From contig NZ_QZMT01000004.1 of NCBI RefSeq assembly GCF_003932495.1, forward strand, positions 186,001 through 250,000: a stretch of 64,000 bases of DNA, in the 5' to 3' direction. The notes beneath the pieces are model-generated. The model ran no database searches. It worked only from the letters and a program-made list of their open reading frames with translations, and had not been told where the DNA came from. The translations under genes were made by a program, and so were the position numbers. Origin of the DNA: Guyparkeria sp. SCN-R1 (GTDB lineage Bacteria > Pseudomonadota > Gammaproteobacteria > Halothiobacillales > Halothiobacillaceae). Below are positions 1 through 64,000 of the stretch, in pieces (the first letter of the stretch is position 1; each line of letters begins with the position of its first letter).

Positions 1-448
1 CATAGCGCGCGTCGAGAAAGGCCTCGAGGTCCGCCTCGGCGGCAAAGCCTTGGTATTCGAGCTCGATGCGCGCCGCGCCGAGCCGCTCCTCCAGGCGGGC
101 GATCAGTGGCGAGTCCTCGCGGCGCGCCTCGGCGCCCAGGCCAACCTCGTCGAGCCCCGCGGCGAGCGACTGGATCACCGGGTGCTCGGCTCGCCCCTGG
201 GTCATGCCCAGCAGCGCCTCGCGCCACCAGTCGAGCTTGGCCATGGCGACCTGGGGCTCGCTGACGGTCTCCGGGATTTCGGCCAGCGAGACATCCAGCG
301 CCCGCAGGGCCGTCACCGCCCGCTGCCGGGCGGGGGGGAGCTTGAGGCTGGCCAGCCGAAAGGCACTGCCAACCGGGCGGGCCAGGCGTTCGCATTCGGC
401 GGCAGCCAGATGGGGCTCGACCGACGGGCGGGTGGATTCGGCATTCAT
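1..448 (-). CDS. Squalene/phytoene synthase family protein (N-terminal part, runs off window)
   Basis: Reading leftward from the ATG at 448 the frame stays open to the window edge, about 149 codons. The N-terminal third resembles trans-isoprenyl diphosphate synthases of the squalene/phytoene synthase family: a segment reading [16 protein letters not shown] near residues 29-44, then [12 protein letters not shown], matching the family's typical KLxWWREE motif, followed by HPVIQSLA. The family condenses two prenyl diphosphates head to head. The usual first Asp-rich motif between these segments is not evident ([11 protein letters not shown] stands there), so activity is uncertain and an assembly-factor-like paralogue (NDUFAF6 type) is possible. 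The C-terminal half lies outside the window. Confidence 0.6.
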
Positions 449-590
449 GGACAGGGATTCTACCAGTTCCATCCGCTCGCCAGCCGGGTATCCGGCCGCC
501 GTCGCCCCTCAAGAAATTGCCCGGCCGACCGATACACCAGCAAGCGTCTATCCTTTCCCGCCATCAACCCCGAGCAAGGTGCCATCCCCA

Positions 591-1772
591 ATGAGCCAGC
601 CCAGCATCCTGCGTCGCCTGAAGTGGTCCTTTGTCGGCATGGGCATTGTCATGGGCGCGATCTTTCCGGTCTTCGCGTCGTTCTTCGTTGAATTCCGGGA
701 CGGCATGCTGGGCTGGTTCGTGGTCGGCTGTCTCGGCGCGGGCCTGACCGTCGGGTTCGTCAACTACGGGCTCGCCCACCTGATCCTGCTGCGGCGCATG
801 GGCGCGCTGGCGCGCCTGGCGGGTGCTGTGCGGGAGGGCAATCTCACCGAGAAGTGCCAGATCGTCAGCCATGACTCGCTCGGCGAGATCGTGACCAGCG
901 TCAACGGCATGATCGACCAGTTGCATGCCCAGATGGGCGATCTCAACCGCAGCAGCGATTCGCTATCCGCGGCCGCCGGCAGCCTCGATCAAAGTGTTTC
1001 CAGCGTGATGACGGCGCAGGGCCGGGTCCAGGCACAGCGCGAGCGTACCCTGGGCGAGGCACGCGAGGTGGCAGACGGCGGCGGGCGGCTGGTCGAGGCA
1101 ATCCTCGAGGCCGGTCAGCAGGCCGGCGAAATGCAGTCGCGTGCCGAGCAGACCCGCGGCCAGGTCGGCGAGAGTGTCGCCTCGATCGCCCGTTCACAGG
1201 AGCGCGTCGAGGAAACCGCCGCGCTGATCACCTCGCTGGTGGGCGCCCGCGACCGGATCAGCGGCATGACGGCGACCATCGATGCCGTCGCGCAGCAGAC
1301 CAACCTGCTGGCACTGAATGCCGCGATCGAGTCCGCCCGTGCCGGCGAGCACGGGCGCGGTTTCGCCGTGGTGGCCGACGAGGTGCGCAAGCTTGCCGGG
1401 CGCAGTGGCGAGGCGGCCCGGGAGATCGGTTTGGTGATGGAAACACTGGGGCGCGACGTGACCGCCGCCGACGAGAAGATGCAGGAGGCCAGTCGGTACT
1501 CCGCGGACGCCGAGCGCTCCCTGCAGACGGCCTCTGGCGGGCTCTCCGACGTGCTCGAGTCGGTGGCCGACACGGTCAAGCTCACCGAGGAGGCGGCCAG
1601 TCACGGGCAACGTCACCAGATGGCGATCGAGCAGCTTACCGCGGATCTCAACTCGCTGATCGAGGTGGTCGAGCGCAATGCCGAGACCATGCAGTCGGCG
1701 AACCAGGCGGTCGATTCGGTCAACCGCGAGGCCGATCGCCTGGTGAGTCAGGTCGCGCGTTTCCGGTTGTGA
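591..1772 (+). CDS. Methyl-accepting chemotaxis protein without a periplasmic sensor domain
   Basis: A 393-residue chemoreceptor. The frame is open far upstream, but the ATG at 591 gives a typical start with basic residues before a membrane segment. Two hydrophobic segments (about residues 12-32 and 40-65) are separated by only about eight polar residues, so there is no periplasmic ligand domain. A HAMP-like stretch follows ([18 protein letters not shown]), then a coiled coil. The conserved signalling tip is clear: [19 protein letters not shown] followed by [15 protein letters not shown]. It would pass signals to CheW/CheA. No C-terminal NWETF-type receptor-modification peptide is present. 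It stands alone on plus between two minus-strand synthase-like genes, so the ligand cannot be inferred. Confidence 0.9.
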
Positions 1773-1792
1773 CCGGGACGGGGCCGCTGGTC

Positions 1793-2374
1793 TCAGCCGC
1801 GGCCGGCGACAACCCGCCAGGTGATGCGAATCGCCGCCGTCGCCCACGCCACGGGCGAGCGCGCGGTCTCGGTCTGAAACCAGAGAGAGGGGTCGACCTG
1901 CCGTTCGCGCAGGATCTGCTCGACCCGCACGATCGTCAGCCGATAACGCCAGCCGGCCAGCCATGGGCGACCCAGCGGGGCCGCGCCCTGCAGGATGCCG
2001 CGGATGCGTCCGGCAAAACGTTCGTTGAAGCGCCGGAAGGCGAAGTCGACCCGCTGGTCGTTCCAGTGGGCGTCGGTCACCCCCAGTTGTGCCAGTTCGT
2101 CGGCCGGCAGCCGCACGGCGTGCTCGGCCTGGCGGTCGGCCGCCGCGTCCAGCCAGCCGTCGACCAGCAGCACGGCGGTGAGCAGTCCGTCGACACGGGA
2201 CTGGTCGGTCGGGGAGAGGCGCTCGAACCACGGTGGGCGAAAAGCGGCCAGACGCTCGCGGTAGAAAGTGACCAGTTCACCCATGTTCTCCGGCGTGCTG
2301 GCCGGCGCCAGCGGGGCGTTAAGCTGCCGGGCGTCCACGGGCCAGCCGAGCAGGGAGGCGACTCGCGGGATCAT
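1793..2374 (-). CDS. Short squalene/phytoene synthase-like protein, probably lacking the first catalytic motif
   Basis: 193 residues. The central part (VRLPADELAQLGVTD, then a run with FRRFNERFAGRI) looks like the C-terminal half of phytoene/squalene synthases, where YLPxDEL follows the second Asp-rich motif; the preceding LVDGWLDAAADRQAE could be a remnant of that motif. Family members are usually around 270-340 residues, so the half carrying the first DxxxD motif is missing. The start codon overlaps the gph stop by four bases (ATGA), so it is probably translated as the last gene of the mtaD-ubiG-gph run. It could be a degenerate paralogue of the gene at the left edge of the window. Function unknown. 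Confidence 0.5.
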   Translation of the reverse strand: MIPRVASLLGWPVDARQLNAPLAPASTPENMGELVTFYRERLAAFRPPWFERLSPTDQSRVDGLLTAVLLVDGWLDAAADRQAEHAVRLPADELAQLGVTDAHWNDQRVDFAFRRFNERFAGRIRGILQGAAPLGRPWLAGWRYRLTIVRVEQILRERQVDPSLWFQTETARSPVAWATAAIRITWRVVAGRG

Positions 2375-3072
2375 TTCGCGTCTACCGCGTCCGCGCTTGC
2401 GGCATTTTCTGCCGACCGAGTCAGAAGGATGGCGATGTCCTCGGGCCGATCGATCACCACCGTGGCCCCCCAGGTCTCGATGGGGCGCTCACCGTCTAGA
2501 TAGCCCCAGCGCCCGGCGACGGTGGGCATGTGGGCGGCGTTGCCGGCAATGATGTCGCGCTCGTGGTCACCGATGTACCAGATCGTGTTGGGCGACAGGC
2601 GCAGCTTGCCGGCCGCGAACAGCAGTGGGTCCGGGTGGGGCTTGGCCCGCTTGAGGTCGTCACCGCAAACCACTACCGCCGGGGTAATCTCCAATGCCTC
2701 CAGCAGCCGTCGCGTCAATTCGCCGGGCTTGTTGGTAACCACGCCCCACGGCAGGGCACGTTGCTCGAGCGAATCGACCAGCGCCTCGAGCCCCGGGAAC
2801 AGGCAGGTGTGCACGGCCAGGTCCTCGGCGTAGAGCGCCAGGAAACGTTCTCGCAACCCGTCGTAGCTGTCGTGCTCCGGGGTAATGCCCAGCCCGATCC
2901 CCAGCAGTCCGCGCGCGCCGTTGGAGACGTGCGGTCGAATCTCGTCGAACGGCATCGGCTCGAGCCCCTGCTCGGCACGCACGCGATTGAGCGCGGCGGC
3001 CATGTCGGGGGCGGTGTCGAGCAGGGTGCCGTCGAGATCGAACAGGATCGCTTGTGGGGCGGAGAGGGGCAT
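2371..3072 (-). CDS. gph: Phosphoglycolate phosphatase (HAD superfamily)
   Basis: 233 residues. HAD motif I is FDLDGTLLDT near the N-terminus, motif II is in VVTNKP, motif III in KPHPDP, and motif IV is GDHERDI. Gph removes the phosphate from 2-phosphoglycolate, the oxygenase by-product of Rubisco, so it fits an autotroph, although related HAD phosphatases are hard to tell apart. ATG 3072 is chosen because AAGGAG lies five bases upstream; a TTG one codon earlier is also in frame. It follows ubiG closely and overlaps the next gene by four bases, the usual gammaproteobacterial ubiG-gph pairing. Confidence 0.88.
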   Translation of the reverse strand: MPLSAPQAILFDLDGTLLDTAPDMAAALNRVRAEQGLEPMPFDEIRPHVSNGARGLLGIGLGITPEHDSYDGLRERFLALYAEDLAVHTCLFPGLEALVDSLEQRALPWGVVTNKPGELTRRLLEALEITPAVVVCGDDLKRAKPHPDPLLFAAGKLRLSPNTIWYIGDHERDIIAGNAAHMPTVAGRWGYLDGERPIETWGATVVIDRPEDIAILLTRSAENAASADAVDAK

Positions 3073-3081
3073 CAAGACTCC

Positions 3082-3810
3082 TTAACTGTCTTTCACAAAG
3101 GCCATTAGGTAGTTCACATCCAGATCGCGATCGTGGAGCGAGAACTCACGGGTCAGCGGGTTGTAGACGATGCCGGTCGACGCGATCGGCTTGAGGCCCG
3201 CCGCCCGGCCCATCCGCGCGAGCTCCCCGGGGCGGATGAACTGGCGATGATCGTGCGTGCCGCGCGGCACCATGTCGAGCAGGTATTCGGCCGCGACGAT
3301 CCCCAACAACCACGACTTGGCGTTGCGGTTGAGCGTCGAGAGGAACACGTGGCCGCCGGGGCGTACCGCTTCGGCAAGCGCGGCGATGATGCGGCCGGGT
3401 TCCTCGACGTGCTCGAGCATCTCCATGCAGGTGACCACGTCGAACGCCTCGGCGTGTTCGGGGGCGAAGCGCGTGACGTCGGCCACCTGGTAGTCGATGT
3501 CGAGATAGTCCGGCGCATGGTCGCGGGCGACGTCGATGACGTCCTCGGCCAGGTCGAGCGCGGTGACGGCAGCCCCGCTGCGGGCCAGTGCCTCGGCGAG
3601 AATGCCACCGCCGCATCCCACGTCCAGCACGCGACTGTCGCCGGCGTCGCTGTAGCGCTCGACAAAGGCCATGCGCAATGGGTTGATCGCGTGCAGCGAG
3701 GCGAACGGGCCGTCGCTGTCCCACCACTGCTGGGCGAGGCGGTTGAAATGCGCCAGCTCGTCGGGCGAGGCGCTGGATGAGCGGTCAACGGTGTCGGTGG
3801 TCGGGGTCAT
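3082..3810 (-). CDS. ubiG: Ubiquinone biosynthesis O-methyltransferase UbiG
   Basis: Class I SAM-dependent methyltransferase of 242 residues. SAM-binding motif I is VLDVGCGGGILAEALA, the acidic end of strand 2 is in TALDLAEDVI, and EMLEHVEEP is the typical post-motif. The N-terminal FNRLAQQWWDSDGPF and LHAINPLRMAFV are characteristic of UbiG. It performs the two O-methylations of ubiquinone biosynthesis at the membrane surface. I prefer ATG 3810, preceded by CGGGAAC, over an in-frame GTG at 3864 that overlaps the stop of the upstream deaminase but has no visible ribosome-binding site. It lies between the mtaD-type gene and gph on one strand, probably one transcript. Confidence 0.93.
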   Translation of the reverse strand: MTPTTDTVDRSSSASPDELAHFNRLAQQWWDSDGPFASLHAINPLRMAFVERYSDAGDSRVLDVGCGGGILAEALARSGAAVTALDLAEDVIDVARDHAPDYLDIDYQVADVTRFAPEHAEAFDVVTCMEMLEHVEEPGRIIAALAEAVRPGGHVFLSTLNRNAKSWLLGIVAAEYLLDMVPRGTHDHRQFIRPGELARMGRAAGLKPIASTGIVYNPLTREFSLHDRDLDVNYLMAFVKDS

Positions 3811-3860
3811 CGCGGTGTTCCCGGCGAGTGCAGACGATTGAAGGGGTGGGCGGCGAGCGG

Positions 3861-5207
3861 TCACGTTTGCGGCTTGGCGCGCAGGATCGGCTCTCGCCAG
3901 CGGTTCGCCCGGTCGATGATGGCGCGGCAGTCCAGCCCACGCAACTGCCCGGCGCGCAGTCGTGCGCGACCATCGATCCAGACGTCGCTTACCTGCCGTC
4001 GCGAGGCGCTGTAGACCAGCGTTGAGACGGCATCGTAGACCGGCTGGGTCTCCGGCATGTCGAGATCGACGGCCACGAGATCGGCCTGCTTACCCGGTTC
4101 GATCGAGCCGATGCGATGCTCCAGCCCGAAGGCGCGTGCGCCACCCAGGGTCGCCATGTGCAGGGCCTGGTGGGCGCTGACCGCCGCGGCATCGCCGGCC
4201 ACGGGTTTGGCGATCAGCGCGGCGGTGCGCATCTCGTCGAACATGTCGAGATCGTTGTTGCTGGCCGCCCCGTCGGTGCCCAGTCCGACATTGACGCCGG
4301 CCTCAAGCAACTTGGCCACCGGGCAGAAGCCCGAGGCGAGCTTGAGATTCGATTGCGGTGAGTGCAGCACGTGGGTGCCGGTCACCGCCAACCGGGCGAT
4401 GTCTGAATCGGTCAGCTGGGTCATGTGCACCGCGACCAGGCGCTCGTTGAGCAGGCCCAGCCGGTCGAGCCGCGCCAGTGGTCGTTCGCCGGTGGCGGCG
4501 AGGGCCGACTCGACCTCGTGGGCGGTCTCGTGGACATGCATGTGTACGGGAAGGTCCAGCTGGTCGCTCATGGTGCGCACCCGTTCGAGCGCAGCGTCGC
4601 CGACGGTATAGGGCGCGTGCGGGGCAAGCGTGAACTCGATGCGCGGGTGATGGCGCCAGTCATTGACCAGATCCACGCCCTTGGCCAGCGCCTCCTCGGC
4701 GTTGGCCGACCAGCGATTGGGCGCGTCGATCACCACGATGCCGAACACCCCCCGCAGGCCGGCGGCCTGCACCGCCTCGATCGCCGCCTCGGGAAAGAAG
4801 TACATGTCCGAGAGCGTGGTGGTGCCGCTGCGGATCATCTCGACGGCGGCCAGCATCGTGCCGTCATGGACGAAGTCGTGGCCCAGCATCTGTCCCTCGA
4901 CCGGCCAGATGTGTTCCTCGAGCCAGGTCATCAAGGGCAGGTCGTCGGCCAGCCCGCGCATCAGGCTCATCGCCGCGTGGGTGTGGCCGTTGACCAGCCC
5001 CGGGATCAGGGCGTGGGTGGGCAGGTCGACCCATTCGATGGGTTCCTCGGTTGCCTGCTGGCGTTCACGGGCCTGCTCGCGGGTCAGGATGGCTTCGATG
5101 CGGCCGTCGCGAATCCACACCGCGTGGTCTTCAAGCACCTCGTCGCGCGGGGCGACGGGGATCAGCCAGCGGGGGGCGAGGATCTGGATGGGGTGGTCGG
5201 TTGCCAT
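3861..5207 (-). CDS. mtaD: 5-methylthioadenosine/S-adenosylhomocysteine deaminase-type amidohydrolase (TRZ/ATZ family)
   Basis: 448 residues, amidohydrolase superfamily. Metal-binding and catalytic motifs appear in order: GLVNGHTHAAMSLMRG (first HxH), LAPHAPYTV, HMHVHET, AVHMTQL and the late GTDGAASNN with the conserved Asp. The C-terminal GSIEPGKQADLVAVDL strand is typical of the superfamily. Family members deaminate S-adenosylhomocysteine or methylthioadenosine; its position directly before the SAM-dependent methyltransferase ubiG supports a role in clearing SAH, but the substrate is inferred. It is the first gene of a minus-strand run with ubiG and gph. Confidence 0.85.
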   Translation of the reverse strand: MATDHPIQILAPRWLIPVAPRDEVLEDHAVWIRDGRIEAILTREQARERQQATEEPIEWVDLPTHALIPGLVNGHTHAAMSLMRGLADDLPLMTWLEEHIWPVEGQMLGHDFVHDGTMLAAVEMIRSGTTTLSDMYFFPEAAIEAVQAAGLRGVFGIVVIDAPNRWSANAEEALAKGVDLVNDWRHHPRIEFTLAPHAPYTVGDAALERVRTMSDQLDLPVHMHVHETAHEVESALAATGERPLARLDRLGLLNERLVAVHMTQLTDSDIARLAVTGTHVLHSPQSNLKLASGFCPVAKLLEAGVNVGLGTDGAASNNDLDMFDEMRTAALIAKPVAGDAAAVSAHQALHMATLGGARAFGLEHRIGSIEPGKQADLVAVDLDMPETQPVYDAVSTLVYSASRRQVSDVWIDGRARLRAGQLRGLDCRAIIDRANRWREPILRAKPQT

Positions 5208-5401
5208 GACGGGAATCTGTGTGCCGTTGAGGGTGACTAAAGCGGGTTTCGAAGCCTAGCATGCCGCGCCGTGGCGGCCTTTGTCGAAATCGATTCGATT
5301 CGTGATATGCTCCTTGACTTGCCCCTCCGAATCCGCGCCAAATTATTTTGGCCAGTGACGTCGTTGTTCGTCGAGTGGGCACAAAACGCAATGGATTTAA
5401 T

Positions 5402-5430
5402 GCGCTCGTCGTTCCGGGGAGCGCTTTTTT
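5402..5430 (+). terminator. Terminator-like hairpin in the argD leader
   Basis: GCGCTC (5402-5407) pairs with GAGCGC (5419-5424) across an 11-base loop and is followed directly by six T, then GG and four T. This is the shape of an intrinsic terminator, yet it lies about 50 bases before the argD start on the same strand. It may be an attenuator or stop transcription arriving from further upstream. Confidence 0.45.
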
Positions 5431-5440
5431 GGTTTTGTAT

Positions 5441-5459
5441 CGCCCGGAAATTCCGGGCG
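5441..5459. promoter_or_regulatory. Perfect inverted repeat just upstream of argD
   Basis: CGCCCGGAA, one base, TTCCGGGCG: a perfect nine-base inverted repeat 22 bases before the argD ATG. It may be a protein-binding operator, or the second of two tandem leader hairpins that would partly cover the ribosome-binding region. No match to an ArgR box is evident. Confidence 0.4.
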
Positions 5460-5481
5460 AAATCGGTTTTCGAGGAACGCC

Positions 5482-6660
5482 GTGAGCGACTTTCTGCTGC
5501 CCACCTACAATCGACAGCCCGTCCGTTTCGTCCGGGGCGAAGGCCCGTACCTCTGGGACGAGTCGGGCGTGCAATACCTCGACGCGGTCAGCGGCATTGC
5601 AGTGACCGGCCTGGGGCACGCCCACCCGGACATCGCCGAGGCCCTGTGCGACCAGGCCAAGACCCTGATCCACACCTCCAATCTCTACGGCATTCCGTGG
5701 CAGGAGCGCCTGGGCGAACGACTTGCGGCACTCTCGGGCATGGAGAAGGTGTTCTTCGGTAACTCCGGCTCGGAGGCCAACGAGGCGGCGATCAAGCTTG
5801 CCCGCCTGCATGGTCGTCGCCGCGAGATCGCAAACCCGAAGATCGCGGTCATGGAGCACAGCTTCCACGGCCGCACGCTGGCCGCGCTGGCCGCGACCGG
5901 CAACGCCGCCATCCAGAAGGGCTTCGAGCCGTTGCTCGATGGCTTCGTGCGTGTGCCCTACGGCGACATCGACGCCTTGGAGCAGATAGCGGCAGACCCG
6001 CAAATCGTCGCCGTGCTGCTCGAGCCGGTGCAGGGCGAGGGCGGCGTTCGCCCGGCACCGACCGGCTATCTGGCCGCGGTGCGCGCGCTGTGCGACCGGC
6101 AGGACTGGCTGATGATGGTCGACGAGGTGCAGACCGGCATCGCCCGCACCGGACGCTGGTTCGGCTTCCAGCACGAGGCCGGGGTGCTGCCCGACGTGAT
6201 GAGCCTGGCCAAGGGACTGGGCAACGGCGTGCCGATCGGCGCCTGTCTGACCGCCGGGCGGGCCACCGACCTGTTCGGCCCGGGCAGCCACGGTTCGACC
6301 TTCGGCGGCAACCCGCTGGTCTGCCGCGCGGCGGCGACCGTGCTCGAGGTGATCGAGCGCGACGGGCTGGTCATGCGGGCCGAGAAGCTGGGCCAGTCCA
6401 TCGCCGGGCGTATCCGCGACGGGCTGGCCGGTCTCGATGGCTTTCGCGAGGTGCGCGGTCGCGGCCTGATGATCGGCATCGAGCTGGACCGTCCGGCCGG
6501 CGAGCTGGTCGGCCGGGCGCTGGAGCAGGGCCTGCTGATCAACGTCACCGCCGGCTCGGTGGTGCGTCTGCTGCCGCCGATGATCCTGAGTGAATCGCAG
6601 GCCGACCTGATCGCCGATCGGGTGATCGGCGTCATCCGCGACTGGTACGCGGCCAACTGA
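5482..6660 (+). CDS. argD: Acetylornithine aminotransferase (class III PLP-dependent)
   Basis: 392 residues. Signatures of class III aminotransferases are present: FGNSGSEANEAAIKLAR for phosphate binding, HSFHGRTLAALAATG, LEPVQGEGG, MVDEVQTGIARTG with the PLP-ring Asp, and SLAKGLGNGVPIGA with the Schiff-base Lys. ArgD converts N-acetylglutamate semialdehyde to N-acetylornithine and can also act in lysine synthesis. argF follows after 65 bases on the same strand and argA after that, so this is an arginine gene group. Two leader hairpins precede it. Confidence 0.95.
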   Translation: MSDFLLPTYNRQPVRFVRGEGPYLWDESGVQYLDAVSGIAVTGLGHAHPDIAEALCDQAKTLIHTSNLYGIPWQERLGERLAALSGMEKVFFGNSGSEANEAAIKLARLHGRRREIANPKIAVMEHSFHGRTLAALAATGNAAIQKGFEPLLDGFVRVPYGDIDALEQIAADPQIVAVLLEPVQGEGGVRPAPTGYLAAVRALCDRQDWLMMVDEVQTGIARTGRWFGFQHEAGVLPDVMSLAKGLGNGVPIGACLTAGRATDLFGPGSHGSTFGGNPLVCRAAATVLEVIERDGLVMRAEKLGQSIAGRIRDGLAGLDGFREVRGRGLMIGIELDRPAGELVGRALEQGLLINVTAGSVVRLLPPMILSESQADLIADRVIGVIRDWYAAN

Positions 6661-6725
6661 GTTTTCGGGGCTTGCCCAGGGTTTAGACCCGGGCGCGCTC
6701 CTCAACCGACAGAATCGATATCGTT

Positions 6726-7649
<924 letters not shown>

Positions 7650-7679
7650 TTCGCGCCGGTCCTAACCGACCTGGAGCAG

Positions 7680-7712
7680 AGGCCCGGTCCCGGCATGAGC
7701 GGGGCCGGGCCT
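7680..7712 (+). terminator. GC-rich hairpin after argF, possible terminator
   Basis: AGGCCCGG (7680-7687) pairs with CCGGGCCT (7705-7712). It lies 30 bases after the argF stop, but no T tract follows, so termination would be weak or need Rho. Confidence 0.4.
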
Positions 7713-7811
7713 CGTTACGTCCTGGCCCGCTGATTTCCCCCGAACCGGCGCGACGGTTATCCTCACGTCAGACGAATCCCACCCCAGCCACCGTCGTAGG
7801 GAGGTCACGCG

Positions 7812-9158
7812 TTGACCGATAGCAAGGATCAAGCCTCGAACGTCACCTGCCAGCCCTCCGGCGAGGCGCGGGTGCTGGTGCAGGGACTGCGCGATGCCGT
7901 CCCGTACATCCGCGAGCACGAGGACCACGTCTTCGTGGTCGCCTTCGGCGGCGAGGCACTCGACGAGCCGGCCAGCTTCGAGCGGCTGATCCGCGACCTG
8001 GTGCTGATCGCCGATCTCGGCGTGCGCCTCGTGCTGGTGCCGGGGGCCCGTCCGCAGATCAACCGCCGTTTCCAGGAAGCCGGTTTTGAGGAGCGCTTCC
8101 ACCAGGGACTGCGCGTCACCGAGCCGGACATGATTGACCTGCTGACCGAGGCGGTCGGTGCGGTGCAGTTCGACGTGATTTCCTGGCTGTCGGCACGCCT
8201 GAGTCTGGCCTCGGGTTCCGGGCTGGCCCAGCGGGTGCTGACCGGCAATTTCGTCACCGCGCGCCCCATGGGCGTGATCGACGGGGTGGATCTCGGTCAT
8301 ACCGGCGCGGTGCGTCGCGTTGACGTCGACGGCGTGCGCGATGCACTCGGCGACGGCTCGATCGTGGTGCAGTCGAACATCGGCTATTCACCCACCGGCG
8401 AGCTGTTCAATCTGCGCGCCGAGGATGTCGCCGAGAGCATGGCCGTCGCGCTGGGGGCCGACAAGCTGATCTTCCTCACCGACCCGCTCGACGACCTGCC
8501 CACCGCCATGAGCCTCTCCGAAGTCGAGGGGCTGCTGGAGCGCCAGGGCGACAACCTGTCGACCGAGTTTCAGTTGCACCTGCACAGCGCCGTGCGCGCC
8601 TGCTCGAAGGGCGTGGATCGGATTCACCTGGTCGATCGCGAGGTCGACGGGGCGCTACTGGTCGAGCTCTACACGCGTGACGGCTGTGGCACGCTGATCA
8701 CCAGCGAGCCCTACGAGCGCATTCGCCCGGCCACCCTCGATGACATCGGCGGCATCCTTGCCCTGATCGAGCCGATGGAGCAGGCCGGCGTGCTGGTGCG
8801 CCGTTCGAGGGAGCAACTGGAGCTGGAGACCGATCGCTTCGTCGTGATCGACCGCGACGGCGACATCATCGCCTGTGCCGCACTTTATCCCTTCCCCGAG
8901 GACGGCACCGCCGAATTGGCCGCGCTGGTGGTGCACCCCGCCTACCAGGGCGGCGGCCGGGCCTCGCGCCTGCTCGGCTTCATGGAAAGCCGGGCGCGCT
9001 CGCTGGGCCTGAAATCGCTGTTCCTGCTCTCGACCCAGACCATGGCCTTCTTCCGCGAAAAGGGCTTTGCCGATGAAAGCCTGGAGCGACTGCCCGCCGA
9101 GCGGCGCGCCTTCTACAACCTCAAGCGCAATTCGCGGATCTTCCGCAAGTGGCTGTAG
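7812..9158 (+). CDS. argA: N-acetylglutamate synthase (amino-acid kinase fold plus GNAT domain)
   Basis: 448 residues, the ArgA length. Residues from about 25 to 290 form the amino-acid-kinase-like regulatory domain (VFVVAFGGEAL, LVLVPGARPQIN, VVQSNIGYSPTGE). The last 150 residues are a GNAT acetyltransferase domain with AALVVHPAYQGGGRASRLL for acetyl-CoA binding and FFREKGF near the end. It carries out the first step of arginine synthesis. The start is TTG, supported by a strong GGGAGGT ribosome-binding site about 10 bases upstream; no alternative ATG is available before the conserved region. In family members arginine inhibits through the kinase-like domain. Confidence 0.94.
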   Translation: MTDSKDQASNVTCQPSGEARVLVQGLRDAVPYIREHEDHVFVVAFGGEALDEPASFERLIRDLVLIADLGVRLVLVPGARPQINRRFQEAGFEERFHQGLRVTEPDMIDLLTEAVGAVQFDVISWLSARLSLASGSGLAQRVLTGNFVTARPMGVIDGVDLGHTGAVRRVDVDGVRDALGDGSIVVQSNIGYSPTGELFNLRAEDVAESMAVALGADKLIFLTDPLDDLPTAMSLSEVEGLLERQGDNLSTEFQLHLHSAVRACSKGVDRIHLVDREVDGALLVELYTRDGCGTLITSEPYERIRPATLDDIGGILALIEPMEQAGVLVRRSREQLELETDRFVVIDRDGDIIACAALYPFPEDGTAELAALVVHPAYQGGGRASRLLGFMESRARSLGLKSLFLLSTQTMAFFREKGFADESLERLPAERRAFYNLKRNSRIFRKWL

Positions 9159-9320
9159 CCCGAACATTCCATGAATTGCCCACGCCCTCGCTTGTCTCTT
9201 GTCCGCACAAGGAATTTTCTTCAGTCGGCCGTAATCACCGATACGCCGCTCCTTCAAAAAATCCCTTGTGCGGCCAATATCCTGCGCGATCATCGTGCGC
9301 AATTCATGGAATGTCCGGGC
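9158..9320. repeat. 163-bp inverted-repeat element (MITE-like or large hairpin)
   Basis: The ends are 22-base inverted repeats with one mismatch: left 9158-9179 (GCCCGAACATTCCATGAATT...) and right 9299-9320. Further in, CCGCACAAGG on the left pairs with CCTTGTGCGG on the right, and CGGCCGTAATCAC near the centre suggests more pairing. The element begins on the last base of the argA stop and ends just before rsmJ; a run of six T follows at about 9332. It carries no credible gene. It could be a mobile MITE or an elaborate transcript end for argA. Confidence 0.6.
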
Positions 9321-9354
9321 TTGTCCGGAACGTTTTTTCACTCGGATGCATAAA

Positions 9355-10140
9355 ATGGTCGGGCTAGCTCCGCTGCCGGTGGTCGCCTGTCGCCCGGAGG
9401 GGGGCAGCCCTGCGGCCGGGCGCCTGCAGGTGTTTGCCGAGAAGTGGGCGCTGGACTGGGTGGATGCGCCCGGTGACGCCCCGACCCGATTCACGCTGGC
9501 GATTCAGGATGGGCGCATCGGTCTGATTCCTCCCCTCGACCGTCCAGATCTGGGTTCACACCCGCTGGTAATCGACTTCGCCGCCGATCCGCGGTTCGCC
9601 CGGCCGCTGGCGCGCAAGGATGCCCTGGCGCGGGCAACCGGCTGGAAGGCGGGGTATCGCCCGCCGGTGGTCGATCTCACCACCGGGCTGGGGCGTGATG
9701 CCTGGGCGCTGGCCAGCGGAGGCTGTGAAGTGACGGCTGTCGAGCGCCATCCGGTGGTCTGGCTGCTGCTGACCGATGCACTCGACCGGGCGATGGCCCA
9801 GCCGGCATTGGCGCCAATCACCGCTCGGATCCATCCTGTCTTCGGTGACGTGTTGGGAGAGCATCCCCCGGCGCTCGTCAGCGGTGAGGAGACGGTCTGG
9901 TACCTCGATCCGATGTTCCCCGAACGCAAGAAATCCGCGTTGGTGAAAAAGCCCATGCGCATCTTCCATCAACTGGTGGGAGAAGACCCGGACGCTGCGG
10001 CCTTGTTTGTCTGGGCCCGACGCCAGCCCGGCGCCCGCTGGGTGGTCAAGCGTCCGCCGGGGGCGCCCACCATCGATGCCACCACCCCGGATATCGATTA
10101 CCGCTCCGGGAGACTGCGCTTCGACGTCTACCTGCGGTGA
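9355..10140 (+). CDS. rsmJ: 16S rRNA (guanine1516-N2)-methyltransferase RsmJ
   Basis: 261 residues. The SAM site reads VVDLTTGLGRDAWALAS with VTAVERHPVVWLLL after it, and the family-specific stretch WYLDPMFPERKKSALVKK followed by MRIFHQLVG matches RsmJ (YhiQ). The C-terminal VVKRPPGAP is also typical. It methylates G1516 of 16S rRNA. The open frame runs further upstream into the inverted-repeat element; ATG 9355 or ATG 9346 are the reasonable starts, and neither has a strong ribosome-binding site. Confidence 0.92.
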   Translation: MVGLAPLPVVACRPEGGSPAAGRLQVFAEKWALDWVDAPGDAPTRFTLAIQDGRIGLIPPLDRPDLGSHPLVIDFAADPRFARPLARKDALARATGWKAGYRPPVVDLTTGLGRDAWALASGGCEVTAVERHPVVWLLLTDALDRAMAQPALAPITARIHPVFGDVLGEHPPALVSGEETVWYLDPMFPERKKSALVKKPMRIFHQLVGEDPDAAALFVWARRQPGARWVVKRPPGAPTIDATTPDIDYRSGRLRFDVYLR

Positions 10141-10663
10141 TCCAAGGTTCGGGTCAGAACTCGTTGTTGGTAGCCGGGACTGGCGCCCCATCGAAATGAA
10201 CCGCGCTCTTCTCGTCCGATGAAGTGTCACGTCGCCTTGGATCCACGGAACCACCTATTCGTTTCGCCTTGGGTGCATGTTTTCATTAAGGCATATGCCT
10301 ATACCCTGACATCTGCTAGAGGGTATCTGCTCGAAATGGGGCGCTAAACCTCATGGTCCTAGTAGGAAATTACGGCCTATCCGGTCGCCACCACCAGTGA
10401 ACTAATTCCACTTGGGCGCTGTCTATTACCGCGCCTGTCCGACCGTCGCTGCTTTTTAGGGCAAAACGGCTTCGGCCTGCTGTTGATCGAGGCGGCACGG
10501 AACGTATTGCCGAAAAGGAATATATATTCTGGTGACGGGTCGTGGTCGGTGATGGTGTTATACAAAATAGAAGCGTTTATAGCAGCGCATTGCTGTCTTG
10601 TGCGAAAACGTAAGCAATGCGCTATTTTTGGCCGTCATTGCAAAATTCAATGGGATTTTTGTC
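10141..10663. other. Intergenic region between rsmJ and the GT90 gene
   Basis: About 520 bases without a credible gene. The left part has normal composition; from about 10270 it becomes visibly AT-richer and stays so through the next gene, suggesting an acquired segment. Short open frames here have no recognisable product. One strong hairpin lies near the right end and is listed separately. Confidence 0.5.
10584..10629 (+). terminator. Strong hairpin with T tract upstream of the GT90 gene
   Basis: AGCGCATTGCT (10584-10594) pairs perfectly with AGCAATGCGCT (10613-10623) across an 18-base loop and is followed by ATTTTTG. It looks like an intrinsic terminator but sits about 40 bases before the GT90 start on the same strand, so it may mark an old gene end or act as a leader attenuator. 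Confidence 0.55.
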
Positions 10664-11752
10664 ATGTCAACAACAGAGCGTGCAATTGATATTGTTCGTG
10701 ACCTTGCGATTTATCATGAGGACATCTCGATAGATGTTTCGCATGCACTGATGAGGCTGGCGGCAAATTACAGGCCGCATGGCCCCCTGATCAAGCAGAA
10801 GATTTTTGAGTACGAGGCAAGGCATCAAAAGCCATTCTATCTAAGTAATGAAAAAAGGCTTGATCTTTGTATCGGTCAGTCTACGGTCGGCAAGTTGCAT
10901 CACGAAGGCAAACAGCTGAAGGCTCGTCAGGGCTACGTGAAGGGAGAGGTAAATGCGTTTTCTGTAGAGACCTCCGACCAGGCAGTTGCAGTTGGCAGCT
11001 ATGTCGAAGATATGAAAGCTTTCCTGACAGCCTGCGGCGAAATGGATGACCGTGTGCTTGTCAAGTTCGGGGATGAGGCGCTGGATAAGGCCGAAATGCT
11101 GCTCGGACCAGTTTTTGTGAAAAGTCGCCCGATTGGTGGGCAAGGGATTGTCCTGAAGCTCAACACCGCTCGCCACTGGGATAACTTGGATCCATCTGAT
11201 TTCTACCTGTGGGGAGAGAAAGATGACAATGTTGTCTGGCGGGGGCAGCCAACCGGCACCCATGGGAATCGAAGCCTGTCCTGGGACGACAACGTCCGAT
11301 TGAATTTTGTAAAAAACTACTCGGCAAATTACGACGTCGGATTCTCCAAGCTTGGCCCGCAGGGTGACAAAGTTTGCGAGCCTTTTGTTAAAGGTGTTCT
11401 TGGCAAGAAGGAACAGCTGAAAAGCAAATATGTCGTGAGCCTGGAAGGGAATGATGTTGCTACCAATTTGAAATGGATACTTGCATCAAACTCTGTTCCG
11501 ATCATGCCGCACCCGACATTCGAGAGCTGGTTGCTGGAGTCGCAGCTCATCCCCTATGTCCACTATGTGCCGCTTAGTGATGGCCTCGATGACCTGGATG
11601 AGGTCTATGCATGGTGTCTGAGTAACGACGAGCATTGTCGCCGGATCGCCGAAAATGGAAAGCGGTACATGGAGATGTTTTTTGATGAAGCGAATGAGAA
11701 AGAGATGTGTCGGATGATTTATAAGAAATACAAGTCAATGGTTGAAGGCTGA
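10664..11752 (+). CDS. Glycosyltransferase family 90-like protein (LpsA/CAP10 type)
   Basis: 362 residues. The C-terminal third has the GT90 signature: KYVVSLEGNDVATNLKW, then LASNSVPIMPHPTFESWL and YVHYVPLSDGLDDL, as in lipopolysaccharide core LpsA proteins and eukaryotic CAP10/POGLUT enzymes. It probably adds a sugar to a surface polysaccharide at the cytoplasmic face. ATG 10664 is preferred; an upstream in-frame start at 10598 would add a hydrophobic stretch with no support. Base composition is clearly AT-richer than the core genes. It is followed by a broken UDP-glucose dehydrogenase gene, so this may be a remnant of a surface-polysaccharide locus. Confidence 0.75.
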   Translation: MSTTERAIDIVRDLAIYHEDISIDVSHALMRLAANYRPHGPLIKQKIFEYEARHQKPFYLSNEKRLDLCIGQSTVGKLHHEGKQLKARQGYVKGEVNAFSVETSDQAVAVGSYVEDMKAFLTACGEMDDRVLVKFGDEALDKAEMLLGPVFVKSRPIGGQGIVLKLNTARHWDNLDPSDFYLWGEKDDNVVWRGQPTGTHGNRSLSWDDNVRLNFVKNYSANYDVGFSKLGPQGDKVCEPFVKGVLGKKEQLKSKYVVSLEGNDVATNLKWILASNSVPIMPHPTFESWLLESQLIPYVHYVPLSDGLDDLDEVYAWCLSNDEHCRRIAENGKRYMEMFFDEANEKEMCRMIYKKYKSMVEG

Positions 11753-11836
11753 TTTCCGTCCTCTGGTTATGGGGCATCTTGTTATTTTTTTTGTTGGTGG
11801 TTGCGGACATGGCGGGACACCGCTGACTGATGGTTC

Positions 11837-12593
11837 ATGATGAAAATCGCACTTGCAGGAACGGGATACGTGGGTCTGTCCAACGCCGTTTTGCTGGCGC
11901 AGCATGACTGAGGTGACAGCGGTTGATCTGATCCAGGAAGAGGTAGGGCTCATCAATGATCGGCAATCGCCGATCGACGATGCCGAAATCAGCGACTATC
12001 TCGCGAACAAGTCCCTGAACCTCAAGGCAGCGCTCGACCCCGAGGCGGCCTATCGAGATGCAGATTTCGTGATCATTGCCACCCCGACGGACTACGACCC
12101 CAAAACCAACACCTTCGATGCGCGTAGCGTAGAGGGGGTGATCGAGTCCGTGATGTCGATCAACCCGGGGGCCGTGATGGTGATCAAGTCCACGGTACCG
12201 GTGGGCTTTACGGCAGAGGCTTCACAGCGATTCGACGGGAAACCTGATTTTCTCGGCGGAGTTCCTGCGCGAAGGGCAACCTCTACCCCTCGCGTATTGT
12301 CATCGGGGGAGCGATCGGCGCGGGCGGAAACGTTTGCACGTCTACTGCAAGAAGGCGCGCTCCAGACGGATGTGCCCACGCTGTTTACGGAGAGCACCGA
12401 GGCGAAAGGCATCAAGGTTGTCGTCTACGAGCCGGTACTGGATGAGGCCGAATTCTTTGGGTCCGAGGTGATCAAAGACCTTGAGCTGTTCAAGCAGCGC
12501 AGTGATTTGATTCTGGCGAATCGCTTGACCCCGGATATCCACGATATTGCCGATAAGGTCTACACGCGGGATCTGTTTAACAGTGATGCATAG
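11837..12593 (+). pseudogene. ugd: UDP-glucose 6-dehydrogenase pseudogene (frameshifts and internal deletion)
   Basis: The ATG at 11837 begins MKIALAGTGYVGLSNAVLLA, a clear Ugd Rossmann start, and stops at TGA 11909-11911; skipping one T at 11909 restores EVTAVDLI and the rest. Further single-base shifts are needed near 12249 (T run), 12277 and 12308 (G run) to read FLREG, LYPSRIVIG and ERSARAE. After TESTEA (about 12402) the frame jumps to KGIKVVVYEPVL, losing roughly 135 codons including the active-site Cys region, and ends ADKVYTRDLFNSD like an intact Ugd. The enzyme, which oxidises UDP-glucose to UDP-glucuronate, cannot be made from this locus. Confidence 0.92.
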
Positions 12594-12945
12594 GGCGAAA
12601 GCGGTTGCCTGTGTGCGTGTGCCTCGACGGCCGTTTGTGGGTGTGACCGCAGTGCGTTGAATCGCCCTCGCTGCAACGACACGTTGGCGTTCGGGTGGAA
12701 CCGTTCACCGACGGAATTCGTGCGTTGGCGTCGCGATAATCTGTGTGACCGATGCATCGGCTGGTCTCAATTCGACCAGCGACCGCTGGAAGCCACTGTC
12801 GCTGATCGTTCCTGGGTGCCGCTGGCACCCAGGGATGCGAACCGGGCAGCCTTGGTCCTTGTTAGGTACACCGCCAGGCGTTACGTCCTGACTTAACGTT
12901 TCCCGAGGCGCTCGCAGCACTACGTTCTGCGTTGGTCGAGCCTGT
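12594..12945. other. Intergenic region with a perfect hairpin
   Basis: 352 bases between the ugd remnant and the hemerythrin gene, both of which end into it. The only clear structure is CCTGGGTGCC (12811-12820) pairing with GGCACCCAGG (12824-12833) across a three-base loop. No T tract follows on either strand. No gene remnant was recognised. Confidence 0.45.
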
Positions 12946-13389
12946 TCATTCGCCGCGCGCCTGTTCGTTCATCTCCCGCCGATATTTGTCGGCGAGCTCA
13001 CGTTTTTCTGTCTCGGTGAGTACCTTGCCGGCTTGCTGAAACACCTGATGCTCTTCCTCCTCGAGGTGGTGAAGGACGATTTCGCGCAGCTTTTTGGCAT
13101 GCATCAACCACGCTGGGGAGCTTGCTTCCGTGTTTTCGAGGGTTTCGAGGGCCTCATCGATCTCGTGATGTTCCGCGATGCTATGCCGAGCCTGCTCCTG
13201 CGTCAGATCAGCGTTCATCAACGGAACGTAGAAATATTTTTCCTCGGCATTTTCATGGTGCACCAGCGCGTCGCGTGTCTCACGAAGGAGCTTCTCTCGA
13301 CGCTCGCTTTGGCCGTGGGTCGCCGTCAGCTGATCAAGCAGGTCTCGTTGGACATCGTGATCGCAGCGTAATGCTTCAAAGATATTCAT
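12946..13389 (-). CDS. Hemerythrin HHE cation-binding domain protein
   Basis: 147 residues. The metal-ligand pattern of hemerythrin-like HHE domains is visible: LRCDHDVQRDLL at the start, VHHENAEEKYFYVPL, IAEHHEIDEAL and LHHLEEEEHQVF. Such proteins bind a di-iron centre and serve in oxygen or nitric-oxide sensing, iron storage or stress protection. The frame is open to 13542, but ATG 13389 has a very strong GGAGGAG site seven bases upstream and starts at the conserved domain. It stands alone on minus, divergent from the solute-binding gene remnant. Confidence 0.85.
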   Translation of the reverse strand: MNIFEALRCDHDVQRDLLDQLTATHGQSERREKLLRETRDALVHHENAEEKYFYVPLMNADLTQEQARHSIAEHHEIDEALETLENTEASSPAWLMHAKKLREIVLHHLEEEEHQVFQQAGKVLTETEKRELADKYRREMNEQARGE

Positions 13390-13566
13390 CTGTCTCCTCC
13401 TCGCATTTTCCACGGATTGCGGTGTTTCACAGGGTTTTGACCATAGTCGCCTCTTATCCCAAAAAGCAATGTCACCTGTGTCCCCGGGATGACGACTCGC
13501 AATCCCAACATCCGCGCCAACTTGGTCTACCGTTGTGGTCACTGATTAAGACAGCAGGTATGCAGT

Positions 13567-14379
13567 ATGCAATGGTGGCAAGGGCAATCCGTGAGAGCGT
13601 TTTGTGCTTCGCCTACGCGTCAGGGCTGTTACGTGATCAGACCGTTTCTGGCATTACTGGTTGCTATCTTCTTGGCTGGTTGTGATCTGCCGCGGGATAT
13701 CGAGGGAACCGAAGATCGCGTGCGCGACGGGGTCTTGCGCGTCGGGGTGATTGATGGCGCCGCTCCTTAGGTAGCGTGGCACTCCGGGAAGCCGCGTGGC
13801 GTCGAGGTGCAATTGGTGCGTGAACTCGCCGAGCGAATCCAGAGTGATATCCAGTGGGTTTCCGGTTCGGATACCGAACTTTTTCGAGCGCTCGCGGCGT
13901 TCGAACTGGACTTGGTGATCGGAGGCATCGACCGCTCCTCTCCCTGGCGCAAGGAAGTGGCGTTTACTCGTCCTTACCACGTCAGCCGGATCATGGTGGG
14001 GTGGCCAACGGGGCGGTCTGCGACTCGTGAGCTCGATGCGATCCGCATTGCCGTGCAGCAACACACCTCGGCGGTGAGGAAGCTGGAGGATCGTGGTGCC
14101 GTGCCGGTCGCCTTGCGTGGGCAGCCCAGCGAGCCTTTGCCGGTTGCCGCCGAAGAATGGCAGATCAGCGCCTGGGGCCTCCGAGCTAGCCCGCCCGTGC
14201 TGGATACCCATAAGCGGGTATTTGCATTGCCGCCCGGCGAAAACGGTTGGCTGCAAACCGTACAGCGCTTCTTGTTCGAAAGGCGAGACGATGTGCCGGC
14301 GATGATTCGTTCTCAGTTGTCCGTTGCAAACCCGGAATCACGCATCCGACCATCATTGTCAGAGGTGGCCTCGCGATGA
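13567..14379 (+). pseudogene. Periplasmic solute-binding lipoprotein gene interrupted by a nonsense codon
   Basis: Two open stretches in one frame are separated only by TAG at 13768-13770. The first has a lipobox (LLVAIFLAGC) and ends RVGVIDGAAP; the second resumes VAWHSGKPRGVEVQLV and continues like a family 3 solute-binding protein (VELVxxxA, DLVIGGIDRSSPW, FTRPY). Family members usually have Pro-Trp at this site, so a TGG-to-TAG change is the simplest history. The start is ATG 13567 or, directly before the signal peptide, GTG 13633. The stop overlaps the ATG of the CDF transporter (ATGA), so the nonsense codon may also weaken translation of that gene. Readthrough or sequence error cannot be excluded. 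Confidence 0.75.
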
Positions 14380-15314
14380 ACACACTCACCAGCCGTGTCG
14401 AGCTTCCCCCTGAGCTGGAAAAGACGCTTCGTCGAGCGTATCTGCTGGAAGGCATTACCGTCATTTACGGCCTGACCGTGGTGGTGGTGATGTACCTGGC
14501 GATGGGGTCTAGCCAGGCGATGAAAGCGGCCTGGCTGGAGGACACGATCAGTCTTGTACCCGCGATCGTGGTCCTCGTCGGGCTGCACATGCGCAATCGT
14601 CCGCCCACCGAGAAATACCCCTACGGCTTTCATCGTGCCTTGGGGATCTCGTTCCAAGCCGCTTCGATAGCCCTTTGCGTGGTAGGGCTCTATGTCGTCT
14701 ATGACTCCGGAACAAGCCTTCTCGCGCAGGAGCACCCGACAATCGGGACGCTCGAAGTTTTCGGACATGCCGTTTGGCTTGGCTGGTTGATGTTGCCGGC
14801 TCTCATGTACAGCGCACTCCCCGCGAGTGTGCTTGGTCGACTGAAGCTCGCACCCGCCCGCGCATTGCATAACAAGGCGATGATTGCCGATGCCGCCATG
14901 AACAAGGCGGACTGGATGACTTCCGCTGCGGCGGGGGTCGGCATACTGGGTATCGCGTACGGCTTCTGGTGGGCCGATAGCGTGGCGGCGCTGGTGATCG
15001 GTCTCGATGTGCTCAAGGATGGGGTGACGCATCTGAGAACCAGCGTCTTTGACCTGATGGATCGGCGACCTAACACCGTGGATGGAAAACCCTCTGACCT
15101 GCCGCGAATGGTTGAGGAACGGATTGCCGCGCTGCCGTGGGTGCGCCGGGTCGACGTGCGCATGCGCGAGGCGGGGCAGGTATTTTTCGGTGAGGCGTAT
15201 GTCGAGCCTGTCGATGATCGCTCGCCGATCGAACGCACGGCCGAAGCGATCGAGTGCGCCAAGGCAGTCGATTGGCGGATGCACGACCTGACGGTGGAAC
15301 TTGTGCGGTCGTGA
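14376..15314 (+). CDS. Cation diffusion facilitator (CDF) family transporter
   Basis: 312 residues. Six hydrophobic segments are recognisable between residues about 25 and 225, with the CDF loop KYPYGFHRA after the second, an Asp-bearing fifth helix (NKADWMTSAAAGV), then a cytoplasmic C-terminal domain (about 245-310) of the usual dimerising type. It would export a divalent metal such as zinc, iron or cobalt using the proton gradient; the specificity is not readable. AGAGGTGG lies upstream of ATG 14376, inside the end of the solute-binding gene, so the two are translationally coupled. Confidence 0.88.
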   Translation: MNTLTSRVELPPELEKTLRRAYLLEGITVIYGLTVVVVMYLAMGSSQAMKAAWLEDTISLVPAIVVLVGLHMRNRPPTEKYPYGFHRALGISFQAASIALCVVGLYVVYDSGTSLLAQEHPTIGTLEVFGHAVWLGWLMLPALMYSALPASVLGRLKLAPARALHNKAMIADAAMNKADWMTSAAAGVGILGIAYGFWWADSVAALVIGLDVLKDGVTHLRTSVFDLMDRRPNTVDGKPSDLPRMVEERIAALPWVRRVDVRMREAGQVFFGEAYVEPVDDRSPIERTAEAIECAKAVDWRMHDLTVELVRS

Positions 15315-15402
15315 TCGTTTCCGATCAGTGAGGGTATGTCCGACTTCAGCTGGGCTGTCCCGGAACGGAGCGTAACGACCAAGCCACTCCGGAGGTGACA
15401 CC

Positions 15403-15654
15403 ATGACCAAGAATCACGGCAACAGCATCAAAGACGATGAGCAGTACGAAGCCTTGCGCGACGAAGGCATGAGCAAGGAAAAGGCGGCGCGCATTGCGAA
15501 CACCGATCGCTCCAAGGCCGGCCGCCGGGGCGGCAAGAGTGAACGCTACGAAGACTGGAGCAAGGAATCCTTGTATGACAAGGCCCGGGAAGTGGGTATC
15601 GAGGGCCGGTCAACGATGAACAAAGGTGAACTGATCCGAGCCCTGAGGCGTTAG
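15403..15654 (+). CDS. Small Rho-N/KGG-type protein
   Basis: 83 residues, highly charged. The C-terminal 35 residues (ESLYDKAREVGIEGRSTMNK, then GELIRALRR) form the Rho termination factor N-terminal helix-extended fold found in many small stress-associated proteins. The N-terminal part (DEQYEALRDEGMSKEKAARI, GRRGGKS) resembles general stress proteins seen next to such domains. Likely a nucleic-acid-binding protein of unknown role. A GGAGGTGACACC ribosome-binding site lies just upstream of ATG 15403. It is monocistronic, ending at a shared hairpin. Confidence 0.75.
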   Translation: MTKNHGNSIKDDEQYEALRDEGMSKEKAARIANTDRSKAGRRGGKSERYEDWSKESLYDKAREVGIEGRSTMNKGELIRALRR

Positions 15655-15660
15655 CGCAAC

Positions 15661-15687
15661 CCCTCATTGGGCGGATGCGAATGAGGG
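15661..15687. terminator. Hairpin between convergent genes
   Basis: CCCTCATT (15661-15668) pairs with AATGAGGG (15680-15687) between the small Rho-N-type gene and the convergent papain-like gene, whose stop lies at 15689. Flanking AACC and GGTT extend the stem partly. T tracts are short, so it is a probable but weak bidirectional terminator. Confidence 0.5.
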
Positions 15688-15688
15688 T

Positions 15689-17728
15689 TCAGGCCTCGGT
15701 GCCGGTGGCCGGGTCGTCGAGGTTGAGCGTCAGATGCGCTTCGGGGATGCGATCAGCACCCCAGGTGCGGTGCACCATGGCGATCACTCGATCGAGTGAG
15801 TCCTGCGGCACGGAGGCGAGTTCGCCGTGCTCCAGCGGGTCGTAGTGGAAGATGTACAGGCGCGAGGCGAATTCCTCGAAGGGTAGGGAGGATTCGCCGA
15901 AGCGCTCGCCGTTGCCGGCGGTGCTTACCTGAACACCATCGCCCCAGTTCTGGCCGCTGTCGTTGTTGGGGTTGTAGAAGTACACCCGCATCTCTTCCTT
16001 GGGATCGAGCGTCACCCGCAGCAGGGTGATCGCGTGCCAGCCGATGAAGCGTGCGGCGCTGTCGGTCGCCGCGATGCCGATCGGCTGCGGGTGGATCAGC
16101 GGCTGGTTGCCGTTGTAGTAGGGGTGGTAGCTCGCGTAGAAGTGCCGCAGGAAATCCTCCAGCGCCTCGAGCTTCCCGGTGGCGACGTCCACGTTGATTC
16201 GAAAGCCCCGTCCGGACCACCAGCCGTGGAATTCCGGGTTGATCCAGCGGTGCGGGTCACCCTCGCGACCGATGCAACGGCGGCCCATCTCGGCGTAGAT
16301 GCGGTCCAGATGCGGTACCACCAGCAGGGAAACCGGATCGAGGTCGATCGGCAGGGTGGTGGCAACACCGCTGAGCGAGGCCATCGAGGAGATCGGCTGG
16401 CCCTCGAAGTGGATGATGATCTCGTCGTCGCGCGCCGCCCAGGCCACCATCTGCAGCATGTAGTCGGGGTCGTTGTACGCCCACATCGACAGGGCGCGGG
16501 CCGACTGGCAGGTGGGGTTGTTGCCCTGGCCCACGCCCAGCGGTTGGCCCAGCATGCAGAGCACGCCCTCCAGCAGACGGGTGCGCGGCGGGACGGTCTC
16601 ACCGAAGGCGATCGCGAGGCGTTCGCGTGACCAGGCCGACAGCGGCAGGCTCAGCTGTCGCCAGAGGGCCGGGGCCACCGGCGGCTGGTAGAGAATGCCG
16701 CGTTCGAGCATCAGGGCCAGCCCGTAGATGGCCTGGGCCGTCTCGGGAAACACCGACTGGTCGATCAGCGCGTGTACCAGCTCGCTGTAGCAGAGCAGGC
16801 AGTCCCGCCCGGTCGACGACAGCCCCATGGCCTCGGAAAGCAGATGATCGCCGTGATCGGTCAGGTGACGGAGCAGGGCCGCGTGGTAGGGCGAGACCAG
16901 ACCGGTGTCGTGCATGGCGCGCGCGAAGCCGGTCGCCTCGTTCTGCCGTGCCACGGCATCCATGCTTTCCAGCCGCTCCTTGTAGACCGGCACACCGGGA
17001 TCTTCGCGGCACGCCTGGGTCGGTCCGAACAGGCTGCTGACCAGGCGGTCGGCGCCCTGTCCGCTGCTGCCCAGGTCGATGTCCGGGCTGCCCTGGCAAA
17101 TGGCGATCTGCGTGATCATCTGCTTGACCGGTTCGGTCTGGATCGGCCGCTGCTGCAGGATCCGCCAGATCTCGTCGATCAACTGGTCGACGATGTGCTC
17201 GTAACCGATCCGCTCGGCCAGGTGGCCGAGCAGGGCGCGTGACAGGAGGGCCAGACGCCCCTGGGTCTCACGCTCGGCCTCGCTGGGCGGCATGAACAAC
17301 CGTTGCAGGTTGATCGCCAGTACCTGGGTCAGGTGATGGTGGGCATTCTCGGCCGACAGCCGCGGATGCGGATAGGCCTCGCGGGCCACCGCGAGCATGC
17401 GCAGGTCGCTCAGTGCCTCGATCACCACGGTATCCGCGTCCGCACTGCCCAGCGCATGGGCGGAGAGCGACGGGATCAGGATCTCGGGATAGGCCCAGTC
17501 CGAGCCGTTGAAGGTCCCGGCACTCTCGATGGCCTGAGCGCGTGCCTCGATGGCCGCCGGGCCTCCTTCCTGGAGCAGGACCCGCTTGGCCCCGTCCAGC
17601 ACCCGGCGCAGCCGGGTGGGCTTGGAGAACTCGGGTGCGGAATCGAGGGCCTCGATCGCCTCGTCGAATCGTTGCAGGAGTCCGGGCAGCAGGGCCCCGG
17701 GCGCTTGTTCGTCGACTTCGCTGATCAC
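15689..17728 (-). CDS. Large protein with a predicted papain-like C-terminal hydrolase domain, paired with an ATP-grasp enzyme
   Basis: 679 residues from GTG 17728, which has AGAGG ten bases upstream; the open frame continues to 17956 but only through a MITE-like repeat. I do not recognise the family. Residues 1-380 are mostly helical and featureless, without a signal peptide. Residues about 395-630 carry a papain-like order of residues: Gln401-x5-Cys407 in GQGNNPTCQSARALSMW, His565 in GWHAITLL, and Asn586 in VYFYNPNNDSGQNWGDG. In papain the same spacing Q-x5-C is followed by the catalytic His and Asn. A thiol protease, amidase or transglutaminase-like role is therefore inferred, not shown. 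The ATP-grasp gene lies upstream on the same strand, so a ligase/hydrolase pair acting on one amide or peptide substrate is plausible. Confidence 0.6.
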   Translation of the reverse strand: MISEVDEQAPGALLPGLLQRFDEAIEALDSAPEFSKPTRLRRVLDGAKRVLLQEGGPAAIEARAQAIESAGTFNGSDWAYPEILIPSLSAHALGSADADTVVIEALSDLRMLAVAREAYPHPRLSAENAHHHLTQVLAINLQRLFMPPSEAERETQGRLALLSRALLGHLAERIGYEHIVDQLIDEIWRILQQRPIQTEPVKQMITQIAICQGSPDIDLGSSGQGADRLVSSLFGPTQACREDPGVPVYKERLESMDAVARQNEATGFARAMHDTGLVSPYHAALLRHLTDHGDHLLSEAMGLSSTGRDCLLCYSELVHALIDQSVFPETAQAIYGLALMLERGILYQPPVAPALWRQLSLPLSAWSRERLAIAFGETVPPRTRLLEGVLCMLGQPLGVGQGNNPTCQSARALSMWAYNDPDYMLQMVAWAARDDEIIIHFEGQPISSMASLSGVATTLPIDLDPVSLLVVPHLDRIYAEMGRRCIGREGDPHRWINPEFHGWWSGRGFRINVDVATGKLEALEDFLRHFYASYHPYYNGNQPLIHPQPIGIAATDSAARFIGWHAITLLRVTLDPKEEMRVYFYNPNNDSGQNWGDGVQVSTAGNGERFGESSLPFEEFASRLYIFHYDPLEHGELASVPQDSLDRVIAMVHRTWGADRIPEAHLTLNLDDPATGTEA

Positions 17729-17730
17729 TT

Positions 17731-17998
17731 GGGAACCTCTACACGAATCGATAGTGTCTCTGCGGGACCGTCCAGGGTCCAGATGCAAGGCGCGGTGTGC
17801 CGTGAATGGTCGTTGCCATTCGCAAGCGCCGCAACGCCGCAGATGGGCCCTTGGCGGCCCGCCCGGGCGGGGCTCGCGGGTTTGCCCGCACTCGTCGTTA
17901 CTGGCCCTCGACGGGCAACGAGCCCGCCTTCGGCCCGGCGCCTTGATTGCGAACAAACCCGCGAGCCAGAGGCACCATCGATCCGTGCAGAGGTTCCC
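17731..17998. repeat. MITE-like element, copy A
   Basis: 268 bases with matching inverted ends: left GGGAACCTCTACACGAATCG (17731-17750), right the complement of GGGAACCTCTGCACGGATCG (ending 17998). Inside are CAGATGCAAGGCG and AACGCCGCAGATGGG, shared with the other copies in this window, and a second perfect 14-base inverted repeat, GGCTCGCGGGTTTG (17871-17884) with its complement at 17954-17967. It carries no gene. It separates the ATP-grasp gene from the papain-like gene, and its left end supplies the AGAGG site of the latter. Confidence 0.8.
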
Positions 17999-18031
17999 TC
18001 GCGCTCCTCGTGCCTGGGATATGGCGCGGGA

Positions 18032-19255
18032 TTATACATAGAAGTCCAGATCCTCCTGGCGCTTGAGCAGGTCGCGCATCGTGTGCGGATCGTCGCCGAA
18101 GAAGTAGATCAAGCCCCAGTGCGTGCCGAACGCGGTGCGCTTGGTGACTGTCTCTTCCAGCGGCGGGGTCAGCTCATGCGACTCGAAGTAGGGGTGGTCC
18201 TCGGTCTCCGCCGGCATCTCCAGCTTGCTGACCACGCGCCGGCGCGGGTAGACACCGAAGCACCCGGCCACGCCTTTGGCATCCACGACTTCCTTGGGGA
18301 AGAACGCGGTGATCTCCTCCTCGGTGGTCTTGGGATCGAATGACAGGATCAGGCCCTGGTAGGCGTTGAAGCCGTAGGCGCGTTCCAGCAGCTCGAACAC
18401 CTTGAAGCCCGGCGGGCGATAGGCCACCTCACCGAAGTACATCTCGCCGTCATTGGTGACGAAGTACTCCGGGTGGATGAAGCCGAACTCGATGTCGAAG
18501 GTCTTGATCAGCTTCTCGATCTGGGCGGTGATCTGCGGCCGGTACCGCTCAAGCTCCGGGGTGGCCGGCACGAACACCGAGTAGCCCAGCGTGACGTATT
18601 CGGAGATGTTGAGAAAGCGGATCTTGCCGTTGTGAATCCAGGCCTCGACCGCGAATTCCCAGCCATCGAGGTGGGACTCCATCAGCACCGGGAATTCCTC
18701 TTCCGGGATGGTATCGACCTCGTCGGGTGTACGGATCACGCGGTGACCCAGGCAGCCGGCCTTGTCGAAGGCCTTGAGGTGGATCGGGTCGTTGGGATCG
18801 CCGTCGAGCTTGAGCAGGGTCTGGTTGACCCGCTTGAGAAAGCGCACCACGTCTTCCTTGTCATGCGCCTCCTCGAAGATGCCCACGCGAATGCCGCCAA
18901 GCTGGGCGCGACGTTTCATCAATGCCTTGTCTCGCAGCAGCATCGACTGGCCGAACAGCTTGGGCTGGTCGAGCAGCACCGAGTTGATCGCCCCGGCCCA
19001 TTCGACCGTTTCCTCGTAGAGCGGGATGGCCACGTCCACGCCCTTTTCCTGCAGGGTGTGCGCGATCTCCATTGAGCGATCGTTCAGCCGCTCGAAGTTC
19101 CACGGGATGTAAGGGATGTCGTGCTTCTTGCAGTATTCCTCGGCCCAGTCGGGTGCCACCACGACGTAGCGACGATCGAACGTTTCCGCGGCCTCGACGG
19201 CATTGAGCGACCAGCCCAGCAGCGCGACAAAACCTTTCTCGGGATTCTTCTCCAT
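18032..19255 (-). CDS. ATP-grasp domain protein of unknown substrate
   Basis: 407 residues. The layout is that of carboxylate-amine ligases: an N-terminal pre-ATP-grasp segment (about 1-110, GFVALLGWSLNAVEAAETFD), a central domain beginning near RDKALMKRRAQLGGIRVG, LKAFDKAGCLGHRVI, LMESHLDGWEFAVEAWI (acid-bearing strand), and the metal-site region FGFIHPEYFVTNDGEMYFGEVAYRPPG, with conserved acidic residues and GEVxxRPPG matching the usual ExNxRPGG. It should join a carboxylate to an amine or thiol with ATP via an acyl phosphate. No signal peptide. It is the first gene of a minus-strand pair with the papain-like protein, now separated from it by MITE copy A. Confidence 0.8.
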   Translation of the reverse strand: MEKNPEKGFVALLGWSLNAVEAAETFDRRYVVVAPDWAEEYCKKHDIPYIPWNFERLNDRSMEIAHTLQEKGVDVAIPLYEETVEWAGAINSVLLDQPKLFGQSMLLRDKALMKRRAQLGGIRVGIFEEAHDKEDVVRFLKRVNQTLLKLDGDPNDPIHLKAFDKAGCLGHRVIRTPDEVDTIPEEEFPVLMESHLDGWEFAVEAWIHNGKIRFLNISEYVTLGYSVFVPATPELERYRPQITAQIEKLIKTFDIEFGFIHPEYFVTNDGEMYFGEVAYRPPGFKVFELLERAYGFNAYQGLILSFDPKTTEEEITAFFPKEVVDAKGVAGCFGVYPRRRVVSKLEMPAETEDHPYFESHELTPPLEETVTKRTAFGTHWGLIYFFGDDPHTMRDLLKRQEDLDFYV

Positions 19256-19520
19256 GGGGTACCTCTGATTCGGGCGAAATGGAATGTTGAGCCGACAACC
19301 GGCTTACCGGCACCTCCACCTGTGCCGCGCGAATCGGTAAAGCTGTGGCATAGAGCCTAGTCGACTGACGGTCGCTACGTGGTCGGGACGCCATGTGGAT
19401 TCGGGAGGCATCTCGGCGTGGTAGCGATGCGATCGGCACCACTCTCGCCCCGAGGCGGGTCGAGACGGGTGGGATGATCGGGTCTAGCCTTGTGGTTCAA
19501 CGCACCGCGCCGGAGGCCCC

Positions 19521-20015
19521 ATGCCCCGTCTTGTTCGATTCGTTCCCGCCTGGGTTTGCTTCGTTGTCAGCCTCGGCGTGGTCCCGTCGACTGCCGTGGC
19601 CGACACCTATTGGGACAAGCTCAAGTGGCAGGTGCGCCCGCTGGTGCTGGTGGAGGGCGGTCCGGAGGCGGATGAATGGACCGAACGGCTGCGGGACGAT
19701 CGCTGCGCACTGGCCGAGCGTCGCATTCACTGGCTGGTCATCGACGAGGAAGGTGCGGTGTGGCGCCGGTTCGACGGCGGCGAGGCGGCGGACTTCGAGT
19801 CGACGCGGCTGGATAAGAGTGCAGCAACCATCGTACGCGATCGGGTGGGCTGGTCCAGGGGCGATGACACGCGCCTGCTGTTGTTTGGCCTCGATGGGCA
19901 ACGCAAGTACAGCGGTCGGCCCGATGCGCTGGAGACGATCTGGGCCCTGATCGATCGCATGCCAATGCGGCGCAAGGAACTGGCCCGCGATCCGGATGAC
20001 TGCCAGGGCCCTTGA
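19521..20015 (+). CDS. DUF4174-type secreted protein
   Basis: 164 residues. An N-terminal signal peptide is likely (hydrophobic FVPAWVCFVVSLGVVPSTAVA, cleavage near residue 27). The mature part starts YWDKLKWQVRPLVLVEGG and continues with a thioredoxin-like alternation of strands and helices, ending in a segment like TIWALIDRMPMRRKEL, typical of DUF4174 proteins, which usually end with a 'lidxMPmRxxE' segment. No CxxC is present. Function unknown; periplasmic location is likely. It stands alone on plus, divergent from the ATP-grasp gene. Confidence 0.72.
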   Translation: MPRLVRFVPAWVCFVVSLGVVPSTAVADTYWDKLKWQVRPLVLVEGGPEADEWTERLRDDRCALAERRIHWLVIDEEGAVWRRFDGGEAADFESTRLDKSAATIVRDRVGWSRGDDTRLLLFGLDGQRKYSGRPDALETIWALIDRMPMRRKELARDPDDCQGP

Positions 20016-20158
20016 TCGCGTCCGGCGTGGAGCCATACCCGCCTACCGGCCCACGATCAGAAAATTCGATCATCCGGATATTGATTTGGACGATGCGCCG
20101 CGCAAGTATGAGAGGAGAGGCTAATCGTTCGCCGGCTTCGTTTTGTCGGCTTTATCTA

Positions 20159-20265
20159 GGAAAACGCTGCACGATTCGATGACGTCTCTGCGGGACCTCC
20201 AAGGGCGCAGATTTTGTGAAGGGCCGTCCGCCCTTTACAAGGGCTGTAACGCCGCAGATGGGCTA
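20159..20265. repeat. Partial MITE-like element, copy D
   Basis: One end resembles the family ends (CTGCACGATTCGATGACG, then TCTCTGCGGGACC as in copy A at 17756-17768). The internal AACGCCGCAGATGGG (about 20249) is identical to copy A. No second inverted end was found before copy B begins 40 bases later, so this is a truncated copy or one arm of a nested insertion. Confidence 0.55.
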
Positions 20266-20305
20266 CCAGAACAACGTCTACGCTCTGATCCCGGTGTACG
20301 ATTAG

Positions 20306-20488
20306 GGGAACGGCCTACGCGGGTTCGATGCCACTCTGGCCCGTTGGGCCCGAAGGGCGCGCGTGAGCCGGGCACCTGCCGCGTTACCGTTCTTGGAAAG
20401 GGAATGACCCTTCCGCGGCGAACGGGCGCCTTGCATCTGCCCGGCACACGACACGCAGAGCAGCATCGAACCCGCGCAGCCCGTTCCC
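20306..20488. repeat. MITE-like element, copy B
   Basis: 183 bases. The left end GGGAACGGCCTACGCGGGTT (20306-20325) is complementary to the right end, which ends CGCAGCCCGTTCCC at 20488; TTCGATGC and ACTCTG also match between the arms. The core has CTTGGAAAGGGAAT, ACCCTTCC and CGCCTTGCATCTGCCCGGC, all shared with copy C at 62.5 kb. The left flank is TTAG, a sequence preferred as target by IS5-type elements, but no clear target duplication is seen. Confidence 0.8.
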
Positions 20489-20512
20489 AAGGCTGGCAAA
20501 AGCCGGATATGA

Positions 20513-20534
20513 CCCGCCTTCAGGGCGGGTTTTT
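20513..20534 (+). terminator. Intrinsic terminator before the patatin gene
   Basis: CCCGCC (20513-20518) pairs with GGCGGG (20524-20529), followed by five T. It would end transcripts from the DUF4174 gene or the repeat region before the patatin gene at 20560. Confidence 0.6.
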
Positions 20535-20559
20535 CGATGGAACGAGAGGGAATTGATCA

Positions 20560-21501
20560 ATGACCGACGGCAAACCCACGATTGGCCTGGCGCTGGGCAG
20601 CGGAGCGGCCCGGGGCTGGGCGCATATTGGCGTGGTCAAGGCGCTGGAAGAGGCCGGCATCCGTCCGACGGTGGTCGCCGGCTGTTCCTTCGGTGCGCTG
20701 ATCGGGGCTGGCTACGCCGGCGAATCCATGGACAAGCTCGAGGCCTGGGCGCGCAGCATCCGCTCCTGGGACGTGATGCGCCTGCTGGATGTCCGGCTGG
20801 GTGGCGGGCTGATCGAGGGTGACGATCTGATGCGCTCGCTGGCCAAGCAGGTCGAGCCGGTCGACATCGAGAAACTGCGGATACCGTTTGCCGCGGTGGC
20901 GACCGACCTCGAAGCCGGCCGCGAGGTGTGGTTGCGGGAGGGCAGCCTGATAGACGCCGTCCACGCCTCGATTGCCGTGCCGGGGCTGATGTCGCCGGTA
21001 CGCAACGAGGGCCGGTGGCTGGTCGATGGCGGACTGACCGACCCGGTGCCGGTGTCGTTGTGTCGGGCGCTGGGCGCGGACGTCGTGATCGCCGTGAATC
21101 TCAACAGCGATCTGGTGGGTCGGCATGTGCGCGACATCCGCGGAGCGGCGCGGCACGATACCGACAACGAAAGCGGGCTGCGCAAGTGGGTCGACGGTCT
21201 GGACGAGCGCCTGCTCGATGGCCGGATTGGCAAGTGGCTGGAAGAACGTGAAAAGGCTGAGCCCACGCCGGGCATGCTCGACGTCATGGCTGGTGCGATC
21301 AACATCATGCAGGACCGCATCACCCGCAGCCGCATGGCCGGCGACCCGCCGGAACTGATGGTTTCACCGAAGCTGTCGCACATCGGCCTGCTCGAATTCG
21401 AGCGTGCCGACGAGGCAATCGAGAAAGGCTATGAAGCGGCGCGCCGGGCGCTTGACGATTCGGCCCTTATCGTCGAGATCGGCGACAAGAACCGGTCGTG
21501 A
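20560..21501 (+). CDS. Patatin-like phospholipase (RssA family)
   Basis: 313 residues. Patatin signatures: the oxyanion-hole glycine run GLALGSGAARGWAHIGV at the N-terminus, the nucleophile elbow GCSFGAL (Ser about 48), and the catalytic Asp in VDGGLTDPVP. The bacterial RssA/YchK branch has this size. It likely hydrolyses acyl esters of phospholipids in the cytoplasm or at the inner membrane; no signal peptide is seen. It stands alone on plus with a terminator before it, and converges with the DUF748-type gene. Confidence 0.88.
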   Translation: MTDGKPTIGLALGSGAARGWAHIGVVKALEEAGIRPTVVAGCSFGALIGAGYAGESMDKLEAWARSIRSWDVMRLLDVRLGGGLIEGDDLMRSLAKQVEPVDIEKLRIPFAAVATDLEAGREVWLREGSLIDAVHASIAVPGLMSPVRNEGRWLVDGGLTDPVPVSLCRALGADVVIAVNLNSDLVGRHVRDIRGAARHDTDNESGLRKWVDGLDERLLDGRIGKWLEEREKAEPTPGMLDVMAGAINIMQDRITRSRMAGDPPELMVSPKLSHIGLLEFERADEAIEKGYEAARRALDDSALIVEIGDKNRS

Positions 21502-21516
21502 TTGCCTATTGGCGGG

Positions 21517-22575
21517 TTAGTCTTCCAGCAATTCCTCGAAGCGGATATTGCCATCCGTGTCGCGCGTGAAGGCTTGGCCAAAGGCATTGTCGAAGATGCT
21601 CAGGAAGGCAGCCCAGGTGCCTCGTTCCGGATCGTTTAGGTTCCCCTCGATCGGGATGCGGAAGGCGAACTGGTCTTCCGGCTGGTTCTTGAAGACATCC
21701 ATGAACACGGAGACGGCCGACTCCCACAGGGCGTTGATCGGGTTCTGGTCGCTCTCGCTCAGGTCGACCACCGAAATGTCGGTGGCCACCGTCTTGAGGT
21801 AGCCGGTCAGGCGCCCGTCCACCGCGGCGAGCTCTGAAAAGAGGCCGACAGTCCCGCTCTCGAAGTCGATCGCGGCAGCCGCCTTGGTGTAGTCGTTGAA
21901 AGCCGCCAGGGAGGCGCCCCGCAACGCCAGGTCGATGTCGAAATCGGGCGTCGACTTGACCACGTTCAACTTGCCCTCGACCGTCAACTCCCCGTCGCCA
22001 ATCGAGTGGCCGGTGATGTTCAGGTCAGAGGGCAGGCTTGGATCGCCGCGCTCGACGTTACGCAGGTTTGTCACCCGGGCCTCGATGTCATCGATAAACA
22101 GATGCACGTTCGGCTCGGTGCTGTAATCGATATACGCCACCCGGCCGCCGTGAATGGTCAGCCGGTTGATATCGAACGGCGACCAGGCTTCCACCAAGCG
22201 TTGCCAACCTGCACCTTCGCCGCTTTGGGTCCGGGAGAAATTGAGGTCGGCGTCGTGGATGTCGATTTCAGCGACCACCGCGCCATCGAGCAGGGCGCTC
22301 CATTCCACCGACAGGTCAATGGTTTCCGCGGCGACGAAGGGTTCTTTCAGTCCGCCCTCCAACTTGTGGATCTCGAGCCCGTGAACGACGTAGGCGCCGC
22401 GCCATAGGTGGATGTCCACGTCCTCCAAGGATCCTGCATATCCGTCGAGGGCAGCAATCTGGGTATTCAGATAGTCGGTGACCCAGTAGGGCAGATAGGC
22501 GCGCCCTAAGATCAACAGCACCACGATCACCGCGATCAGGCCGAAGGCCACGCTTCTTTTCTTGATGCCCTTCAT
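21517..22575 (-). CDS. DUF748/AsmA-like inner-membrane-anchored protein
   Basis: 352 residues with one N-terminal membrane segment (residues about 9-27, VAFGLIAVIVVLLILGRAYL) followed by a long, beta-rich periplasmic region. LPYWVTDYLN, a sequence like GRVAYIDYS and regular beta patterns fit the DUF748/AsmA-like group, which are related to proteins that shuttle lipids between membranes. Most DUF748 proteins are much longer (about 1000 residues), so this is a short member. A role in envelope lipid maintenance is inferred only from the family. Confidence 0.7.
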   Translation of the reverse strand: MKGIKKRSVAFGLIAVIVVLLILGRAYLPYWVTDYLNTQIAALDGYAGSLEDVDIHLWRGAYVVHGLEIHKLEGGLKEPFVAAETIDLSVEWSALLDGAVVAEIDIHDADLNFSRTQSGEGAGWQRLVEAWSPFDINRLTIHGGRVAYIDYSTEPNVHLFIDDIEARVTNLRNVERGDPSLPSDLNITGHSIGDGELTVEGKLNVVKSTPDFDIDLALRGASLAAFNDYTKAAAAIDFESGTVGLFSELAAVDGRLTGYLKTVATDISVVDLSESDQNPINALWESAVSVFMDVFKNQPEDQFAFRIPIEGNLNDPERGTWAAFLSIFDNAFGQAFTRDTDGNIRFEELLED

Positions 22576-22734
22576 GGATTCCTCCCGGGAGTACGGGGCG
22601 GGTGCGCGTCTCCGGATCGTTTGCCGTCCGCGTCGTTTGCTTGAATTGGACAGGCGGGTCGACGATTCAGTTCGCTTACGGGAGCTTAGCTTTTCCGGCA
22701 GGTGCCGACAGGAAGCCGTGTCCCAAGGGAGGGA

Positions 22735-23286
22735 TTACCAGATCAGGTCGTCGGGAACGGTGAATTCGGCATAGGCTGGATCGCGGATCTCGCCGCCGCT
22801 GGGCAGGGCCAGCAGATAGGCCGGGTCGCGCTGGGCGATTTTCTCGGCCGTGGTCGCCGAGACGATGTAGTAGCGCTTGTCCCACGTGGCCAGGCGCAGC
22901 TTGCGGGTCGCCAGTCCGCGCCGCAGGCGGGCGTTGACCGGCAGGCTCAGTATCCGTCCCTGATCGACGAAGTAGAACGGCTCGCCGTGGCTGGCGAGCT
23001 TCTCGGCATGGTCGAGAATCAGCTGGCGAACCTCGGCACGCTGGGCGCGGCGCTGCTCTTCCTCGCGCTGGCGGGCGCTGTTTTCGCGCGCCTGCTGGCG
23101 CTCGCGCTCGAGTTTCTCGGCGGCCGCCTTCTTGGCCGCTTCGATCTCGGCCGGTGGCTTGGTGTTCGCGTCCTTGTCGTGGCGATTGACGCGCCCCCAG
23201 GCCGACTTCTTCTGCTTGGGTTGCTTGCCACCCTTCTTGGCGAGGCCTGCCTTGAGTAGTTGATCCTGAAGCGATGCCTTGCTCAT
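22735..23286 (-). CDS. DUF2058 (YaiL-type) protein
   Basis: 183 residues. It has the family layout: N-terminal SLQDQLLKAGLAKKGG, a basic stretch, a long charged coiled coil (about 45-105) rich in Glu, Lys, Arg and Gln, and a C-terminal domain with FYFVDQGRILSLPVNARLRRG and YYIVSATTAEKI. E. coli YaiL is the best-known relative; it is described as nucleoprotein or polysaccharide-related without a settled function. It is monocistronic and divergent from rhlE. Confidence 0.82.
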   Translation of the reverse strand: MSKASLQDQLLKAGLAKKGGKQPKQKKSAWGRVNRHDKDANTKPPAEIEAAKKAAAEKLERERQQARENSARQREEEQRRAQRAEVRQLILDHAEKLASHGEPFYFVDQGRILSLPVNARLRRGLATRKLRLATWDKRYYIVSATTAEKIAQRDPAYLLALPSGGEIRDPAYAEFTVPDDLIW

Positions 23287-23654
23287 GAACCTGCCGTCTG
23301 TCGTGATTTAGGTCGAAGAGTTTATCAGTTCGACCGGGCGACCGACTCGGGCGTGGCGATGGGGCGCATGATCGATATCGCCGCGCGGCGGCCGCATCAA
23401 GCGCTAGTCATCGCAGATTTCCCTATGCCGATCGGGCAAAGCTGCTATGCTGCGCCAGCTCGGTCTGACCAGTCCTGCCGATTTCATTACTGATGATGTG
23501 CCCACGGCACGCCATCAACCCCGCGTTTTCCTTGCCGACTGGCGTGCGTCCCCTCCCGGGGCCGTGTGACGGGAAACGCCACGCCATTCGAGACGCCATT
23601 TTCGTCATGGCCTCCATGCGCTGAGCGTTCTCGTCCCCAAGGAAAATCATTTCT
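23287..23654. promoter_or_regulatory. Divergent intergenic region upstream of rhlE
   Basis: 368 bases that must hold promoters for the DUF2058 gene (minus) and rhlE (plus). RNA helicase genes often have long leaders for cold induction, but I see no convincing cold-shock box, riboswitch or strong hairpin. No gene was recognised. Confidence 0.35.
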
Positions 23655-25028
23655 ATGTTGTTTTCAGAACTGGGCCTTCGCCCGGAACTCCAGCGTGCCA
23701 TCGAAGAGCGCGGCTACACCGAACCGACCCCCATCCAGGCCCAGGCCATCCCCGCCGTACTGTCCGGCAAGGACCTGCTCGCCGCGGCGCAGACCGGTAC
23801 CGGCAAGACAGCCGGCTTTACCCTGCCGTTGCTCGAGCGCCTGATGGAGACGCACCCGGAAGGCGGCCACAAGGGTGGCAAGCGTCCGATTCGCGCACTG
23901 ATCCTTACCCCGACACGTGAACTGGCCGCCCAGGTCGAGCAGAGCGTGCTCGATTACGGCCACCATTTGCCGCTCAAGTCGATGGTCATGTTCGGTGGCG
24001 TGGGCATCAATCCACAGATCGACAAGCTCAAGAAGGGTGTCGACATCCTCGTCGCCACGCCGGGCCGTCTGCTGGATCACCAGAACCAGCGCACCGTGGA
24101 CCTTTCCCAGGTGGAAGTCCTGGTGCTGGACGAAGCCGACCGCATGCTCGACATGGGCTTCATCCACGACATCAAGAAGATCCTCAAGATCGTGCCGGAA
24201 GCGCGCCAGAACCTGCTGTTCTCCGCCACCTTCTCCGACGAGATCCGCACCCTGGCCGGCAAGCTGCTCGACAGCCCGGCCGAGATCTCCGTCACGCCGC
24301 GCAACACCACCGTCGAGGCGGTCAGCCAGTCGGTCTACGAGGTCGATCGCGACAAGAAGCGCGAGCTGCTCGCCGAACTGCTGATCGACCAGGACTGGCA
24401 GCAGGTGCTGGTGTTCACCCGCACCAAGCACGGCGCCAACCGCCTGGCCGAGTACCTGTCCAAGCGCGACATCCCAGCGATGGCCATCCACGGCAACAAG
24501 AGCCAGACGGCCCGCACCAAGGCGCTGGAGTCGTTCAAGAACGGCACCATCCGCGTGCTGGTCGCCACTGATATCGCCGCGCGTGGTATCGACATCGCCC
24601 AGTTGCCTTACGTGGTCAACTTCGAGCTGCCGAACGTCGCCGAGGACTACGTCCACCGCATCGGGCGCACCGGTCGCGCAGGCGAGTCCGGCGAGGCGAT
24701 CTCGCTGGTCTGCATCGACGAGCACAAGCTGCTGGCCGGCATCGAGCGCCTGACCAAGCAGAAGTTCACCCGCCACGTCGTGCCCGGCTTCGAGCCGGAC
24801 CCGAACGCCAAGCCCGAGCCGATCCCGAACGGCCGCAACAACGCCGGTGGTGGTCGCCGTGGTGGCGGTGGTCGTCCCGGTGGCGGCCAGGGTGGTCCGC
24901 GTGGTCGTGGTGGTCCCGGCGGCGGCCAGGGGCGTGGACCCGGTGGTGGCGGTCGCGGCCCGGGCGGTCGTCCCGGTGGCCGTGGTGCCCGCGGCGGCGG
25001 GGGCGGTGGTCGCAGCGGCAACCGCTAA
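23655..25028 (+). CDS. rhlE: DEAD-box ATP-dependent RNA helicase, RhlE type
   Basis: 457 residues. The Q motif is [10 protein letters not shown] with [14 protein letters not shown]; motif I is [11 protein letters not shown]; motif II is [13 protein letters not shown]; motif III is FSATF; motif VI is [10 protein letters not shown]. The last 65 residues are a low-complexity Arg/Gly-rich tail typical of RhlE and likely to bind RNA non-specifically. It unwinds short RNA duplexes in ribosome assembly and mRNA turnover. The codons of the tail are highly repetitive (GGT/GGC CGT), giving strong G runs. A terminator follows. Confidence 0.94.
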
Positions 25029-25075
25029 CCAGACCGCATTGGTCGTCGGCTGCGGCCGGTGATCGAGAATCGAGA

Positions 25076-25108
25076 CGCCCGGCTACTCAGCCGGGCGTTG
25101 TTCGTTTG
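25076..25108 (+). terminator. Intrinsic terminator after rhlE
   Basis: ACGCCCGGC (25076-25084) pairs perfectly with GCCGGGCGT (25091-25099), loop TACTCA, followed by TGTTCGTTT. It lies 48 bases after the rhlE stop. Confidence 0.8.
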
Positions 25109-25240
25109 GGGCGCGCACTATGTGGCCGGGTGTGTAGCCCCTTATCGAATAACAGGCAAAGTAATTGGTATTGCCCGTCGGGTCGGCTACCGTCGGAAGG
25201 GAGAACCCAACCAATCCCTCAGGGATGCGAGGAGAAACCG

Positions 25241-25720
25241 ATGACCAAGCGTGCCTTGCTGTTGGCCTGCCTGCTGCCGGCCATGGCCATTCCTATCGCC
25301 ATGGCCAGTGATAACCGCCCCTGGGGCACGGCGGAACTGACCGAGAAGGACTACCAGCCCGACAAGGTCGTCTACGACGTGGCGGCCGCCGATGCCGAGG
25401 CGCTCAACAGCATCATTGGCCGGGTCAGTCACCTGAACAACGAATACGCCGGCGACGTCTTCGACGCCCATATCGTCGTGGTCCTGCATGGCGACGAGAT
25501 CCCGCTGTTCACCGTTGAGAAATATCAGGAGAACAAGGAGCTGATGGAGCGGGCCCAGTCGCTTACCGTGGCCGGCAACATCGAGTACCGCATGTGCGCG
25601 GCCGCCGCGGCACTCCATGACGTCAAGCCCGAGGACGTACATGGGTTCGTCAACGTGGTGCCCATGGCCGATGCCGAGATCATCGAACTGCAGCACGAGG
25701 GCTATGCCTACATGAAGTGA
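25241..25720 (+). CDS. Secreted DsrE/DsrF-like protein
   Basis: 159 residues. A signal peptide is evident (KRALLLACLLPAMAIPIAMA, cleavage near residue 22). The mature part has the DsrE-like Rossmann pattern: KVVYDVAAADAEALN, HIVVVLHGDEIPLF, and a Cys in EYRMCAAAAAL at the place where the family carries its persulfide-type cysteine, then GFVNVVPMADAEIIELQHEG. Periplasmic DsrE-like proteins are common in sulfur oxidisers and may handle sulfane sulfur; the role here is inferred. ATG 25241 follows GAGGAGAAACCG. No partner genes adjoin it. Confidence 0.8.
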   Translation: MTKRALLLACLLPAMAIPIAMASDNRPWGTAELTEKDYQPDKVVYDVAAADAEALNSIIGRVSHLNNEYAGDVFDAHIVVVLHGDEIPLFTVEKYQENKELMERAQSLTVAGNIEYRMCAAAAALHDVKPEDVHGFVNVVPMADAEIIELQHEGYAYMK

Positions 25721-25905
25721 TCACGGCCTGATTAATCTGAAATCGGGTAAGGGGGCTGCTCCTTTCCAGAAACCGTCATGGGGTGGGAGGGGGCCTGTCT
25801 TCCAAGCCGATCGTGGCCCACTATTTCAAGCGGCTCGCGACTGTCAGGAGCCCGCGCGGCGCTTCATCCATGCATGGCAAATCAACCCATTCGCAAGGTG
25901 ACTCC

Positions 25906-26741
25906 ATGACTCCTCCCGGTATTTCTCCCGGTGTTTCCCAGAAACGCGCTGCCTTCCGTGAGTTGCACCAGTCGGGCTGCTTCGTGTTGCCGAATCCCTG
26001 GGATGCGGGTAGTGCCAGGATGCTGGCGGGGCTGGGATTCAAGGCGCTGGCCACAACCAGTTCAGGCTACGCCTGGTCGTGTGGCCGTGCCGATGGACAG
26101 CTCTCGCGTGCCGAGACCCTGGCCCACCTTCGCGCGATGGTTGACGCCACCGATCTGCCCGTCAACGCCGATTTCGAGAGCGGGTTCGCCGAGACCGCCG
26201 AGGGTGTTGCGGAAAGCGTGGGTTTGGCGGTGGAGACGGGGGGGGCGGCATTTCCATCGAAGATTCGACCGGGGATCGGAACCGGCCGTTGCGGTCAATC
26301 GACGATGCGGCTGAACGAATGAGGGCGGCGCGTGCCGCGATTGATGCGAACGGCGGTGACACGTTGCTGGTCGGGCGGGCGGAGAACTTCTTCGTCGGCC
26401 GCCCCGATCTCGATGACACCCTTGTACGCCTGCAAGCCTACGCGGATGCCGGGGCGGACTGCCTCTACGCCCCCGGCATAAAGACGCCTGACGAAATCCG
26501 TGCCGTCGTGTCCGCCGTCGCACCCAAGCCGGTAAATGTGCTGATCGGCTGGGACAGCAACTTGACCGTGCAGGAACTCGCCGACCTCGGCGTCAGGCGC
26601 ATCAGCCTCGGCGGTGCATTGGCTCGTGCGGCTTGGGGTGGCTTTATGCAAGCGGCGCGCTCGATTGCCGAGCAGGGCCGGTTCGATGGATTGGGGAATG
26701 TGCCTTCCGGGGCGGAACTCAACTCGCTATTCGGCAAGTAA
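25906..26741 (+). pseudogene. Isocitrate lyase/PEP mutase family gene with a frameshift in a G8 tract
   Basis: The first part reads FVLPNPWDAGSARML, GFKALATTSSGYAWSCG and VNADFESGFAE, a clear PEP mutase/ICL family start, then loses the frame at eight consecutive G (26238-26245). The other frame continues GISIEDSTGD, RSIDDAAERM, FFVGRPDLDDT, AGADCLYAPGI, VNVLIG and GVRRISLGGALAR to the stop at 26741. Joined, the protein would be about 278 residues, normal for carboxyvinyl-carboxyphosphonate phosphorylmutase-like enzymes that cleave or form C-C or C-P bonds in 2-methylisocitrate-like acids. The break may be a true mutation, slippage in the G run, or a sequencing error. Confidence 0.85.
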
Positions 26742-26900
26742 CCCGCTTCGGATTGAAGCGGCGTGGTGGGTCGCCACTCGCGACCACCGCTGACCGACTC
26801 TTACCCTTGCCCGCGGGCTAAATTTGTCAGCTCGTCGATGAGTATTTCGGCTATGGTCTTGTGACATCCGGCGAATCATGTCGGGGCCACGAGGTGGCTT

Positions 26901-27404
26901 ATGGGTAAGTTGATCGAACGCACTTTGGCGCGGCTCTCGGGCCAGCGGGCCTCCATGGGTCCTGGAGGCATTGCCGTGTGTGCCGTGCTGATGTTGGCGC
27001 ATCTCCCCGGCTTCGCGCTTGCCGAAGAACCATGCCCGGGCATTCACGTGTCTATCCTGGATATCCGTAACAGCACCGGCAAGGTGGCCTGCGCCCTGTT
27101 CGAATCGTCGGAGGGGTTTCCGAAGGAGTTCGTGAAATCCGCGACCAATATCGCGATGTTGGAAATTCGGGAGTCGCGGGCTCGTTGCCACTTTCTCGAC
27201 ATCTCGCCGGGGACGTATGCGCTGGCCGTTATCCATGATGAAAACGTGGACGGCAAGCTGGCCACCAACTGGCTGGGGGTGCCCAAGGAGGGTTACGGCT
27301 TTTCCAACGATGCCAGCGCATCGATGGGTGCGCCGGGGTTCGATGCCGCCGCCTTCGATTATGACGGACAGAATCTCGACATGACGATCAGCCTTAATTA
27401 TTGA
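26901..27404 (+). CDS. DUF2141-type secreted protein
   Basis: 167 residues. The N-terminus is long and basic before a hydrophobic signal segment (GIAVCAVLMLAHLPGFALA), cleaved near residue 42. The mature domain has DUF2141 features: IRNSTGKVACALFES, GFPKE, the strand SPGTYALAVIHDENVDGKL and the C-terminal GVPKEGYGFSNDAS. Function unknown, probably periplasmic. GAGGTGG precedes ATG 26901. It stands alone; a hairpin 34 bases after its stop belongs to the duplicated terminator pair. Confidence 0.8.
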   Translation: MGKLIERTLARLSGQRASMGPGGIAVCAVLMLAHLPGFALAEEPCPGIHVSILDIRNSTGKVACALFESSEGFPKEFVKSATNIAMLEIRESRARCHFLDISPGTYALAVIHDENVDGKLATNWLGVPKEGYGFSNDASASMGAPGFDAAAFDYDGQNLDMTISLNY

Positions 27405-27437
27405 CGGAGCGGTCCTGTCGTTAGTCGCTTGCCAGAC

Positions 27438-27470
27438 AGCAAAACGCCCAGCCGACTGGCTGGGTCTTAA
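27438..27470. terminator. Terminator hairpin, first of two near-identical copies
   Basis: CCCAGCC pairs with GGCTGGG (27448-27464). The 27 bases 27438-27464 (AGCAAAACGCCCAGC..., then GGCTGGG) differ from 28560-28586 at only two positions. It can serve as terminator for the DUF2141 gene on plus, or for minus-strand transcripts, which would have a GCGTTTTGC tail. Confidence 0.65.
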
Positions 27471-27649
27471 AAGGGTTCTGGCCCCCTTCTGCGTGTTCCG
27501 CTTCCTATTACGGTGAGATAGTATTCTATACTGAGGAATATTAATTTCTAATTCGAAAAGAAAATAGGATTTATTTTTATAACCAAAAATATGGTGACCC
27601 ATGCGGACCCTGGATCGACCTTTCAAACGGGTTTTTTTTTCTAACTTTC

Positions 27650-28249
27650 TTGTTTAGTGTGACCTCTCTGTTCGCGCTTTCAGTCTTCCCATCGCCATTT
27701 GAAATTCGCCCCCAAAACGAGTGGCGAGATGCGTCGAGTGGCGGGGGAGCTCAGCGTACAATTACCCGGATAGATACTTCCTGCGCTGCAAAAATAGTCG
27801 GTGGGTTGGAATTTTTTGCTAAGGATTTTTTTATTGCTAGCTCTCATGTCGATAAATATGGATATCTACGAATGATGACTTTCGATAAAATAGAGTCGGG
27901 TGAGAAATTTACCATCGCAGAGGATATTGATCTTACCGTGGAAGAGAAGGTAGATCTTGCTAACCTTTTATCCACAAAAGAGGCGATATGCTTGGGCGGT
28001 GAGTGTGTGCAAAGGTTGAGTTTTGATGTTTTTAAAGACGTTTTAAATTCATGCGGAACCGTCGTGTCTCAGCGTGAGTTTACGTCCCATATTTTTGTTT
28101 GGCGTTTGGGTGATAATCTGGAAGACCATTACCCATGGTCACTTATTGCTCTGCTTTTTTCGGCTCTCTCATTCCTTGTGAGTGTCCTATATTCACAGAC
28201 TATTGGTCGGTTGATTAATTGGATAAGAACAGGGGATTGGAGTGCGTGA
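27650..28249 (+). CDS. AT-rich orphan membrane-anchored protein of unknown function, start uncertain
   Basis: From the TTG at 27650 the frame gives 199 residues with no recognised family. It has a hydrophobic N-terminus (FSVTSLFALSVFP), a soluble middle with four Cys (two near ICLGGEC), a membrane helix near the C-terminus (LIALLFSALSFLVSVLY) and a short tail. No ribosome-binding site supports TTG. ATG 27601 would add a basic-hydrophobic start if the T9 run at 27632-27640 were one base shorter, so the real start may lie there and the gene be frameshifted. Base composition is strikingly AT-rich against its neighbours. It lies within a segment bounded by duplicated terminators. Confidence 0.5.
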   Translation: MFSVTSLFALSVFPSPFEIRPQNEWRDASSGGGAQRTITRIDTSCAAKIVGGLEFFAKDFFIASSHVDKYGYLRMMTFDKIESGEKFTIAEDIDLTVEEKVDLANLLSTKEAICLGGECVQRLSFDVFKDVLNSCGTVVSQREFTSHIFVWRLGDNLEDHYPWSLIALLFSALSFLVSVLYSQTIGRLINWIRTGDWSA

Positions 28250-28559
28250 AAAAAACTAAACCGAGTTCTCGGTTCGGGGGTTGGTTTCGTGAAAGATGTG
28301 GAGTTTGAACTGAGAACTGCCCAAATAGGAGCAAGGGACGACATGAAGATGATCCACGATGCTCGCGCTGCATCAATGCCTTAGAGATTAGGAATCGCCC
28401 GCCTGATAGATTGAATCAAATGTGATCCAAGGACGAACTCCTCCGTTAAACAACGGCTGCGGCGCTGGAGTCTGGGGTTTGGGGGTTGCACCGTAAGCGT
28501 GGAGATGGATCCCTGGGTACAGATTGTTTGGGACTAAACGTGGTTATTTGGATATTGAA
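28250..28559. other. Intergenic, no gene recognised
   Basis: About 310 bases between the AT-rich orphan gene and the second terminator copy. Composition is mixed. No open frame with a recognisable product or clear RNA structure was seen. Confidence 0.4.
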
Positions 28560-28592
28560 AGCAAAACGCCCAGCTGATTGGCTGGGCGTTTG
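28560..28592 (-). terminator. Terminator of the carboxysome/DAB cluster (second copy of the duplicated hairpin)
   Basis: AAACGCCCAGC pairs perfectly with GCTGGGCGTTT across a six-base loop, giving an 11-bp stem; on minus the stem runs into TTTTGCTTTC. It lies 25 bases beyond the cbbQ stop, so it most likely ends the whole minus-strand cluster. Confidence 0.8.
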
Positions 28593-28614
28593 TCGTTCGG
28601 ACCGGCGTTCCTTG

Positions 28615-29460
28615 TTAGGAGAAGAACGCGCTGACGGCCGAGTCGAGGGTATCGCGCATGTCCGGGTCGTCGGTGATCGGACGGACCAGGGTCATCGAGC
28701 AGGCATCGCGCGGGTCGACGCCCTTGGCGATCAGCTGGCCTGCGTAGACAAGTAGGCGGGTGGAGATACCCTCGTCCAGGCCGTGGCCCTTGAGGTTGCG
28801 CGCCCGCTGGGCGATTTCGACCAGCTTGCCGGCGGTGTCGCGGTCGACGCCGGTCTCGTGGGCGAGGATTTCGGTTTCGGTCTCCGGGTCCGGGTAGTCG
28901 AAGTCCAGCGCACCGAAACGCTGCTTGGTCGACTGCTTCAGGTCCTTCATCAGGTTCTGGTAGCCCGGGTTGTAGGAGATGACGATCTGGAAGTCGGGAT
29001 GCGCCTCCACGAGCTCGCCCTTCTTCTCCAGCGGCAGGACGCGACGGTGGTCGGTCAGCGGGTGGATGACGACGGTGGTGTCCTGGCGGGCCTCGACGAT
29101 CTCGTCGAGGTAGCAGATGGCGCCAATGCGGGCCGCCGTGGTCAGCGGGCCGTCCTGCCAGCGGGTGCCGTCCTTGTCGAGCAGGTAGCGGCCGACCAGG
29201 TCGGAGGCGGTCATGTCCTCGTTACAGGCCACGCTGATCAGCGGACGCTGCAGCTTCCAGGCCATGTACTCGACGAAGCGGGTCTTGCCCGAGCCGGTCG
29301 GGCCCTTGAGCATCATCGGCATGCGGGCCTTGTAGGCGGCCTCGTAGAGATTGACCTCGTCGTGGACCGTCCGGTAGTACGGCTCGGTCTTGATGCGGTA
29401 TTCGTCGGCGTTCGCGTTGCTGTCGCTGGTGCCGCTCTGGGGGGATTGATCAAACAGCAT
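28615..29460 (-). CDS. cbbQ: Rubisco activase ATPase subunit CbbQ (MoxR-type AAA+)
   Basis: 281 residues. Walker A is [15 protein letters not shown] (about 53-60), Walker B is [11 protein letters not shown], and the MoxR/NirQ/CbbQ pattern continues with [32 protein letters not shown] and [12 protein letters not shown]. CbbQ forms a hexamer that, with the CbbO adaptor, removes inhibitory sugar phosphates from Rubisco by ATP-driven remodelling. cbbO lies upstream in the same run, separated by the DAB genes. This is the last gene before the cluster terminator. Confidence 0.95.
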
Positions 29461-29522
29461 GTTGCACTCTCGATTCGATTTGGGGTGTCGGTGGCGACGT
29501 TTGGGGCGTAAGCCTACCGCGA

Positions 29523-29849
29523 TCAGCCCTTGAACTTAACCAGTCGGCTGACCTGGATGTCGGAAACGAAGACCACGCCGCTGTGCTTGTCGAAAAACGG
29601 GGCGAAGCCCTCGAGCAGCGGCTCGACCAGTTCTTCCGGGACCGCGGCGATGATCATGATGAGCACCTCGTCCTCGTTGAACATCAGGTGGCCTTCGTGG
29701 AAGCCCTGGCTGCCCTTGCCGGACAGGTTGCCGACGATGGTGTAGCCCTTGACGTCGGCGCGGTCGAGGAGATCGGTGGCGAATTCCTGATGCTCGCCCT
29801 CGATGATGATCTCGAGCTTCTTCAGCGGGTTGAGTTTGAGATTGCTCAT
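29523..29849 (-). CDS. PII-like signalling protein of the carboxysome/bicarbonate-transport type
   Basis: 108 residues. The fold pattern is PII-like: [38 protein letters not shown] (T-loop position) and [19 protein letters not shown] with a final [13 protein letters not shown]. The T-loop lacks the uridylylated Tyr of GlnB. Related PII-like proteins beside alpha-carboxysome and bicarbonate transporter genes (CPII/SbtB-like) bind adenine nucleotides and bicarbonate. Its ATG overlaps the dabA stop by four bases, which argues for control of DabAB activity or a role in sensing carbon or energy state; this is inference. Confidence 0.85.
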
Positions 29850-32800
29850 GCAGGGCTCTCCTCTGCGTCAATGGATTCCAGTTGCTTGGCCCGCTGGGGT
29901 GCCGGTCCCAGGTCGTGCCATTCGCCGCGATCGAAGAAGTGCAGGTGGCCGCTCTCGGGGTCGGCGACCACCACGTTGATCCAGCCGTTGACGATCAGGC
30001 TCAGTGCCTTGGGCACCCGGCCGGCGGCGGCCAGCACGTGCGGTACCGGCGCCTCGACGATCACCAGCAGGCGCAACGGTTCGTGGTACGGGCGGCCGTC
30101 CTTGAGCACCGTCTGCGAGGGCAGGCCGGTACGGATGTCGGACAGGTTGCCCGTCATCACGCCGAAGCGGCCGGCGACGTTGTGGTAGGCCTTGGAGCCG
30201 CTGCCGAAGCCCTCGTTGTCGACGGCGGAGAAGTAGTGCTCGAGGTTGATCCACTCGCCGATGATCAACGGGCCGGAGAGGATGGTATCCAGCAGGCGGC
30301 CCTTGGTGTCGAGCTTGTAGTCGTATGACAGTAGGAAGCTGCGCCCGTCGAGGTTCATGTCCTCGGTCAGGTGGCGGCCGCCGACGACCACCGCGGCGTT
30401 GCGCGCCAGGCCCCACTCGGGGCGTACCTGGGTCCAGTCGCTGGTGTTGCGCTGGATGTGGCGGTACGCCGTGGTGGTGTCGAGGTTCGGGTCGACGCCT
30501 TCCTCCAGCGTCGGCAGGCGTTCGGCGGCGCACAGGCGGCTGGCCGCGCGCAGACCGTTGCGCAGGCGCTCCATGTAGACCAGGTGGCTGGTCGGCAGCA
30601 GGTCCAGGTCGTGGAGGACGATCTCGTCCGAGGTGGTGTTGTGCTGCGCCGGGACGAACCAGGTGTCATCCGGGATGTGGATGCCCTGTTCGGCCAGCCG
30701 ACGACGCACCTCCGACTTGTTGGCCATCTGCGCGAGCACGCGCGCTGAGACCAGGCCGTGGCCGCCACCGCAGGCGCCGCAATCCAGCGCGGACTCGTAG
30801 GGGTTGTTGTCCGACTCGCTGGCGTGGCCGGCGAGGATGACGAAACGCGAGAAGGTTTCCTTCATGCCCATCATCCGCAACGCCTGGCCGACGAAGTAGA
30901 CCTGTTCGTCGGTGGAAAACCCGATCTTGCCCAGGCGCTCCATCTGCATGGAGACGAATGACGGGTTGATGCGGTATTCGTCGCGCAGCGTCTCGATGAA
31001 ATCGGCCTCGGCAGCGGGGCTCAAGGCGAACTGGCGGGCGAATTCCGAGGTGCCCTCCTTGTTGCCCATCGCGATCTCGCGCAGCTCGCGGATCATCGAG
31101 TCGGTGATCGCGTCGCGGTCGATGCCGAGCTCCTGGCCGATGGCGCGCACGATCGTCACCCGCTGCAACGAGCGGACGATCGAGTCCCCCTGTTCGCGTG
31201 AGAGCTTGTCGATCAGCAGACGGGTCGAGGCGTCCTTGGGCTCGATGCGATTGCGCCAGCGGTCGTAGACGCGCGGTGCGACGGTCTTGCCGATCATGTC
31301 GAAGCCGAACAGCAGGCCGATGGCCTCGACGGTGAAGTAGGGCGAGAGCACCGAGCTCTTCACGTCGTGCAGAACGTGGCTGGCCGAGGAGTAGAAATCG
31401 GTCTCGATCTGCGTCGCGCCGGTGGGCACTTCCAGCACCACGTTCTTGGGCGTGATCTGTACCGGGCAGAGGTCGAGCTCGGTGCCCTTGCCCAGGCCGA
31501 TGAAGCTGACCGGCACGCCGAAGAAGCCGGCGATGCCGAAGGTCTGGTAGTCGCCGACGTGCTCGAGCTGGCGACGGATGCGCTCGGAACGCACGTCGAT
31601 GCAGAACAGCGCCTGGGCGAACGGGCGCTTTTCGCGCTTGGCCGGTGGCAGCAGCTTGATCTCGTTGAGGACCGACTTGCGGTAGACCGCCTCCATGGCG
31701 CGCAGCCACATCATGCCTTCGCCATCCTCGAACTCGTCGAGCAGGGTGAGAAGGGCGTCGGTCTGGTCGGCGTCCAGTGCCTTGAGCGCCTCGGTCTGCC
31801 CGGCGGCCTCGGCCAGCGAAAGCAGTCGGTCGGCCTGTCGGCGCGTCTCGGCGATGCGCTCGGCCTGCAGGTACTCGGGCAGCAGGCGGTTGATGCGGCC
31901 GGGGTGCTTGTGTGCCAGGGCGTCGTCGACGCGGTGGGCCCATTCCGGCTGGACGGTGCCGCCGTGGTAGGCCTGGCGCAGGTAGCACTCGGCGGTGTGT
32001 TGCTCGAGGTAGTGTGACAGCTCGGGGAAGGTGGCGGGCAGGCGTTTGCGACGGGCATGCTCGCGGATCAGCGCCAGCCCCAGCACCAGCCGGATGGCCA
32101 GGAAGTCGATCAGGTCGCCGGGATAGGTCTGCGACCAGTGGTAGCGCTTGGCCGACGAGCGCCAGCGGATGAAGCCGGCCCAGCCGTGCAGGCGCGTCAG
32201 CTCGCGGGTAATCAGCCCGTCCCAGTGCGCCTCCTCGATACCCAGTTCACCCAGCACGTAGGCGATCACGCCCTCGGCGGACGCGTCCTGGGCGAGGATC
32301 TTCTTGATGTGCAGGCCGCGCAGGAACAGGCGCAGGTTGCGCTTGGCCAGCGCGCTCCAGGCGGTGAAGAAGCCGTGCTCGCGGCCCGGCATCTGCAGGG
32401 TGGACTGGCCCTCGTCGAAGAAGTCCAGGCAGCTCTTGATCACCAGCTCGTCGAGGGTCGTGCCGATCTCGGTGCCGAACAGGAGGTCGATCGATTCGTA
32501 CAGGGGCCGCTCGGGCGGGAACTGCCTGGCAAGTCGCTCGTGCAAGGCGTCGATGTCGGCGGTTTCCTCGGCGCAGGAGGTCCCGCCGTCGATGGCGCAC
32601 TTGATGTCGTCGGCATCGGCCAGGTCCAGCCGCACGCCAACCGTTTCCGGGGTGCGGCACAGCAGGGTCTGCAGCAGGCCCTGGAGGTCGAGTTCGCCGA
32701 TGGCATCACGCTCGGCCAGGAAGCGTCGGATGTCGTCGCCGAGCGTGGCGTCGTCGACCTTGCCCTCGGCATGATAGCGCTGGTAGTCGGTTCGTGGCAG

Positions 32801-32986
32801 GAAGCCCCGGCCGTGGAACAGCTGCTCGCCCTGGCGCACGCCCTGCTCGAAGGGCAGGTGCTCGAGGCCGTGCAGCGGGTTGTGGTGGATGAAGGTCCGC
32901 ATCGGCCAGAAGAACGGGATCGGTTCGGCGGCCATGTGAACCATGGAGCGGATTTTCAGGCGATGGCCCAGCGTCAGTCGGCTCAT
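29846..32986 (-). CDS. dabA: Inorganic-carbon pump subunit DabA (DUF2309/UPF0753)
   Basis: 1046 residues, a long-type DabA. Zinc-site residues match the beta-carbonic-anhydrase-like set known from Halothiobacillus DabA: Cys462 and Asp464 in LFCIDVRSE, His721 in ILAGHASESDNNPY, and Cys736 in ALDCGACGGGHG; the His-to-Cys spacing of 15 is as in the characterised protein. DabA is peripheral and works with the membrane subunit DabB, coupling CO2 hydration to an ion gradient so that bicarbonate accumulates. ATG 32986 is four bases from the preceding membrane gene's stop, and its end overlaps the PII-like gene. Confidence 0.95.
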   Translation of the reverse strand: MSRLTLGHRLKIRSMVHMAAEPIPFFWPMRTFIHHNPLHGLEHLPFEQGVRQGEQLFHGRGFLPRTDYQRYHAEGKVDDATLGDDIRRFLAERDAIGELDLQGLLQTLLCRTPETVGVRLDLADADDIKCAIDGGTSCAEETADIDALHERLARQFPPERPLYESIDLLFGTEIGTTLDELVIKSCLDFFDEGQSTLQMPGREHGFFTAWSALAKRNLRLFLRGLHIKKILAQDASAEGVIAYVLGELGIEEAHWDGLITRELTRLHGWAGFIRWRSSAKRYHWSQTYPGDLIDFLAIRLVLGLALIREHARRKRLPATFPELSHYLEQHTAECYLRQAYHGGTVQPEWAHRVDDALAHKHPGRINRLLPEYLQAERIAETRRQADRLLSLAEAAGQTEALKALDADQTDALLTLLDEFEDGEGMMWLRAMEAVYRKSVLNEIKLLPPAKREKRPFAQALFCIDVRSERIRRQLEHVGDYQTFGIAGFFGVPVSFIGLGKGTELDLCPVQITPKNVVLEVPTGATQIETDFYSSASHVLHDVKSSVLSPYFTVEAIGLLFGFDMIGKTVAPRVYDRWRNRIEPKDASTRLLIDKLSREQGDSIVRSLQRVTIVRAIGQELGIDRDAITDSMIRELREIAMGNKEGTSEFARQFALSPAAEADFIETLRDEYRINPSFVSMQMERLGKIGFSTDEQVYFVGQALRMMGMKETFSRFVILAGHASESDNNPYESALDCGACGGGHGLVSARVLAQMANKSEVRRRLAEQGIHIPDDTWFVPAQHNTTSDEIVLHDLDLLPTSHLVYMERLRNGLRAASRLCAAERLPTLEEGVDPNLDTTTAYRHIQRNTSDWTQVRPEWGLARNAAVVVGGRHLTEDMNLDGRSFLLSYDYKLDTKGRLLDTILSGPLIIGEWINLEHYFSAVDNEGFGSGSKAYHNVAGRFGVMTGNLSDIRTGLPSQTVLKDGRPYHEPLRLLVIVEAPVPHVLAAAGRVPKALSLIVNGWINVVVADPESGHLHFFDRGEWHDLGPAPQRAKQLESIDAEESPA

Positions 32987-32990
32987 GGCG

Positions 32991-33737
32991 TCAGACTCCT
33001 GTCCAGATCAGGTTCAACACGACCGCGGCGACGATCACGCCCGCGAAGGCCCAGGCCAGGGGGACGGGCAGGTCGGCGACGTTCTTGCCGCTACGCGGAC
33101 CGAAGACGGTGTCCCGCAGCAGACGGGTGCCGGCCCAGCTCCACAGCAGCCAGGTCAACAGCGCCACGATCACCGGCGCGGGGTGGCTTTCGAGCAGCAG
33201 GTCGAGCATGACGAAGAAGCCGGGCGAAATCGGCAGTGCCATTGCGGCGAGCAGCACCACCGTGATCAGGCCGGCGAGCCGGGGGATGTCCCGTGCCATG
33301 CCGGTGACCAGGCCGGAATAGGCCGCGCCCAGGCGGCGCTCCAGCAGCGTGGTGATCACTACCAGCAGGGCCGGTGCGACGGCAAAGCCGAGCACGAAGG
33401 CATGCAGGTCGATTGCCCGCGCGCCGTCGGCCGCCATCACCCAGGTCAGCGCGAAGGCCGAAGTGGCCAGCATGGCCGCCCACTGGCCCAGCTCGCGCAC
33501 GGTGAGCAGGCGCCAGGCGTAGAAGGCGGCGGTGATCAGGCCCCACCAGAGGAAGACGCTTCCGGTCAGCGGCACGCCGGCGGCCAGCACCAGCAGCACG
33601 CCGATCTGCGGCCAGACGAGGATCAGCAGCACGCGAACCACGGGGTTGTTGAACCGCCCGAGCAGCCAGTTGAAGGCCATGCTCAGGGGGAACAGGGGCA
33701 GGAAGAACCCTGCCAGCAACAGCAACAGCGTGTTCAT
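32991..33737 (-). CDS. Membrane protein of unknown function within the DAB operon
   Basis: 248 residues, nearly all hydrophobic: I count about seven membrane helices, starting at residue 2 (LLLLLAGFFLPLFPLSMA) and ending LAWAFAGVIVAAVVLNLIW. No known catalytic or transport motif is seen; a short loop with FGPRSGKNVADLPVP lies before the last helix. The gene is enclosed by dabB (ending one base upstream) and dabA (four bases downstream), so it is almost surely co-translated with them and may be a third membrane subunit or assembly factor of this DAB complex. That role is inferred from position alone. Confidence 0.75.
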   Translation of the reverse strand: MNTLLLLLAGFFLPLFPLSMAFNWLLGRFNNPVVRVLLILVWPQIGVLLVLAAGVPLTGSVFLWWGLITAAFYAWRLLTVRELGQWAAMLATSAFALTWVMAADGARAIDLHAFVLGFAVAPALLVVITTLLERRLGAAYSGLVTGMARDIPRLAGLITVVLLAAMALPISPGFFVMLDLLLESHPAPVIVALLTWLLWSWAGTRLLRDTVFGPRSGKNVADLPVPLAWAFAGVIVAAVVLNLIWTGV

Positions 33738-33738
33738 G

Positions 33739-35421
33739 TCAGCGCCACCTCATCCAGACATTGATGCGCTTGGAGCCCTCGAGCAGGGCCTGGCTCAGCC
33801 GCTCGTACAGGTCGGCGATGTACAGCTCGCGCGAGATCAGGGAGTAGAGCGTGAGCCGCAGTTCGGAGAAGCGGTTGCCGAACAGCGATTCCTCGCGGCT
33901 GGCGAGATAGCTGCCGATCCAGCCGACCAGCACGACCAGGCCCAGCAGGATGACCAGCCCGTCGAAGGTCACCGCATCGAGGCCCGCGGCGTGATACAGC
34001 GCCTCGCGGAAGGCCGCATCCGGGTAGAGGAAGGTCTCGAAGGTGTGACCGATGATGCTGTAACCGATCACGATCAGGGCGAACGAGAGCAGGATCATCA
34101 GCATCATGCGCACCGGGTTGGTCGCATCCAGCCGGTGGGTGGCGAACAGCACCTGCACGCCGGTGATCCAGCCGAAGAACAAGAGCACGATCGCGCCCTG
34201 TTTCTGGAAGAAGTCCGGCGAGACCGCCCAGTGCGCCAGCAGGAGGATGGCCAGCGGAACGACGAGGGTCACCACGCCGATGGCGAGCCACGGTAGCCGC
34301 GTCGGCTTGCCGGTCTTGCGATCGACGAGGAAGGTGTACAGCGGGTTTTGCGGCACGTCGTCGTGGCGGCGCGCATCACCGATCAGGTCACCCGAGCTCA
34401 GGAACATGGTCGCCTTGAACATGCCGTGGGCGATCAGGTGGAACACGGCCAGCGAAAACGCCCCGACGCCCGTTTCCATGATCATGAAGCCCATCTGGCC
34501 CATGGTGGAGTAGCCCAGCGACTTCTTGATGTCGTTCTGCGTGAGCATCAGCACCGAGCCGATCACGGCGGTGAGCAGGCCGACCACGAACAGCAGGTGC
34601 AGCACCCCCTCGGCATTGACGAAGGCCGGGGCGAAGCGGTTGATGATGATGCCGCCGGCGTTGACGATGCCCGCGTGCATCAGCGCCGAGACCGGGGTCG
34701 GGCCGTCCATGGTGTAGGGCAGCCAGGTGTGCAGCGGGAACTGGGCGGACTTGGCGAAGGCCGAGACGGCGATCAGCCCGGCCGCGGTGATCGCCGCCGG
34801 CATGCCGAACACCTCGGTGTCCGGGGCGGCCATCAGCCGGTCGAACAACGTCGGGAAGTCCAGCGCCCCGTAGGCCTGGAACAGGATCACGGCCGCGAGC
34901 ACCATCGGCAGGTCGCCGATACGGTAGGTCAGGAAGGTCCAGAAGGCATAGCGCTCGCCCGGCCGCGATTCGGTGTTCTGGCCGAGCAGGAAGTACATCA
35001 TCACGCTGACCAGGTGCCAGGCGATCAGCAGGGTGATGAGGTCACCGGCCGTGACGAACAGCAGGATGGATGCCGTCATCAGGTCGAGCAGCATGAAGAA
35101 GCGCGCGTAGCCCGGCTCCTCGGCCATGTAGCGCACCGAGTAGATGTGCACGATCAAACTAAAGCCGGAGACGACCAGCGCCATGGTGGCGCTCAGGGGG
35201 TCGAGGTAGACGCTGCCCCAGTTGCCGCCGATGCCCATCCAGCTCGGGCCCTGGTTGCTCGTGATGAAGACCACGATCTGCCAGAGGGCGACGAGGAAAG
35301 TGATCACCCCCATGCCCACGCTCAACTGGGCGACCCGCCTGCCGAGGCGACCGGCCAGCAGGTGCACCAGCAGGGCGGAGAGCACCGGCAATAAAGGGAT
35401 CAACCATTGCAGTTTGATCAT
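33739..35421 (-). CDS. dabB: Inorganic-carbon pump membrane subunit DabB (NuoL/MrpA-like)
   Basis: 560 residues with the multi-helix antiporter-like fold of Complex I subunit NuoL: LITLLIAWHLVSVMMYFLLG, ISAFAKSAQFPLHTWLP-type segment (here VSAFAKSAQFPLHTWLP), TPVSALMHAGIVNAGG, NDIKKSLGYSTMGQMGFM and HLIAHGMFKATMFLSSG, each with the Lys and His residues of the ion channel. Beside dabA it forms the DAB carbon pump in the cytoplasmic membrane. It begins the DAB part of the cluster, after a gap of 111 bases from cbbO. It is not part of a respiratory Complex I locus. Confidence 0.93.
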   Translation of the reverse strand: MIKLQWLIPLLPVLSALLVHLLAGRLGRRVAQLSVGMGVITFLVALWQIVVFITSNQGPSWMGIGGNWGSVYLDPLSATMALVVSGFSLIVHIYSVRYMAEEPGYARFFMLLDLMTASILLFVTAGDLITLLIAWHLVSVMMYFLLGQNTESRPGERYAFWTFLTYRIGDLPMVLAAVILFQAYGALDFPTLFDRLMAAPDTEVFGMPAAITAAGLIAVSAFAKSAQFPLHTWLPYTMDGPTPVSALMHAGIVNAGGIIINRFAPAFVNAEGVLHLLFVVGLLTAVIGSVLMLTQNDIKKSLGYSTMGQMGFMIMETGVGAFSLAVFHLIAHGMFKATMFLSSGDLIGDARRHDDVPQNPLYTFLVDRKTGKPTRLPWLAIGVVTLVVPLAILLLAHWAVSPDFFQKQGAIVLLFFGWITGVQVLFATHRLDATNPVRMMLMILLSFALIVIGYSIIGHTFETFLYPDAAFREALYHAAGLDAVTFDGLVILLGLVVLVGWIGSYLASREESLFGNRFSELRLTLYSLISRELYIADLYERLSQALLEGSKRINVWMRWR

Positions 35422-35532
35422 GTCCTGACTCCATCTTTCACTGGCCGGTGCCAGTTCGCTGCAAAAAAATCTCGTTTCCGCTCGCCGACCGGGCCCTGGG
35501 CCGGGTAGGGCGGTGATCGCCGTCCCGGCAGA

Positions 35533-37884
35533 TCAGCGGGTCATCGACAGGTACAGCGCCGGCAGCTTTTCCGGCAGCCGCGAGACGTGGTCGAGCACCA
35601 TGAAGTTCTTCGGGCCGAACACGCGCGAGACGTACTCGTCGGCGTTGGGGTCGAGGGTGACGCAGAAGGTCTCGACGCCCTGGCGATGCAGCTCCTCGAC
35701 CGCCTTCTTGGTGTCGTGGCGCAGGTACTGCGGATCGCGAACATCGTTGTCCGAGGGCTCGCCGTCGGAAAGCAGCAGCACGAGCTTGCGCTGGCTGGGC
35801 CGCTGGCGCATCACGGCGCCCGCGTGACGCAGCGCCGCGCCCATGCGCGTGGACAGCTGCCCGGTCATGCCGGCCAGGCGCGCCTTGGCCTTGTCGGCAT
35901 ACGGCTCGCCGAAGTCCTTGAAGCGGTAGTACTCGACGTCGTGGCGGCCGTTGGAATCAAAGCCGTGGATCGCGAACGGATCACCTACCCGGTTGATCGC
36001 GTCGGCCAGGAGGGTGGCCGCCTCGCGCGACAGGTCCAGCACCGTGGTCTCGTCGTCGCCGCGGCCGATGGCATCGTTGGTCGACTCGGACAGGTCGATC
36101 AACAGCATCACCGACAGATCGCGGACCTGCAGCCGGGTGCGGATACCGATGCGCGGATCGGGCGTCTGACCCATGCGGATGTCGATCATCGCGTTGACCG
36201 CCGCGTTGAGATCGATCTGGTCGCCGTCCTCGACCTTCTTCTCGCGCACCACGCCCTGCGGCTGGATGCCCTCAATCAGGTACTTCAGACGCCGGACCAG
36301 CGGTTTGTGACGCTCGAGGATCGCGTCGATGGCTTCGGGGTCGCCGTCGACCGGGCGCTTCTCGTTGATCGTGGTCCAGAACGGGCGCTCGAGCTGGGAC
36401 ATGTAGTCCCACTCGTGGTAGTGCACCGGCGATAGGGTGCGGTCCTCGGCGAAGATGTCCGAGTACTTGCGACCGTGGTTGTCGTAGAGCTCGGTGCCCA
36501 GCACCCAGATCTCGTCGGCGTCCTCGGCGGAGATGTACTCGACGTCCAGCGAGTTGAGCATCTCCAGCAGCGAGACGTAGCGACGCTTGTCGTCGACGCT
36601 GCCCTGCTGCTGGACCTCGAAGGCCGACTCCGGCTTCTCGAACAGGAAGCGGTTGTCGTCGCGGTAGGGGATGCTGGGCACGTCCTGGCTGGGGCTGAAG
36701 TGCAGGCCCATCTGCTCGGAACGATCGGCCAGTGCCAAGCCGGCCTGGCGGACCCGCTCGTAGTCCTCGAGATCCTCGCGGATGGAGCTCACCGCCTCGC
36801 GTGCCTGGGCGATCAGCGGGTGATCGTCGGCGTAGTTCGGGTCGAGCAGGGCGAGGGCGATGCGGTCGAGCAGCGGACCCACGCGCTCGGAATCGGTTTC
36901 CTCGTGGCGATTGACCGCGATGCGCGCGATGCGCGTCCACAACGGTGCCAGCCCGGGGAAGTCCTTGCCGGCCAGGGTTTCAACGCGCGCGTCCTCCATC
37001 AGGCCGATGAAGGTCTGCTGGAGCTTGGTGGCCTCTTCCGACTCGGCATCGAAGCCCGAGTAGATCATGTGTGCCGCGGCGTGGGCGGCCGAGGCGCGGT
37101 AGAGGTTGACGCCATCGACGGAGGAATCATCGCGGTCGACGTAGTCGTCGAAGGCATCGGGCAGGTTGATGAACGGCCCCTCGATGAACGGGCGGTAGCC
37201 CTGGCGGCTTTCGAAGTCGCCCGAGGTGGGACGCAGCAGGAAGTTGCGCGCCCACAGGGCACGCAGGTACATCACCAGGCGGCGCTGGACGTCGACGAAC
37301 AGGGTGCCGCGGCGCTCTTTCTGCAGGACGGCGTCGGCATCGGCACTCGCCAGGCTGAAGTAGGCGTCCAGCGCCTCGAAGTCGTTGCGGTGGGCATTGA
37401 TGCCCCAGGTGGCCCAGCGTCGCAGGCCGCCCAGGGTAAGCACCTCGAGCAGGTGGTCGAGCTGCGTGAGCATGGGGCGCAGGGCGCGCGGTGCCTGCGC
37501 CAGAATGTAGTTGACCAGTGACAGGTACTGCTGGAACAGAGAGGCCTCGCCCAGGCGGCTCGCCGCCACCGGAGCGGTGGAGAACAGCAGGACGAGGACC
37601 GCGGCACTGGTCTTGGAGAACATCTTTATCGACATCGAGAGCAACTCGAAGGCGGCATCGGTGCCAAGCTCCCGTGCCACCTGGGGAGTGCTCTCGATAT
37701 AGGCGAGGACCAGTTCCTCGCCACGTCCAAGCGATTGCAGGCTGATCGCACCCTCGAGATAGGCTTCGAGGGCACGCGGCGGGAAGACCCGCGAGGCGTC
37801 CACCCAGTGGATCTCGAGGATCTCGCGCGCGGATTCGCCCAGTTCGTCCAGGCGCTCCTGGTCTTCTAGCCGTGCACTCGTCAT
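35533..37884 (-). CDS. cbbO: Rubisco activase adaptor CbbO (von Willebrand factor A domain)
   Basis: 783 residues. The C-terminal 200 residues are a vWA domain: LSVMLLIDLSESTND carries the metal-ion-dependent adhesion site, KLVLLLSDGEPSDND is a later conserved strand, and VETFCVTLDPNADEYV follows. The N-terminal and central parts are helical and match CbbO proteins (GPFINLPDAFDDYVDRDD, GLMEDARVE). CbbO binds Rubisco through the vWA domain and links it to the CbbQ ATPase. It follows mcdB with a 70-base gap, and here the DAB genes lie between it and cbbQ. Confidence 0.94.
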   Translation of the reverse strand: MTSARLEDQERLDELGESAREILEIHWVDASRVFPPRALEAYLEGAISLQSLGRGEELVLAYIESTPQVARELGTDAAFELLSMSIKMFSKTSAAVLVLLFSTAPVAASRLGEASLFQQYLSLVNYILAQAPRALRPMLTQLDHLLEVLTLGGLRRWATWGINAHRNDFEALDAYFSLASADADAVLQKERRGTLFVDVQRRLVMYLRALWARNFLLRPTSGDFESRQGYRPFIEGPFINLPDAFDDYVDRDDSSVDGVNLYRASAAHAAAHMIYSGFDAESEEATKLQQTFIGLMEDARVETLAGKDFPGLAPLWTRIARIAVNRHEETDSERVGPLLDRIALALLDPNYADDHPLIAQAREAVSSIREDLEDYERVRQAGLALADRSEQMGLHFSPSQDVPSIPYRDDNRFLFEKPESAFEVQQQGSVDDKRRYVSLLEMLNSLDVEYISAEDADEIWVLGTELYDNHGRKYSDIFAEDRTLSPVHYHEWDYMSQLERPFWTTINEKRPVDGDPEAIDAILERHKPLVRRLKYLIEGIQPQGVVREKKVEDGDQIDLNAAVNAMIDIRMGQTPDPRIGIRTRLQVRDLSVMLLIDLSESTNDAIGRGDDETTVLDLSREAATLLADAINRVGDPFAIHGFDSNGRHDVEYYRFKDFGEPYADKAKARLAGMTGQLSTRMGAALRHAGAVMRQRPSQRKLVLLLSDGEPSDNDVRDPQYLRHDTKKAVEELHRQGVETFCVTLDPNADEYVSRVFGPKNFMVLDHVSRLPEKLPALYLSMTR

Positions 37885-37954
37885 GACGTCGATCGTGGCT
37901 CTGCTGTTGACAAGGAAGAAAGTTGGCCGGCGCTAGGCCGGCCGGGAGGCGGGA

Positions 37955-38317
37955 TCAGTCCGGCCAAACACGGCGCGGGTGCAGCGGCTGTTCGCCCAGA
38001 CCCGGTGCCTTCTTCGGCTTGGTCGCCGGCTTGCGGGTGGTCGAGGACTTGGTCGCGGTGCTCGGCTTGGCTGTCGGCTTCTTGGCTGCGGTTTTCGTCG
38101 CCGGTGCCTTGCGGGCCGGGGCGGATCGCTTGGCCGGTGCCTTGCGGGCGGTGGAGGTGGACGCCGCCGGCTTGCTTGCAGAGCTGCTTGCTGCCGTCGT
38201 TTTGCTTGCCGTGCTGCTGGTTGCGGCCGGCTTGGATTCGGTCTTGGGGGTCTCGGTCGGCTTGGACTCGGAGTCCGACTTCACGCTGGCGCTCAGCTTG
38301 TCTTCCAACTTGCTCAT
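37955..38317 (-). CDS. mcdB: Alpha-type McdB-like carboxysome-positioning adaptor (disordered, C-terminal Trp)
   Basis: 120 residues of low complexity, rich in Lys, Ala, Ser, Thr and Pro (repeats such as KAPAKRSAPARKAPATKT), with no predicted fold. It ends HPRRVWPD: a Trp three residues from the C-terminus, the mark of McdB proteins. Its ATG overlaps the mcdA stop by four bases. McdB loads on the carboxysome, stimulates the McdA ATPase and so distributes carboxysomes over the nucleoid. The composition alone could also fit a histone-H1-like protein; the Trp and the coupling to mcdA favour McdB. Confidence 0.78.
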   Translation of the reverse strand: MSKLEDKLSASVKSDSESKPTETPKTESKPAATSSTASKTTAASSSASKPAASTSTARKAPAKRSAPARKAPATKTAAKKPTAKPSTATKSSTTRKPATKPKKAPGLGEQPLHPRRVWPD

Positions 38318-38952
38318 GGTGACGTTACCTCGTCGATGATGTTCTCGATTTCGTCCACCGCCGCACGACCACGGCCGCCAAGCTGGTAGACGCTCACTCC
38401 CTCCACGACCGCCGTTCGATAGGCGGCCCGACGGCGGACGGCCGCCGGGAGGACGGGCAAGCCAAGTCCCGCGACGGCATTCTGCATGGCGCGGGTCATG
38501 GCGCTACGCGGTTCGGTCTGATTGAGCAACAGAGCCGCGGAAAGGGATTGGTTGCCGTTCTCGCGCGCCTTGTTCACCGCCTTGACGGTGTCGGCGCTCG
38601 CCCAGAGGTCGAGCGGCGAGGGGAGAACGGGGATCAGGACCTGGTGACTGTGAAGCAGCAACTCGATGGTCACGTTCATGTCGAGTGACGGCGGACAGTC
38701 GACGATCACGTAGTCGCAATGCTGGCGTGCCGCCGCGAGGTTGGCGTGGGCATCGTCGTGGTCGTCGAACAGACGTGGGAGGCCGGACTTGGCCTCGCCC
38801 CAGCCCGACCAGTGGCGCAGGGCACCCTGGGGGTCGGCGTCGATCAGGCCCACCTCGGCGCGCCGGGCGAGTCCGGAGGCGAGGTTGATCGACAGCGTGG
38901 TCTTGCCACAGCCGCCCTTGAGGTTGGCCAGTGCGATGACGTGTGCGGCCAT
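38314..38952 (-). CDS. mcdA: ParA-type ATPase McdA (carboxysome positioning)
   Basis: 212 residues. The deviant Walker A is LANLKGGCGKTTLSINLA, with the signature Lys of the ParA/MinD class; switch regions are LIDADPQGALRHW and VIVDCPPSLDMN. It should bind DNA non-specifically in the ATP form and pattern carboxysomes along the nucleoid with McdB. AAGGAGGGTGACACC gives a strong ribosome-binding site before ATG 38952. It is coupled to mcdB and preceded by the acRAF gene. Confidence 0.93.
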   Translation of the reverse strand: MAAHVIALANLKGGCGKTTLSINLASGLARRAEVGLIDADPQGALRHWSGWGEAKSGLPRLFDDHDDAHANLAAARQHCDYVIVDCPPSLDMNVTIELLLHSHQVLIPVLPSPLDLWASADTVKAVNKARENGNQSLSAALLLNQTEPRSAMTRAMQNAVAGLGLPVLPAAVRRRAAYRTAVVEGVSVYQLGGRGRAAVDEIENIIDEVTSP

Positions 38953-38987
38953 GGTGTCACCCTCCTTGATGGGCTTAGCCTGCCTGG

Positions 38988-39266
38988 TTAACCCGCTTGG
39001 GTCTTCTCGGCCAGTTCGGTCGCCTGCTTGGCGAAACGCACCTCGAGGTCGCCGAGCGTCTCCTCAAGCGGGGAGACATTGACGCTGACCTGGGTGCGGT
39101 CGAATTGCAGGCTGGGGTGGTAGCCCATTTCCTCGGACACCTCGGCGAGGCGATCGAGAAAATCACGCGTCTGCGAATAGTCCTCGAACTCGAACTTGCG
39201 GATCAGCATGGGGGGGCGCTTCTGGGTCTGCCAGCCGTCCACCTGGATGTCGGTCGTCTCAACCAT
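38988..39266 (-). CDS. Pterin-4a-carbinolamine dehydratase-like Rubisco assembly factor (acRAF)
   Basis: 92 residues. The PCD-like fold is visible in FEFEDYSQTRDFLDRLAEVS and GYHPSLQFDRTQVSVNVSPL; true dehydratases have a HHPxxxxxY/W type motif, here reduced to YHPSLQFDRTQV, so catalysis is unlikely. Proteins of this type in alpha-carboxysome operons act as Rubisco assembly factors. ATG 39266 has GGGAGAA upstream; longer in-frame starts overlap the ferritin-like gene and lack support. It lies between the ferritin-like gene and mcdA, as in Halothiobacillus. Confidence 0.9.
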   Translation of the reverse strand: MVETTDIQVDGWQTQKRPPMLIRKFEFEDYSQTRDFLDRLAEVSEEMGYHPSLQFDRTQVSVNVSPLEETLGDLEVRFAKQATELAEKTQAG

Positions 39267-39294
39267 GTGCGTTCTCCCTGAGAACTCGTGTTGC

Positions 39295-39711
39295 CTAACC
39301 GCCGAGCTGACGGACGTGGCCCAGCTCCTCGTTGAAGAGGTGGGTGAAGAGGGCGCCGGTCTCGTCCGGCTGGAAACGCCGGAACCAGTTGGACGCATCC
39401 TCGTAGAACCGAACGGTCTCCCATTTCTTGGCCCGACTGAGGGCCAAAAGTTCCTCCGGGTCCCGGCCGGGCCGGACCGGGGCGAGGGAGAGCGCCGGCG
39501 GGGCGAACCCCAACAGCAGCATCTGCCGGGTGACGAGGTCGGCGTGCCCCATTTCCTCGTCCGACAGGCGCGTCAGTTGTTCTGCCAGCGAGTGCTGGCC
39601 CCAGAGCGATGCCAACGTGGCACGGGTGGCATGCTGCTGGGCGGATTCCATTTCCAGTTCCAGGGCTCGTCCAAGCAGCCCGATCACACGCGAATTCGAT
39701 CGCATGATCAT
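39295..39711 (-). CDS. Bacterioferritin-like carboxysome-operon protein
   Basis: 138 residues, four-helix bundle of the ferritin-like superfamily. Metal-ligand positions appear as ELEMESAQQHATRA (helix 1), SDEEMGHADLVTRQ (helix 2) and FNEELGHVRQLGG (helix 4). It is the ferritin-like gene that regularly follows csoS1B in this group; its role in the carboxysome is not known, and iron or redox handling is only inferred. ATG 39711 has GAGGGG at good distance; ATG 39705 is also in frame. Confidence 0.85.
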   Translation of the reverse strand: MIMRSNSRVIGLLGRALELEMESAQQHATRATLASLWGQHSLAEQLTRLSDEEMGHADLVTRQMLLLGFAPPALSLAPVRPGRDPEELLALSRAKKWETVRFYEDASNWFRRFQPDETGALFTHLFNEELGHVRQLGG

Positions 39712-39744
39712 GGTCAACCCCTCAATTCATAGGATCAGCCACGT

Positions 39745-40074
39745 TTACGCGTCCATGGACGGGACGCACCAGGAGGATTCGCAGTGGGCGGCATCCTCCG
39801 GCAGGATCGACTCGACCTCACCATGCACGCGGGCAATGATGTGGGCGGCCACCAGGCCGTCGCCGACGCGCTCACAGGCATCGGCGCCGGCACGGACGGC
39901 GGCATTCACGGCACCGGTCTCGCCGCGCACGAGGACGGTGACGTAACCGCCACCGACAAACGAGCGGCCGATCAGCCGCACTTCCGCGGACTTGGTCATC
40001 GCGTCCGCTGCCTCGATGGCAGGGACCAGGCCACGCGTTTCGATCATGCCCAGTGCAATACCGGAATTAGCCAT
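39745..40074 (-). CDS. csoS1B: Carboxysome shell hexamer protein CsoS1B
   Basis: 109 residues. A single BMC domain: [39 protein letters not shown] and [16 protein letters not shown]. Compared with the CsoS1A and CsoS1C copies it has a longer C-terminal tail (AAHCESSWCVPSMDA) and substitutions such as K for A after MTK. It forms hexagonal shell facets with a central pore for metabolites. GAGGGTT precedes ATG 40074. A hairpin separates it from csoS1A. Confidence 0.95.
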   Translation of the reverse strand: MANSGIALGMIETRGLVPAIEAADAMTKSAEVRLIGRSFVGGGYVTVLVRGETGAVNAAVRAGADACERVGDGLVAAHIIARVHGEVESILPEDAAHCESSWCVPSMDA

Positions 40075-40164
40075 GTAGTGAACCCTCGGGTCAGTCAATC
40101 CAACAAGAGCCGTCAGCACTCATGTCTGTACGGCTCCTGAAAAAGAATCTGGTTGGCAGACAGG

Positions 40165-40187
40165 GTCGTGTCACGGGGACACGACCA
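40165..40187 (-). promoter_or_regulatory. Stem-loop between csoS1A and csoS1B
   Basis: GGTCGTGTC (40165-40173) pairs perfectly with GACACGACC (40179-40187), five-base loop. On minus a T-rich stretch (40149-40141, ATTCTTTTT) follows 16 bases later. It may cause partial termination or stabilise the upstream csoS1 message, helping set shell protein ratios. Confidence 0.55.
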
Positions 40188-40213
40188 CAGGAGCCTGCTC
40201 AAAGTACCCGGAA

Positions 40214-40510
40214 TTAGGCGTCCGGGGTTTTCGGCAGAATGTTCTCTACCTCGGAGTGGACGCGCGCGATGATGTGCGCAGCGACCAGGCCGTCACCAAC
40301 GCGCTCACACGCATCAGCGCCAGCGCGAACGGCAGCGTTGACCGCGCCGGTCTCACCACGGACCAGAACGGTCACGTAACCACCGCCGACGAACTGACGA
40401 CCAACCAGGCGAACCTCGGCAGCCTTGGTCATGGCGTCAGCCGCTTCGATTGCCGGCACCAGGCCGCGCGTTTCAATCATTCCCAGTGCGATACCGGATA
40501 CATCAGCCAT
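40214..40510 (-). CDS. csoS1A: Carboxysome shell hexamer protein CsoS1A
   Basis: 98 residues, one BMC domain, identical to the neighbouring CsoS1C copy except for two of the last four residues (ending PKTPDA against PKAPEA). It is the main facet-forming shell protein. GGGAG precedes ATG 40510. The assignment as CsoS1A rather than CsoS1C follows the Halothiobacillus gene order (csoS4B, csoS1C, csoS1A, csoS1B), not a diagnostic residue. Confidence 0.93.
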
Positions 40511-40579
40511 TTGAGTTACTCCCAAGCTGTAGTTGAATCAGTCGGCGACGTCAGGACGCCGACATTACGTAAATCCGCC

Positions 40580-40876
40580 TTAGGCTTCCGGGGCTTTCGG
40601 CAGGATGTTTTCTACTTCGGAATGGACACGCGCGATGATGTGCGCAGCAACCAGACCGTCACCAACACGCTCACACGCATCAGCGCCAGCGCGAACGGCG
40701 GCGTTGACCGCGCCGGTCTCACCACGGACCAGAACGGTCACGTAGCCACCGCCGACGAATTGACGACCAACCAGGCGAACCTCGGCAGCCTTGGTCATGG
40801 CGTCAGCCGCCTCGATAGCCGGCACGAGACCGCGTGTTTCAATCATTCCCAGTGCGATACCGGATACATCAGCCAT
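40580..40876 (-). CDS. csoS1C: Carboxysome shell hexamer protein CsoS1C
   Basis: 98 residues, one BMC domain ([39 protein letters not shown]). It is the first of three tandem csoS1 genes and almost identical to the second at protein level and very similar in DNA, suggesting recent duplication or ongoing gene conversion. AGAGGAGAGACAAG gives a good ribosome-binding site before ATG 40876. It follows csoS4B by 44 bases. Confidence 0.93.
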
Positions 40877-40920
40877 CTTGTCTCTCCTCTCGAACGACTT
40901 GTTAAAACGAAAACCTAATG

Positions 40921-41169
40921 TCAGCAAGGATCCCAGTGATCGATGATGCCGACAATTGTCAGATCCGTCTGGATCGTGGGATCCGGGAGCGCCAACCGGG
41001 CGGCGGAACCGCTGACGGTGACGACCCATTTACCCTCTGGTGCCCCGACCGGATCGGCCGCGACGTTGAGTTTGCCGGACTGGTCGACCAGCACCCTCAA
41101 GGAAACATGTTTCAACCCGGGTACACGCCGCGTGGCCACCAGGTCGGAACGTACCTGCATGATCTCCAT
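40921..41169 (-). CDS. csoS4B: Carboxysome shell vertex pentamer protein CsoS4B
   Basis: 82 residues, BMV/EutN-CcmL family: [44 protein letters not shown]-type core, GSAARLA and the C-terminal [12 protein letters not shown]. It forms pentamers that cap the icosahedral vertices of the shell and limit leakage. The start lies one base beyond the csoS4A stop, so the two vertex proteins are probably translationally coupled. Confidence 0.93.
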
Positions 41170-41170
41170 G

Positions 41171-41422
41171 TCACTCAGCGGACCACTGGTCGATAATCCC
41201 GACGATGGTCAGGTCGGACGGGTAGGACTTGCTACCAGCCGCTTCCCGAGCCGCCGAGGAACCAACGCAGATCACCCAGTCACCCGGGATGCAGCCGATC
41301 GCGTCAACGGCAACCTGCGGCGTGCCGCCCGGCTTGTCGGTCACGACCAGGAGCGGGCGGTGGCCCAGCTCGCCGATCCGATTGGTCGAGACCAAGGTCT
41401 TTTCGACCCGCATGATCTTCAT
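41171..41422 (-). CDS. csoS4A: Carboxysome shell vertex pentamer protein CsoS4A
   Basis: 83 residues, BMV family: MKIMRVEKTLVSTNRIGELG, GDWVICVGSSAARE and [12 protein letters not shown]. It is a pentameric vertex cap, paralogous to CsoS4B. Its ATG overlaps the csoSCA stop by four bases (ATGA), and its stop lies just before csoS4B, consistent with tight co-translation of low-copy shell parts. Confidence 0.94.
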   Translation of the reverse strand: MKIMRVEKTLVSTNRIGELGHRPLLVVTDKPGGTPQVAVDAIGCIPGDWVICVGSSAAREAAGSKSYPSDLTIVGIIDQWSAE

Positions 41423-42993
41423 GCCTGAGAAACCTCTTCAATTTCGCTGCCCGACGGGCGGTCCTGTACGGTCAGCTGGAAATACAGCATGTCCTGTTCA
41501 TCCAGCTCCGAGTGACGCTCGCGGATCGCATTGCAGACCCGCTGTGCCCGGGCCACGGCCCGTTCGCGTCCACCCGGAACACGACCGTCGTAACGGAAGT
41601 GGATGGCGATCGGGATGGGCAGTCCGTGGCTCACATTGAGCTTGCGGAAAATCTTGATCCCGACGTCCAGGTCGTTCGTGTTCTCTTCCACCGTGTGGAG
41701 GTGCGCGAAATACGCCAGATTGCGCATCTGCACCTCCTCGAAGCCATCGCCGACGCTGATGTAGCGCTCGGCGTGGCCGATGATCTCGGCCGGGTAGCGC
41801 CCCTGGTAACGCTCCGTCACGTAATCGATCTGTGACAGGTTGTTGATCAGCAGGTTGGCAACGAACCGCCGCATGCCGTCGTGCGGTTCGCCCCCGGTCG
41901 TGCGCCCCCAGTCGTCGGTTTCGTTGACCGAGCGGATGGCATCGTAAATGGCCAGATGGGCCGCATCGCGCTCCAGGTTCAACGTCTCCTGGTACAGGTA
42001 GGCGTTGTCGATGTAACGGTGCACGCTGACATCGCCGTTGGCGTCGGGGACGTGGACGCGAATCGCGTCCGTGTCCGTGTCGACACCGACCAGCAGGATG
42101 TCCGTGCTGGCACCACAGCAGTAGGTGTTCTCCACTGCCTGGCGGAAGGCCTGCAGCCGATCCAGTGCGGCCTCGGCTGCCTTGCGCTCGTCGCTGCCAT
42201 GCGCGGCGCAGCCTTCATGGTGAGGGTCCGAGGAACTGCCGTGGTAAACCGCGATCTTGAGATAGCGGGTACCCTCGTCAGCCCGATTCGGCACGCCCTC
42301 GCGAAACCGGCGGAGTTCGACTTCGCTCCAGAGCCGAAGATCCTCTTCGACGTCGAACAGTGCGCCGGCATACGCCTTGCGATAAGTGAACGACCAGGGC
42401 GGGAGCCGAAAGATAAACGGCATCAGGCCCTTTAACCGTCCGTCCGAGCAGGGACTGATATCGACCGCGTGAAAACCGCAGTCGAGGAAGAAGCTGCTCG
42501 TGGACAGTGCGTCGTCCTTTTGGTCTTCCAGTTTGCGCCCGAACTGCTTGGTAGCAGAGTTGAGCGCCTCAAAGTTGGCACTTGCGAAAAGCCCCTTCAG
42601 GTCCGGGCCTTCGATCCAGCTGTCGTTGACCAGGGCCTCATCGAAGCCATGGCCCAGCCGGTTTTGGGCCAGATCCTGGATGCGGTCGCCCAGCTGCCCG
42701 TCACGGGGCAGGGCGGCCACTTCCTTGAGAAACGGAACGATGCGATCGAACCGCTCCTTGACGGAGTCTTCGCAATACGCCAGTTGTCGGTTGGCCTCGT
42801 GGTTGGTGAGCGGGTGATGACAACCGCGTTCCGGCAGCGAGGGGCAGGCCGGGTGCGCGACCGGCTGGGGTGTGCCCAGCGGGCTGCGAAGCCCACTGGG
42901 TGCGCCCAGACCGAACGGCGCCCGACGCTGACCCAGTCGGGGCGCACCCTGACTGCTGCGACGAAACGGCTGCTGTGTCATCTGACCGTTCAT
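41419..42993 (-). CDS. csoSCA: Carboxysomal carbonic anhydrase CsoSCA (CsoS3)
   Basis: 524 residues from ATG 42993 (an in-frame GTG lies at 43002). Zinc ligands are recognisable at Cys182 (DISPCSDGR), His251 (VYHGSSS) and Cys262 (HHEGCAAH); spacings 69 and 11 match the Halothiobacillus enzyme, and Asp184-Arg186 form the accessory pair. The first 60 residues are disordered and rich in Arg, Pro and Gly (RRSSQGAPRLGQRRAPFGLG), the part that tethers the enzyme to Rubisco in this family. It converts bicarbonate to CO2 inside the shell. It lies between csoS2 and csoS4A, overlapping the latter. Confidence 0.95.
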   Translation of the reverse strand: MNGQMTQQPFRRSSQGAPRLGQRRAPFGLGAPSGLRSPLGTPQPVAHPACPSLPERGCHHPLTNHEANRQLAYCEDSVKERFDRIVPFLKEVAALPRDGQLGDRIQDLAQNRLGHGFDEALVNDSWIEGPDLKGLFASANFEALNSATKQFGRKLEDQKDDALSTSSFFLDCGFHAVDISPCSDGRLKGLMPFIFRLPPWSFTYRKAYAGALFDVEEDLRLWSEVELRRFREGVPNRADEGTRYLKIAVYHGSSSDPHHEGCAAHGSDERKAAEAALDRLQAFRQAVENTYCCGASTDILLVGVDTDTDAIRVHVPDANGDVSVHRYIDNAYLYQETLNLERDAAHLAIYDAIRSVNETDDWGRTTGGEPHDGMRRFVANLLINNLSQIDYVTERYQGRYPAEIIGHAERYISVGDGFEEVQMRNLAYFAHLHTVEENTNDLDVGIKIFRKLNVSHGLPIPIAIHFRYDGRVPGGRERAVARAQRVCNAIRERHSELDEQDMLYFQLTVQDRPSGSEIEEVSQA

Positions 42994-43002
42994 TCCTGCC
43001 AC

Positions 43003-45789
43003 TTAGCCTCGAGCACCACCGGAGTAGGTGATCGTCGAGCCGTTCATGTCACTACCGCTGCTGCCGGTGATCTTGGATGCCGGAACATCCGGACGCGGCA
43101 CTTCACGGTTGACCCAGGCATTGCGTACGGCGCCACGAGCCTGACCACGCATGGACGGGTTGCGGCCTTGGGCCCACTGGCCCTCGGTACCGGTCACCGA
43201 ACCGTTGCGAGACCAGTCATCACCGGAGATGCGGCAGCGTTCACCGCCTTCGCCAGTGACACGCTCACGGACCTGTGCTTCGGGAGCACACTGCAGCGCG
43301 GCGTCGGCCGGAGCGGCAGCCGGGATCTCCGGTTGCGGCTGGGCGGCTTCCACCGGCTGTGCCGGCGCGTTCTGAGTCGGTGCCGGAGCGACCGGGGCGG
43401 GTGCGGGTGCCGGAGCCGCTGCCTGCGGGGCAGGCGTCGGCGTCGGCATGATCGAACCCATCCGCGGATGCGCGGCGCTCGGCTCAGGGTGACGGAACTC
43501 CGGCGTGCCGGTGATCAGTCCCATCGCCATGTTGCCCGGGCCGGTGATGCGGCCACTACCCTGGTCAAACGAACTGCCCGTGACGCGACCGCGAGCGGCG
43601 CGTGCCGGCGGGTTCACGCTGAAGTCCTCGGGGGCCGAGATCGGCTCCTGGGGCTGGGCGTAAGCCGCCTGAGGCGCGTACCGAGCACTCGGCTGGGTCC
43701 GCGCGGCCAGCGGGTAGCTGGTCGGTGCGGCACAACCGGTGTGCATCGCGTTGGCGTAGGGCGTGCCGCTGACGTAGTGGTCGTAACCGTACTCGTTGCC
43801 GGTGACGTGATCGGTCCGGTCCATCGGCGTGCCGCCAACGGTCTGGCCGTCACAGGTCATCGACGTCTCGACCTTCTCAGCGTGGGGTGCGGGCGAACCC
43901 GAGCAATAGGCACCGTAGTGTTCCGTGCCGTAATACTCGGTACCGGTGACGGGCATGCACCCCCCTTGCTCGTCACCGGACATCTTTGGGTGATGGTCGA
44001 CGCGCTGACCGGTCAGTCCACGACCCGCGAGGGTGTGCATGGACTGCACCTTGTCGACGCCGCCACCGCAAAGACGCGGTTCACCGTACTGAGAACCCGT
44101 GACACGGGAGCAGGAGCCCGGCTCGTTACCCGTCACACGCTCGCTACGGTCCACGAGATTGCCCGTGATCCGCTCGCCGTGGCGCGACTGGTCGACGCCG
44201 ACCTTCTGGTGGCCCGGCTCGGGACGCGTGTCGCAGAACGACTCGTACTGCTCGAAGCTCAGGTACTGCGTACCGGAGACATTGCGGCAGGTGCCCGGCT
44301 CGTCACCCGTAACGTGGCTGGACCGACCAATGGCGGTGCCTGACACGGCGCGACCGGTGTAGGTATGCGTTTCCGCCACCTTTTTCGGTGCCCCGTTGAT
44401 GGTCATCCGCGCTACGCCGGAATCCGCGTACTCGGACCCGGTGATCGACCGGCTTGCGCCCGTTTCCCCACCGGTGGCCCGGGCTGGACGGAATTCGTCG
44501 CTACCGGTCACACGCATCTGCTTCTCGGTCCGACCTTCCACCACCTTGTTGGCGTGGGTTGGGCGGGCCTTGGTGCCGCAGAACGATTGCAGGTCCTCGC
44601 TGCTCAGGTACTCGGTGCCGGTCACGGACTCGCAAGTCCCGCGCTCGTCACCGGTGACCTGGGCGGCTCGGCCTACCGCGGTGCCGCTGACGCCACGACC
44701 GCTGGCGGTCGTCGACGTGCGAACCTTCGGCGCGTTCGGCTGCGGGCGGGTGGAGCAGAACGATTCGTACTGCTCGTTACCGATGTACTCGGTACCCGAA
44801 ATCATCCGGCAGCTGCCGGACTCGTTACCCGAAACGCGATGGGAGCGCTCCACCTGGGTGCCCTTCACCTCACGGCCGGAAATCGTGTGACCGGTTTCCA
44901 CCTTTTTTGGCGTGGACGCCTCGCTGGTGGTATCGGTCTTGCGACGTCCGGTAGGACGGCAGGACGGGGAGCTGCCCCGGCCGTAGTGGCACAGCATCTC
45001 GCGATGGCGCATGGCCGCCTCGCGACCGCTGGCGCTGGTGTCCAGATAACCCGGAACCTGGTACCCCACACGTCCCGGACCGCCCTGCGAGGCCGGCTTG
45101 GCCGGCAACGCACGCTTGCCCTTGTTTGCCATCGCCTCGCGGCGAGCTTGGCAAATCTGGCGCACGCGGTTGGCCTGCGGGCCAAGGCGGGCCGGACGCT
45201 TTTTGGCGACCGTGCAGAGTGACTCGAACGAAGCCTCGTGCTCGGAGTCGGCCTGGGTCTCGTTGCTAGCCGGTGCCGGCTTCGGCTGCGAGCGAACCTC
45301 GTCAGCGAAGGGCATCTGCTTGCGACCCGGGCCACCCTGGGAGGCGGGCTTCGGCGGGAGTGCACTCTTGCCGTACTTCGCCATGGCCTGGCGACGGGTA
45401 CGGCAAACGGACCGCACCAGATCTGCCTCGGAACCGTATTGACTCGGATCGGACTCGGCGAGCGAGCACATCTCGTCAACGGATTCCTCGGTGGACCCGG
45501 ATGCGTGGGATTGTGAGGCGGCAGCGCCGTTGCTACCGGAATCCCGCGATGCCGCGGGGTTCTGGCGAGCGGCCGACGCAGCCGTTTTCCAGGTCGAGGT
45601 GCTGGCGTTCTTGCCGTGTGCAGACAACTGCGCACGACGGGCGCGGGCCAGGTCCTTGCCGGTCAGACCGGCGAGGCTGCCGCCACCCTGAGAAGCTGCC
45701 GCGGTGTTGCCACCACGGGAAAGCTCCTCACGTCGGGCGTGAGCTGCTGCACGATTTCTGGCTGCATTGTTTCCAGATTGTACAGGCAT
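43003..45789 (-). CDS. csoS2: Carboxysome assembly scaffold CsoS2 (intrinsically disordered, repeat protein)
   Basis: 928 residues. The N-terminal region (to about 280) has basic helical peptides that bind Rubisco, for example VCRTRRQAMAKYGKSAL and ICQARREAMANKGKRAL; I count about five. The middle has about seven repeats with VTGDE/VSGNE-type and GTEYLS-type motifs plus conserved Cys, e.g. HVTGDEPGTCRNVSGTQY. The C-terminal region carries more VTG/ITG motifs and ends STITYSGGARG, the shell-anchoring tail. CsoS2 links Rubisco to shell. The ATG 45789 sits inside a 14-base palindrome (45782-45795). Candidate -1 frameshift sites for a short CsoS2A form are listed separately. Confidence 0.96.
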   Translation of the reverse strand: MPVQSGNNAARNRAAAHARREELSRGGNTAAASQGGGSLAGLTGKDLARARRAQLSAHGKNASTSTWKTAASAARQNPAASRDSGSNGAAASQSHASGSTEESVDEMCSLAESDPSQYGSEADLVRSVCRTRRQAMAKYGKSALPPKPASQGGPGRKQMPFADEVRSQPKPAPASNETQADSEHEASFESLCTVAKKRPARLGPQANRVRQICQARREAMANKGKRALPAKPASQGGPGRVGYQVPGYLDTSASGREAAMRHREMLCHYGRGSSPSCRPTGRRKTDTTSEASTPKKVETGHTISGREVKGTQVERSHRVSGNESGSCRMISGTEYIGNEQYESFCSTRPQPNAPKVRTSTTASGRGVSGTAVGRAAQVTGDERGTCESVTGTEYLSSEDLQSFCGTKARPTHANKVVEGRTEKQMRVTGSDEFRPARATGGETGASRSITGSEYADSGVARMTINGAPKKVAETHTYTGRAVSGTAIGRSSHVTGDEPGTCRNVSGTQYLSFEQYESFCDTRPEPGHQKVGVDQSRHGERITGNLVDRSERVTGNEPGSCSRVTGSQYGEPRLCGGGVDKVQSMHTLAGRGLTGQRVDHHPKMSGDEQGGCMPVTGTEYYGTEHYGAYCSGSPAPHAEKVETSMTCDGQTVGGTPMDRTDHVTGNEYGYDHYVSGTPYANAMHTGCAAPTSYPLAARTQPSARYAPQAAYAQPQEPISAPEDFSVNPPARAARGRVTGSSFDQGSGRITGPGNMAMGLITGTPEFRHPEPSAAHPRMGSIMPTPTPAPQAAAPAPAPAPVAPAPTQNAPAQPVEAAQPQPEIPAAAPADAALQCAPEAQVRERVTGEGGERCRISGDDWSRNGSVTGTEGQWAQGRNPSMRGQARGAVRNAWVNREVPRPDVPASKITGSSGSDMNGSTITYSGGARG
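43959..43967 (-). promoter_or_regulatory. Candidate -1 frameshift site in csoS2 (G6 run)
   Basis: On minus the codons are CAA GGG GGG TGC, residues 608-611. A -1 slip would be followed by about 28 codons and then TGA, giving a product of about 638 residues that keeps the N-terminal region and most middle repeats but loses the C-terminal shell anchor, like the short CsoS2A form of Halothiobacillus. The tract may also be just a Gly-Gly codon choice. Confidence 0.4.
44902..44908 (-). promoter_or_regulatory. Candidate -1 frameshift heptamer in csoS2 (A AAA AAG)
   Basis: In-frame A AAA AAG at codons 295-296 is the same heptamer as the bacterial dnaX frameshift site. A -1 slip would meet TGA after ten codons, giving about 306 residues with the Rubisco-binding part only. 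A weaker G AAA AAG lies at codons 469-470 (44380-44386). Confidence 0.35.
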
Positions 45790-45822
45790 GCCTGTTGTAC
45801 CTCGTGTTGATGGTTAAGCTGC

Positions 45823-45840
45823 CTGCCCGAAGGCGGGCAG
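45823..45840 (-). promoter_or_regulatory. Stem-loop between cbbS and csoS2
   Basis: CTGCCCG (45823-45829) pairs with CGGGCAG (45834-45840) across four bases, in the short gap after cbbS. No long T tract follows on minus, so partial termination or protection of the very abundant cbbLS message from decay is more likely than full termination. Confidence 0.55.
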
Positions 45841-45852
45841 CCGCATCGCTTA

Positions 45853-46185
45853 TCAGCCGGCGCGGTAAACCACGAAGGCCAGACCCTGGCTCTGGGTGAA
45901 GTTGTCATACGCAACCAGGCGAACGTGGTGGCCCGGGTACTTGCGATGGCACTCTTCGATCTCGGCCAGCACGTTCTCGACGTTGTCTTCACCGAAGAAC
46001 GGCAGCTTCCACATGTACCAGTAGTGGTTCATCATGTTTTCCGGCTCGACGTGCTCCACGCTCGGGCTCCAGCCCTGGGCAATGGCGTACTCGATCTGAG
46101 CGCGGATCTGGTCCGGAGTCATCGGCGGCAGGTAGGAGAAAGTCTCGAACTTGACCGTCGTCTTGTAGTCCTGCATTTGGTTCAT
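45853..46185 (-). CDS. cbbS: Rubisco small subunit, form IA
   Basis: 110 residues. Typical small-subunit features: [20 protein letters not shown], the conserved [15 protein letters not shown], and [20 protein letters not shown]. With CbbL it forms the L8S8 holoenzyme packed in the carboxysome. It follows cbbL by 43 bases and is separated from csoS2 by a stem-loop that probably sets relative expression. Confidence 0.97.
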
Positions 46186-46228
46186 GGTTTCTTACCTATG
46201 AGTCAGATTCTGGTTAAGAAGGCCTGGA

Positions 46229-47650
46229 TTAGCGGTTCTGAGTATCGAGCTTGTCGACGGTGTCGAACTCGAACTTGATCTCTTTCCAGGTTTCCATGGC
46301 GATCTTCAGTTCCGGGCTGTGCTGGGCAGCCTGGGTGAGGATCTCCTTGCCTTCACGCTCTACGTCACGACCCTGGTTGCGGGCCTCGACACAGGCTTCC
46401 AGAGCGACACGGTTGGCGGCGGCGCCAGCGGCGTTGCCCCACGGGTGACCCAAGGTGCCACCACCGAACTGCAGGACAGAGTCGTCACCGAAGATGGCGA
46501 CCAGTGCCGGCATGTGCCAGACGTGGATACCACCGGAAGCGACGGCGAAGACGCCCGGCATGGAGCCCCAATCCTGGTCGAAGAAGATGCCACGCGAGCG
46601 GTCTTCCGGGATGAAGGATTCACGCAGCAGGTCGATCCAGCCCAGCGTGGAGGCGCGGTCGCCTTCCAGCTTGCCTACGACGGTACCGGTGTGCAGGTGG
46701 TCACCGCCGGACAGACGCAGGATCTTGGTCAGTACACGGAAGTGGATACCGTGGGTCGGGCTGCGGTCGATAACAGCGTGCATGGCACGGTGGATGTGCA
46801 GCAGGACGCCGTTTTCCTGACACCACTTGGCCAGACCGGTGTTCGCGGTGAAACCGCCGGTGATGTAGTCGTGCATGATGATCGGTGCGCCAATTTCCTT
46901 GGCGAACTCGGCACGCTTGTACATCTCTTCCGGAGTCGGCGCGGTGACGTTCAGGTAGTGACCCTTGCGCTCGCCGGTCTGGTTCTCGGCAGTCTGGGTG
47001 GCTTCCTGAACGAACAGGAAGCGGTCACGCCAGCGCATGAACGGCTGAGAGTTGATGTTCTCGTCGTCCTTGGTGAAGTCGAGACCACCACGGAGGCACT
47101 CGTAGACCGCACGGCCGTAGTTCTTGGCCGACAGGCCCAGCTTCGGCTTGATGGTGCAGCCCAGCATCGGACGGCCGTACTTGGACAGCTTGTCACGCTC
47201 GACCTGGATACCGTGCGGGGGACCGCCACAGGTCTTGATGTAGGCGATCGGGAAGCGAACGTCTTCCAGGCGCAGGCCACGGATGGCCTTGAAGCCGAAT
47301 ACGTTGCCGACCAGCGAGGTGAACACGTTGACGACAGAGCCTTCCTCGAACAGGTCGATCGGGTACGCGATGAACGCGTAGAAGGCGGAGTCGTCACCGG
47401 GCACGTCCTCGATGCGATACGCACGGCCCTTGTAGAAGTCCATGTCGGTCAGCAGGTCGGTCCACACCGTGGTCCAGGTACCGGTGGAGGACTCGGCTGC
47501 AACGGCGGCAGCGGCTTCCTCGCGGTCGATGCCCGGCTGCGGGGTGATCTTGAAGCACGCCAGCAGATCCGTGTCGAGCGGCGTGTACTCCGGCATCCAG
47601 TAGGTTTCGCGGTAATCTTTTACGCCCGCGCTGTAACTTTTGTTCGCCAT
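46229..47650 (-). CDS. cbbL: Rubisco large subunit, form IA
   Basis: 473 residues from ATG 47650, which has a GGAGG site nine bases upstream. Key stretches: [20 protein letters not shown] with the catalytic Lys, [18 protein letters not shown] with the carbamylated Lys and metal-binding Asp/Glu, HIHRAMHAV, and [10 protein letters not shown]. It carboxylates ribulose-1,5-bisphosphate. The sequence and the partner genes place it in the carboxysomal form IA group. It is the first gene of the 19-kb cluster and has a recognisable promoter facing the divergent cbbR. Confidence 0.98.
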
Positions 47651-47730
47651 AGCGATCCTCCGGAAGGGTAAGGTTGGCATTGGGTTTGGGATCGACCTAG
47701 GGGAAGGCCCCCTCTTTCGTCTCGGCCGAT

Positions 47731-47758
47731 ACTATACGTCCAGCGACCATCAAAGCAA
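47731..47758 (-). promoter_or_regulatory. Probable cbbL promoter
   Basis: On minus, TTGCTT (47758-47753) is 16 bases from TATAGT (47736-47731), about 80 bases before the cbbL start codon. The spacing and -10 are good for a sigma-70 promoter, and it lies directly beyond the presumed CbbR site. Confidence 0.5.
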
Positions 47759-47780
47759 TTCAAAATAAGTGATGTTCACC

Positions 47781-47796
47781 ATAAAGAAAGCCTTAT
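47781..47796. promoter_or_regulatory. Candidate CbbR (LysR-type) binding site
   Basis: ATAA, eight bases, TTAT: a dyad with the T-N11-A character of LysR-type sites, in an AT-rich stretch (47755-47800) between cbbL and the divergent cbbR, ten bases before the cbbR start. Binding here could autoregulate cbbR and activate cbbL. Confidence 0.5.
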
Positions 47797-47806
47797 GGGT
47801 TAGCCG

Positions 47807-48724
47807 ATGATTCGATTCACACTGCACCAGCTGCGCGTCTTCAGCGCCGCGGCCGAGCTCCTCAACTACACCAAGGCAGCCGAGAAGCTGCATCTTACTC
47901 AACCCGCGGTGTCGATGCAGATTCGTCAACTCGAGAGCAATGTCGATCTGCCCCTGTTCGAGCAGACCGGTCGTCAACTGTACCTCACGGATGCCGGAAG
48001 GGAACTGTATGGATACGCCCAGCGCATCCTCGAGGTGATTACCGAGGCCGAGGAGGTGCTAGAGGGCATGAAGGGGGTGCACCGCGGCCACCTGCGTGTC
48101 AGCGTCGCGAGTACGGCGAACTACTTCGTCGCCCGGCTGTTGGCCGACTTCTCCAAGCGCTACCCGGGGGTGTCGATCAGCCTGGACGTGACTAACCGGC
48201 AGAGCCTGCTTCGGCAACTGGCTCACAACGAGACCGATATCGTGATCATGGGCGAGCCCCCAACGGATGCAGACCTGCATTCCGAGGCGTTCCTGGAAAA
48301 CCCGCTGGTGGCGATCGCCGCGGCGGATCATCCCCTGGCCGGGCGCAAGTCGATTGCGCTCGAGGAACTCGCGCAGCACCGCTTCGTGCAGCGAGAATCG
48401 GCCTCGGGCACGCGGGCGGCGATCGAGCGTTTCTTCGAGGAGCATGGCCTGGCGGTCAAACCGGGGCTTGAAATGCGTTCGAACGAGGCGATCAAGCAGG
48501 CAATCGAGGCGGGTCTGGGTGTGGGCATCGTGTCGCAGCACACCCTCGAGCTTGAGTTAGAGACCGGCCGGCTGGTGATTCTGGACGTCGACGGGCTACC
48601 GATTATCCGGCACTGGTACATGGTCCAGCGCCAGGGCAAGCGAGACACGCCGGTGATGCGCAGCTTTCACGATCACGTGCTCGAGCAGGCCGAGCGGCAG
48701 GTGCGTCTTCCTAAGAAGACGTGA
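47807..48724 (+). CDS. cbbR: LysR-type regulator CbbR
   Basis: 305 residues. The N-terminal helix-turn-helix is typical (FTLHQLRVFSAAAELLNYTK, then AAEKLHLTQPAVSMQIRQLE), and the effector domain includes RGHLRVSVASTANYFVARLL and LGVGIVSQHTLELELETGRL. CbbR proteins activate Calvin-cycle and carboxysome operons in response to metabolites such as RuBP, phosphoenolpyruvate or NADPH. Its divergent position beside cbbL identifies it. The start ATG 47807 overlaps no other gene; a short gene follows convergently. Confidence 0.95.
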   Translation: MIRFTLHQLRVFSAAAELLNYTKAAEKLHLTQPAVSMQIRQLESNVDLPLFEQTGRQLYLTDAGRELYGYAQRILEVITEAEEVLEGMKGVHRGHLRVSVASTANYFVARLLADFSKRYPGVSISLDVTNRQSLLRQLAHNETDIVIMGEPPTDADLHSEAFLENPLVAIAAADHPLAGRKSIALEELAQHRFVQRESASGTRAAIERFFEEHGLAVKPGLEMRSNEAIKQAIEAGLGVGIVSQHTLELELETGRLVILDVDGLPIIRHWYMVQRQGKRDTPVMRSFHDHVLEQAERQVRLPKKT

Positions 48725-48726
48725 GA

Positions 48727-49188
48727 CTAGCGCTTCTGGCGCTCTTCCTCGCGCACCAGCGGCGCCCAGAATTCCCGCAACGCGCCAACCGGAACGGGTT
48801 CGCGCGCGTTCAGGAAAGGCTCGGCGCTGGTGACCAGCACCGGGTGGCGCTCGGTCATCTGCTGCATCCAGTGGATGTCGCGGTAGGAGAGGTAGTCGCG
48901 GCTAAAATGGGCCGGCAGGGCCACCCACTTGGCGACGGTTGCCGCCGGTGCCAGCGCGAGCCAGACGGCCATGGCAATCAGGGGCACGCCCACCCATGGA
49001 TGCCCGTATTGCGCCGTGTCGGCCAGCAGGGACCATTGCAGCATGAAGAAGGCGCCGGTCAGGGCGATCACGCTGGCGTAGATCCAGCGATGGTTGTTGG
49101 CGATCTCGTAGACGTCGACCAGCCGGGCGATGAGCTCGGGCTGGTAGTCGAATTCGTCGCGCAGATCGAGTGACGGCTGGGTCATCAC
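48727..49188 (-). CDS. Two-helix membrane protein of unknown function
   Basis: 153 residues. Two membrane helices are predicted (about 38-57, WIYASVIALTGAFFMLQWSL, and 66-86, VGVPLIAMAVWLALAPAATV), with hydrophilic ends that face the same side. No recognisable domain. It converges with cbbR, its stop three bases from the cbbR stop, and lies upstream of nothing else on its strand. A small envelope protein, function not inferable. Confidence 0.65.
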   Translation of the reverse strand: MMTQPSLDLRDEFDYQPELIARLVDVYEIANNHRWIYASVIALTGAFFMLQWSLLADTAQYGHPWVGVPLIAMAVWLALAPAATVAKWVALPAHFSRDYLSYRDIHWMQQMTERHPVLVTSAEPFLNAREPVPVGALREFWAPLVREEERQKR

Positions 49189-49286
49189 GGACTCCGGGTT
49201 ACGTGTTCCGGCGGGGTGTGACAGTCACTACCCCGCAGAATTCGGGAATCCCTTCACCAAAAAGATAGTTGATTAATGGTGGTCGG

Positions 49287-49790
49287 TCAGGCCGGAATGC
49301 GATCGAACACCAGGAACTGGTAGGCGTAGGGGTTGCGATCGTCCGGGTCGTGGCGCGTGGCCTCGGTCAGCTCCCACTCGTCGGGAACGTACACCGGGAA
49401 ATGGGCGTCGCCCGCGACCTCCACTTCCACCAGCGTCAGGTACATCCGGTCGGCCCGGGGCAGGTACTGGTAATAGATGTTCGCCCCACCCATCACCATG
49501 GCCTCCTCGCTCTCGTCGAGGTGCTTCTCGGCCTCGGCCAGGGCGGCATTGAGCGAATGCACCACGATCACGCCCTCGGCGGCGAAGCCCTCGTCGCGGG
49601 TGACCACGATGTTGGTCCGGCCGGGCAGCGGTTTGCCGATCGACTCGTAGGTCTTGCGCCCCATGATCAGGGGCTTGCCCATGGTCAGCTGCTTGAAGTG
49701 CTTGAGATCGGCCGGCAGCCGCCAGGGGAGCTGGTTGTTGCGACCGATGACCTGGTTGCGGGCCATCGCGGCGATAAGACTGACGCGCAT
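49287..49790 (-). CDS. folA: Dihydrofolate reductase
   Basis: 167 residues. DHFR signatures: SLIAAMARNQVIGRNNQLPW, LKHFKQLTMGKPLIMGRKTY and AMVMGGANIYYQYL. It reduces dihydrofolate to tetrahydrofolate with NADPH, restoring the cofactor oxidised by thymidylate synthase. thyA lies upstream on the same strand after a gap of about 130 bases, the common lgt-thyA-folA order. Confidence 0.95.
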   Translation of the reverse strand: MRVSLIAAMARNQVIGRNNQLPWRLPADLKHFKQLTMGKPLIMGRKTYESIGKPLPGRTNIVVTRDEGFAAEGVIVVHSLNAALAEAEKHLDESEEAMVMGGANIYYQYLPRADRMYLTLVEVEVAGDAHFPVYVPDEWELTEATRHDPDDRNPYAYQFLVFDRIPA

Positions 49791-49917
49791 GCGGTTTCCT
49801 GCCTCGCGGCATGGTGATTGAGTGGGATCGACCCGGCAGTCTAGCCCAAACGTGGGGGCGGTTCACCTCTATCCGCCCGTTCTGACGCGAGGCCGACGTC
49901 GTCGGACGGCGACCTTG

Positions 49918-50712
49918 TTACACGGCGACCTTGGCCTTGATGTGCGGGTGCGGGTCGTAATCGGTCAGCTCAAAATCGTCGAAGACGAACTCGTCGATCG
50001 TGCGGCGATCGGGGTTGATGCGCATGATCGGCTGGTCGCGTGGCTCCCGGGTCAGTTGCTCGCGCGCCTGGTCGAGGTGGTTGTGATAGAGGTGCGCGTC
50101 ACCCAGCGTGTGGACGAACTCGCCCGGCTCGAGATCGCAGACCTGCGCGATCATCATCGTCAACAGCGCGTAGCTGGCGATATTGAACGGCACGCCGAGG
50201 AAGATATCGGCGCTGCGCTGGTAGAGCTGGCAGGAGAGCCGGCCGTTGGCCACATAGAACTGGAACAGCAGGTGGCAGGGTGGCAGGGCCATCTCGGGCA
50301 CGTCGGCCGGGTTCCAGGCCGTGACGATCAGCCGGCGCGAGTCCGGGTTGGTCTTGATCTGTTCGATCACCTGGCCGAGCTGGTCGATGGTGTCGCCGTC
50401 GCGCGTCGGCCAGGAGCGCCACTGCGCGCCGTAGACCGGGCCGAGGTCACCGTTCTCGTCGGCCCACTCGTTCCAGATGCGTACGCCATTGTCCTGCAGG
50501 TAGCGGACGTTGGTATCGCCGCTGATAAACCACAACAGCTCGTGGATGATCGAGCGCAGGTGCAGCTTCTTGGTCGTCAGGGCAGGGAAGCCCTTCGAGA
50601 GGTCGAAGCGCATCTGGTAACCGAAAACGCTGCGCGTACCGGTGCCGGTGCGGTCACTGCGATCCACGCCGTGGTCGAGGACGTGCTGCATCAGGTCGAG
50701 ATAGGCCTTCAT
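49918..50712 (-). CDS. thyA: Thymidylate synthase
   Basis: 264 residues, the standard bacterial length. Catalytic Cys lies in [14 protein letters not shown]; the phosphate-binding start is [19 protein letters not shown]; the dUMP/folate region has [19 protein letters not shown] and [17 protein letters not shown]. It methylates dUMP to dTMP with methylenetetrahydrofolate. The ATG overlaps the lgt stop by four bases, showing co-translation. Confidence 0.97.
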
Positions 50713-51530
50713 TCGGGTCTCGCAGTCGGTTGGGTGTCAGCAGGGCGGTCCATGATACCGCGCCGATAGGCCCAGATCAGCAGGGCAATTCCGGCCAGGA
50801 TCATGGGCGCGGAGAGGACATGGCCCATGGTGACCCATCCGCCGGCGAGATAGCCGATATGGGCATCCGGTTCGCGGACGAATTCGACTGCAAAGCGGAA
50901 TACGCCGTAGCCGGCGAGGAACAGCCCGGAGACCGCCATACGAGGCCTCGGCTTCATGGAGAAGATCCACAGCAGGACGAACAGCACCAGCCCTTCGAGG
51001 AACGCCTCGTAGAGCATCGAGGGGTGACGTGGCTCGGGGCCGGCACCGGGGAAGACCATGCCCCAGGGCAGGGTGGTGGGGCTGCCCCACAGTTCGGCGT
51101 TGATGAAATTGCCGATCCGGCCGAAGAACAGGCCGATGGGTACCAGCGGGGCGATGAAATCGGTGACCGTGAAGAAGGCTAGACCCTGCCGCCGGCCATA
51201 TAGCGCCATGGCCACCAGCACGCCCAGCAGCCCGCCATGAAAGCTCATGCCGCCGTCCCAGAGCGCGAATAGCGACAGGGGCGAGTCGATCAGCTGCCCC
51301 GGTTGGTAGAACAGCATGTAGCCGATGCGCCCGCCGGCGATCACCCCCAGCGCACTGTAGAAAAGCAGATCGTCGACCTGCACCGGCTGGATCGGCCAGT
51401 CGGGACGACGGGCGCGCAGGCGGGCCAGCGCCCAGGCGCCGGCAAAGCCGAACAGGTACATCAGCCCGTACCAGTGAATGGCCAGCGGGCCGATCTGCAG
51501 GGCGACGGGGTCGATGGCGGGATAATCCAT
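50709..51530 (-). CDS. lgt: Prolipoprotein diacylglyceryl transferase
   Basis: 273 residues with about seven membrane helices. Family motifs: [40 protein letters not shown] with the key His, and [13 protein letters not shown]. It transfers diacylglycerol from phosphatidylglycerol to the lipobox Cys of prolipoproteins at the inner membrane. It begins the lgt-thyA-folA run and is divergent from the YyaL-type gene. Confidence 0.95.
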
Positions 51531-51629
51531 GGGGGCGTCGGTTGTGTCGGTTGTGAAAGTCGGATGAGTCTACCAGTATCGTTGGCCCCGTTTCGCGACG
51601 TCCATCCGTCGCCTCAATGGAGCGATCCG

Positions 51630-53645
51630 ATGAGCAATCCGCGCTTGCTGGAATCGACCAGCCCCTACCTTCAGGCCCACGCCGATAACCCGGTCGAGTG
51701 GTATGCCTGGACCGAGGAGGCGCTCGCCCGTGCCCGCGACGAGGACCGACCGATCCTGCTGTCGATCGGCTATGCCGCCTGCCACTGGTGCCATGTCATG
51801 GCGCGCGAGAGCTTTTCCGATCCGGAAATCGCGGCGGTGATGAATCGGCACTTCATCAATATCAAGGTCGATCGCGAGGAGCGGCCCGATCTGGACAAGA
51901 CCTTCCAGACGGCGCATGCGCTCCTGAACCAGCGCGGGGGCGGCTGGCCGCTGACCGCCTTTCTCAACCCGGATGACTTGACGCCGTTTTTCATCGGTAC
52001 CTACTTTCCGGCAAAGCCGCGTTTCGGCATGCCCGGCTTTGCCGATCTGCTCGAGCGGGTGCACAGCGTCTACCGGGAAAAGCGTGACCAGACGCGAGAG
52101 CAGGGCATGGCGGTTCATCGGGCGCTCAGTGCGACGCCACCCGGGGGTGCCGACCTGCCGCGGGTGTCGATCGCCGATGCCGCGCGGGCACGGCTGGATG
52201 GAGCGCTGGATGACAAGCACGGCGGACTGGGAGGTGCACCGAAATTTCCGCAATTGCCCATGCTCGACTTTCTGCTCGACGAGGCGGCCGCTCGCGGTGA
52301 CGACGGGCAAGGCTCCTTGGATCACGCCGTGGCGGCCTTGCTCGATGGTGGACTGTTCGACCACCTCGACGGCGGCATCTTCCGGTACTGCGTCGATGCC
52401 GACTGGACCATCCCCCACTTCGAGAAGATGCTCGTCGACAACGCCCAGTTACCGGACACCCTGTCGCGCTTTGCCGTCCTGGGAGGCGAATCGGACGGTC
52501 GACGCGACGTGATCGAGTCGCTGCTCGAACGCAGCATCGACCACTTCCTCGAGCGCATGCGCCTGGCCGACGGCACCTTCGCTGCGAGCCTGGATGCCGA
52601 TACCCAGGGCGAGGAGGGCGCCACCTACCTCTGGACGCCCGATGAGGCGCGCGAGTTGCTGGAATTAGCCGGACTCGATGCCGACACCATCGAGGGGTTT
52701 CTGGGCGAGTACGGGCTCGACCACCCGGCGAACTTCGAGGGCAAGTGGCATCTGGCCGCGGTGCGCCGTGCTAGAAGCGTGGAGCAGGTGCGGCCACTGG
52801 CCGAACCCCTCCGTCGTGCCCTGCTGGCACGACGCGATGCCCGTCCGCAGCCCAAGCGTGACGACAAGTCCCTGCTGGGACTCAATGCCTTGCTGGCCAC
52901 CGGGTTCCTGCGGGCCGGCAATCGGCTCGGGCGAGACGACTGGACAACCAAGGGCCTCGACCTGCTCGATCGGCTGGTACCCGCGGCCACCGCCGTGGCC
53001 GACCTGCCGACCGGCTATCTTGACGGGCGCCCGTCGGTGCCGGCCTTTCTCGACGATCTTGCCTTGCTGCTGGAGGCCCAGACCGAAGCCTTTTTTCGCG
53101 TACCCGATGCCGAGCGGCTGGCCCGCATCGAGGAGATCATCGGCACGATCACCGAGCGGTTCACCGATGCCAGTGGTGCCTTCCGGCTCAGCCATGCCGG
53201 TCACGGCGCACCGGTGGCGGGGCTGGTCGTGTTCACCGACGACGCCCAGCCGGCCGGCAACGCGGTGCTGGCCGATGCGCTTACCCGGCTGGGTTATGCC
53301 CTGGGCCGGACCGACTGGCTCGACATCGCGGAGGCAATCTTCAAGGCCGCCGCCGGGTCGATCGAACGTGCACCGCAGGCCCACACGCGGCTGCTTGCCG
53401 CCCTGCGACGCTTCCACCAGCCCGCGACGGTGGTGGTAATCAAGGCCCGGGAGATGACGGCCTGGCAGACGGCGATCGCCACGTTGCGTCGCCGCGGCAT
53501 CACCGTGATCGCCAGTGGCAGTGATGACTTGCTGCCCGACAAGCCGTTGCCCCAGGCCGGCTCCGGGTTGGCGTATGTCTGTCGCGGCACGGCGTGCCTG
53601 CCTCCCGAGGCCGATCCGGATCAGTTGCTTCTGCAGTTCGCGTAA
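51630..53645 (+). CDS. YyaL/SSP411-type thioredoxin-domain protein (DUF255)
   Basis: 671 residues. The N-terminal DUF255 thioredoxin-like domain has CHWCHVMARESF (CxxC at about residue 51-54) preceded by RPILLSIGYAA and followed by FINIKVDREERPDLD. The rest is an (alpha/alpha)6-barrel-like part with GGLGGAPKFPQ and GGIFRYCVDADWTIPHFEKM. Human SPATA20 is in this family. The function is not established; a redox or glycan-related activity is inferred only from folds. The open frame extends upstream to 51303 over lgt, but ATG 51630 begins exactly at the conserved start. Confidence 0.88.
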   Translation: MSNPRLLESTSPYLQAHADNPVEWYAWTEEALARARDEDRPILLSIGYAACHWCHVMARESFSDPEIAAVMNRHFINIKVDREERPDLDKTFQTAHALLNQRGGGWPLTAFLNPDDLTPFFIGTYFPAKPRFGMPGFADLLERVHSVYREKRDQTREQGMAVHRALSATPPGGADLPRVSIADAARARLDGALDDKHGGLGGAPKFPQLPMLDFLLDEAAARGDDGQGSLDHAVAALLDGGLFDHLDGGIFRYCVDADWTIPHFEKMLVDNAQLPDTLSRFAVLGGESDGRRDVIESLLERSIDHFLERMRLADGTFAASLDADTQGEEGATYLWTPDEARELLELAGLDADTIEGFLGEYGLDHPANFEGKWHLAAVRRARSVEQVRPLAEPLRRALLARRDARPQPKRDDKSLLGLNALLATGFLRAGNRLGRDDWTTKGLDLLDRLVPAATAVADLPTGYLDGRPSVPAFLDDLALLLEAQTEAFFRVPDAERLARIEEIIGTITERFTDASGAFRLSHAGHGAPVAGLVVFTDDAQPAGNAVLADALTRLGYALGRTDWLDIAEAIFKAAAGSIERAPQAHTRLLAALRRFHQPATVVVIKAREMTAWQTAIATLRRRGITVIASGSDDLLPDKPLPQAGSGLAYVCRGTACLPPEADPDQLLLQFA

Positions 53646-53768
53646 GCAATTCCGGCGCAAATTGCCAGCGACTGTCATCCGGTCATCGGATCGACATCGT
53701 TTCGTCACCACGCTGCCAACTGGCCTCGCCACCCTGCGATCAGTATCAAACGCCAGGGGAGACGATCT

Positions 53769-54575
53769 ATGCAGCGAGACGAGGGAAGCCGGCGTGACCG
53801 GCTGAATGAATCGGGTGGGCTGACGGTGGCCTTTGCCACCACTGGGGCGGAGCGCGAGGCCTGCTACCGACTGCGGTACCGGGTGTTCGTCGAGGAGATG
53901 GGGGCGACGATCCCGCCGGGGCATGATGGCCTGGAGCGCGACGCGTTCGATCCGCACTGTCATCACCTGATGGTGCGGGATCGCCGGGGTGCGCTGGTGG
54001 CCTGCACCCGGGTGCTGACCGACACCCAGGCCTGCCTGACCGGCGGGTTCTATTCCGAGCAGGAATTCGATCTTGCCGGGATCCGCAAACTGCCCGGACG
54101 GGTCATGGAGATTGGGCGGACCTGCGTGCATCCCGACTGGCGTCGGGGTGGCACGATCGCTGCCCTTTGGGCGGGGCTGGCCCGGTTCATGGCGGACAAC
54201 CGCTTCGGCTACCTGATCGGCTGCGCCTCGATTCCCATGGACGATGGTGGGGCAACCGCCCGGGCGATCACCGACAGCCTGCTCAATCGCCACCTGGCAC
54301 CTGTCGAGCGGCGCGTGCGCCCGCGTCGTCCACTGCCGGCCCTCGATGAGCCGCCGGTCAGCATGCCATCGACGCGCGTGCCGCCACTGCTGAAGGCCTA
54401 CATGCGCCTGGGGGCGACGGTCGGGGGAGAGCCGTGCTGGGATCCGGCGTTCGGCTGTGCCGACCTGTTCATCCTGCTGGAGAGTACGGACCTGCAGTCA
54501 CGCTACCTGCGCCACTTCGTCGAACGCCGCCGCGAGCCGGAGCCGCGGGCGGGCCGCGTGCATATCGCGGCTTGA
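53769..54575 (+). CDS. OlsB-like GNAT acyltransferase (ornithine acyl-ACP N-acyltransferase family)
   Basis: 268 residues. It shows the OlsB/PEP-CTERM-like GNAT pattern: EACYRLRYRVFVEEMG at the start, DPHCHHLMVRDRRG, VMEIGRTCVHPDWRRGG and FGYLIGCASIPMDDGG, with a C-terminal ADLFILLES. OlsB makes 3-hydroxyacyl-ornithine, the first step of ornithine lipid. No OlsA-type acyltransferase adjoins it, so the product could be lyso-ornithine lipid or olsA may be elsewhere. AGGGGAGACGATCT precedes the ATG. Confidence 0.78.
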   Translation: MQRDEGSRRDRLNESGGLTVAFATTGAEREACYRLRYRVFVEEMGATIPPGHDGLERDAFDPHCHHLMVRDRRGALVACTRVLTDTQACLTGGFYSEQEFDLAGIRKLPGRVMEIGRTCVHPDWRRGGTIAALWAGLARFMADNRFGYLIGCASIPMDDGGATARAITDSLLNRHLAPVERRVRPRRPLPALDEPPVSMPSTRVPPLLKAYMRLGATVGGEPCWDPAFGCADLFILLESTDLQSRYLRHFVERRREPEPRAGRVHIAA

Positions 54576-54591
54576 GTCGACTTAGGTTGGC

Positions 54592-55128
54592 TTACTGGTC
54601 CGGGTCGCGTTTGTCGCAGTAGGGGGCGAGCTCGTCGACCAGGGCCTCGAGACCGAGACGGATCTCGCGCAGGTCGAGTTGCCGGCCGCTGGGAAGGGGA
54701 GCTTCGGGGGGCGGTGCAGCCGGTGGGTGTTCGGTGTCGGGCCTGGTTTCGCCTTGCGGGTCGAGCGCCAGCAGGTTGCCGCCGCTCTGGCTGATGCGCT
54801 CGCGCATGTCGCGCACGGCTTCCAGCGCACTGGAGGACTCGCGCGAGGAGGCCTTGGGCAGGGCGGCAAGCTGCTGGCGGGCGCCGGCGATGGTGAAACC
54901 CTGATCGTAGAGCAGGGTGCGGATCAGGCGGATCAGCTCGATGTCGTGGCGTTGGTAGTAGCGGCGGTTGCCGCGGCGCTTGATCGGCTTGAGCGGTTCG
55001 AATTCCTGCTCCCAGTAACGCAGCACGTGCGACTTGACGTCACAGAGCTCGCCGACTTCCCCAATGGTGAAGTACCGCTTGCTGGGGATCGGCGGGAAGG
55101 TGAATTCAGTCTTGCTCTGGGCCGTCAT
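54592..55128 (-). CDS. MerR-type transcription regulator
   Basis: 178 residues. The N-terminal winged helix-turn-helix is clear: [40 protein letters not shown]-type start of the wing, [20 protein letters not shown]. The C-terminal part is Pro/Ala-rich and lacks metal-binding Cys. This MerR gene regularly follows ihfA in gammaproteobacteria; its target is not known. It overlaps the end of ihfA by 23 bases, so the two are co-translated. Confidence 0.88.
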
Positions 55129-55408
55129 AAGCTTCCACCAGCGACTTGAGTTTCTGGCCGGCGCGGAAGGTCACCACCCGGCGGGCGGTGACGGGAATCA
55201 TCTCCCCGGTGCGCGGGTTGCGCCCGGGGCGTTCGTTCTTGTCCCGCAACTGGAAATTGCCGAAGCCGGAGAGCTTGATGTCCTCGCCCGATTCCAGCAC
55301 CTGCCGCATCTCCTCGAAGAAGAGATCGACGAAGTCCTTCGCCTCACGCTTGTTGAGGCCAAGTTCGTTATGCAGCGTTTCTACCAGATCCGCTTTCGTA
55401 AGAGCCAT
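55106..55408 (-). CDS. ihfA: Integration host factor subunit alpha
   Basis: 100 residues, HU/IHF fold: [60 protein letters not shown]. It pairs with IhfB to bend DNA at specific sites. It lies between pheT and the merR-type gene, the classical pheST-ihfA order, with 23 bases to pheT. Confidence 0.96.
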
Positions 55409-55431
55409 GTAAATCGGTTCCCGGGTTCAAG

Positions 55432-57807
55432 TCAACCGCGCAGCTCGACATCGTGCTGGCGGAGGTTCTCGAGTATGTGATTGATTGTATCGGTAATTTC
55501 GTCGTCGGTGAGAGTGCGCTCGTCATTCTGGAACACGAGCTTCACTGCAAGCGACTGCTGGCCGTCGGCCACACCCTCACCCACGTAGCGGTCGAAGGGC
55601 TCGACATCGCGCAGGAATGCCCCGCCGGCGGCGCGGATGGCAGCGGCCAGCTCGTCGAAGGCAAGCGTGGTCGGGGTGACCAGCGCGAGATCCCGGCGGA
55701 TGCGCGGAAACTTCGACAGCGGTGCACTCTGCGGCAGGGGGCGCTCGGCAATGCCCTCAAGTGACAGACGGGCGGCAAAGACCGGCCCCTTCAGATCGAA
55801 GGTCTTGAGCGTGTCCGGGTGCAGCGCGCCGATTTGACCGACCGGCTGGCCGTCGATCCGAATCTCGGCGGCCTGGCCCGGGTGCAGTGCGGGGTGCTCG
55901 CCGGGATGGAAGGAGAGCGCGTCTTTCAGGCCGAGTCCTTCGAGCAGATCCTCGAGGTCGCCCTTGATGTCATAGAAGTCGACGGTTCGCGTGGCCTGTC
56001 CCCATTGCTCGGGGGCCGCGTGGCCGGCGGCAACGAAGGCCAGTTCGCTTGATTCCCGCGCGGCTGCGGCGGTCGAACCGGCGAAGCGGTGGCCGGTCTC
56101 GAACAGGCGGATCGCCGGCTGTTGGCGTTTCTGGTTGTGGGCCACGGCCTCGAGCAGGCCCGGCCAGAGGCTCTGGCGCATCACCGCCATCTGCGAGGCG
56201 ATCGGGTTCGCCAGTTCGATGGCGGGGGTGCCCGGGGTGATCACCGCATCCAGATCGCGGTCGACGAAGCTGTAGGTGATCGCCTCGAAGTAGCCACGGT
56301 CGGCCATGAGATCGCCGATGCGCGTGGTGGTGTTGGTGGTCGCCGCCGGCAGGCCGATCTCCGGGGTCATGCGCGTGATCGGCGCGCGGAAGTTGTCGTA
56401 GCCGATCAGGCGCGCCAGTTCCTCGAGCAGGTCCTCGGGGATGGCCAGATCGAAGCGGCGGGTCGGCGGCACCACGGAGAGCACGTCGGCATCACGAGTG
56501 ACATCGCAGCCCAGCCGGGTAAGCAGGTCGGCGGCACGCTCGGTGGCGACCGGCAGGCCGAGGCGTCGCTCGGCCCATTCCATGTCGAGCGTGATCGCGG
56601 CCGGGGTCGTCAGTTCGCGACCGCCGCTCGCTTCGACCACCGGCCCGGCCTTGCCGCCGAGCATCTCGGTGATTAGCTGGGCGGCCCGGTCGATTGCCTG
56701 GCGCGGCAGGCCCGGGTCGACGCCACGCTCGAAGCGGAAGGCGGCATCGGTGGTCAGGCCAAAGCGGCGAGCGCGACCGGCGACCGCCTCAGGGGTGAAG
56801 TGGGCGGATTCCAGCACGATGCGGCGAGTCTCGCCTGAGACCCCCGAGGGGGCGCTGCCGATAATGCCCGCCAGCGCGATCGGGTTGCTGGCATCGGCCA
56901 CCACCAGGCAGTCGTCCTCGAGCGTCAGTTCCTGTTCGTTCAGGCCGACCATTTTTTCGCCGGCCTTGGCCCAGCGCACGCGGATGTCGCCGTCGACCTT
57001 GTCCGCATCGAAGGCGTGCATCGGCTGGCCGGTCTCGAGCATGACGTAGTTCAGCAGGTCGACGATCGGCTCGACCGTCGACACGCCGGCGCGGCGCAGG
57101 CGCTCGGCGATCAGCATGTCGGTGTCGCCGCGGGCCGGGATGTCCTCGATCACCTGGGTGAGGTAGGTCGGGCAGGCGTCCGCCGCCTCGATCGCCGCCG
57201 CGCGGGTCGAGTCGATGGTTGCTGCGGGCGCCTGGGTGTCCGGTGCGGTAAGCGTGGCGTCGAACAGGGCGCTGCATTCCTGGGCCAGGCCCGCGATCGA
57301 CAGGACATCACCGCGATTGGGGGTTATCCCGAGCTCGATCACGGCATCATCGAGATCCAGCCACTCGCGCAGGTTCGCACCCACCGGCGCATCGGCCGGC
57401 AGCTCCAGCAGGCCGTCGCGGGAGCTTGCCAGGCCCAGCTCGTCGGCGCCGCAGAGCATGCCGTGGGACGGTTCGCCGCGGAGCTTCGCCTTCTTGATCT
57501 TCATGCCGCCGGGCAGGGTGGCGCCCACCCGGGCGAGCGGGGCGCGCATGCCCTCGCGAACGTTGGGCGCGCCGCAGACGACCTGCCAGGTGGTCTCGCC
57601 ATCGAATACCTCGGTCACGCGCAGCTTGTCGGCGTCCGGGTGCGGGCGCACGGTCTTGACCTCGGCGACGACGACGTTGTCGAAGGCCGGGGCGGCCGGC
57701 TCGATGGCATCGACCTCGAGGCCGGCCATGGTCAGGCGGTGGGCCAGCTCCTCGGTGTCGACCTGCGGGTCAATCCAGGTTCTCAGCCAGTTCTCGGAAA
57801 AAAGCAT
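55432..57807 (-). CDS. pheT: Phenylalanyl-tRNA synthetase beta subunit
   Basis: 791 residues, the normal length. It begins MLFSENWLRTWIDP and has the N-terminal tRNA-binding EMAP-like domain (VVVAEVKTVRPHPDADKLRV), the B3/4 editing region (QPMHAFDADKVDG), the B5 domain, and the C-terminal anticodon-binding FDX-ACB domain (FPRIRRDLALVTP at its start). It forms an alpha2beta2 enzyme with PheS. It follows pheS after 106 bases and precedes ihfA. Confidence 0.97.
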   Translation of the reverse strand: MLFSENWLRTWIDPQVDTEELAHRLTMAGLEVDAIEPAAPAFDNVVVAEVKTVRPHPDADKLRVTEVFDGETTWQVVCGAPNVREGMRAPLARVGATLPGGMKIKKAKLRGEPSHGMLCGADELGLASSRDGLLELPADAPVGANLREWLDLDDAVIELGITPNRGDVLSIAGLAQECSALFDATLTAPDTQAPAATIDSTRAAAIEAADACPTYLTQVIEDIPARGDTDMLIAERLRRAGVSTVEPIVDLLNYVMLETGQPMHAFDADKVDGDIRVRWAKAGEKMVGLNEQELTLEDDCLVVADASNPIALAGIIGSAPSGVSGETRRIVLESAHFTPEAVAGRARRFGLTTDAAFRFERGVDPGLPRQAIDRAAQLITEMLGGKAGPVVEASGGRELTTPAAITLDMEWAERRLGLPVATERAADLLTRLGCDVTRDADVLSVVPPTRRFDLAIPEDLLEELARLIGYDNFRAPITRMTPEIGLPAATTNTTTRIGDLMADRGYFEAITYSFVDRDLDAVITPGTPAIELANPIASQMAVMRQSLWPGLLEAVAHNQKRQQPAIRLFETGHRFAGSTAAAARESSELAFVAAGHAAPEQWGQATRTVDFYDIKGDLEDLLEGLGLKDALSFHPGEHPALHPGQAAEIRIDGQPVGQIGALHPDTLKTFDLKGPVFAARLSLEGIAERPLPQSAPLSKFPRIRRDLALVTPTTLAFDELAAAIRAAGGAFLRDVEPFDRYVGEGVADGQQSLAVKLVFQNDERTLTDDEITDTINHILENLRQHDVELRG

Positions 57808-57913
57808 CGGGTGTCAGGTCCTCGGGCCTTGGTCCGGTCGGCCGCCGCGACGATGCGGGGCCGGGCACAAATCGGTGGGTCGGCCGGTCACGCCGGCGCG
57901 ACGGGAATCGGGT

Positions 57914-58939
<1,026 letters not shown>

Positions 58940-59050
58940 TTAACGCTCCTTCAAGTTGCTTAGCCACCCTTTGCCGGATGCCGTCGGAACCGGCATCTGG
59001 CGAAGGGCGTTATTGTGGCGTAAAGCCCAATAAAATCAATGCCTTCAACG

Positions 59051-59075
59051 AAAAAAGGCGCCGTGAGGCGCCTTT
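59051..59075 (-). terminator. Intrinsic terminator after rplT
   Basis: AAAGGCGCC (59054-59062) pairs with GGCGCCTTT (59067-59075) across GTGA; on minus the stem runs into six T. It separates rpmI-rplT from pheST, or acts as an attenuator ahead of pheS. Confidence 0.8.
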
Positions 59076-59128
59076 CGGGAATCCGGGTGGGCGACTGGTG
59101 GCCGCCCGCAATCCGTGATCGGTCCGAA

Positions 59129-59488
59129 TCAGCCTGCCAGGGCAGCCTTGGCTTTCTCGGCCAGGGCGGCAAAGCCCGGCTTGTCGTGCACCGCGATGTC
59201 GGCGAGGACCTTGCGGTCGACCTCGACGTTGGCCTTGTTCAGGCCATCCATCATGCGGCTGTAGGACAGGCCGTTGTTGCGTGCCTCGGCGTTGATGCGG
59301 GTGATCCACAGGCCGCGGAATACGCGCTTCTTCGCGCGACGGTCACGATAGGCGTACTGACCGGCCTTGATGACCGCCTGCTTGGCAGAGCGGTAGGTAC
59401 GCGAACGGGCACCGTAGTAACCCTTCGCCTTGTTCAGGACTTTCTTGTGCTTGGCATGGGCGGTAACGCCACGCTTGACTCGTGCCAT
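59129..59488 (-). CDS. rplT: Large ribosomal subunit protein bL20
   Basis: 119 residues: [59 protein letters not shown] primary binder of 23S rRNA needed early in 50S assembly; in E. coli it also represses rpmI-rplT translation. It follows rpmI by 11 bases. Confidence 0.98.
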
Positions 59489-59499
59489 GGTCTATCTCC

Positions 59500-59700
59500 T
59501 CACTTCTTGCCGTAGGGCATCATGCGCTCGACGAGCTGGACATCGGCCTCGTGAACGTAGGCCGGCGAACCGAGCTGACGCTTCCGCTTCGACGATTTCT
59601 TCGTGAGGATGTGACGCAGGTGCGACTGACGACGCTTTACGCCGCCCGCGGTAATCTTGAACCGCTTGGCGGCCCCGCGATTAGTCTTGATCTTGGGCAT
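59500..59700 (-). CDS. rpmI: Large ribosomal subunit protein bL35
   Basis: 66 residues from ATG 59700 ([19 protein letters not shown], ending ERMMPYGKK); a TTG two codons upstream is also in frame but is not the family start. A small basic 50S protein. It starts the rpmI-rplT pair; infC, normally just upstream, is about 2.2 kb away here. Confidence 0.97.
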
Positions 59701-60078
59701 GATCAACTCCAGTTCAGGTTTGTTTTTGGATATCCGGCCACGTCGGAGTGTTTAACGTGCGCGGACGATTTCACCGTTGCCTGCCCACGGGAGTTCCCGG
59801 GGCGGCGAAACGGCGCATGAGAATACCGGAGAGCGGTCGTGATCGCAATCCTTCCATGAAAAACACGAGGTTTGCGGTCGCCCGTCAAAGGCGGCGGACA
59901 ACGCGCCGATGCGGCAGACCGATGCAGAATGGGCTGCACGGATGGGCGTGAAACACAAGGCAAGGGACTATGCTTGACTGCCAACCCGGCTGGGGTGTGT
60001 TGCGCCTTGGGGCTATTCCAGCCTTGTGCTGAGCTACCGGGGCGGCACAAGGCCATCTTCTTCCGGAGTCTTGTTGTG
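59701..60078. promoter_or_regulatory. Divergent intergenic region between rpmI and the histone-deacetylase-family gene
   Basis: 378 bases holding promoters for both directions. The proximal part may include an L20-sensitive leader for rpmI-rplT, but I could not fold a convincing one by eye. No gene recognised. Confidence 0.4.
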
Positions 60079-61236
60079 ATGAGGAAGGCCGTGCTGATTT
60101 ATTACGACGCGCGCATGCTCGGCCACGAGCCGTCAGGCTGGGATACCAACCACCCGGAATGGAGCGATGCCGTCAAGGCGATGATCGCCCACCAGTATCC
60201 CGAGGCCAGTCTGGAAACCTACGCCTACCCCGAGCGTCCGGAACGGTTGACGGCGATTGTCGAGCGGCTGCATGCCGAACCTGTCGACGGCCAAGGCTGG
60301 CGGTCCCCGGTGCAAGCGACACACGCCCAACTCCAGCGAGTTCATACGGTCGAGCATCTGGCCTATATCGAATCCCTTGTCGGTGGTTCGGGCTGGCTGG
60401 CACAGGACACGACCGCGGTATCCCCCGAAAGCGTGGTCGCGGCGAGACTGGCTGCCGGCGCCGGCATCAGCGCCATCGAGGCCATTGCCAGCGGCGACGA
60501 TCGTCATGCGTTCTGCATCGTGCGTCCGCCGGGGCATCACGCCTCGACCGATCACGCCCGGGGCTTTTGCCTGTACAACAACATCGCCGTGGCCGCCATG
60601 CATGCACGGGAGGTGCTGGGCTATCGCCGGGTGATGATCTGGGACTGGGACATGCACCATGGCAACGGTACCCAGGAGATATTCTACGACCAGCCCGACG
60701 TGCTGGTCGTAGACAGCCACTGCGAGGCCCCGTTCTACCCCGGCACCGGCACGCTGGCTGAAACCGGCACCGGGGCCGGGCTGGGCTATCACCTGAACGT
60801 CCCGTATCCACGCGGGAGTGGCAACGCGACACTGCTCGATGTGTTCGATCTGGTGGTGCGCCCGGCGGCACGGGCGTTCCGGCCTGAACTCATCCTGGTT
60901 TCCGCCGGATTTGACTGCCACTACCTGGACCAGACCTGCACCATGGACGACACCGGCTTTGCCGCGCTGACGCAGCACATGTGCGCGCTGGCGCACGAGG
61001 TTTGCGACGATCGACTGGTGATGATGCTCGAGGGCGGCTACAACGCGCAGGCCTTGTCGGATAGCGCGCATGCCACCCTCCGGGCGCTTGCGGGTCACAT
61101 GGTGGATGGGATCAACGTGCTGCCCGCGGACGAGGGTCGTGCCGCGGTGGCCGAGGCGGCACGATTCCACGCCGATTCCATCGCTGCGCTCCGGCGGCGG
61201 TCGGAGGGATCAGACACCGTCGGAGATTCGTTATAG
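60079..61236 (+). CDS. Histone deacetylase family protein (acetoin utilisation/acetylpolyamine amidohydrolase-like)
   Basis: 385 residues. Zinc-site motifs of the HDAC superfamily are present: RPPGHHASTDHARGFCLYNN, VMIWDWDMHHGNGTQEIFY and VVDSHCEAPFYPGTG, then LILVSAGFDCH and MMLEGGYNAQAL. Bacterial members deacetylate polyamines or act on acyl-lysine; the substrate is not readable. GGAG lies about 14 bases before ATG 60079. It sits between rnk and rpmI, interrupting the usual infC-rpmI-rplT order. Confidence 0.9.
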   Translation: MRKAVLIYYDARMLGHEPSGWDTNHPEWSDAVKAMIAHQYPEASLETYAYPERPERLTAIVERLHAEPVDGQGWRSPVQATHAQLQRVHTVEHLAYIESLVGGSGWLAQDTTAVSPESVVAARLAAGAGISAIEAIASGDDRHAFCIVRPPGHHASTDHARGFCLYNNIAVAAMHAREVLGYRRVMIWDWDMHHGNGTQEIFYDQPDVLVVDSHCEAPFYPGTGTLAETGTGAGLGYHLNVPYPRGSGNATLLDVFDLVVRPAARAFRPELILVSAGFDCHYLDQTCTMDDTGFAALTQHMCALAHEVCDDRLVMMLEGGYNAQALSDSAHATLRALAGHMVDGINVLPADEGRAAVAEAARFHADSIAALRRRSEGSDTVGDSL

Positions 61237-61265
61237 GGACGGTCTGCACGCATCCGGCAAACAAG

Positions 61266-61289
61266 AAACCCGCCGAGTGGGCGGGTTTT
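61266..61289. terminator. Bidirectional terminator between the HDAC-family gene and rnk
   Basis: AAACCCGCC (61266-61274) pairs with GGCGGGTTT (61279-61287) across GAGT, with T on one side and A on the other. It can end both convergent transcripts. Confidence 0.8.
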
Positions 61290-61380
61290 GTGGGTCAATG
61301 GACAGGGTGTCGGTCGGGCCTGGGCGCTTTTTGGCTTTCCTGGCTGTCTTTGCAAGGCCGCTGGGTCCCGTTGCTTCCCT

Positions 61381-61791
61381 TCACCGGTGGTATTCGCCCG
61401 CGCGTTCGGGTTGGTAGACCACTTCCTCGATGCGCACCTGAAGCGTACCGCCACCGGGGCGAGGCCACTCCATTTCGTCGCCCTCCGACAGCCCGATGAG
61501 GGCACTGCCGATGGGTGCGAGGATCGAGATCGTGCTGCCATCCTCGGCCACGTGTTTCGGGTAGACCAGCGTCAGGCGGAATTCCTCGTCGGAGGACATG
61601 ACGCGGAACCGGACGGTGGAGTTCATGGTGACCGTGTTTGGCGGGATCTCGTGCGGGTCGACGACATCGGCGCGATCCAGTTCCCGGGCGAGGTCTGCCT
61701 TGCCGGGAAAGGTGTCGGCCGGTGTCTGGTCGAGCAGTTTTTCCAGACGTTCGAGATCCAGTTCGGTGATGACGATACGTGGCTTGTCCAT
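61381..61791 (-). CDS. rnk: Rnk/GreA-C-terminal-like regulator of nucleoside diphosphate kinase
   Basis: 136 residues. A short N-terminal coiled coil (IVITELDLERLEKLLDQT) precedes a GreA/GreB-like C-terminal domain (TVTMNSTVRFRVMSSDEEF, LVYPKHVAEDGSTISILAPI, GSALIGLSEGDEM). Rnk proteins bind RNA polymerase and influence nucleoside diphosphate kinase expression in some species. It stands alone on minus between infC's terminator and the HDAC-family gene. Confidence 0.88.
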   Translation of the reverse strand: MDKPRIVITELDLERLEKLLDQTPADTFPGKADLARELDRADVVDPHEIPPNTVTMNSTVRFRVMSSDEEFRLTLVYPKHVAEDGSTISILAPIGSALIGLSEGDEMEWPRPGGGTLQVRIEEVVYQPERAGEYHR

Positions 61792-61840
61792 GAGAGTCGC
61801 TCCGCATGAACACCGGCGCGTGGGCCGGTGGGGGTGATGT

Positions 61841-61868
61841 AAAAAAACCCCGCCGCAATGCGACGGGG
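61841..61868 (-). terminator. Intrinsic terminator after infC
   Basis: On minus, CCCCGTCGCATTGCGGCGGGG forms a stem that runs into seven T (plus-strand A run 61841-61847). It ends infC transcription about 40 bases after the stop. Confidence 0.82.
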
Positions 61869-61908
61869 TCGTTCGCAGGTCAGTCGCCCGGAGGCGAGCG
61901 GACGTGCG

Positions 61909-62454
61909 CTACCGGTTCGCGCGTGGTGCCATCACCATGGTGGCCTGACGGCCTTCCATGCGCGGCTTTTGCTCGACGGCTGCCAGCTCCGACAGATCTC
62001 CCTCGATGCGGGAGAGCAGTTCGGCGCCGAGGTCCCGGTGGGCCATCTCTCGGCCGCGGAAGCGCAGGGTGATCTTCACCTTGTCGCCGGCCTCCAGGAA
62101 GCGAGTCGCATTACGCAGCTTGACCTGGTAGTCGTGATCTTCCGTGCCGGGACGGAATTTCACTTCCTTGATCTCGATCTGCTTCTGCTTCTTCTTCGCC
62201 TCGTTCGCCTTCTTGCTCTGCTGATACTTGAACTTACCGAAGTCCATGATCTTGCAGACGGGCGGTTTGGCGGTCGGCGAGACCTCTACCAAGTCCAAGG
62301 CGGCGTCCTGAGCACGGCTCATTGCCTCATCCGTGGGGACGACTCCGACCTGTTCGCCGTTTTCGTCGACCAATCGGACTTCCCGAACGTTGATTTGATC
62401 ATTGATCCTGGGGTCGTTGCTGCTGCTGCGACCCGCTCCGCGTTGTTGAGCGAT
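61909..62454 (-). CDS. infC: Translation initiation factor IF-3, predicted AUC start
   Basis: 181 residues if translation starts at ATC 62454. The first Met in frame (62373) is already inside the conserved N-terminal domain. Upstream of it the frame reads [20 protein letters not shown] then [13 protein letters not shown], matching the usual IF-3 N-terminus (RINxxIRxxEVRLI). GGAGGGT lies six bases before the ATC at 62461-62467. E. coli infC starts with AUU and is autoregulated through discrimination of this codon, so AUC here fits. Later motifs are [17 protein letters not shown] and [13 protein letters not shown]. It is followed by a terminator. Confidence 0.93.
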
Positions 62455-62540
62455 GTTCGTACCCTCCAGTCAGGTTTGAACCGAATAGTACCCCGAAAAG
62501 CCGTCGGCCCGGGGTGGTGTTGCGAAAAATTAGCACATAA

Positions 62541-62818
62541 GGGAAGGTCTGCACGAATCCGATGCCACTCTGGCTTGGCGAGTCGTTCGTGATCAAGGCG
62601 CGATGATGCCGGCGTGCCGACGGCCACGTCAAGACATCGCAACGCGGAGCACGGGCGACTCGCCAAGCCCCGCCGGGCGCGCCTAGAGCCGGGCATTTGC
62701 TGCGTTGTCCTCCTTGGAAAGGGAATCACCCTTCCACGGCGGACGAACGCCTTGCATCTGCCCGGCTCTAGGCGCGCAGAGCGGTATCGGATTCGTGCAG
62801 ACCTTCCCGAGCCACGGT
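62541..62818. repeat. MITE-like element, copy C
   Basis: 278 bases. The left end GGGAAGGTCTGCACGAATCC (62541-62560) is complementary to the right end at 62799-62818, and the arms continue to match through GATGCCACTCTG. The core (GAGCCGGGCA, CTTGGAAAGGGAAT, ACCCTTCC, CGCCTTGCATCTGCCCGGC) is shared with copy B. It also contains a nested inverted repeat TGGCTTGGCGAGTCG / CGACTCGCCAAGCC. It lies between thrS and infC, normally adjacent genes. Confidence 0.85.
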
Positions 62819-62872
62819 AGTTGCCAACCGCGGTCGGTTTTCCCGTGCTTGTGCTCGGTCTTAACGCGGGCC

Positions 62873-64000
62873 TTAACGGTGCTCGCCGATCTCGCCCTTG
62901 AGGCGTTCGATCAGCTCGTCGACCTTGATCGAGCCGAGATCCTCGCCCGAGCGGGTGCGCACGGAAACCGCATCGGCGTCGATCTCGCGGTCGCCGGCGA
63001 CCAGCAGGTAGGGCACGCGCTCGAGGGTGTGCTCGCGGATCTTGAAGCCGACCTTCTCGTTGCGCAGATCGGCCTGTGCCCGCAGCCCGGCGGCCTTGAG
63101 TCGCTCGGCGACCTGGCCGACATATTCGGCGTGTTTGTCGGTGATGCCCATGGTCACGGCCTGCGTCGGGGCGAGCCATAGCGGCATCTGCCCGGCATGG
63201 TGCTCGATCAGGATGCCGATGAAGCGCTCCATCGAGCCGACGATGGCGCGGTGGAGCATGACCGGATGCTGGCGCTCGCTGTGCTCGTCGATGTAGGTCG
63301 CGCCCAGTCGCTCGGGCATCATGAAATCGACCTGGATGGTGCCGAGCTGCCAGGTCCGGCCGATGGCATCACTCAAGTGATATTCGATCTTCGGCCCGTA
63401 GAAGGCGCCTTCGCCCGGCAGTTCCTCCCACTCGACATTTGCTGCACGCAGCGCGCTGCGCAGGGCTTCTTCGGCCTCGTCCCAGACCTCGTCCGCGCCC
63501 ATGCGCTTGTCCGGACGGGTGGCGATCTTCACCTGCACGTCGGTAAAGCCGAAGGTCTCGTAGACCTCCAGTGCCTGGCCGTGGAAGGCACGCACTTCCG
63601 GCTCGATCTGCTTCTCGGTGCAGAAGATGTGGCCGTCATCCTGGGTAAAGCCCCGTACGCGCAGGATGCCGTGCAGCGCGCCCGAGGGCTCGTTGCGGTG
63701 GCAGGAGCCGAACTCGCCGTAGCGGATCGGCAGGTCGCGATAGCTGTGCAGGCCGTGGTTGAACACCTGGACGTGGCCCGGGCAGTTCATCGGCTTGACC
63801 GCGTAGGTGCGCTTCTCCGACTCGGTGAAGAACATGTTTTCCTGGTAGTTGTCCCAGTGGCCGGATTTCTTCCACAGGGACACGTCCAGGATCTGCGGGC
63901 ACTTGATCTCCGCGTAGCCCGAGCGCTTGTAGACGTCGCGCATGTATGACTCGATGACCTGCCAGATCGCCCAGCCGCGCGGGTGCCAGAACACCAGTCC
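62873..64000 (-). CDS. thrS: Threonyl-tRNA synthetase (C-terminal part, runs off window)
   Basis: About 375 codons to the window edge. Class II core motifs: [20 protein letters not shown] (motif 1 region), [10 protein letters not shown] and [19 protein letters not shown] (motif 2), [16 protein letters not shown], and [20 protein letters not shown] (motif 3). The C-terminal anticodon-binding domain follows ([34 protein letters not shown]-type end). The N-terminal editing domains lie outside the window. Confidence 0.97.

Follow-up and report, generated by a model that had tools for sequence, protein, structure and literature searches.

A truncated NuoM-type half-antiporter encoded by the third gene of long-type DAB operons

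We analysed a 64,000-nucleotide stretch of the Guyparkeria sp. SCN-R1 genome (contig NZ_QZMT01000004.1, positions 186,001 to 250,000; hereafter the window), in which a small open reading frame lies between the pump genes dabB and dabA. The genes around it are, in window coordinates:

28615..29460, minus strand: cbbQ, rubisco activase AAA+ subunit (PF08406, PF07728)
29523..29849, minus strand: PII-like protein gene (PF00543, 1.7e-21), its start overlapping the end of dabA
29846..32986, minus strand: dabA, long type, 1046 aa (PF10070, E 2.3e-247), with Glu554 aligned to the finger Glu444 of DabA2
32991..33737, minus strand: X, a truncated NuoM-type half-antiporter of 248 aa, third gene of a long-type (DAB1-type) DAB operon (from ORF, fold and homology)
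33739..35421, minus strand: dabB, NuoL-like membrane subunit of 560 aa (PF00361, PF00662; Halothiobacillus neapolitanus DabB2, 9rd0_B, E 3.3e-43)
35533..37884, minus strand: cbbO-like VWA protein (VWA domains), placed as in the H. neapolitanus locus described in PMC4633670
38314..38952, minus strand: ParA-family ATPase, McdA-like (NF041546, above its cut-off)

The X frame is present exactly where an earlier note on this DNA had placed it, one base from dabB and four from dabA, and the almost fully hydrophobic character ascribed to it there is borne out by a GRAVY of +1.19, with a single lysine and three glutamates. Its nearest named relative, from Guyparkeria hydrothermalis, is 98% identical. 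The contig also carries the gene for the carboxysomal carbonic anhydrase CsoSCA, at a distance of about 7.7 kb, and the dab operon of the window is the carboxysome-side operon.

An AF2 model of X built from 66 sequences (pLDDT 91.9, pTM 0.90) has eight membrane segments instead of the seven helices counted previously: 3–12/19–28, 32–53, 61–79, 83–96/98–103, 108–136, 152–165/172–183, 186–210 and 225–245. The first and sixth are broken helices, with the breaks at prolines. In fold, X corresponds to a NuoM-type antiporter-like subunit from about TM7b to TM14, its C-terminal half; the N-terminal half is missing. Residues 1–248 superpose on residues 223–485 of Escherichia coli NuoM (3rko_C) with Z 24.2 and 2.2 Å over 245 aligned positions (VIA-align), and equally well on NdhD of NDH-1MS (6tjv_D, Z 24.2). 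X thus lacks the full set of two inverted five-helix repeats with both half-channels that PF00361-type proteins have, only NuoM 223–485 being represented. At E<=1e-3 Foldseek returned 58 matches in the PDB, of which the 50 listed are all antiporter-like subunits, namely ND4/NuoM/NdhD and ND5/NuoL of complex I, Mrp, formate hydrogenlyase and related proteins. NuoL chains score similarly to NuoM, such that structure alone does not choose between the two.

Sequence comparison does favour NuoM. The NCBIfam NuoM model matches X 121–241 (3.4e-5), and when 388 genomes of the phylum were scanned with an X profile, the only strong match was in the window's own genome and, of the best matches outside the family, all 29 classified proved to be NuoM (by comparison with E. 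coli NuoL, NuoM and NuoN, for just the 29 best that had loci). These 29 span approximately X 53 to 243, two of them starting at X 10–12, and follow the C-terminal half of NuoM collinearly. Hence X is an N-terminally truncated NuoM-type protein. X matched no Pfam family at E<=1, PF00361 included, and the profile, run against PDB sequences, gave nothing beyond a chance match (E 1.2). Below the X family, the scan of the class yielded three weak matches in open frames of 493, 503 and 957 aa, of which the first immediately precedes a dabA.

The protonatable residues of PF00361 antiporter-like subunits are a TM7 lysine, a TM8 lysine, a histidine and a TM12 lysine or glutamate. We take K234, H241, K265, H322, H348 and E407 to be the proton-path positions of E. 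coli NuoM. In a joint alignment, X of the window carries F12, S19, V41, A94, F118 and M177 at these positions, with W42 next to V41 where K265 aligns. The replacements recur across the family: K234 has become phenylalanine in 64 of 66 sequences and H241 serine in 59 of 66, the H322 position holds histidine in 0/66, and that of E407 is methionine (42) or leucine (22) in 64/66. With these residues lost, X should not carry protons itself. Structural positions of NuoM are kept (P14, P17, P152, R153, P169, F174, G213 and D222), and among 14 residues invariant in the 66 sequences Arg76, Trp86, Trp99, Trp199 and Trp201 are new relative to NuoM. X therefore shares with NuoM, ND4 and NdhD of complex I and NDH-1 the C-terminal-half fold, both broken helices and these structural positions, but differs in having no N-terminal half, in the replacement of the proton-path Lys, His and Glu and in its new invariant Trp and Arg.

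The distribution of X follows that of one type of DabA. DabA is present in 83 of 369 genomes of the class, and each of the 36 strong X matches in these 369 genomes lies directly upstream of a dabA. We counted 84 full-length dabA genes, leaving partial matches out. X stands beside 35 of the 53 long ones (span of at least 2,700 nt) and beside 0/31 short ones, this last figure resting on the class profile scan since an ORF set with a floor of 300 aa is not usable for X; the 36th X adjoins a dabA truncated at the edge of its contig. The co-occurrence with long-type DabA that the earlier note had proposed as a check is therefore found. CsoSCA is encoded in 33 of the 36 X genomes (the exceptions being G069, G074 and G209), in 0/18 long-type genomes without X and in 5/29 other DabA genomes, counts that refer to species and not to independent events. 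Separately, PF10070 finds no match in 30 of the 68 class genomes that encode CsoSCA, so the carboxysomes there are probably supplied by a different system for inorganic-carbon uptake.

A pattern scan blind to neighbouring genes recovered 65 named loci in Halothiobacillus, Thioalkalivibrio, Nitrococcus, Nitrosomonas eutropha, Thiomonas, Sulfuriferula, Thiohalobacter and others. All 65 are ordered DabB–X–DabA, some being cut by contig ends, and an intact homologue is kept in every one; the frame is more than a chance ORF. With starts taken mechanically, DabB and X are spaced by exactly 1 nt in 41/65 loci, and X and DabA overlap by 4 nt in 27/65. The PII gene adjoins dabA in most of the 65. In Nitrosomonas eutropha Nm 57 a single dabB–X pair is followed by dabA and the PII gene twice in tandem.

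The position of X is not new. Hneap_0908 of H. neapolitanus likewise lies between dabB1 and dabA1 in the carboxysome-side operon, a correspondence drawn from position and not from its own sequence. It is described as the uncharacterised small third protein of a 'three-subunit' DAB1 (PMC13144422) and as a putative transmembrane hypothetical protein (PMC4633670); PMC7714395 reports its co-expression with dabAB1 and the rescue of CAfree, so that X was present in a working construct. Our search of the open-access literature found no description of Hneap_0908 beyond these labels and none of X as a NuoM half, and the available passages of two reviews (PMC12918739, PMC8438413) mention DabA and DabB only. 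The PF00361 label given to Hneap_0908 was not reproduced for X of the window, which has no Pfam match at the threshold used and whose nearest kin is NuoM. X is thus ordinary in its place and unusual in its make-up: a gene published as uncharacterised encodes a channel-dead NuoM half, specific to a mostly carboxysome-linked long-type DAB.

In the long-type loci without X, the same slot is often filled by a larger relative. A full-length NuoM-like gene (M1, 486–524 aa) lies just upstream of dabA in 11 of these 18 loci, and the end of an M1 is visible at the contig edge in one more; the remaining six (L077, L078, L079, L080, L093 and L094) showed no NuoM-like gene upstream of dabA. In M1 loci dabB comes after dabA, often with another NuoM-like gene. 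X matches M1 over the C-terminal half of the latter (hhalign E 6.5e-6), and all 11 M1 outscore, against the X profile, the NuoM proteins of both E. coli and the window's own genome. A tree of C-terminal halves did not place X among the antiporter families (branch 4.5) and neither rejected nor showed an X+M1 clade (p-AU 0.24); its rerun left out antisense ORFs taken as NuoM (L212, L214, L217 and L231), a NuoN (L213) and the long branches MrpD_own and X_L186. A full-length NuoM-like partner, still encoded in the X slot of other long-type loci, was probably ancestral.

Among these loci, L081–L092 (for example L084:1-7524; L087 is cut by a contig end) carry a full-length NuoM-like gene, dabA, dabB and often more NuoM-like genes. 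The antiporter subunits so encoded make up a complex-I-like set around a DabA, and the genomes concerned lack CsoSCA. In L077 (G051) several small hydrophobic ORFs after a 950-aa DabA resemble Mrp antiporter subunits by look, a possible DabA–Mrp hybrid operon. The DabA open frame of L078 (G162:C1:558463-561525) reaches 1,610 aa with about 500 extra N-terminal residues, which may stem from a start called too far upstream or from a genuine fusion.

In DAB2, a transmembrane finger of DabA with Glu444 substitutes for the NuoL TM12 charges, according to PMC13144422. The corresponding E554 is kept in DabA of the window, and the finger glutamate is present in 26/26 sampled X-type DabA (of 60) and 19/19 sampled short-type DabA (26 loci fetched, of 31 full-length) but in 0/14 sampled long-type DabA without X (of 18). 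We had considered X as a replacement for the finger, and dropped this because X-type DabA keeps its glutamate. DabB of the window keeps the proton-path residues that were checked (K299, S305, H328, H332 and K336). Hence protons probably move through DAB1 in the way they do in DAB2, with X as an extra. DAB2 (DabA2–DabB2; PDB 9rd0, 9rd8 and 9rd9) thus resembles the pump of the window in its homologous DabA and DabB and its finger glutamate, but has two subunits only and a short DabA, the type beside which X is absent.

Four N-terminal DabA inserts are common to X-type and other long-type proteins and absent from short DabA. A further 70-aa insert right after the transmembrane finger (residues 603–672, window 30971–31180) is mostly confined to the X type (short DabA lacks it, as do most DabA of the other long type) and is a candidate contact site for X. 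In DabB, the residue at the position of NuoL E144 is glutamate in 11/11 proteins beside a full NuoM-like gene, His, Tyr, Asn or Gln in 54/59 from X loci (the window and 58 of 61 usable DabB from the 65 loci) and Ile, Leu, Val, Phe or Met in 24/26 of the two-subunit type without X. Since the X type and the two-subunit type are told apart by 53 of 287 DabB columns, this pattern is suggestive only and may be clade history. Covariation between X and DabB (57 loci, Neff 36) gave top pairs on a few clade-marking columns and no docking signal, and the AF2 model of DabB was weak (pLDDT 73.8) and given no weight.

The earlier note had left it between a third subunit, an assembly factor and a regulator. 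A third subunit fits the restriction to long-type loci, the position between dabB and dabA and the near-zero spacing. We consider it reasonably likely that X is a dedicated, non-conducting third subunit of the carboxysome-linked long-DabA DAB pump, bracing DabB–DabA from beside DabB. The NuoM half retained in X is, in complex I, the half that meets NuoL. By this analogy, from which we infer both docking and function, X would abut the N-terminal half of DabB within the membrane, brace DabB–DabA and tune their coupling, with protons passing via DabB and the transmembrane finger (Glu554) of DabA. As a NuoM-type half without proton-carrying residues, X is probably a fixed third part of the pump and not a separate pump. 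The NuoL ion-pair face lies near the subunit interface of complex I, according to PMC13144422. Against this reading, two-subunit DABs such as DAB2 work without X, and the DabB face is assigned to X by analogy.

X could instead complete DabB in trans, supplying the second half-channel (the TM9–13 bundle) so that DabB and X form a split antiporter. X is the matching antiporter half, and DabB2 is reported in PMC13144422 to have no bundle equal to NuoL TM9–13. Yet every proton-path residue checked is gone from X, the DabA finger glutamate that does this job in DAB2 is kept in all X-type DabA sampled, X is closer to NuoM than to NuoL and DabB, at 560 aa, has C-terminal helices of its own (in the weak model); we regard a split antiporter as unlikely. 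A role in assembly or stability, or in regulation (through the neighbouring PII protein, for example), would make X something other than a permanent subunit. The same paper reports DAB2 as unstable and prone to dissociation, which would suit such a role, as would the PII gene after dabA in most X loci and the loss of the proton path. A stoichiometric subunit is favoured both by the strict order and near-zero spacing across the 65 loci and by the origin of X from a protein packed next to NuoL, and we think an accessory factor of this kind rather improbable. That X is a decaying, now functionless relic of a lost NuoM-like subunit would account for the missing half and the missing functional residues, but X is intact in 65/65 pattern loci (a scan that could miss broken copies) and in all 36 strong genome matches, and its 14 invariant residues include several that are new; decay is very improbable.

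Cyanobacterial NDH-1MS (NdhD3, NdhF3, CupA) places a CO2-hydrating protein on a NuoL-like and NuoM-like pair. X superposes on its NdhD, as described above, but is half a NuoM without a proton path, and no complex I core genes were seen in the dab operon. We tentatively suggest, as a possibility short of an even chance, that long-type DABs are complex-I-like CO2 pumps, in which an ancestral DabA sat on a row of antiporter subunits (a NuoM-like protein, the NuoL-like DabB and further NuoM-like proteins) of the kind that some lineages encode to this day. The carboxysome lineage would then have shifted the proton path to DabB and the DabA finger, keeping the interface half of NuoM, X, as a dead brace or gate, and DABs and NDH-1MS would be parallel solutions drawn from a NuoL–NuoM pair.

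Engineering discussions treat DABs as 'two-protein' CO2 pumps, and the three solved DAB structures that we found (those cited above) are all of two-subunit DAB2. If a NuoM-derived third subunit is indeed part of the carboxysome-linked pump, a new structure is needed to understand its coupling and stability, minimal DAB1 constructs should retain the X gene, and DABs join the superfamily of complex I, Mrp and NDH-1MS more closely than a view based on DabB alone suggests. The genome of the window also encodes a second DAB (L001/L095, G000 contig C6), a short-type, two-gene system resembling H. neapolitanus DAB2.
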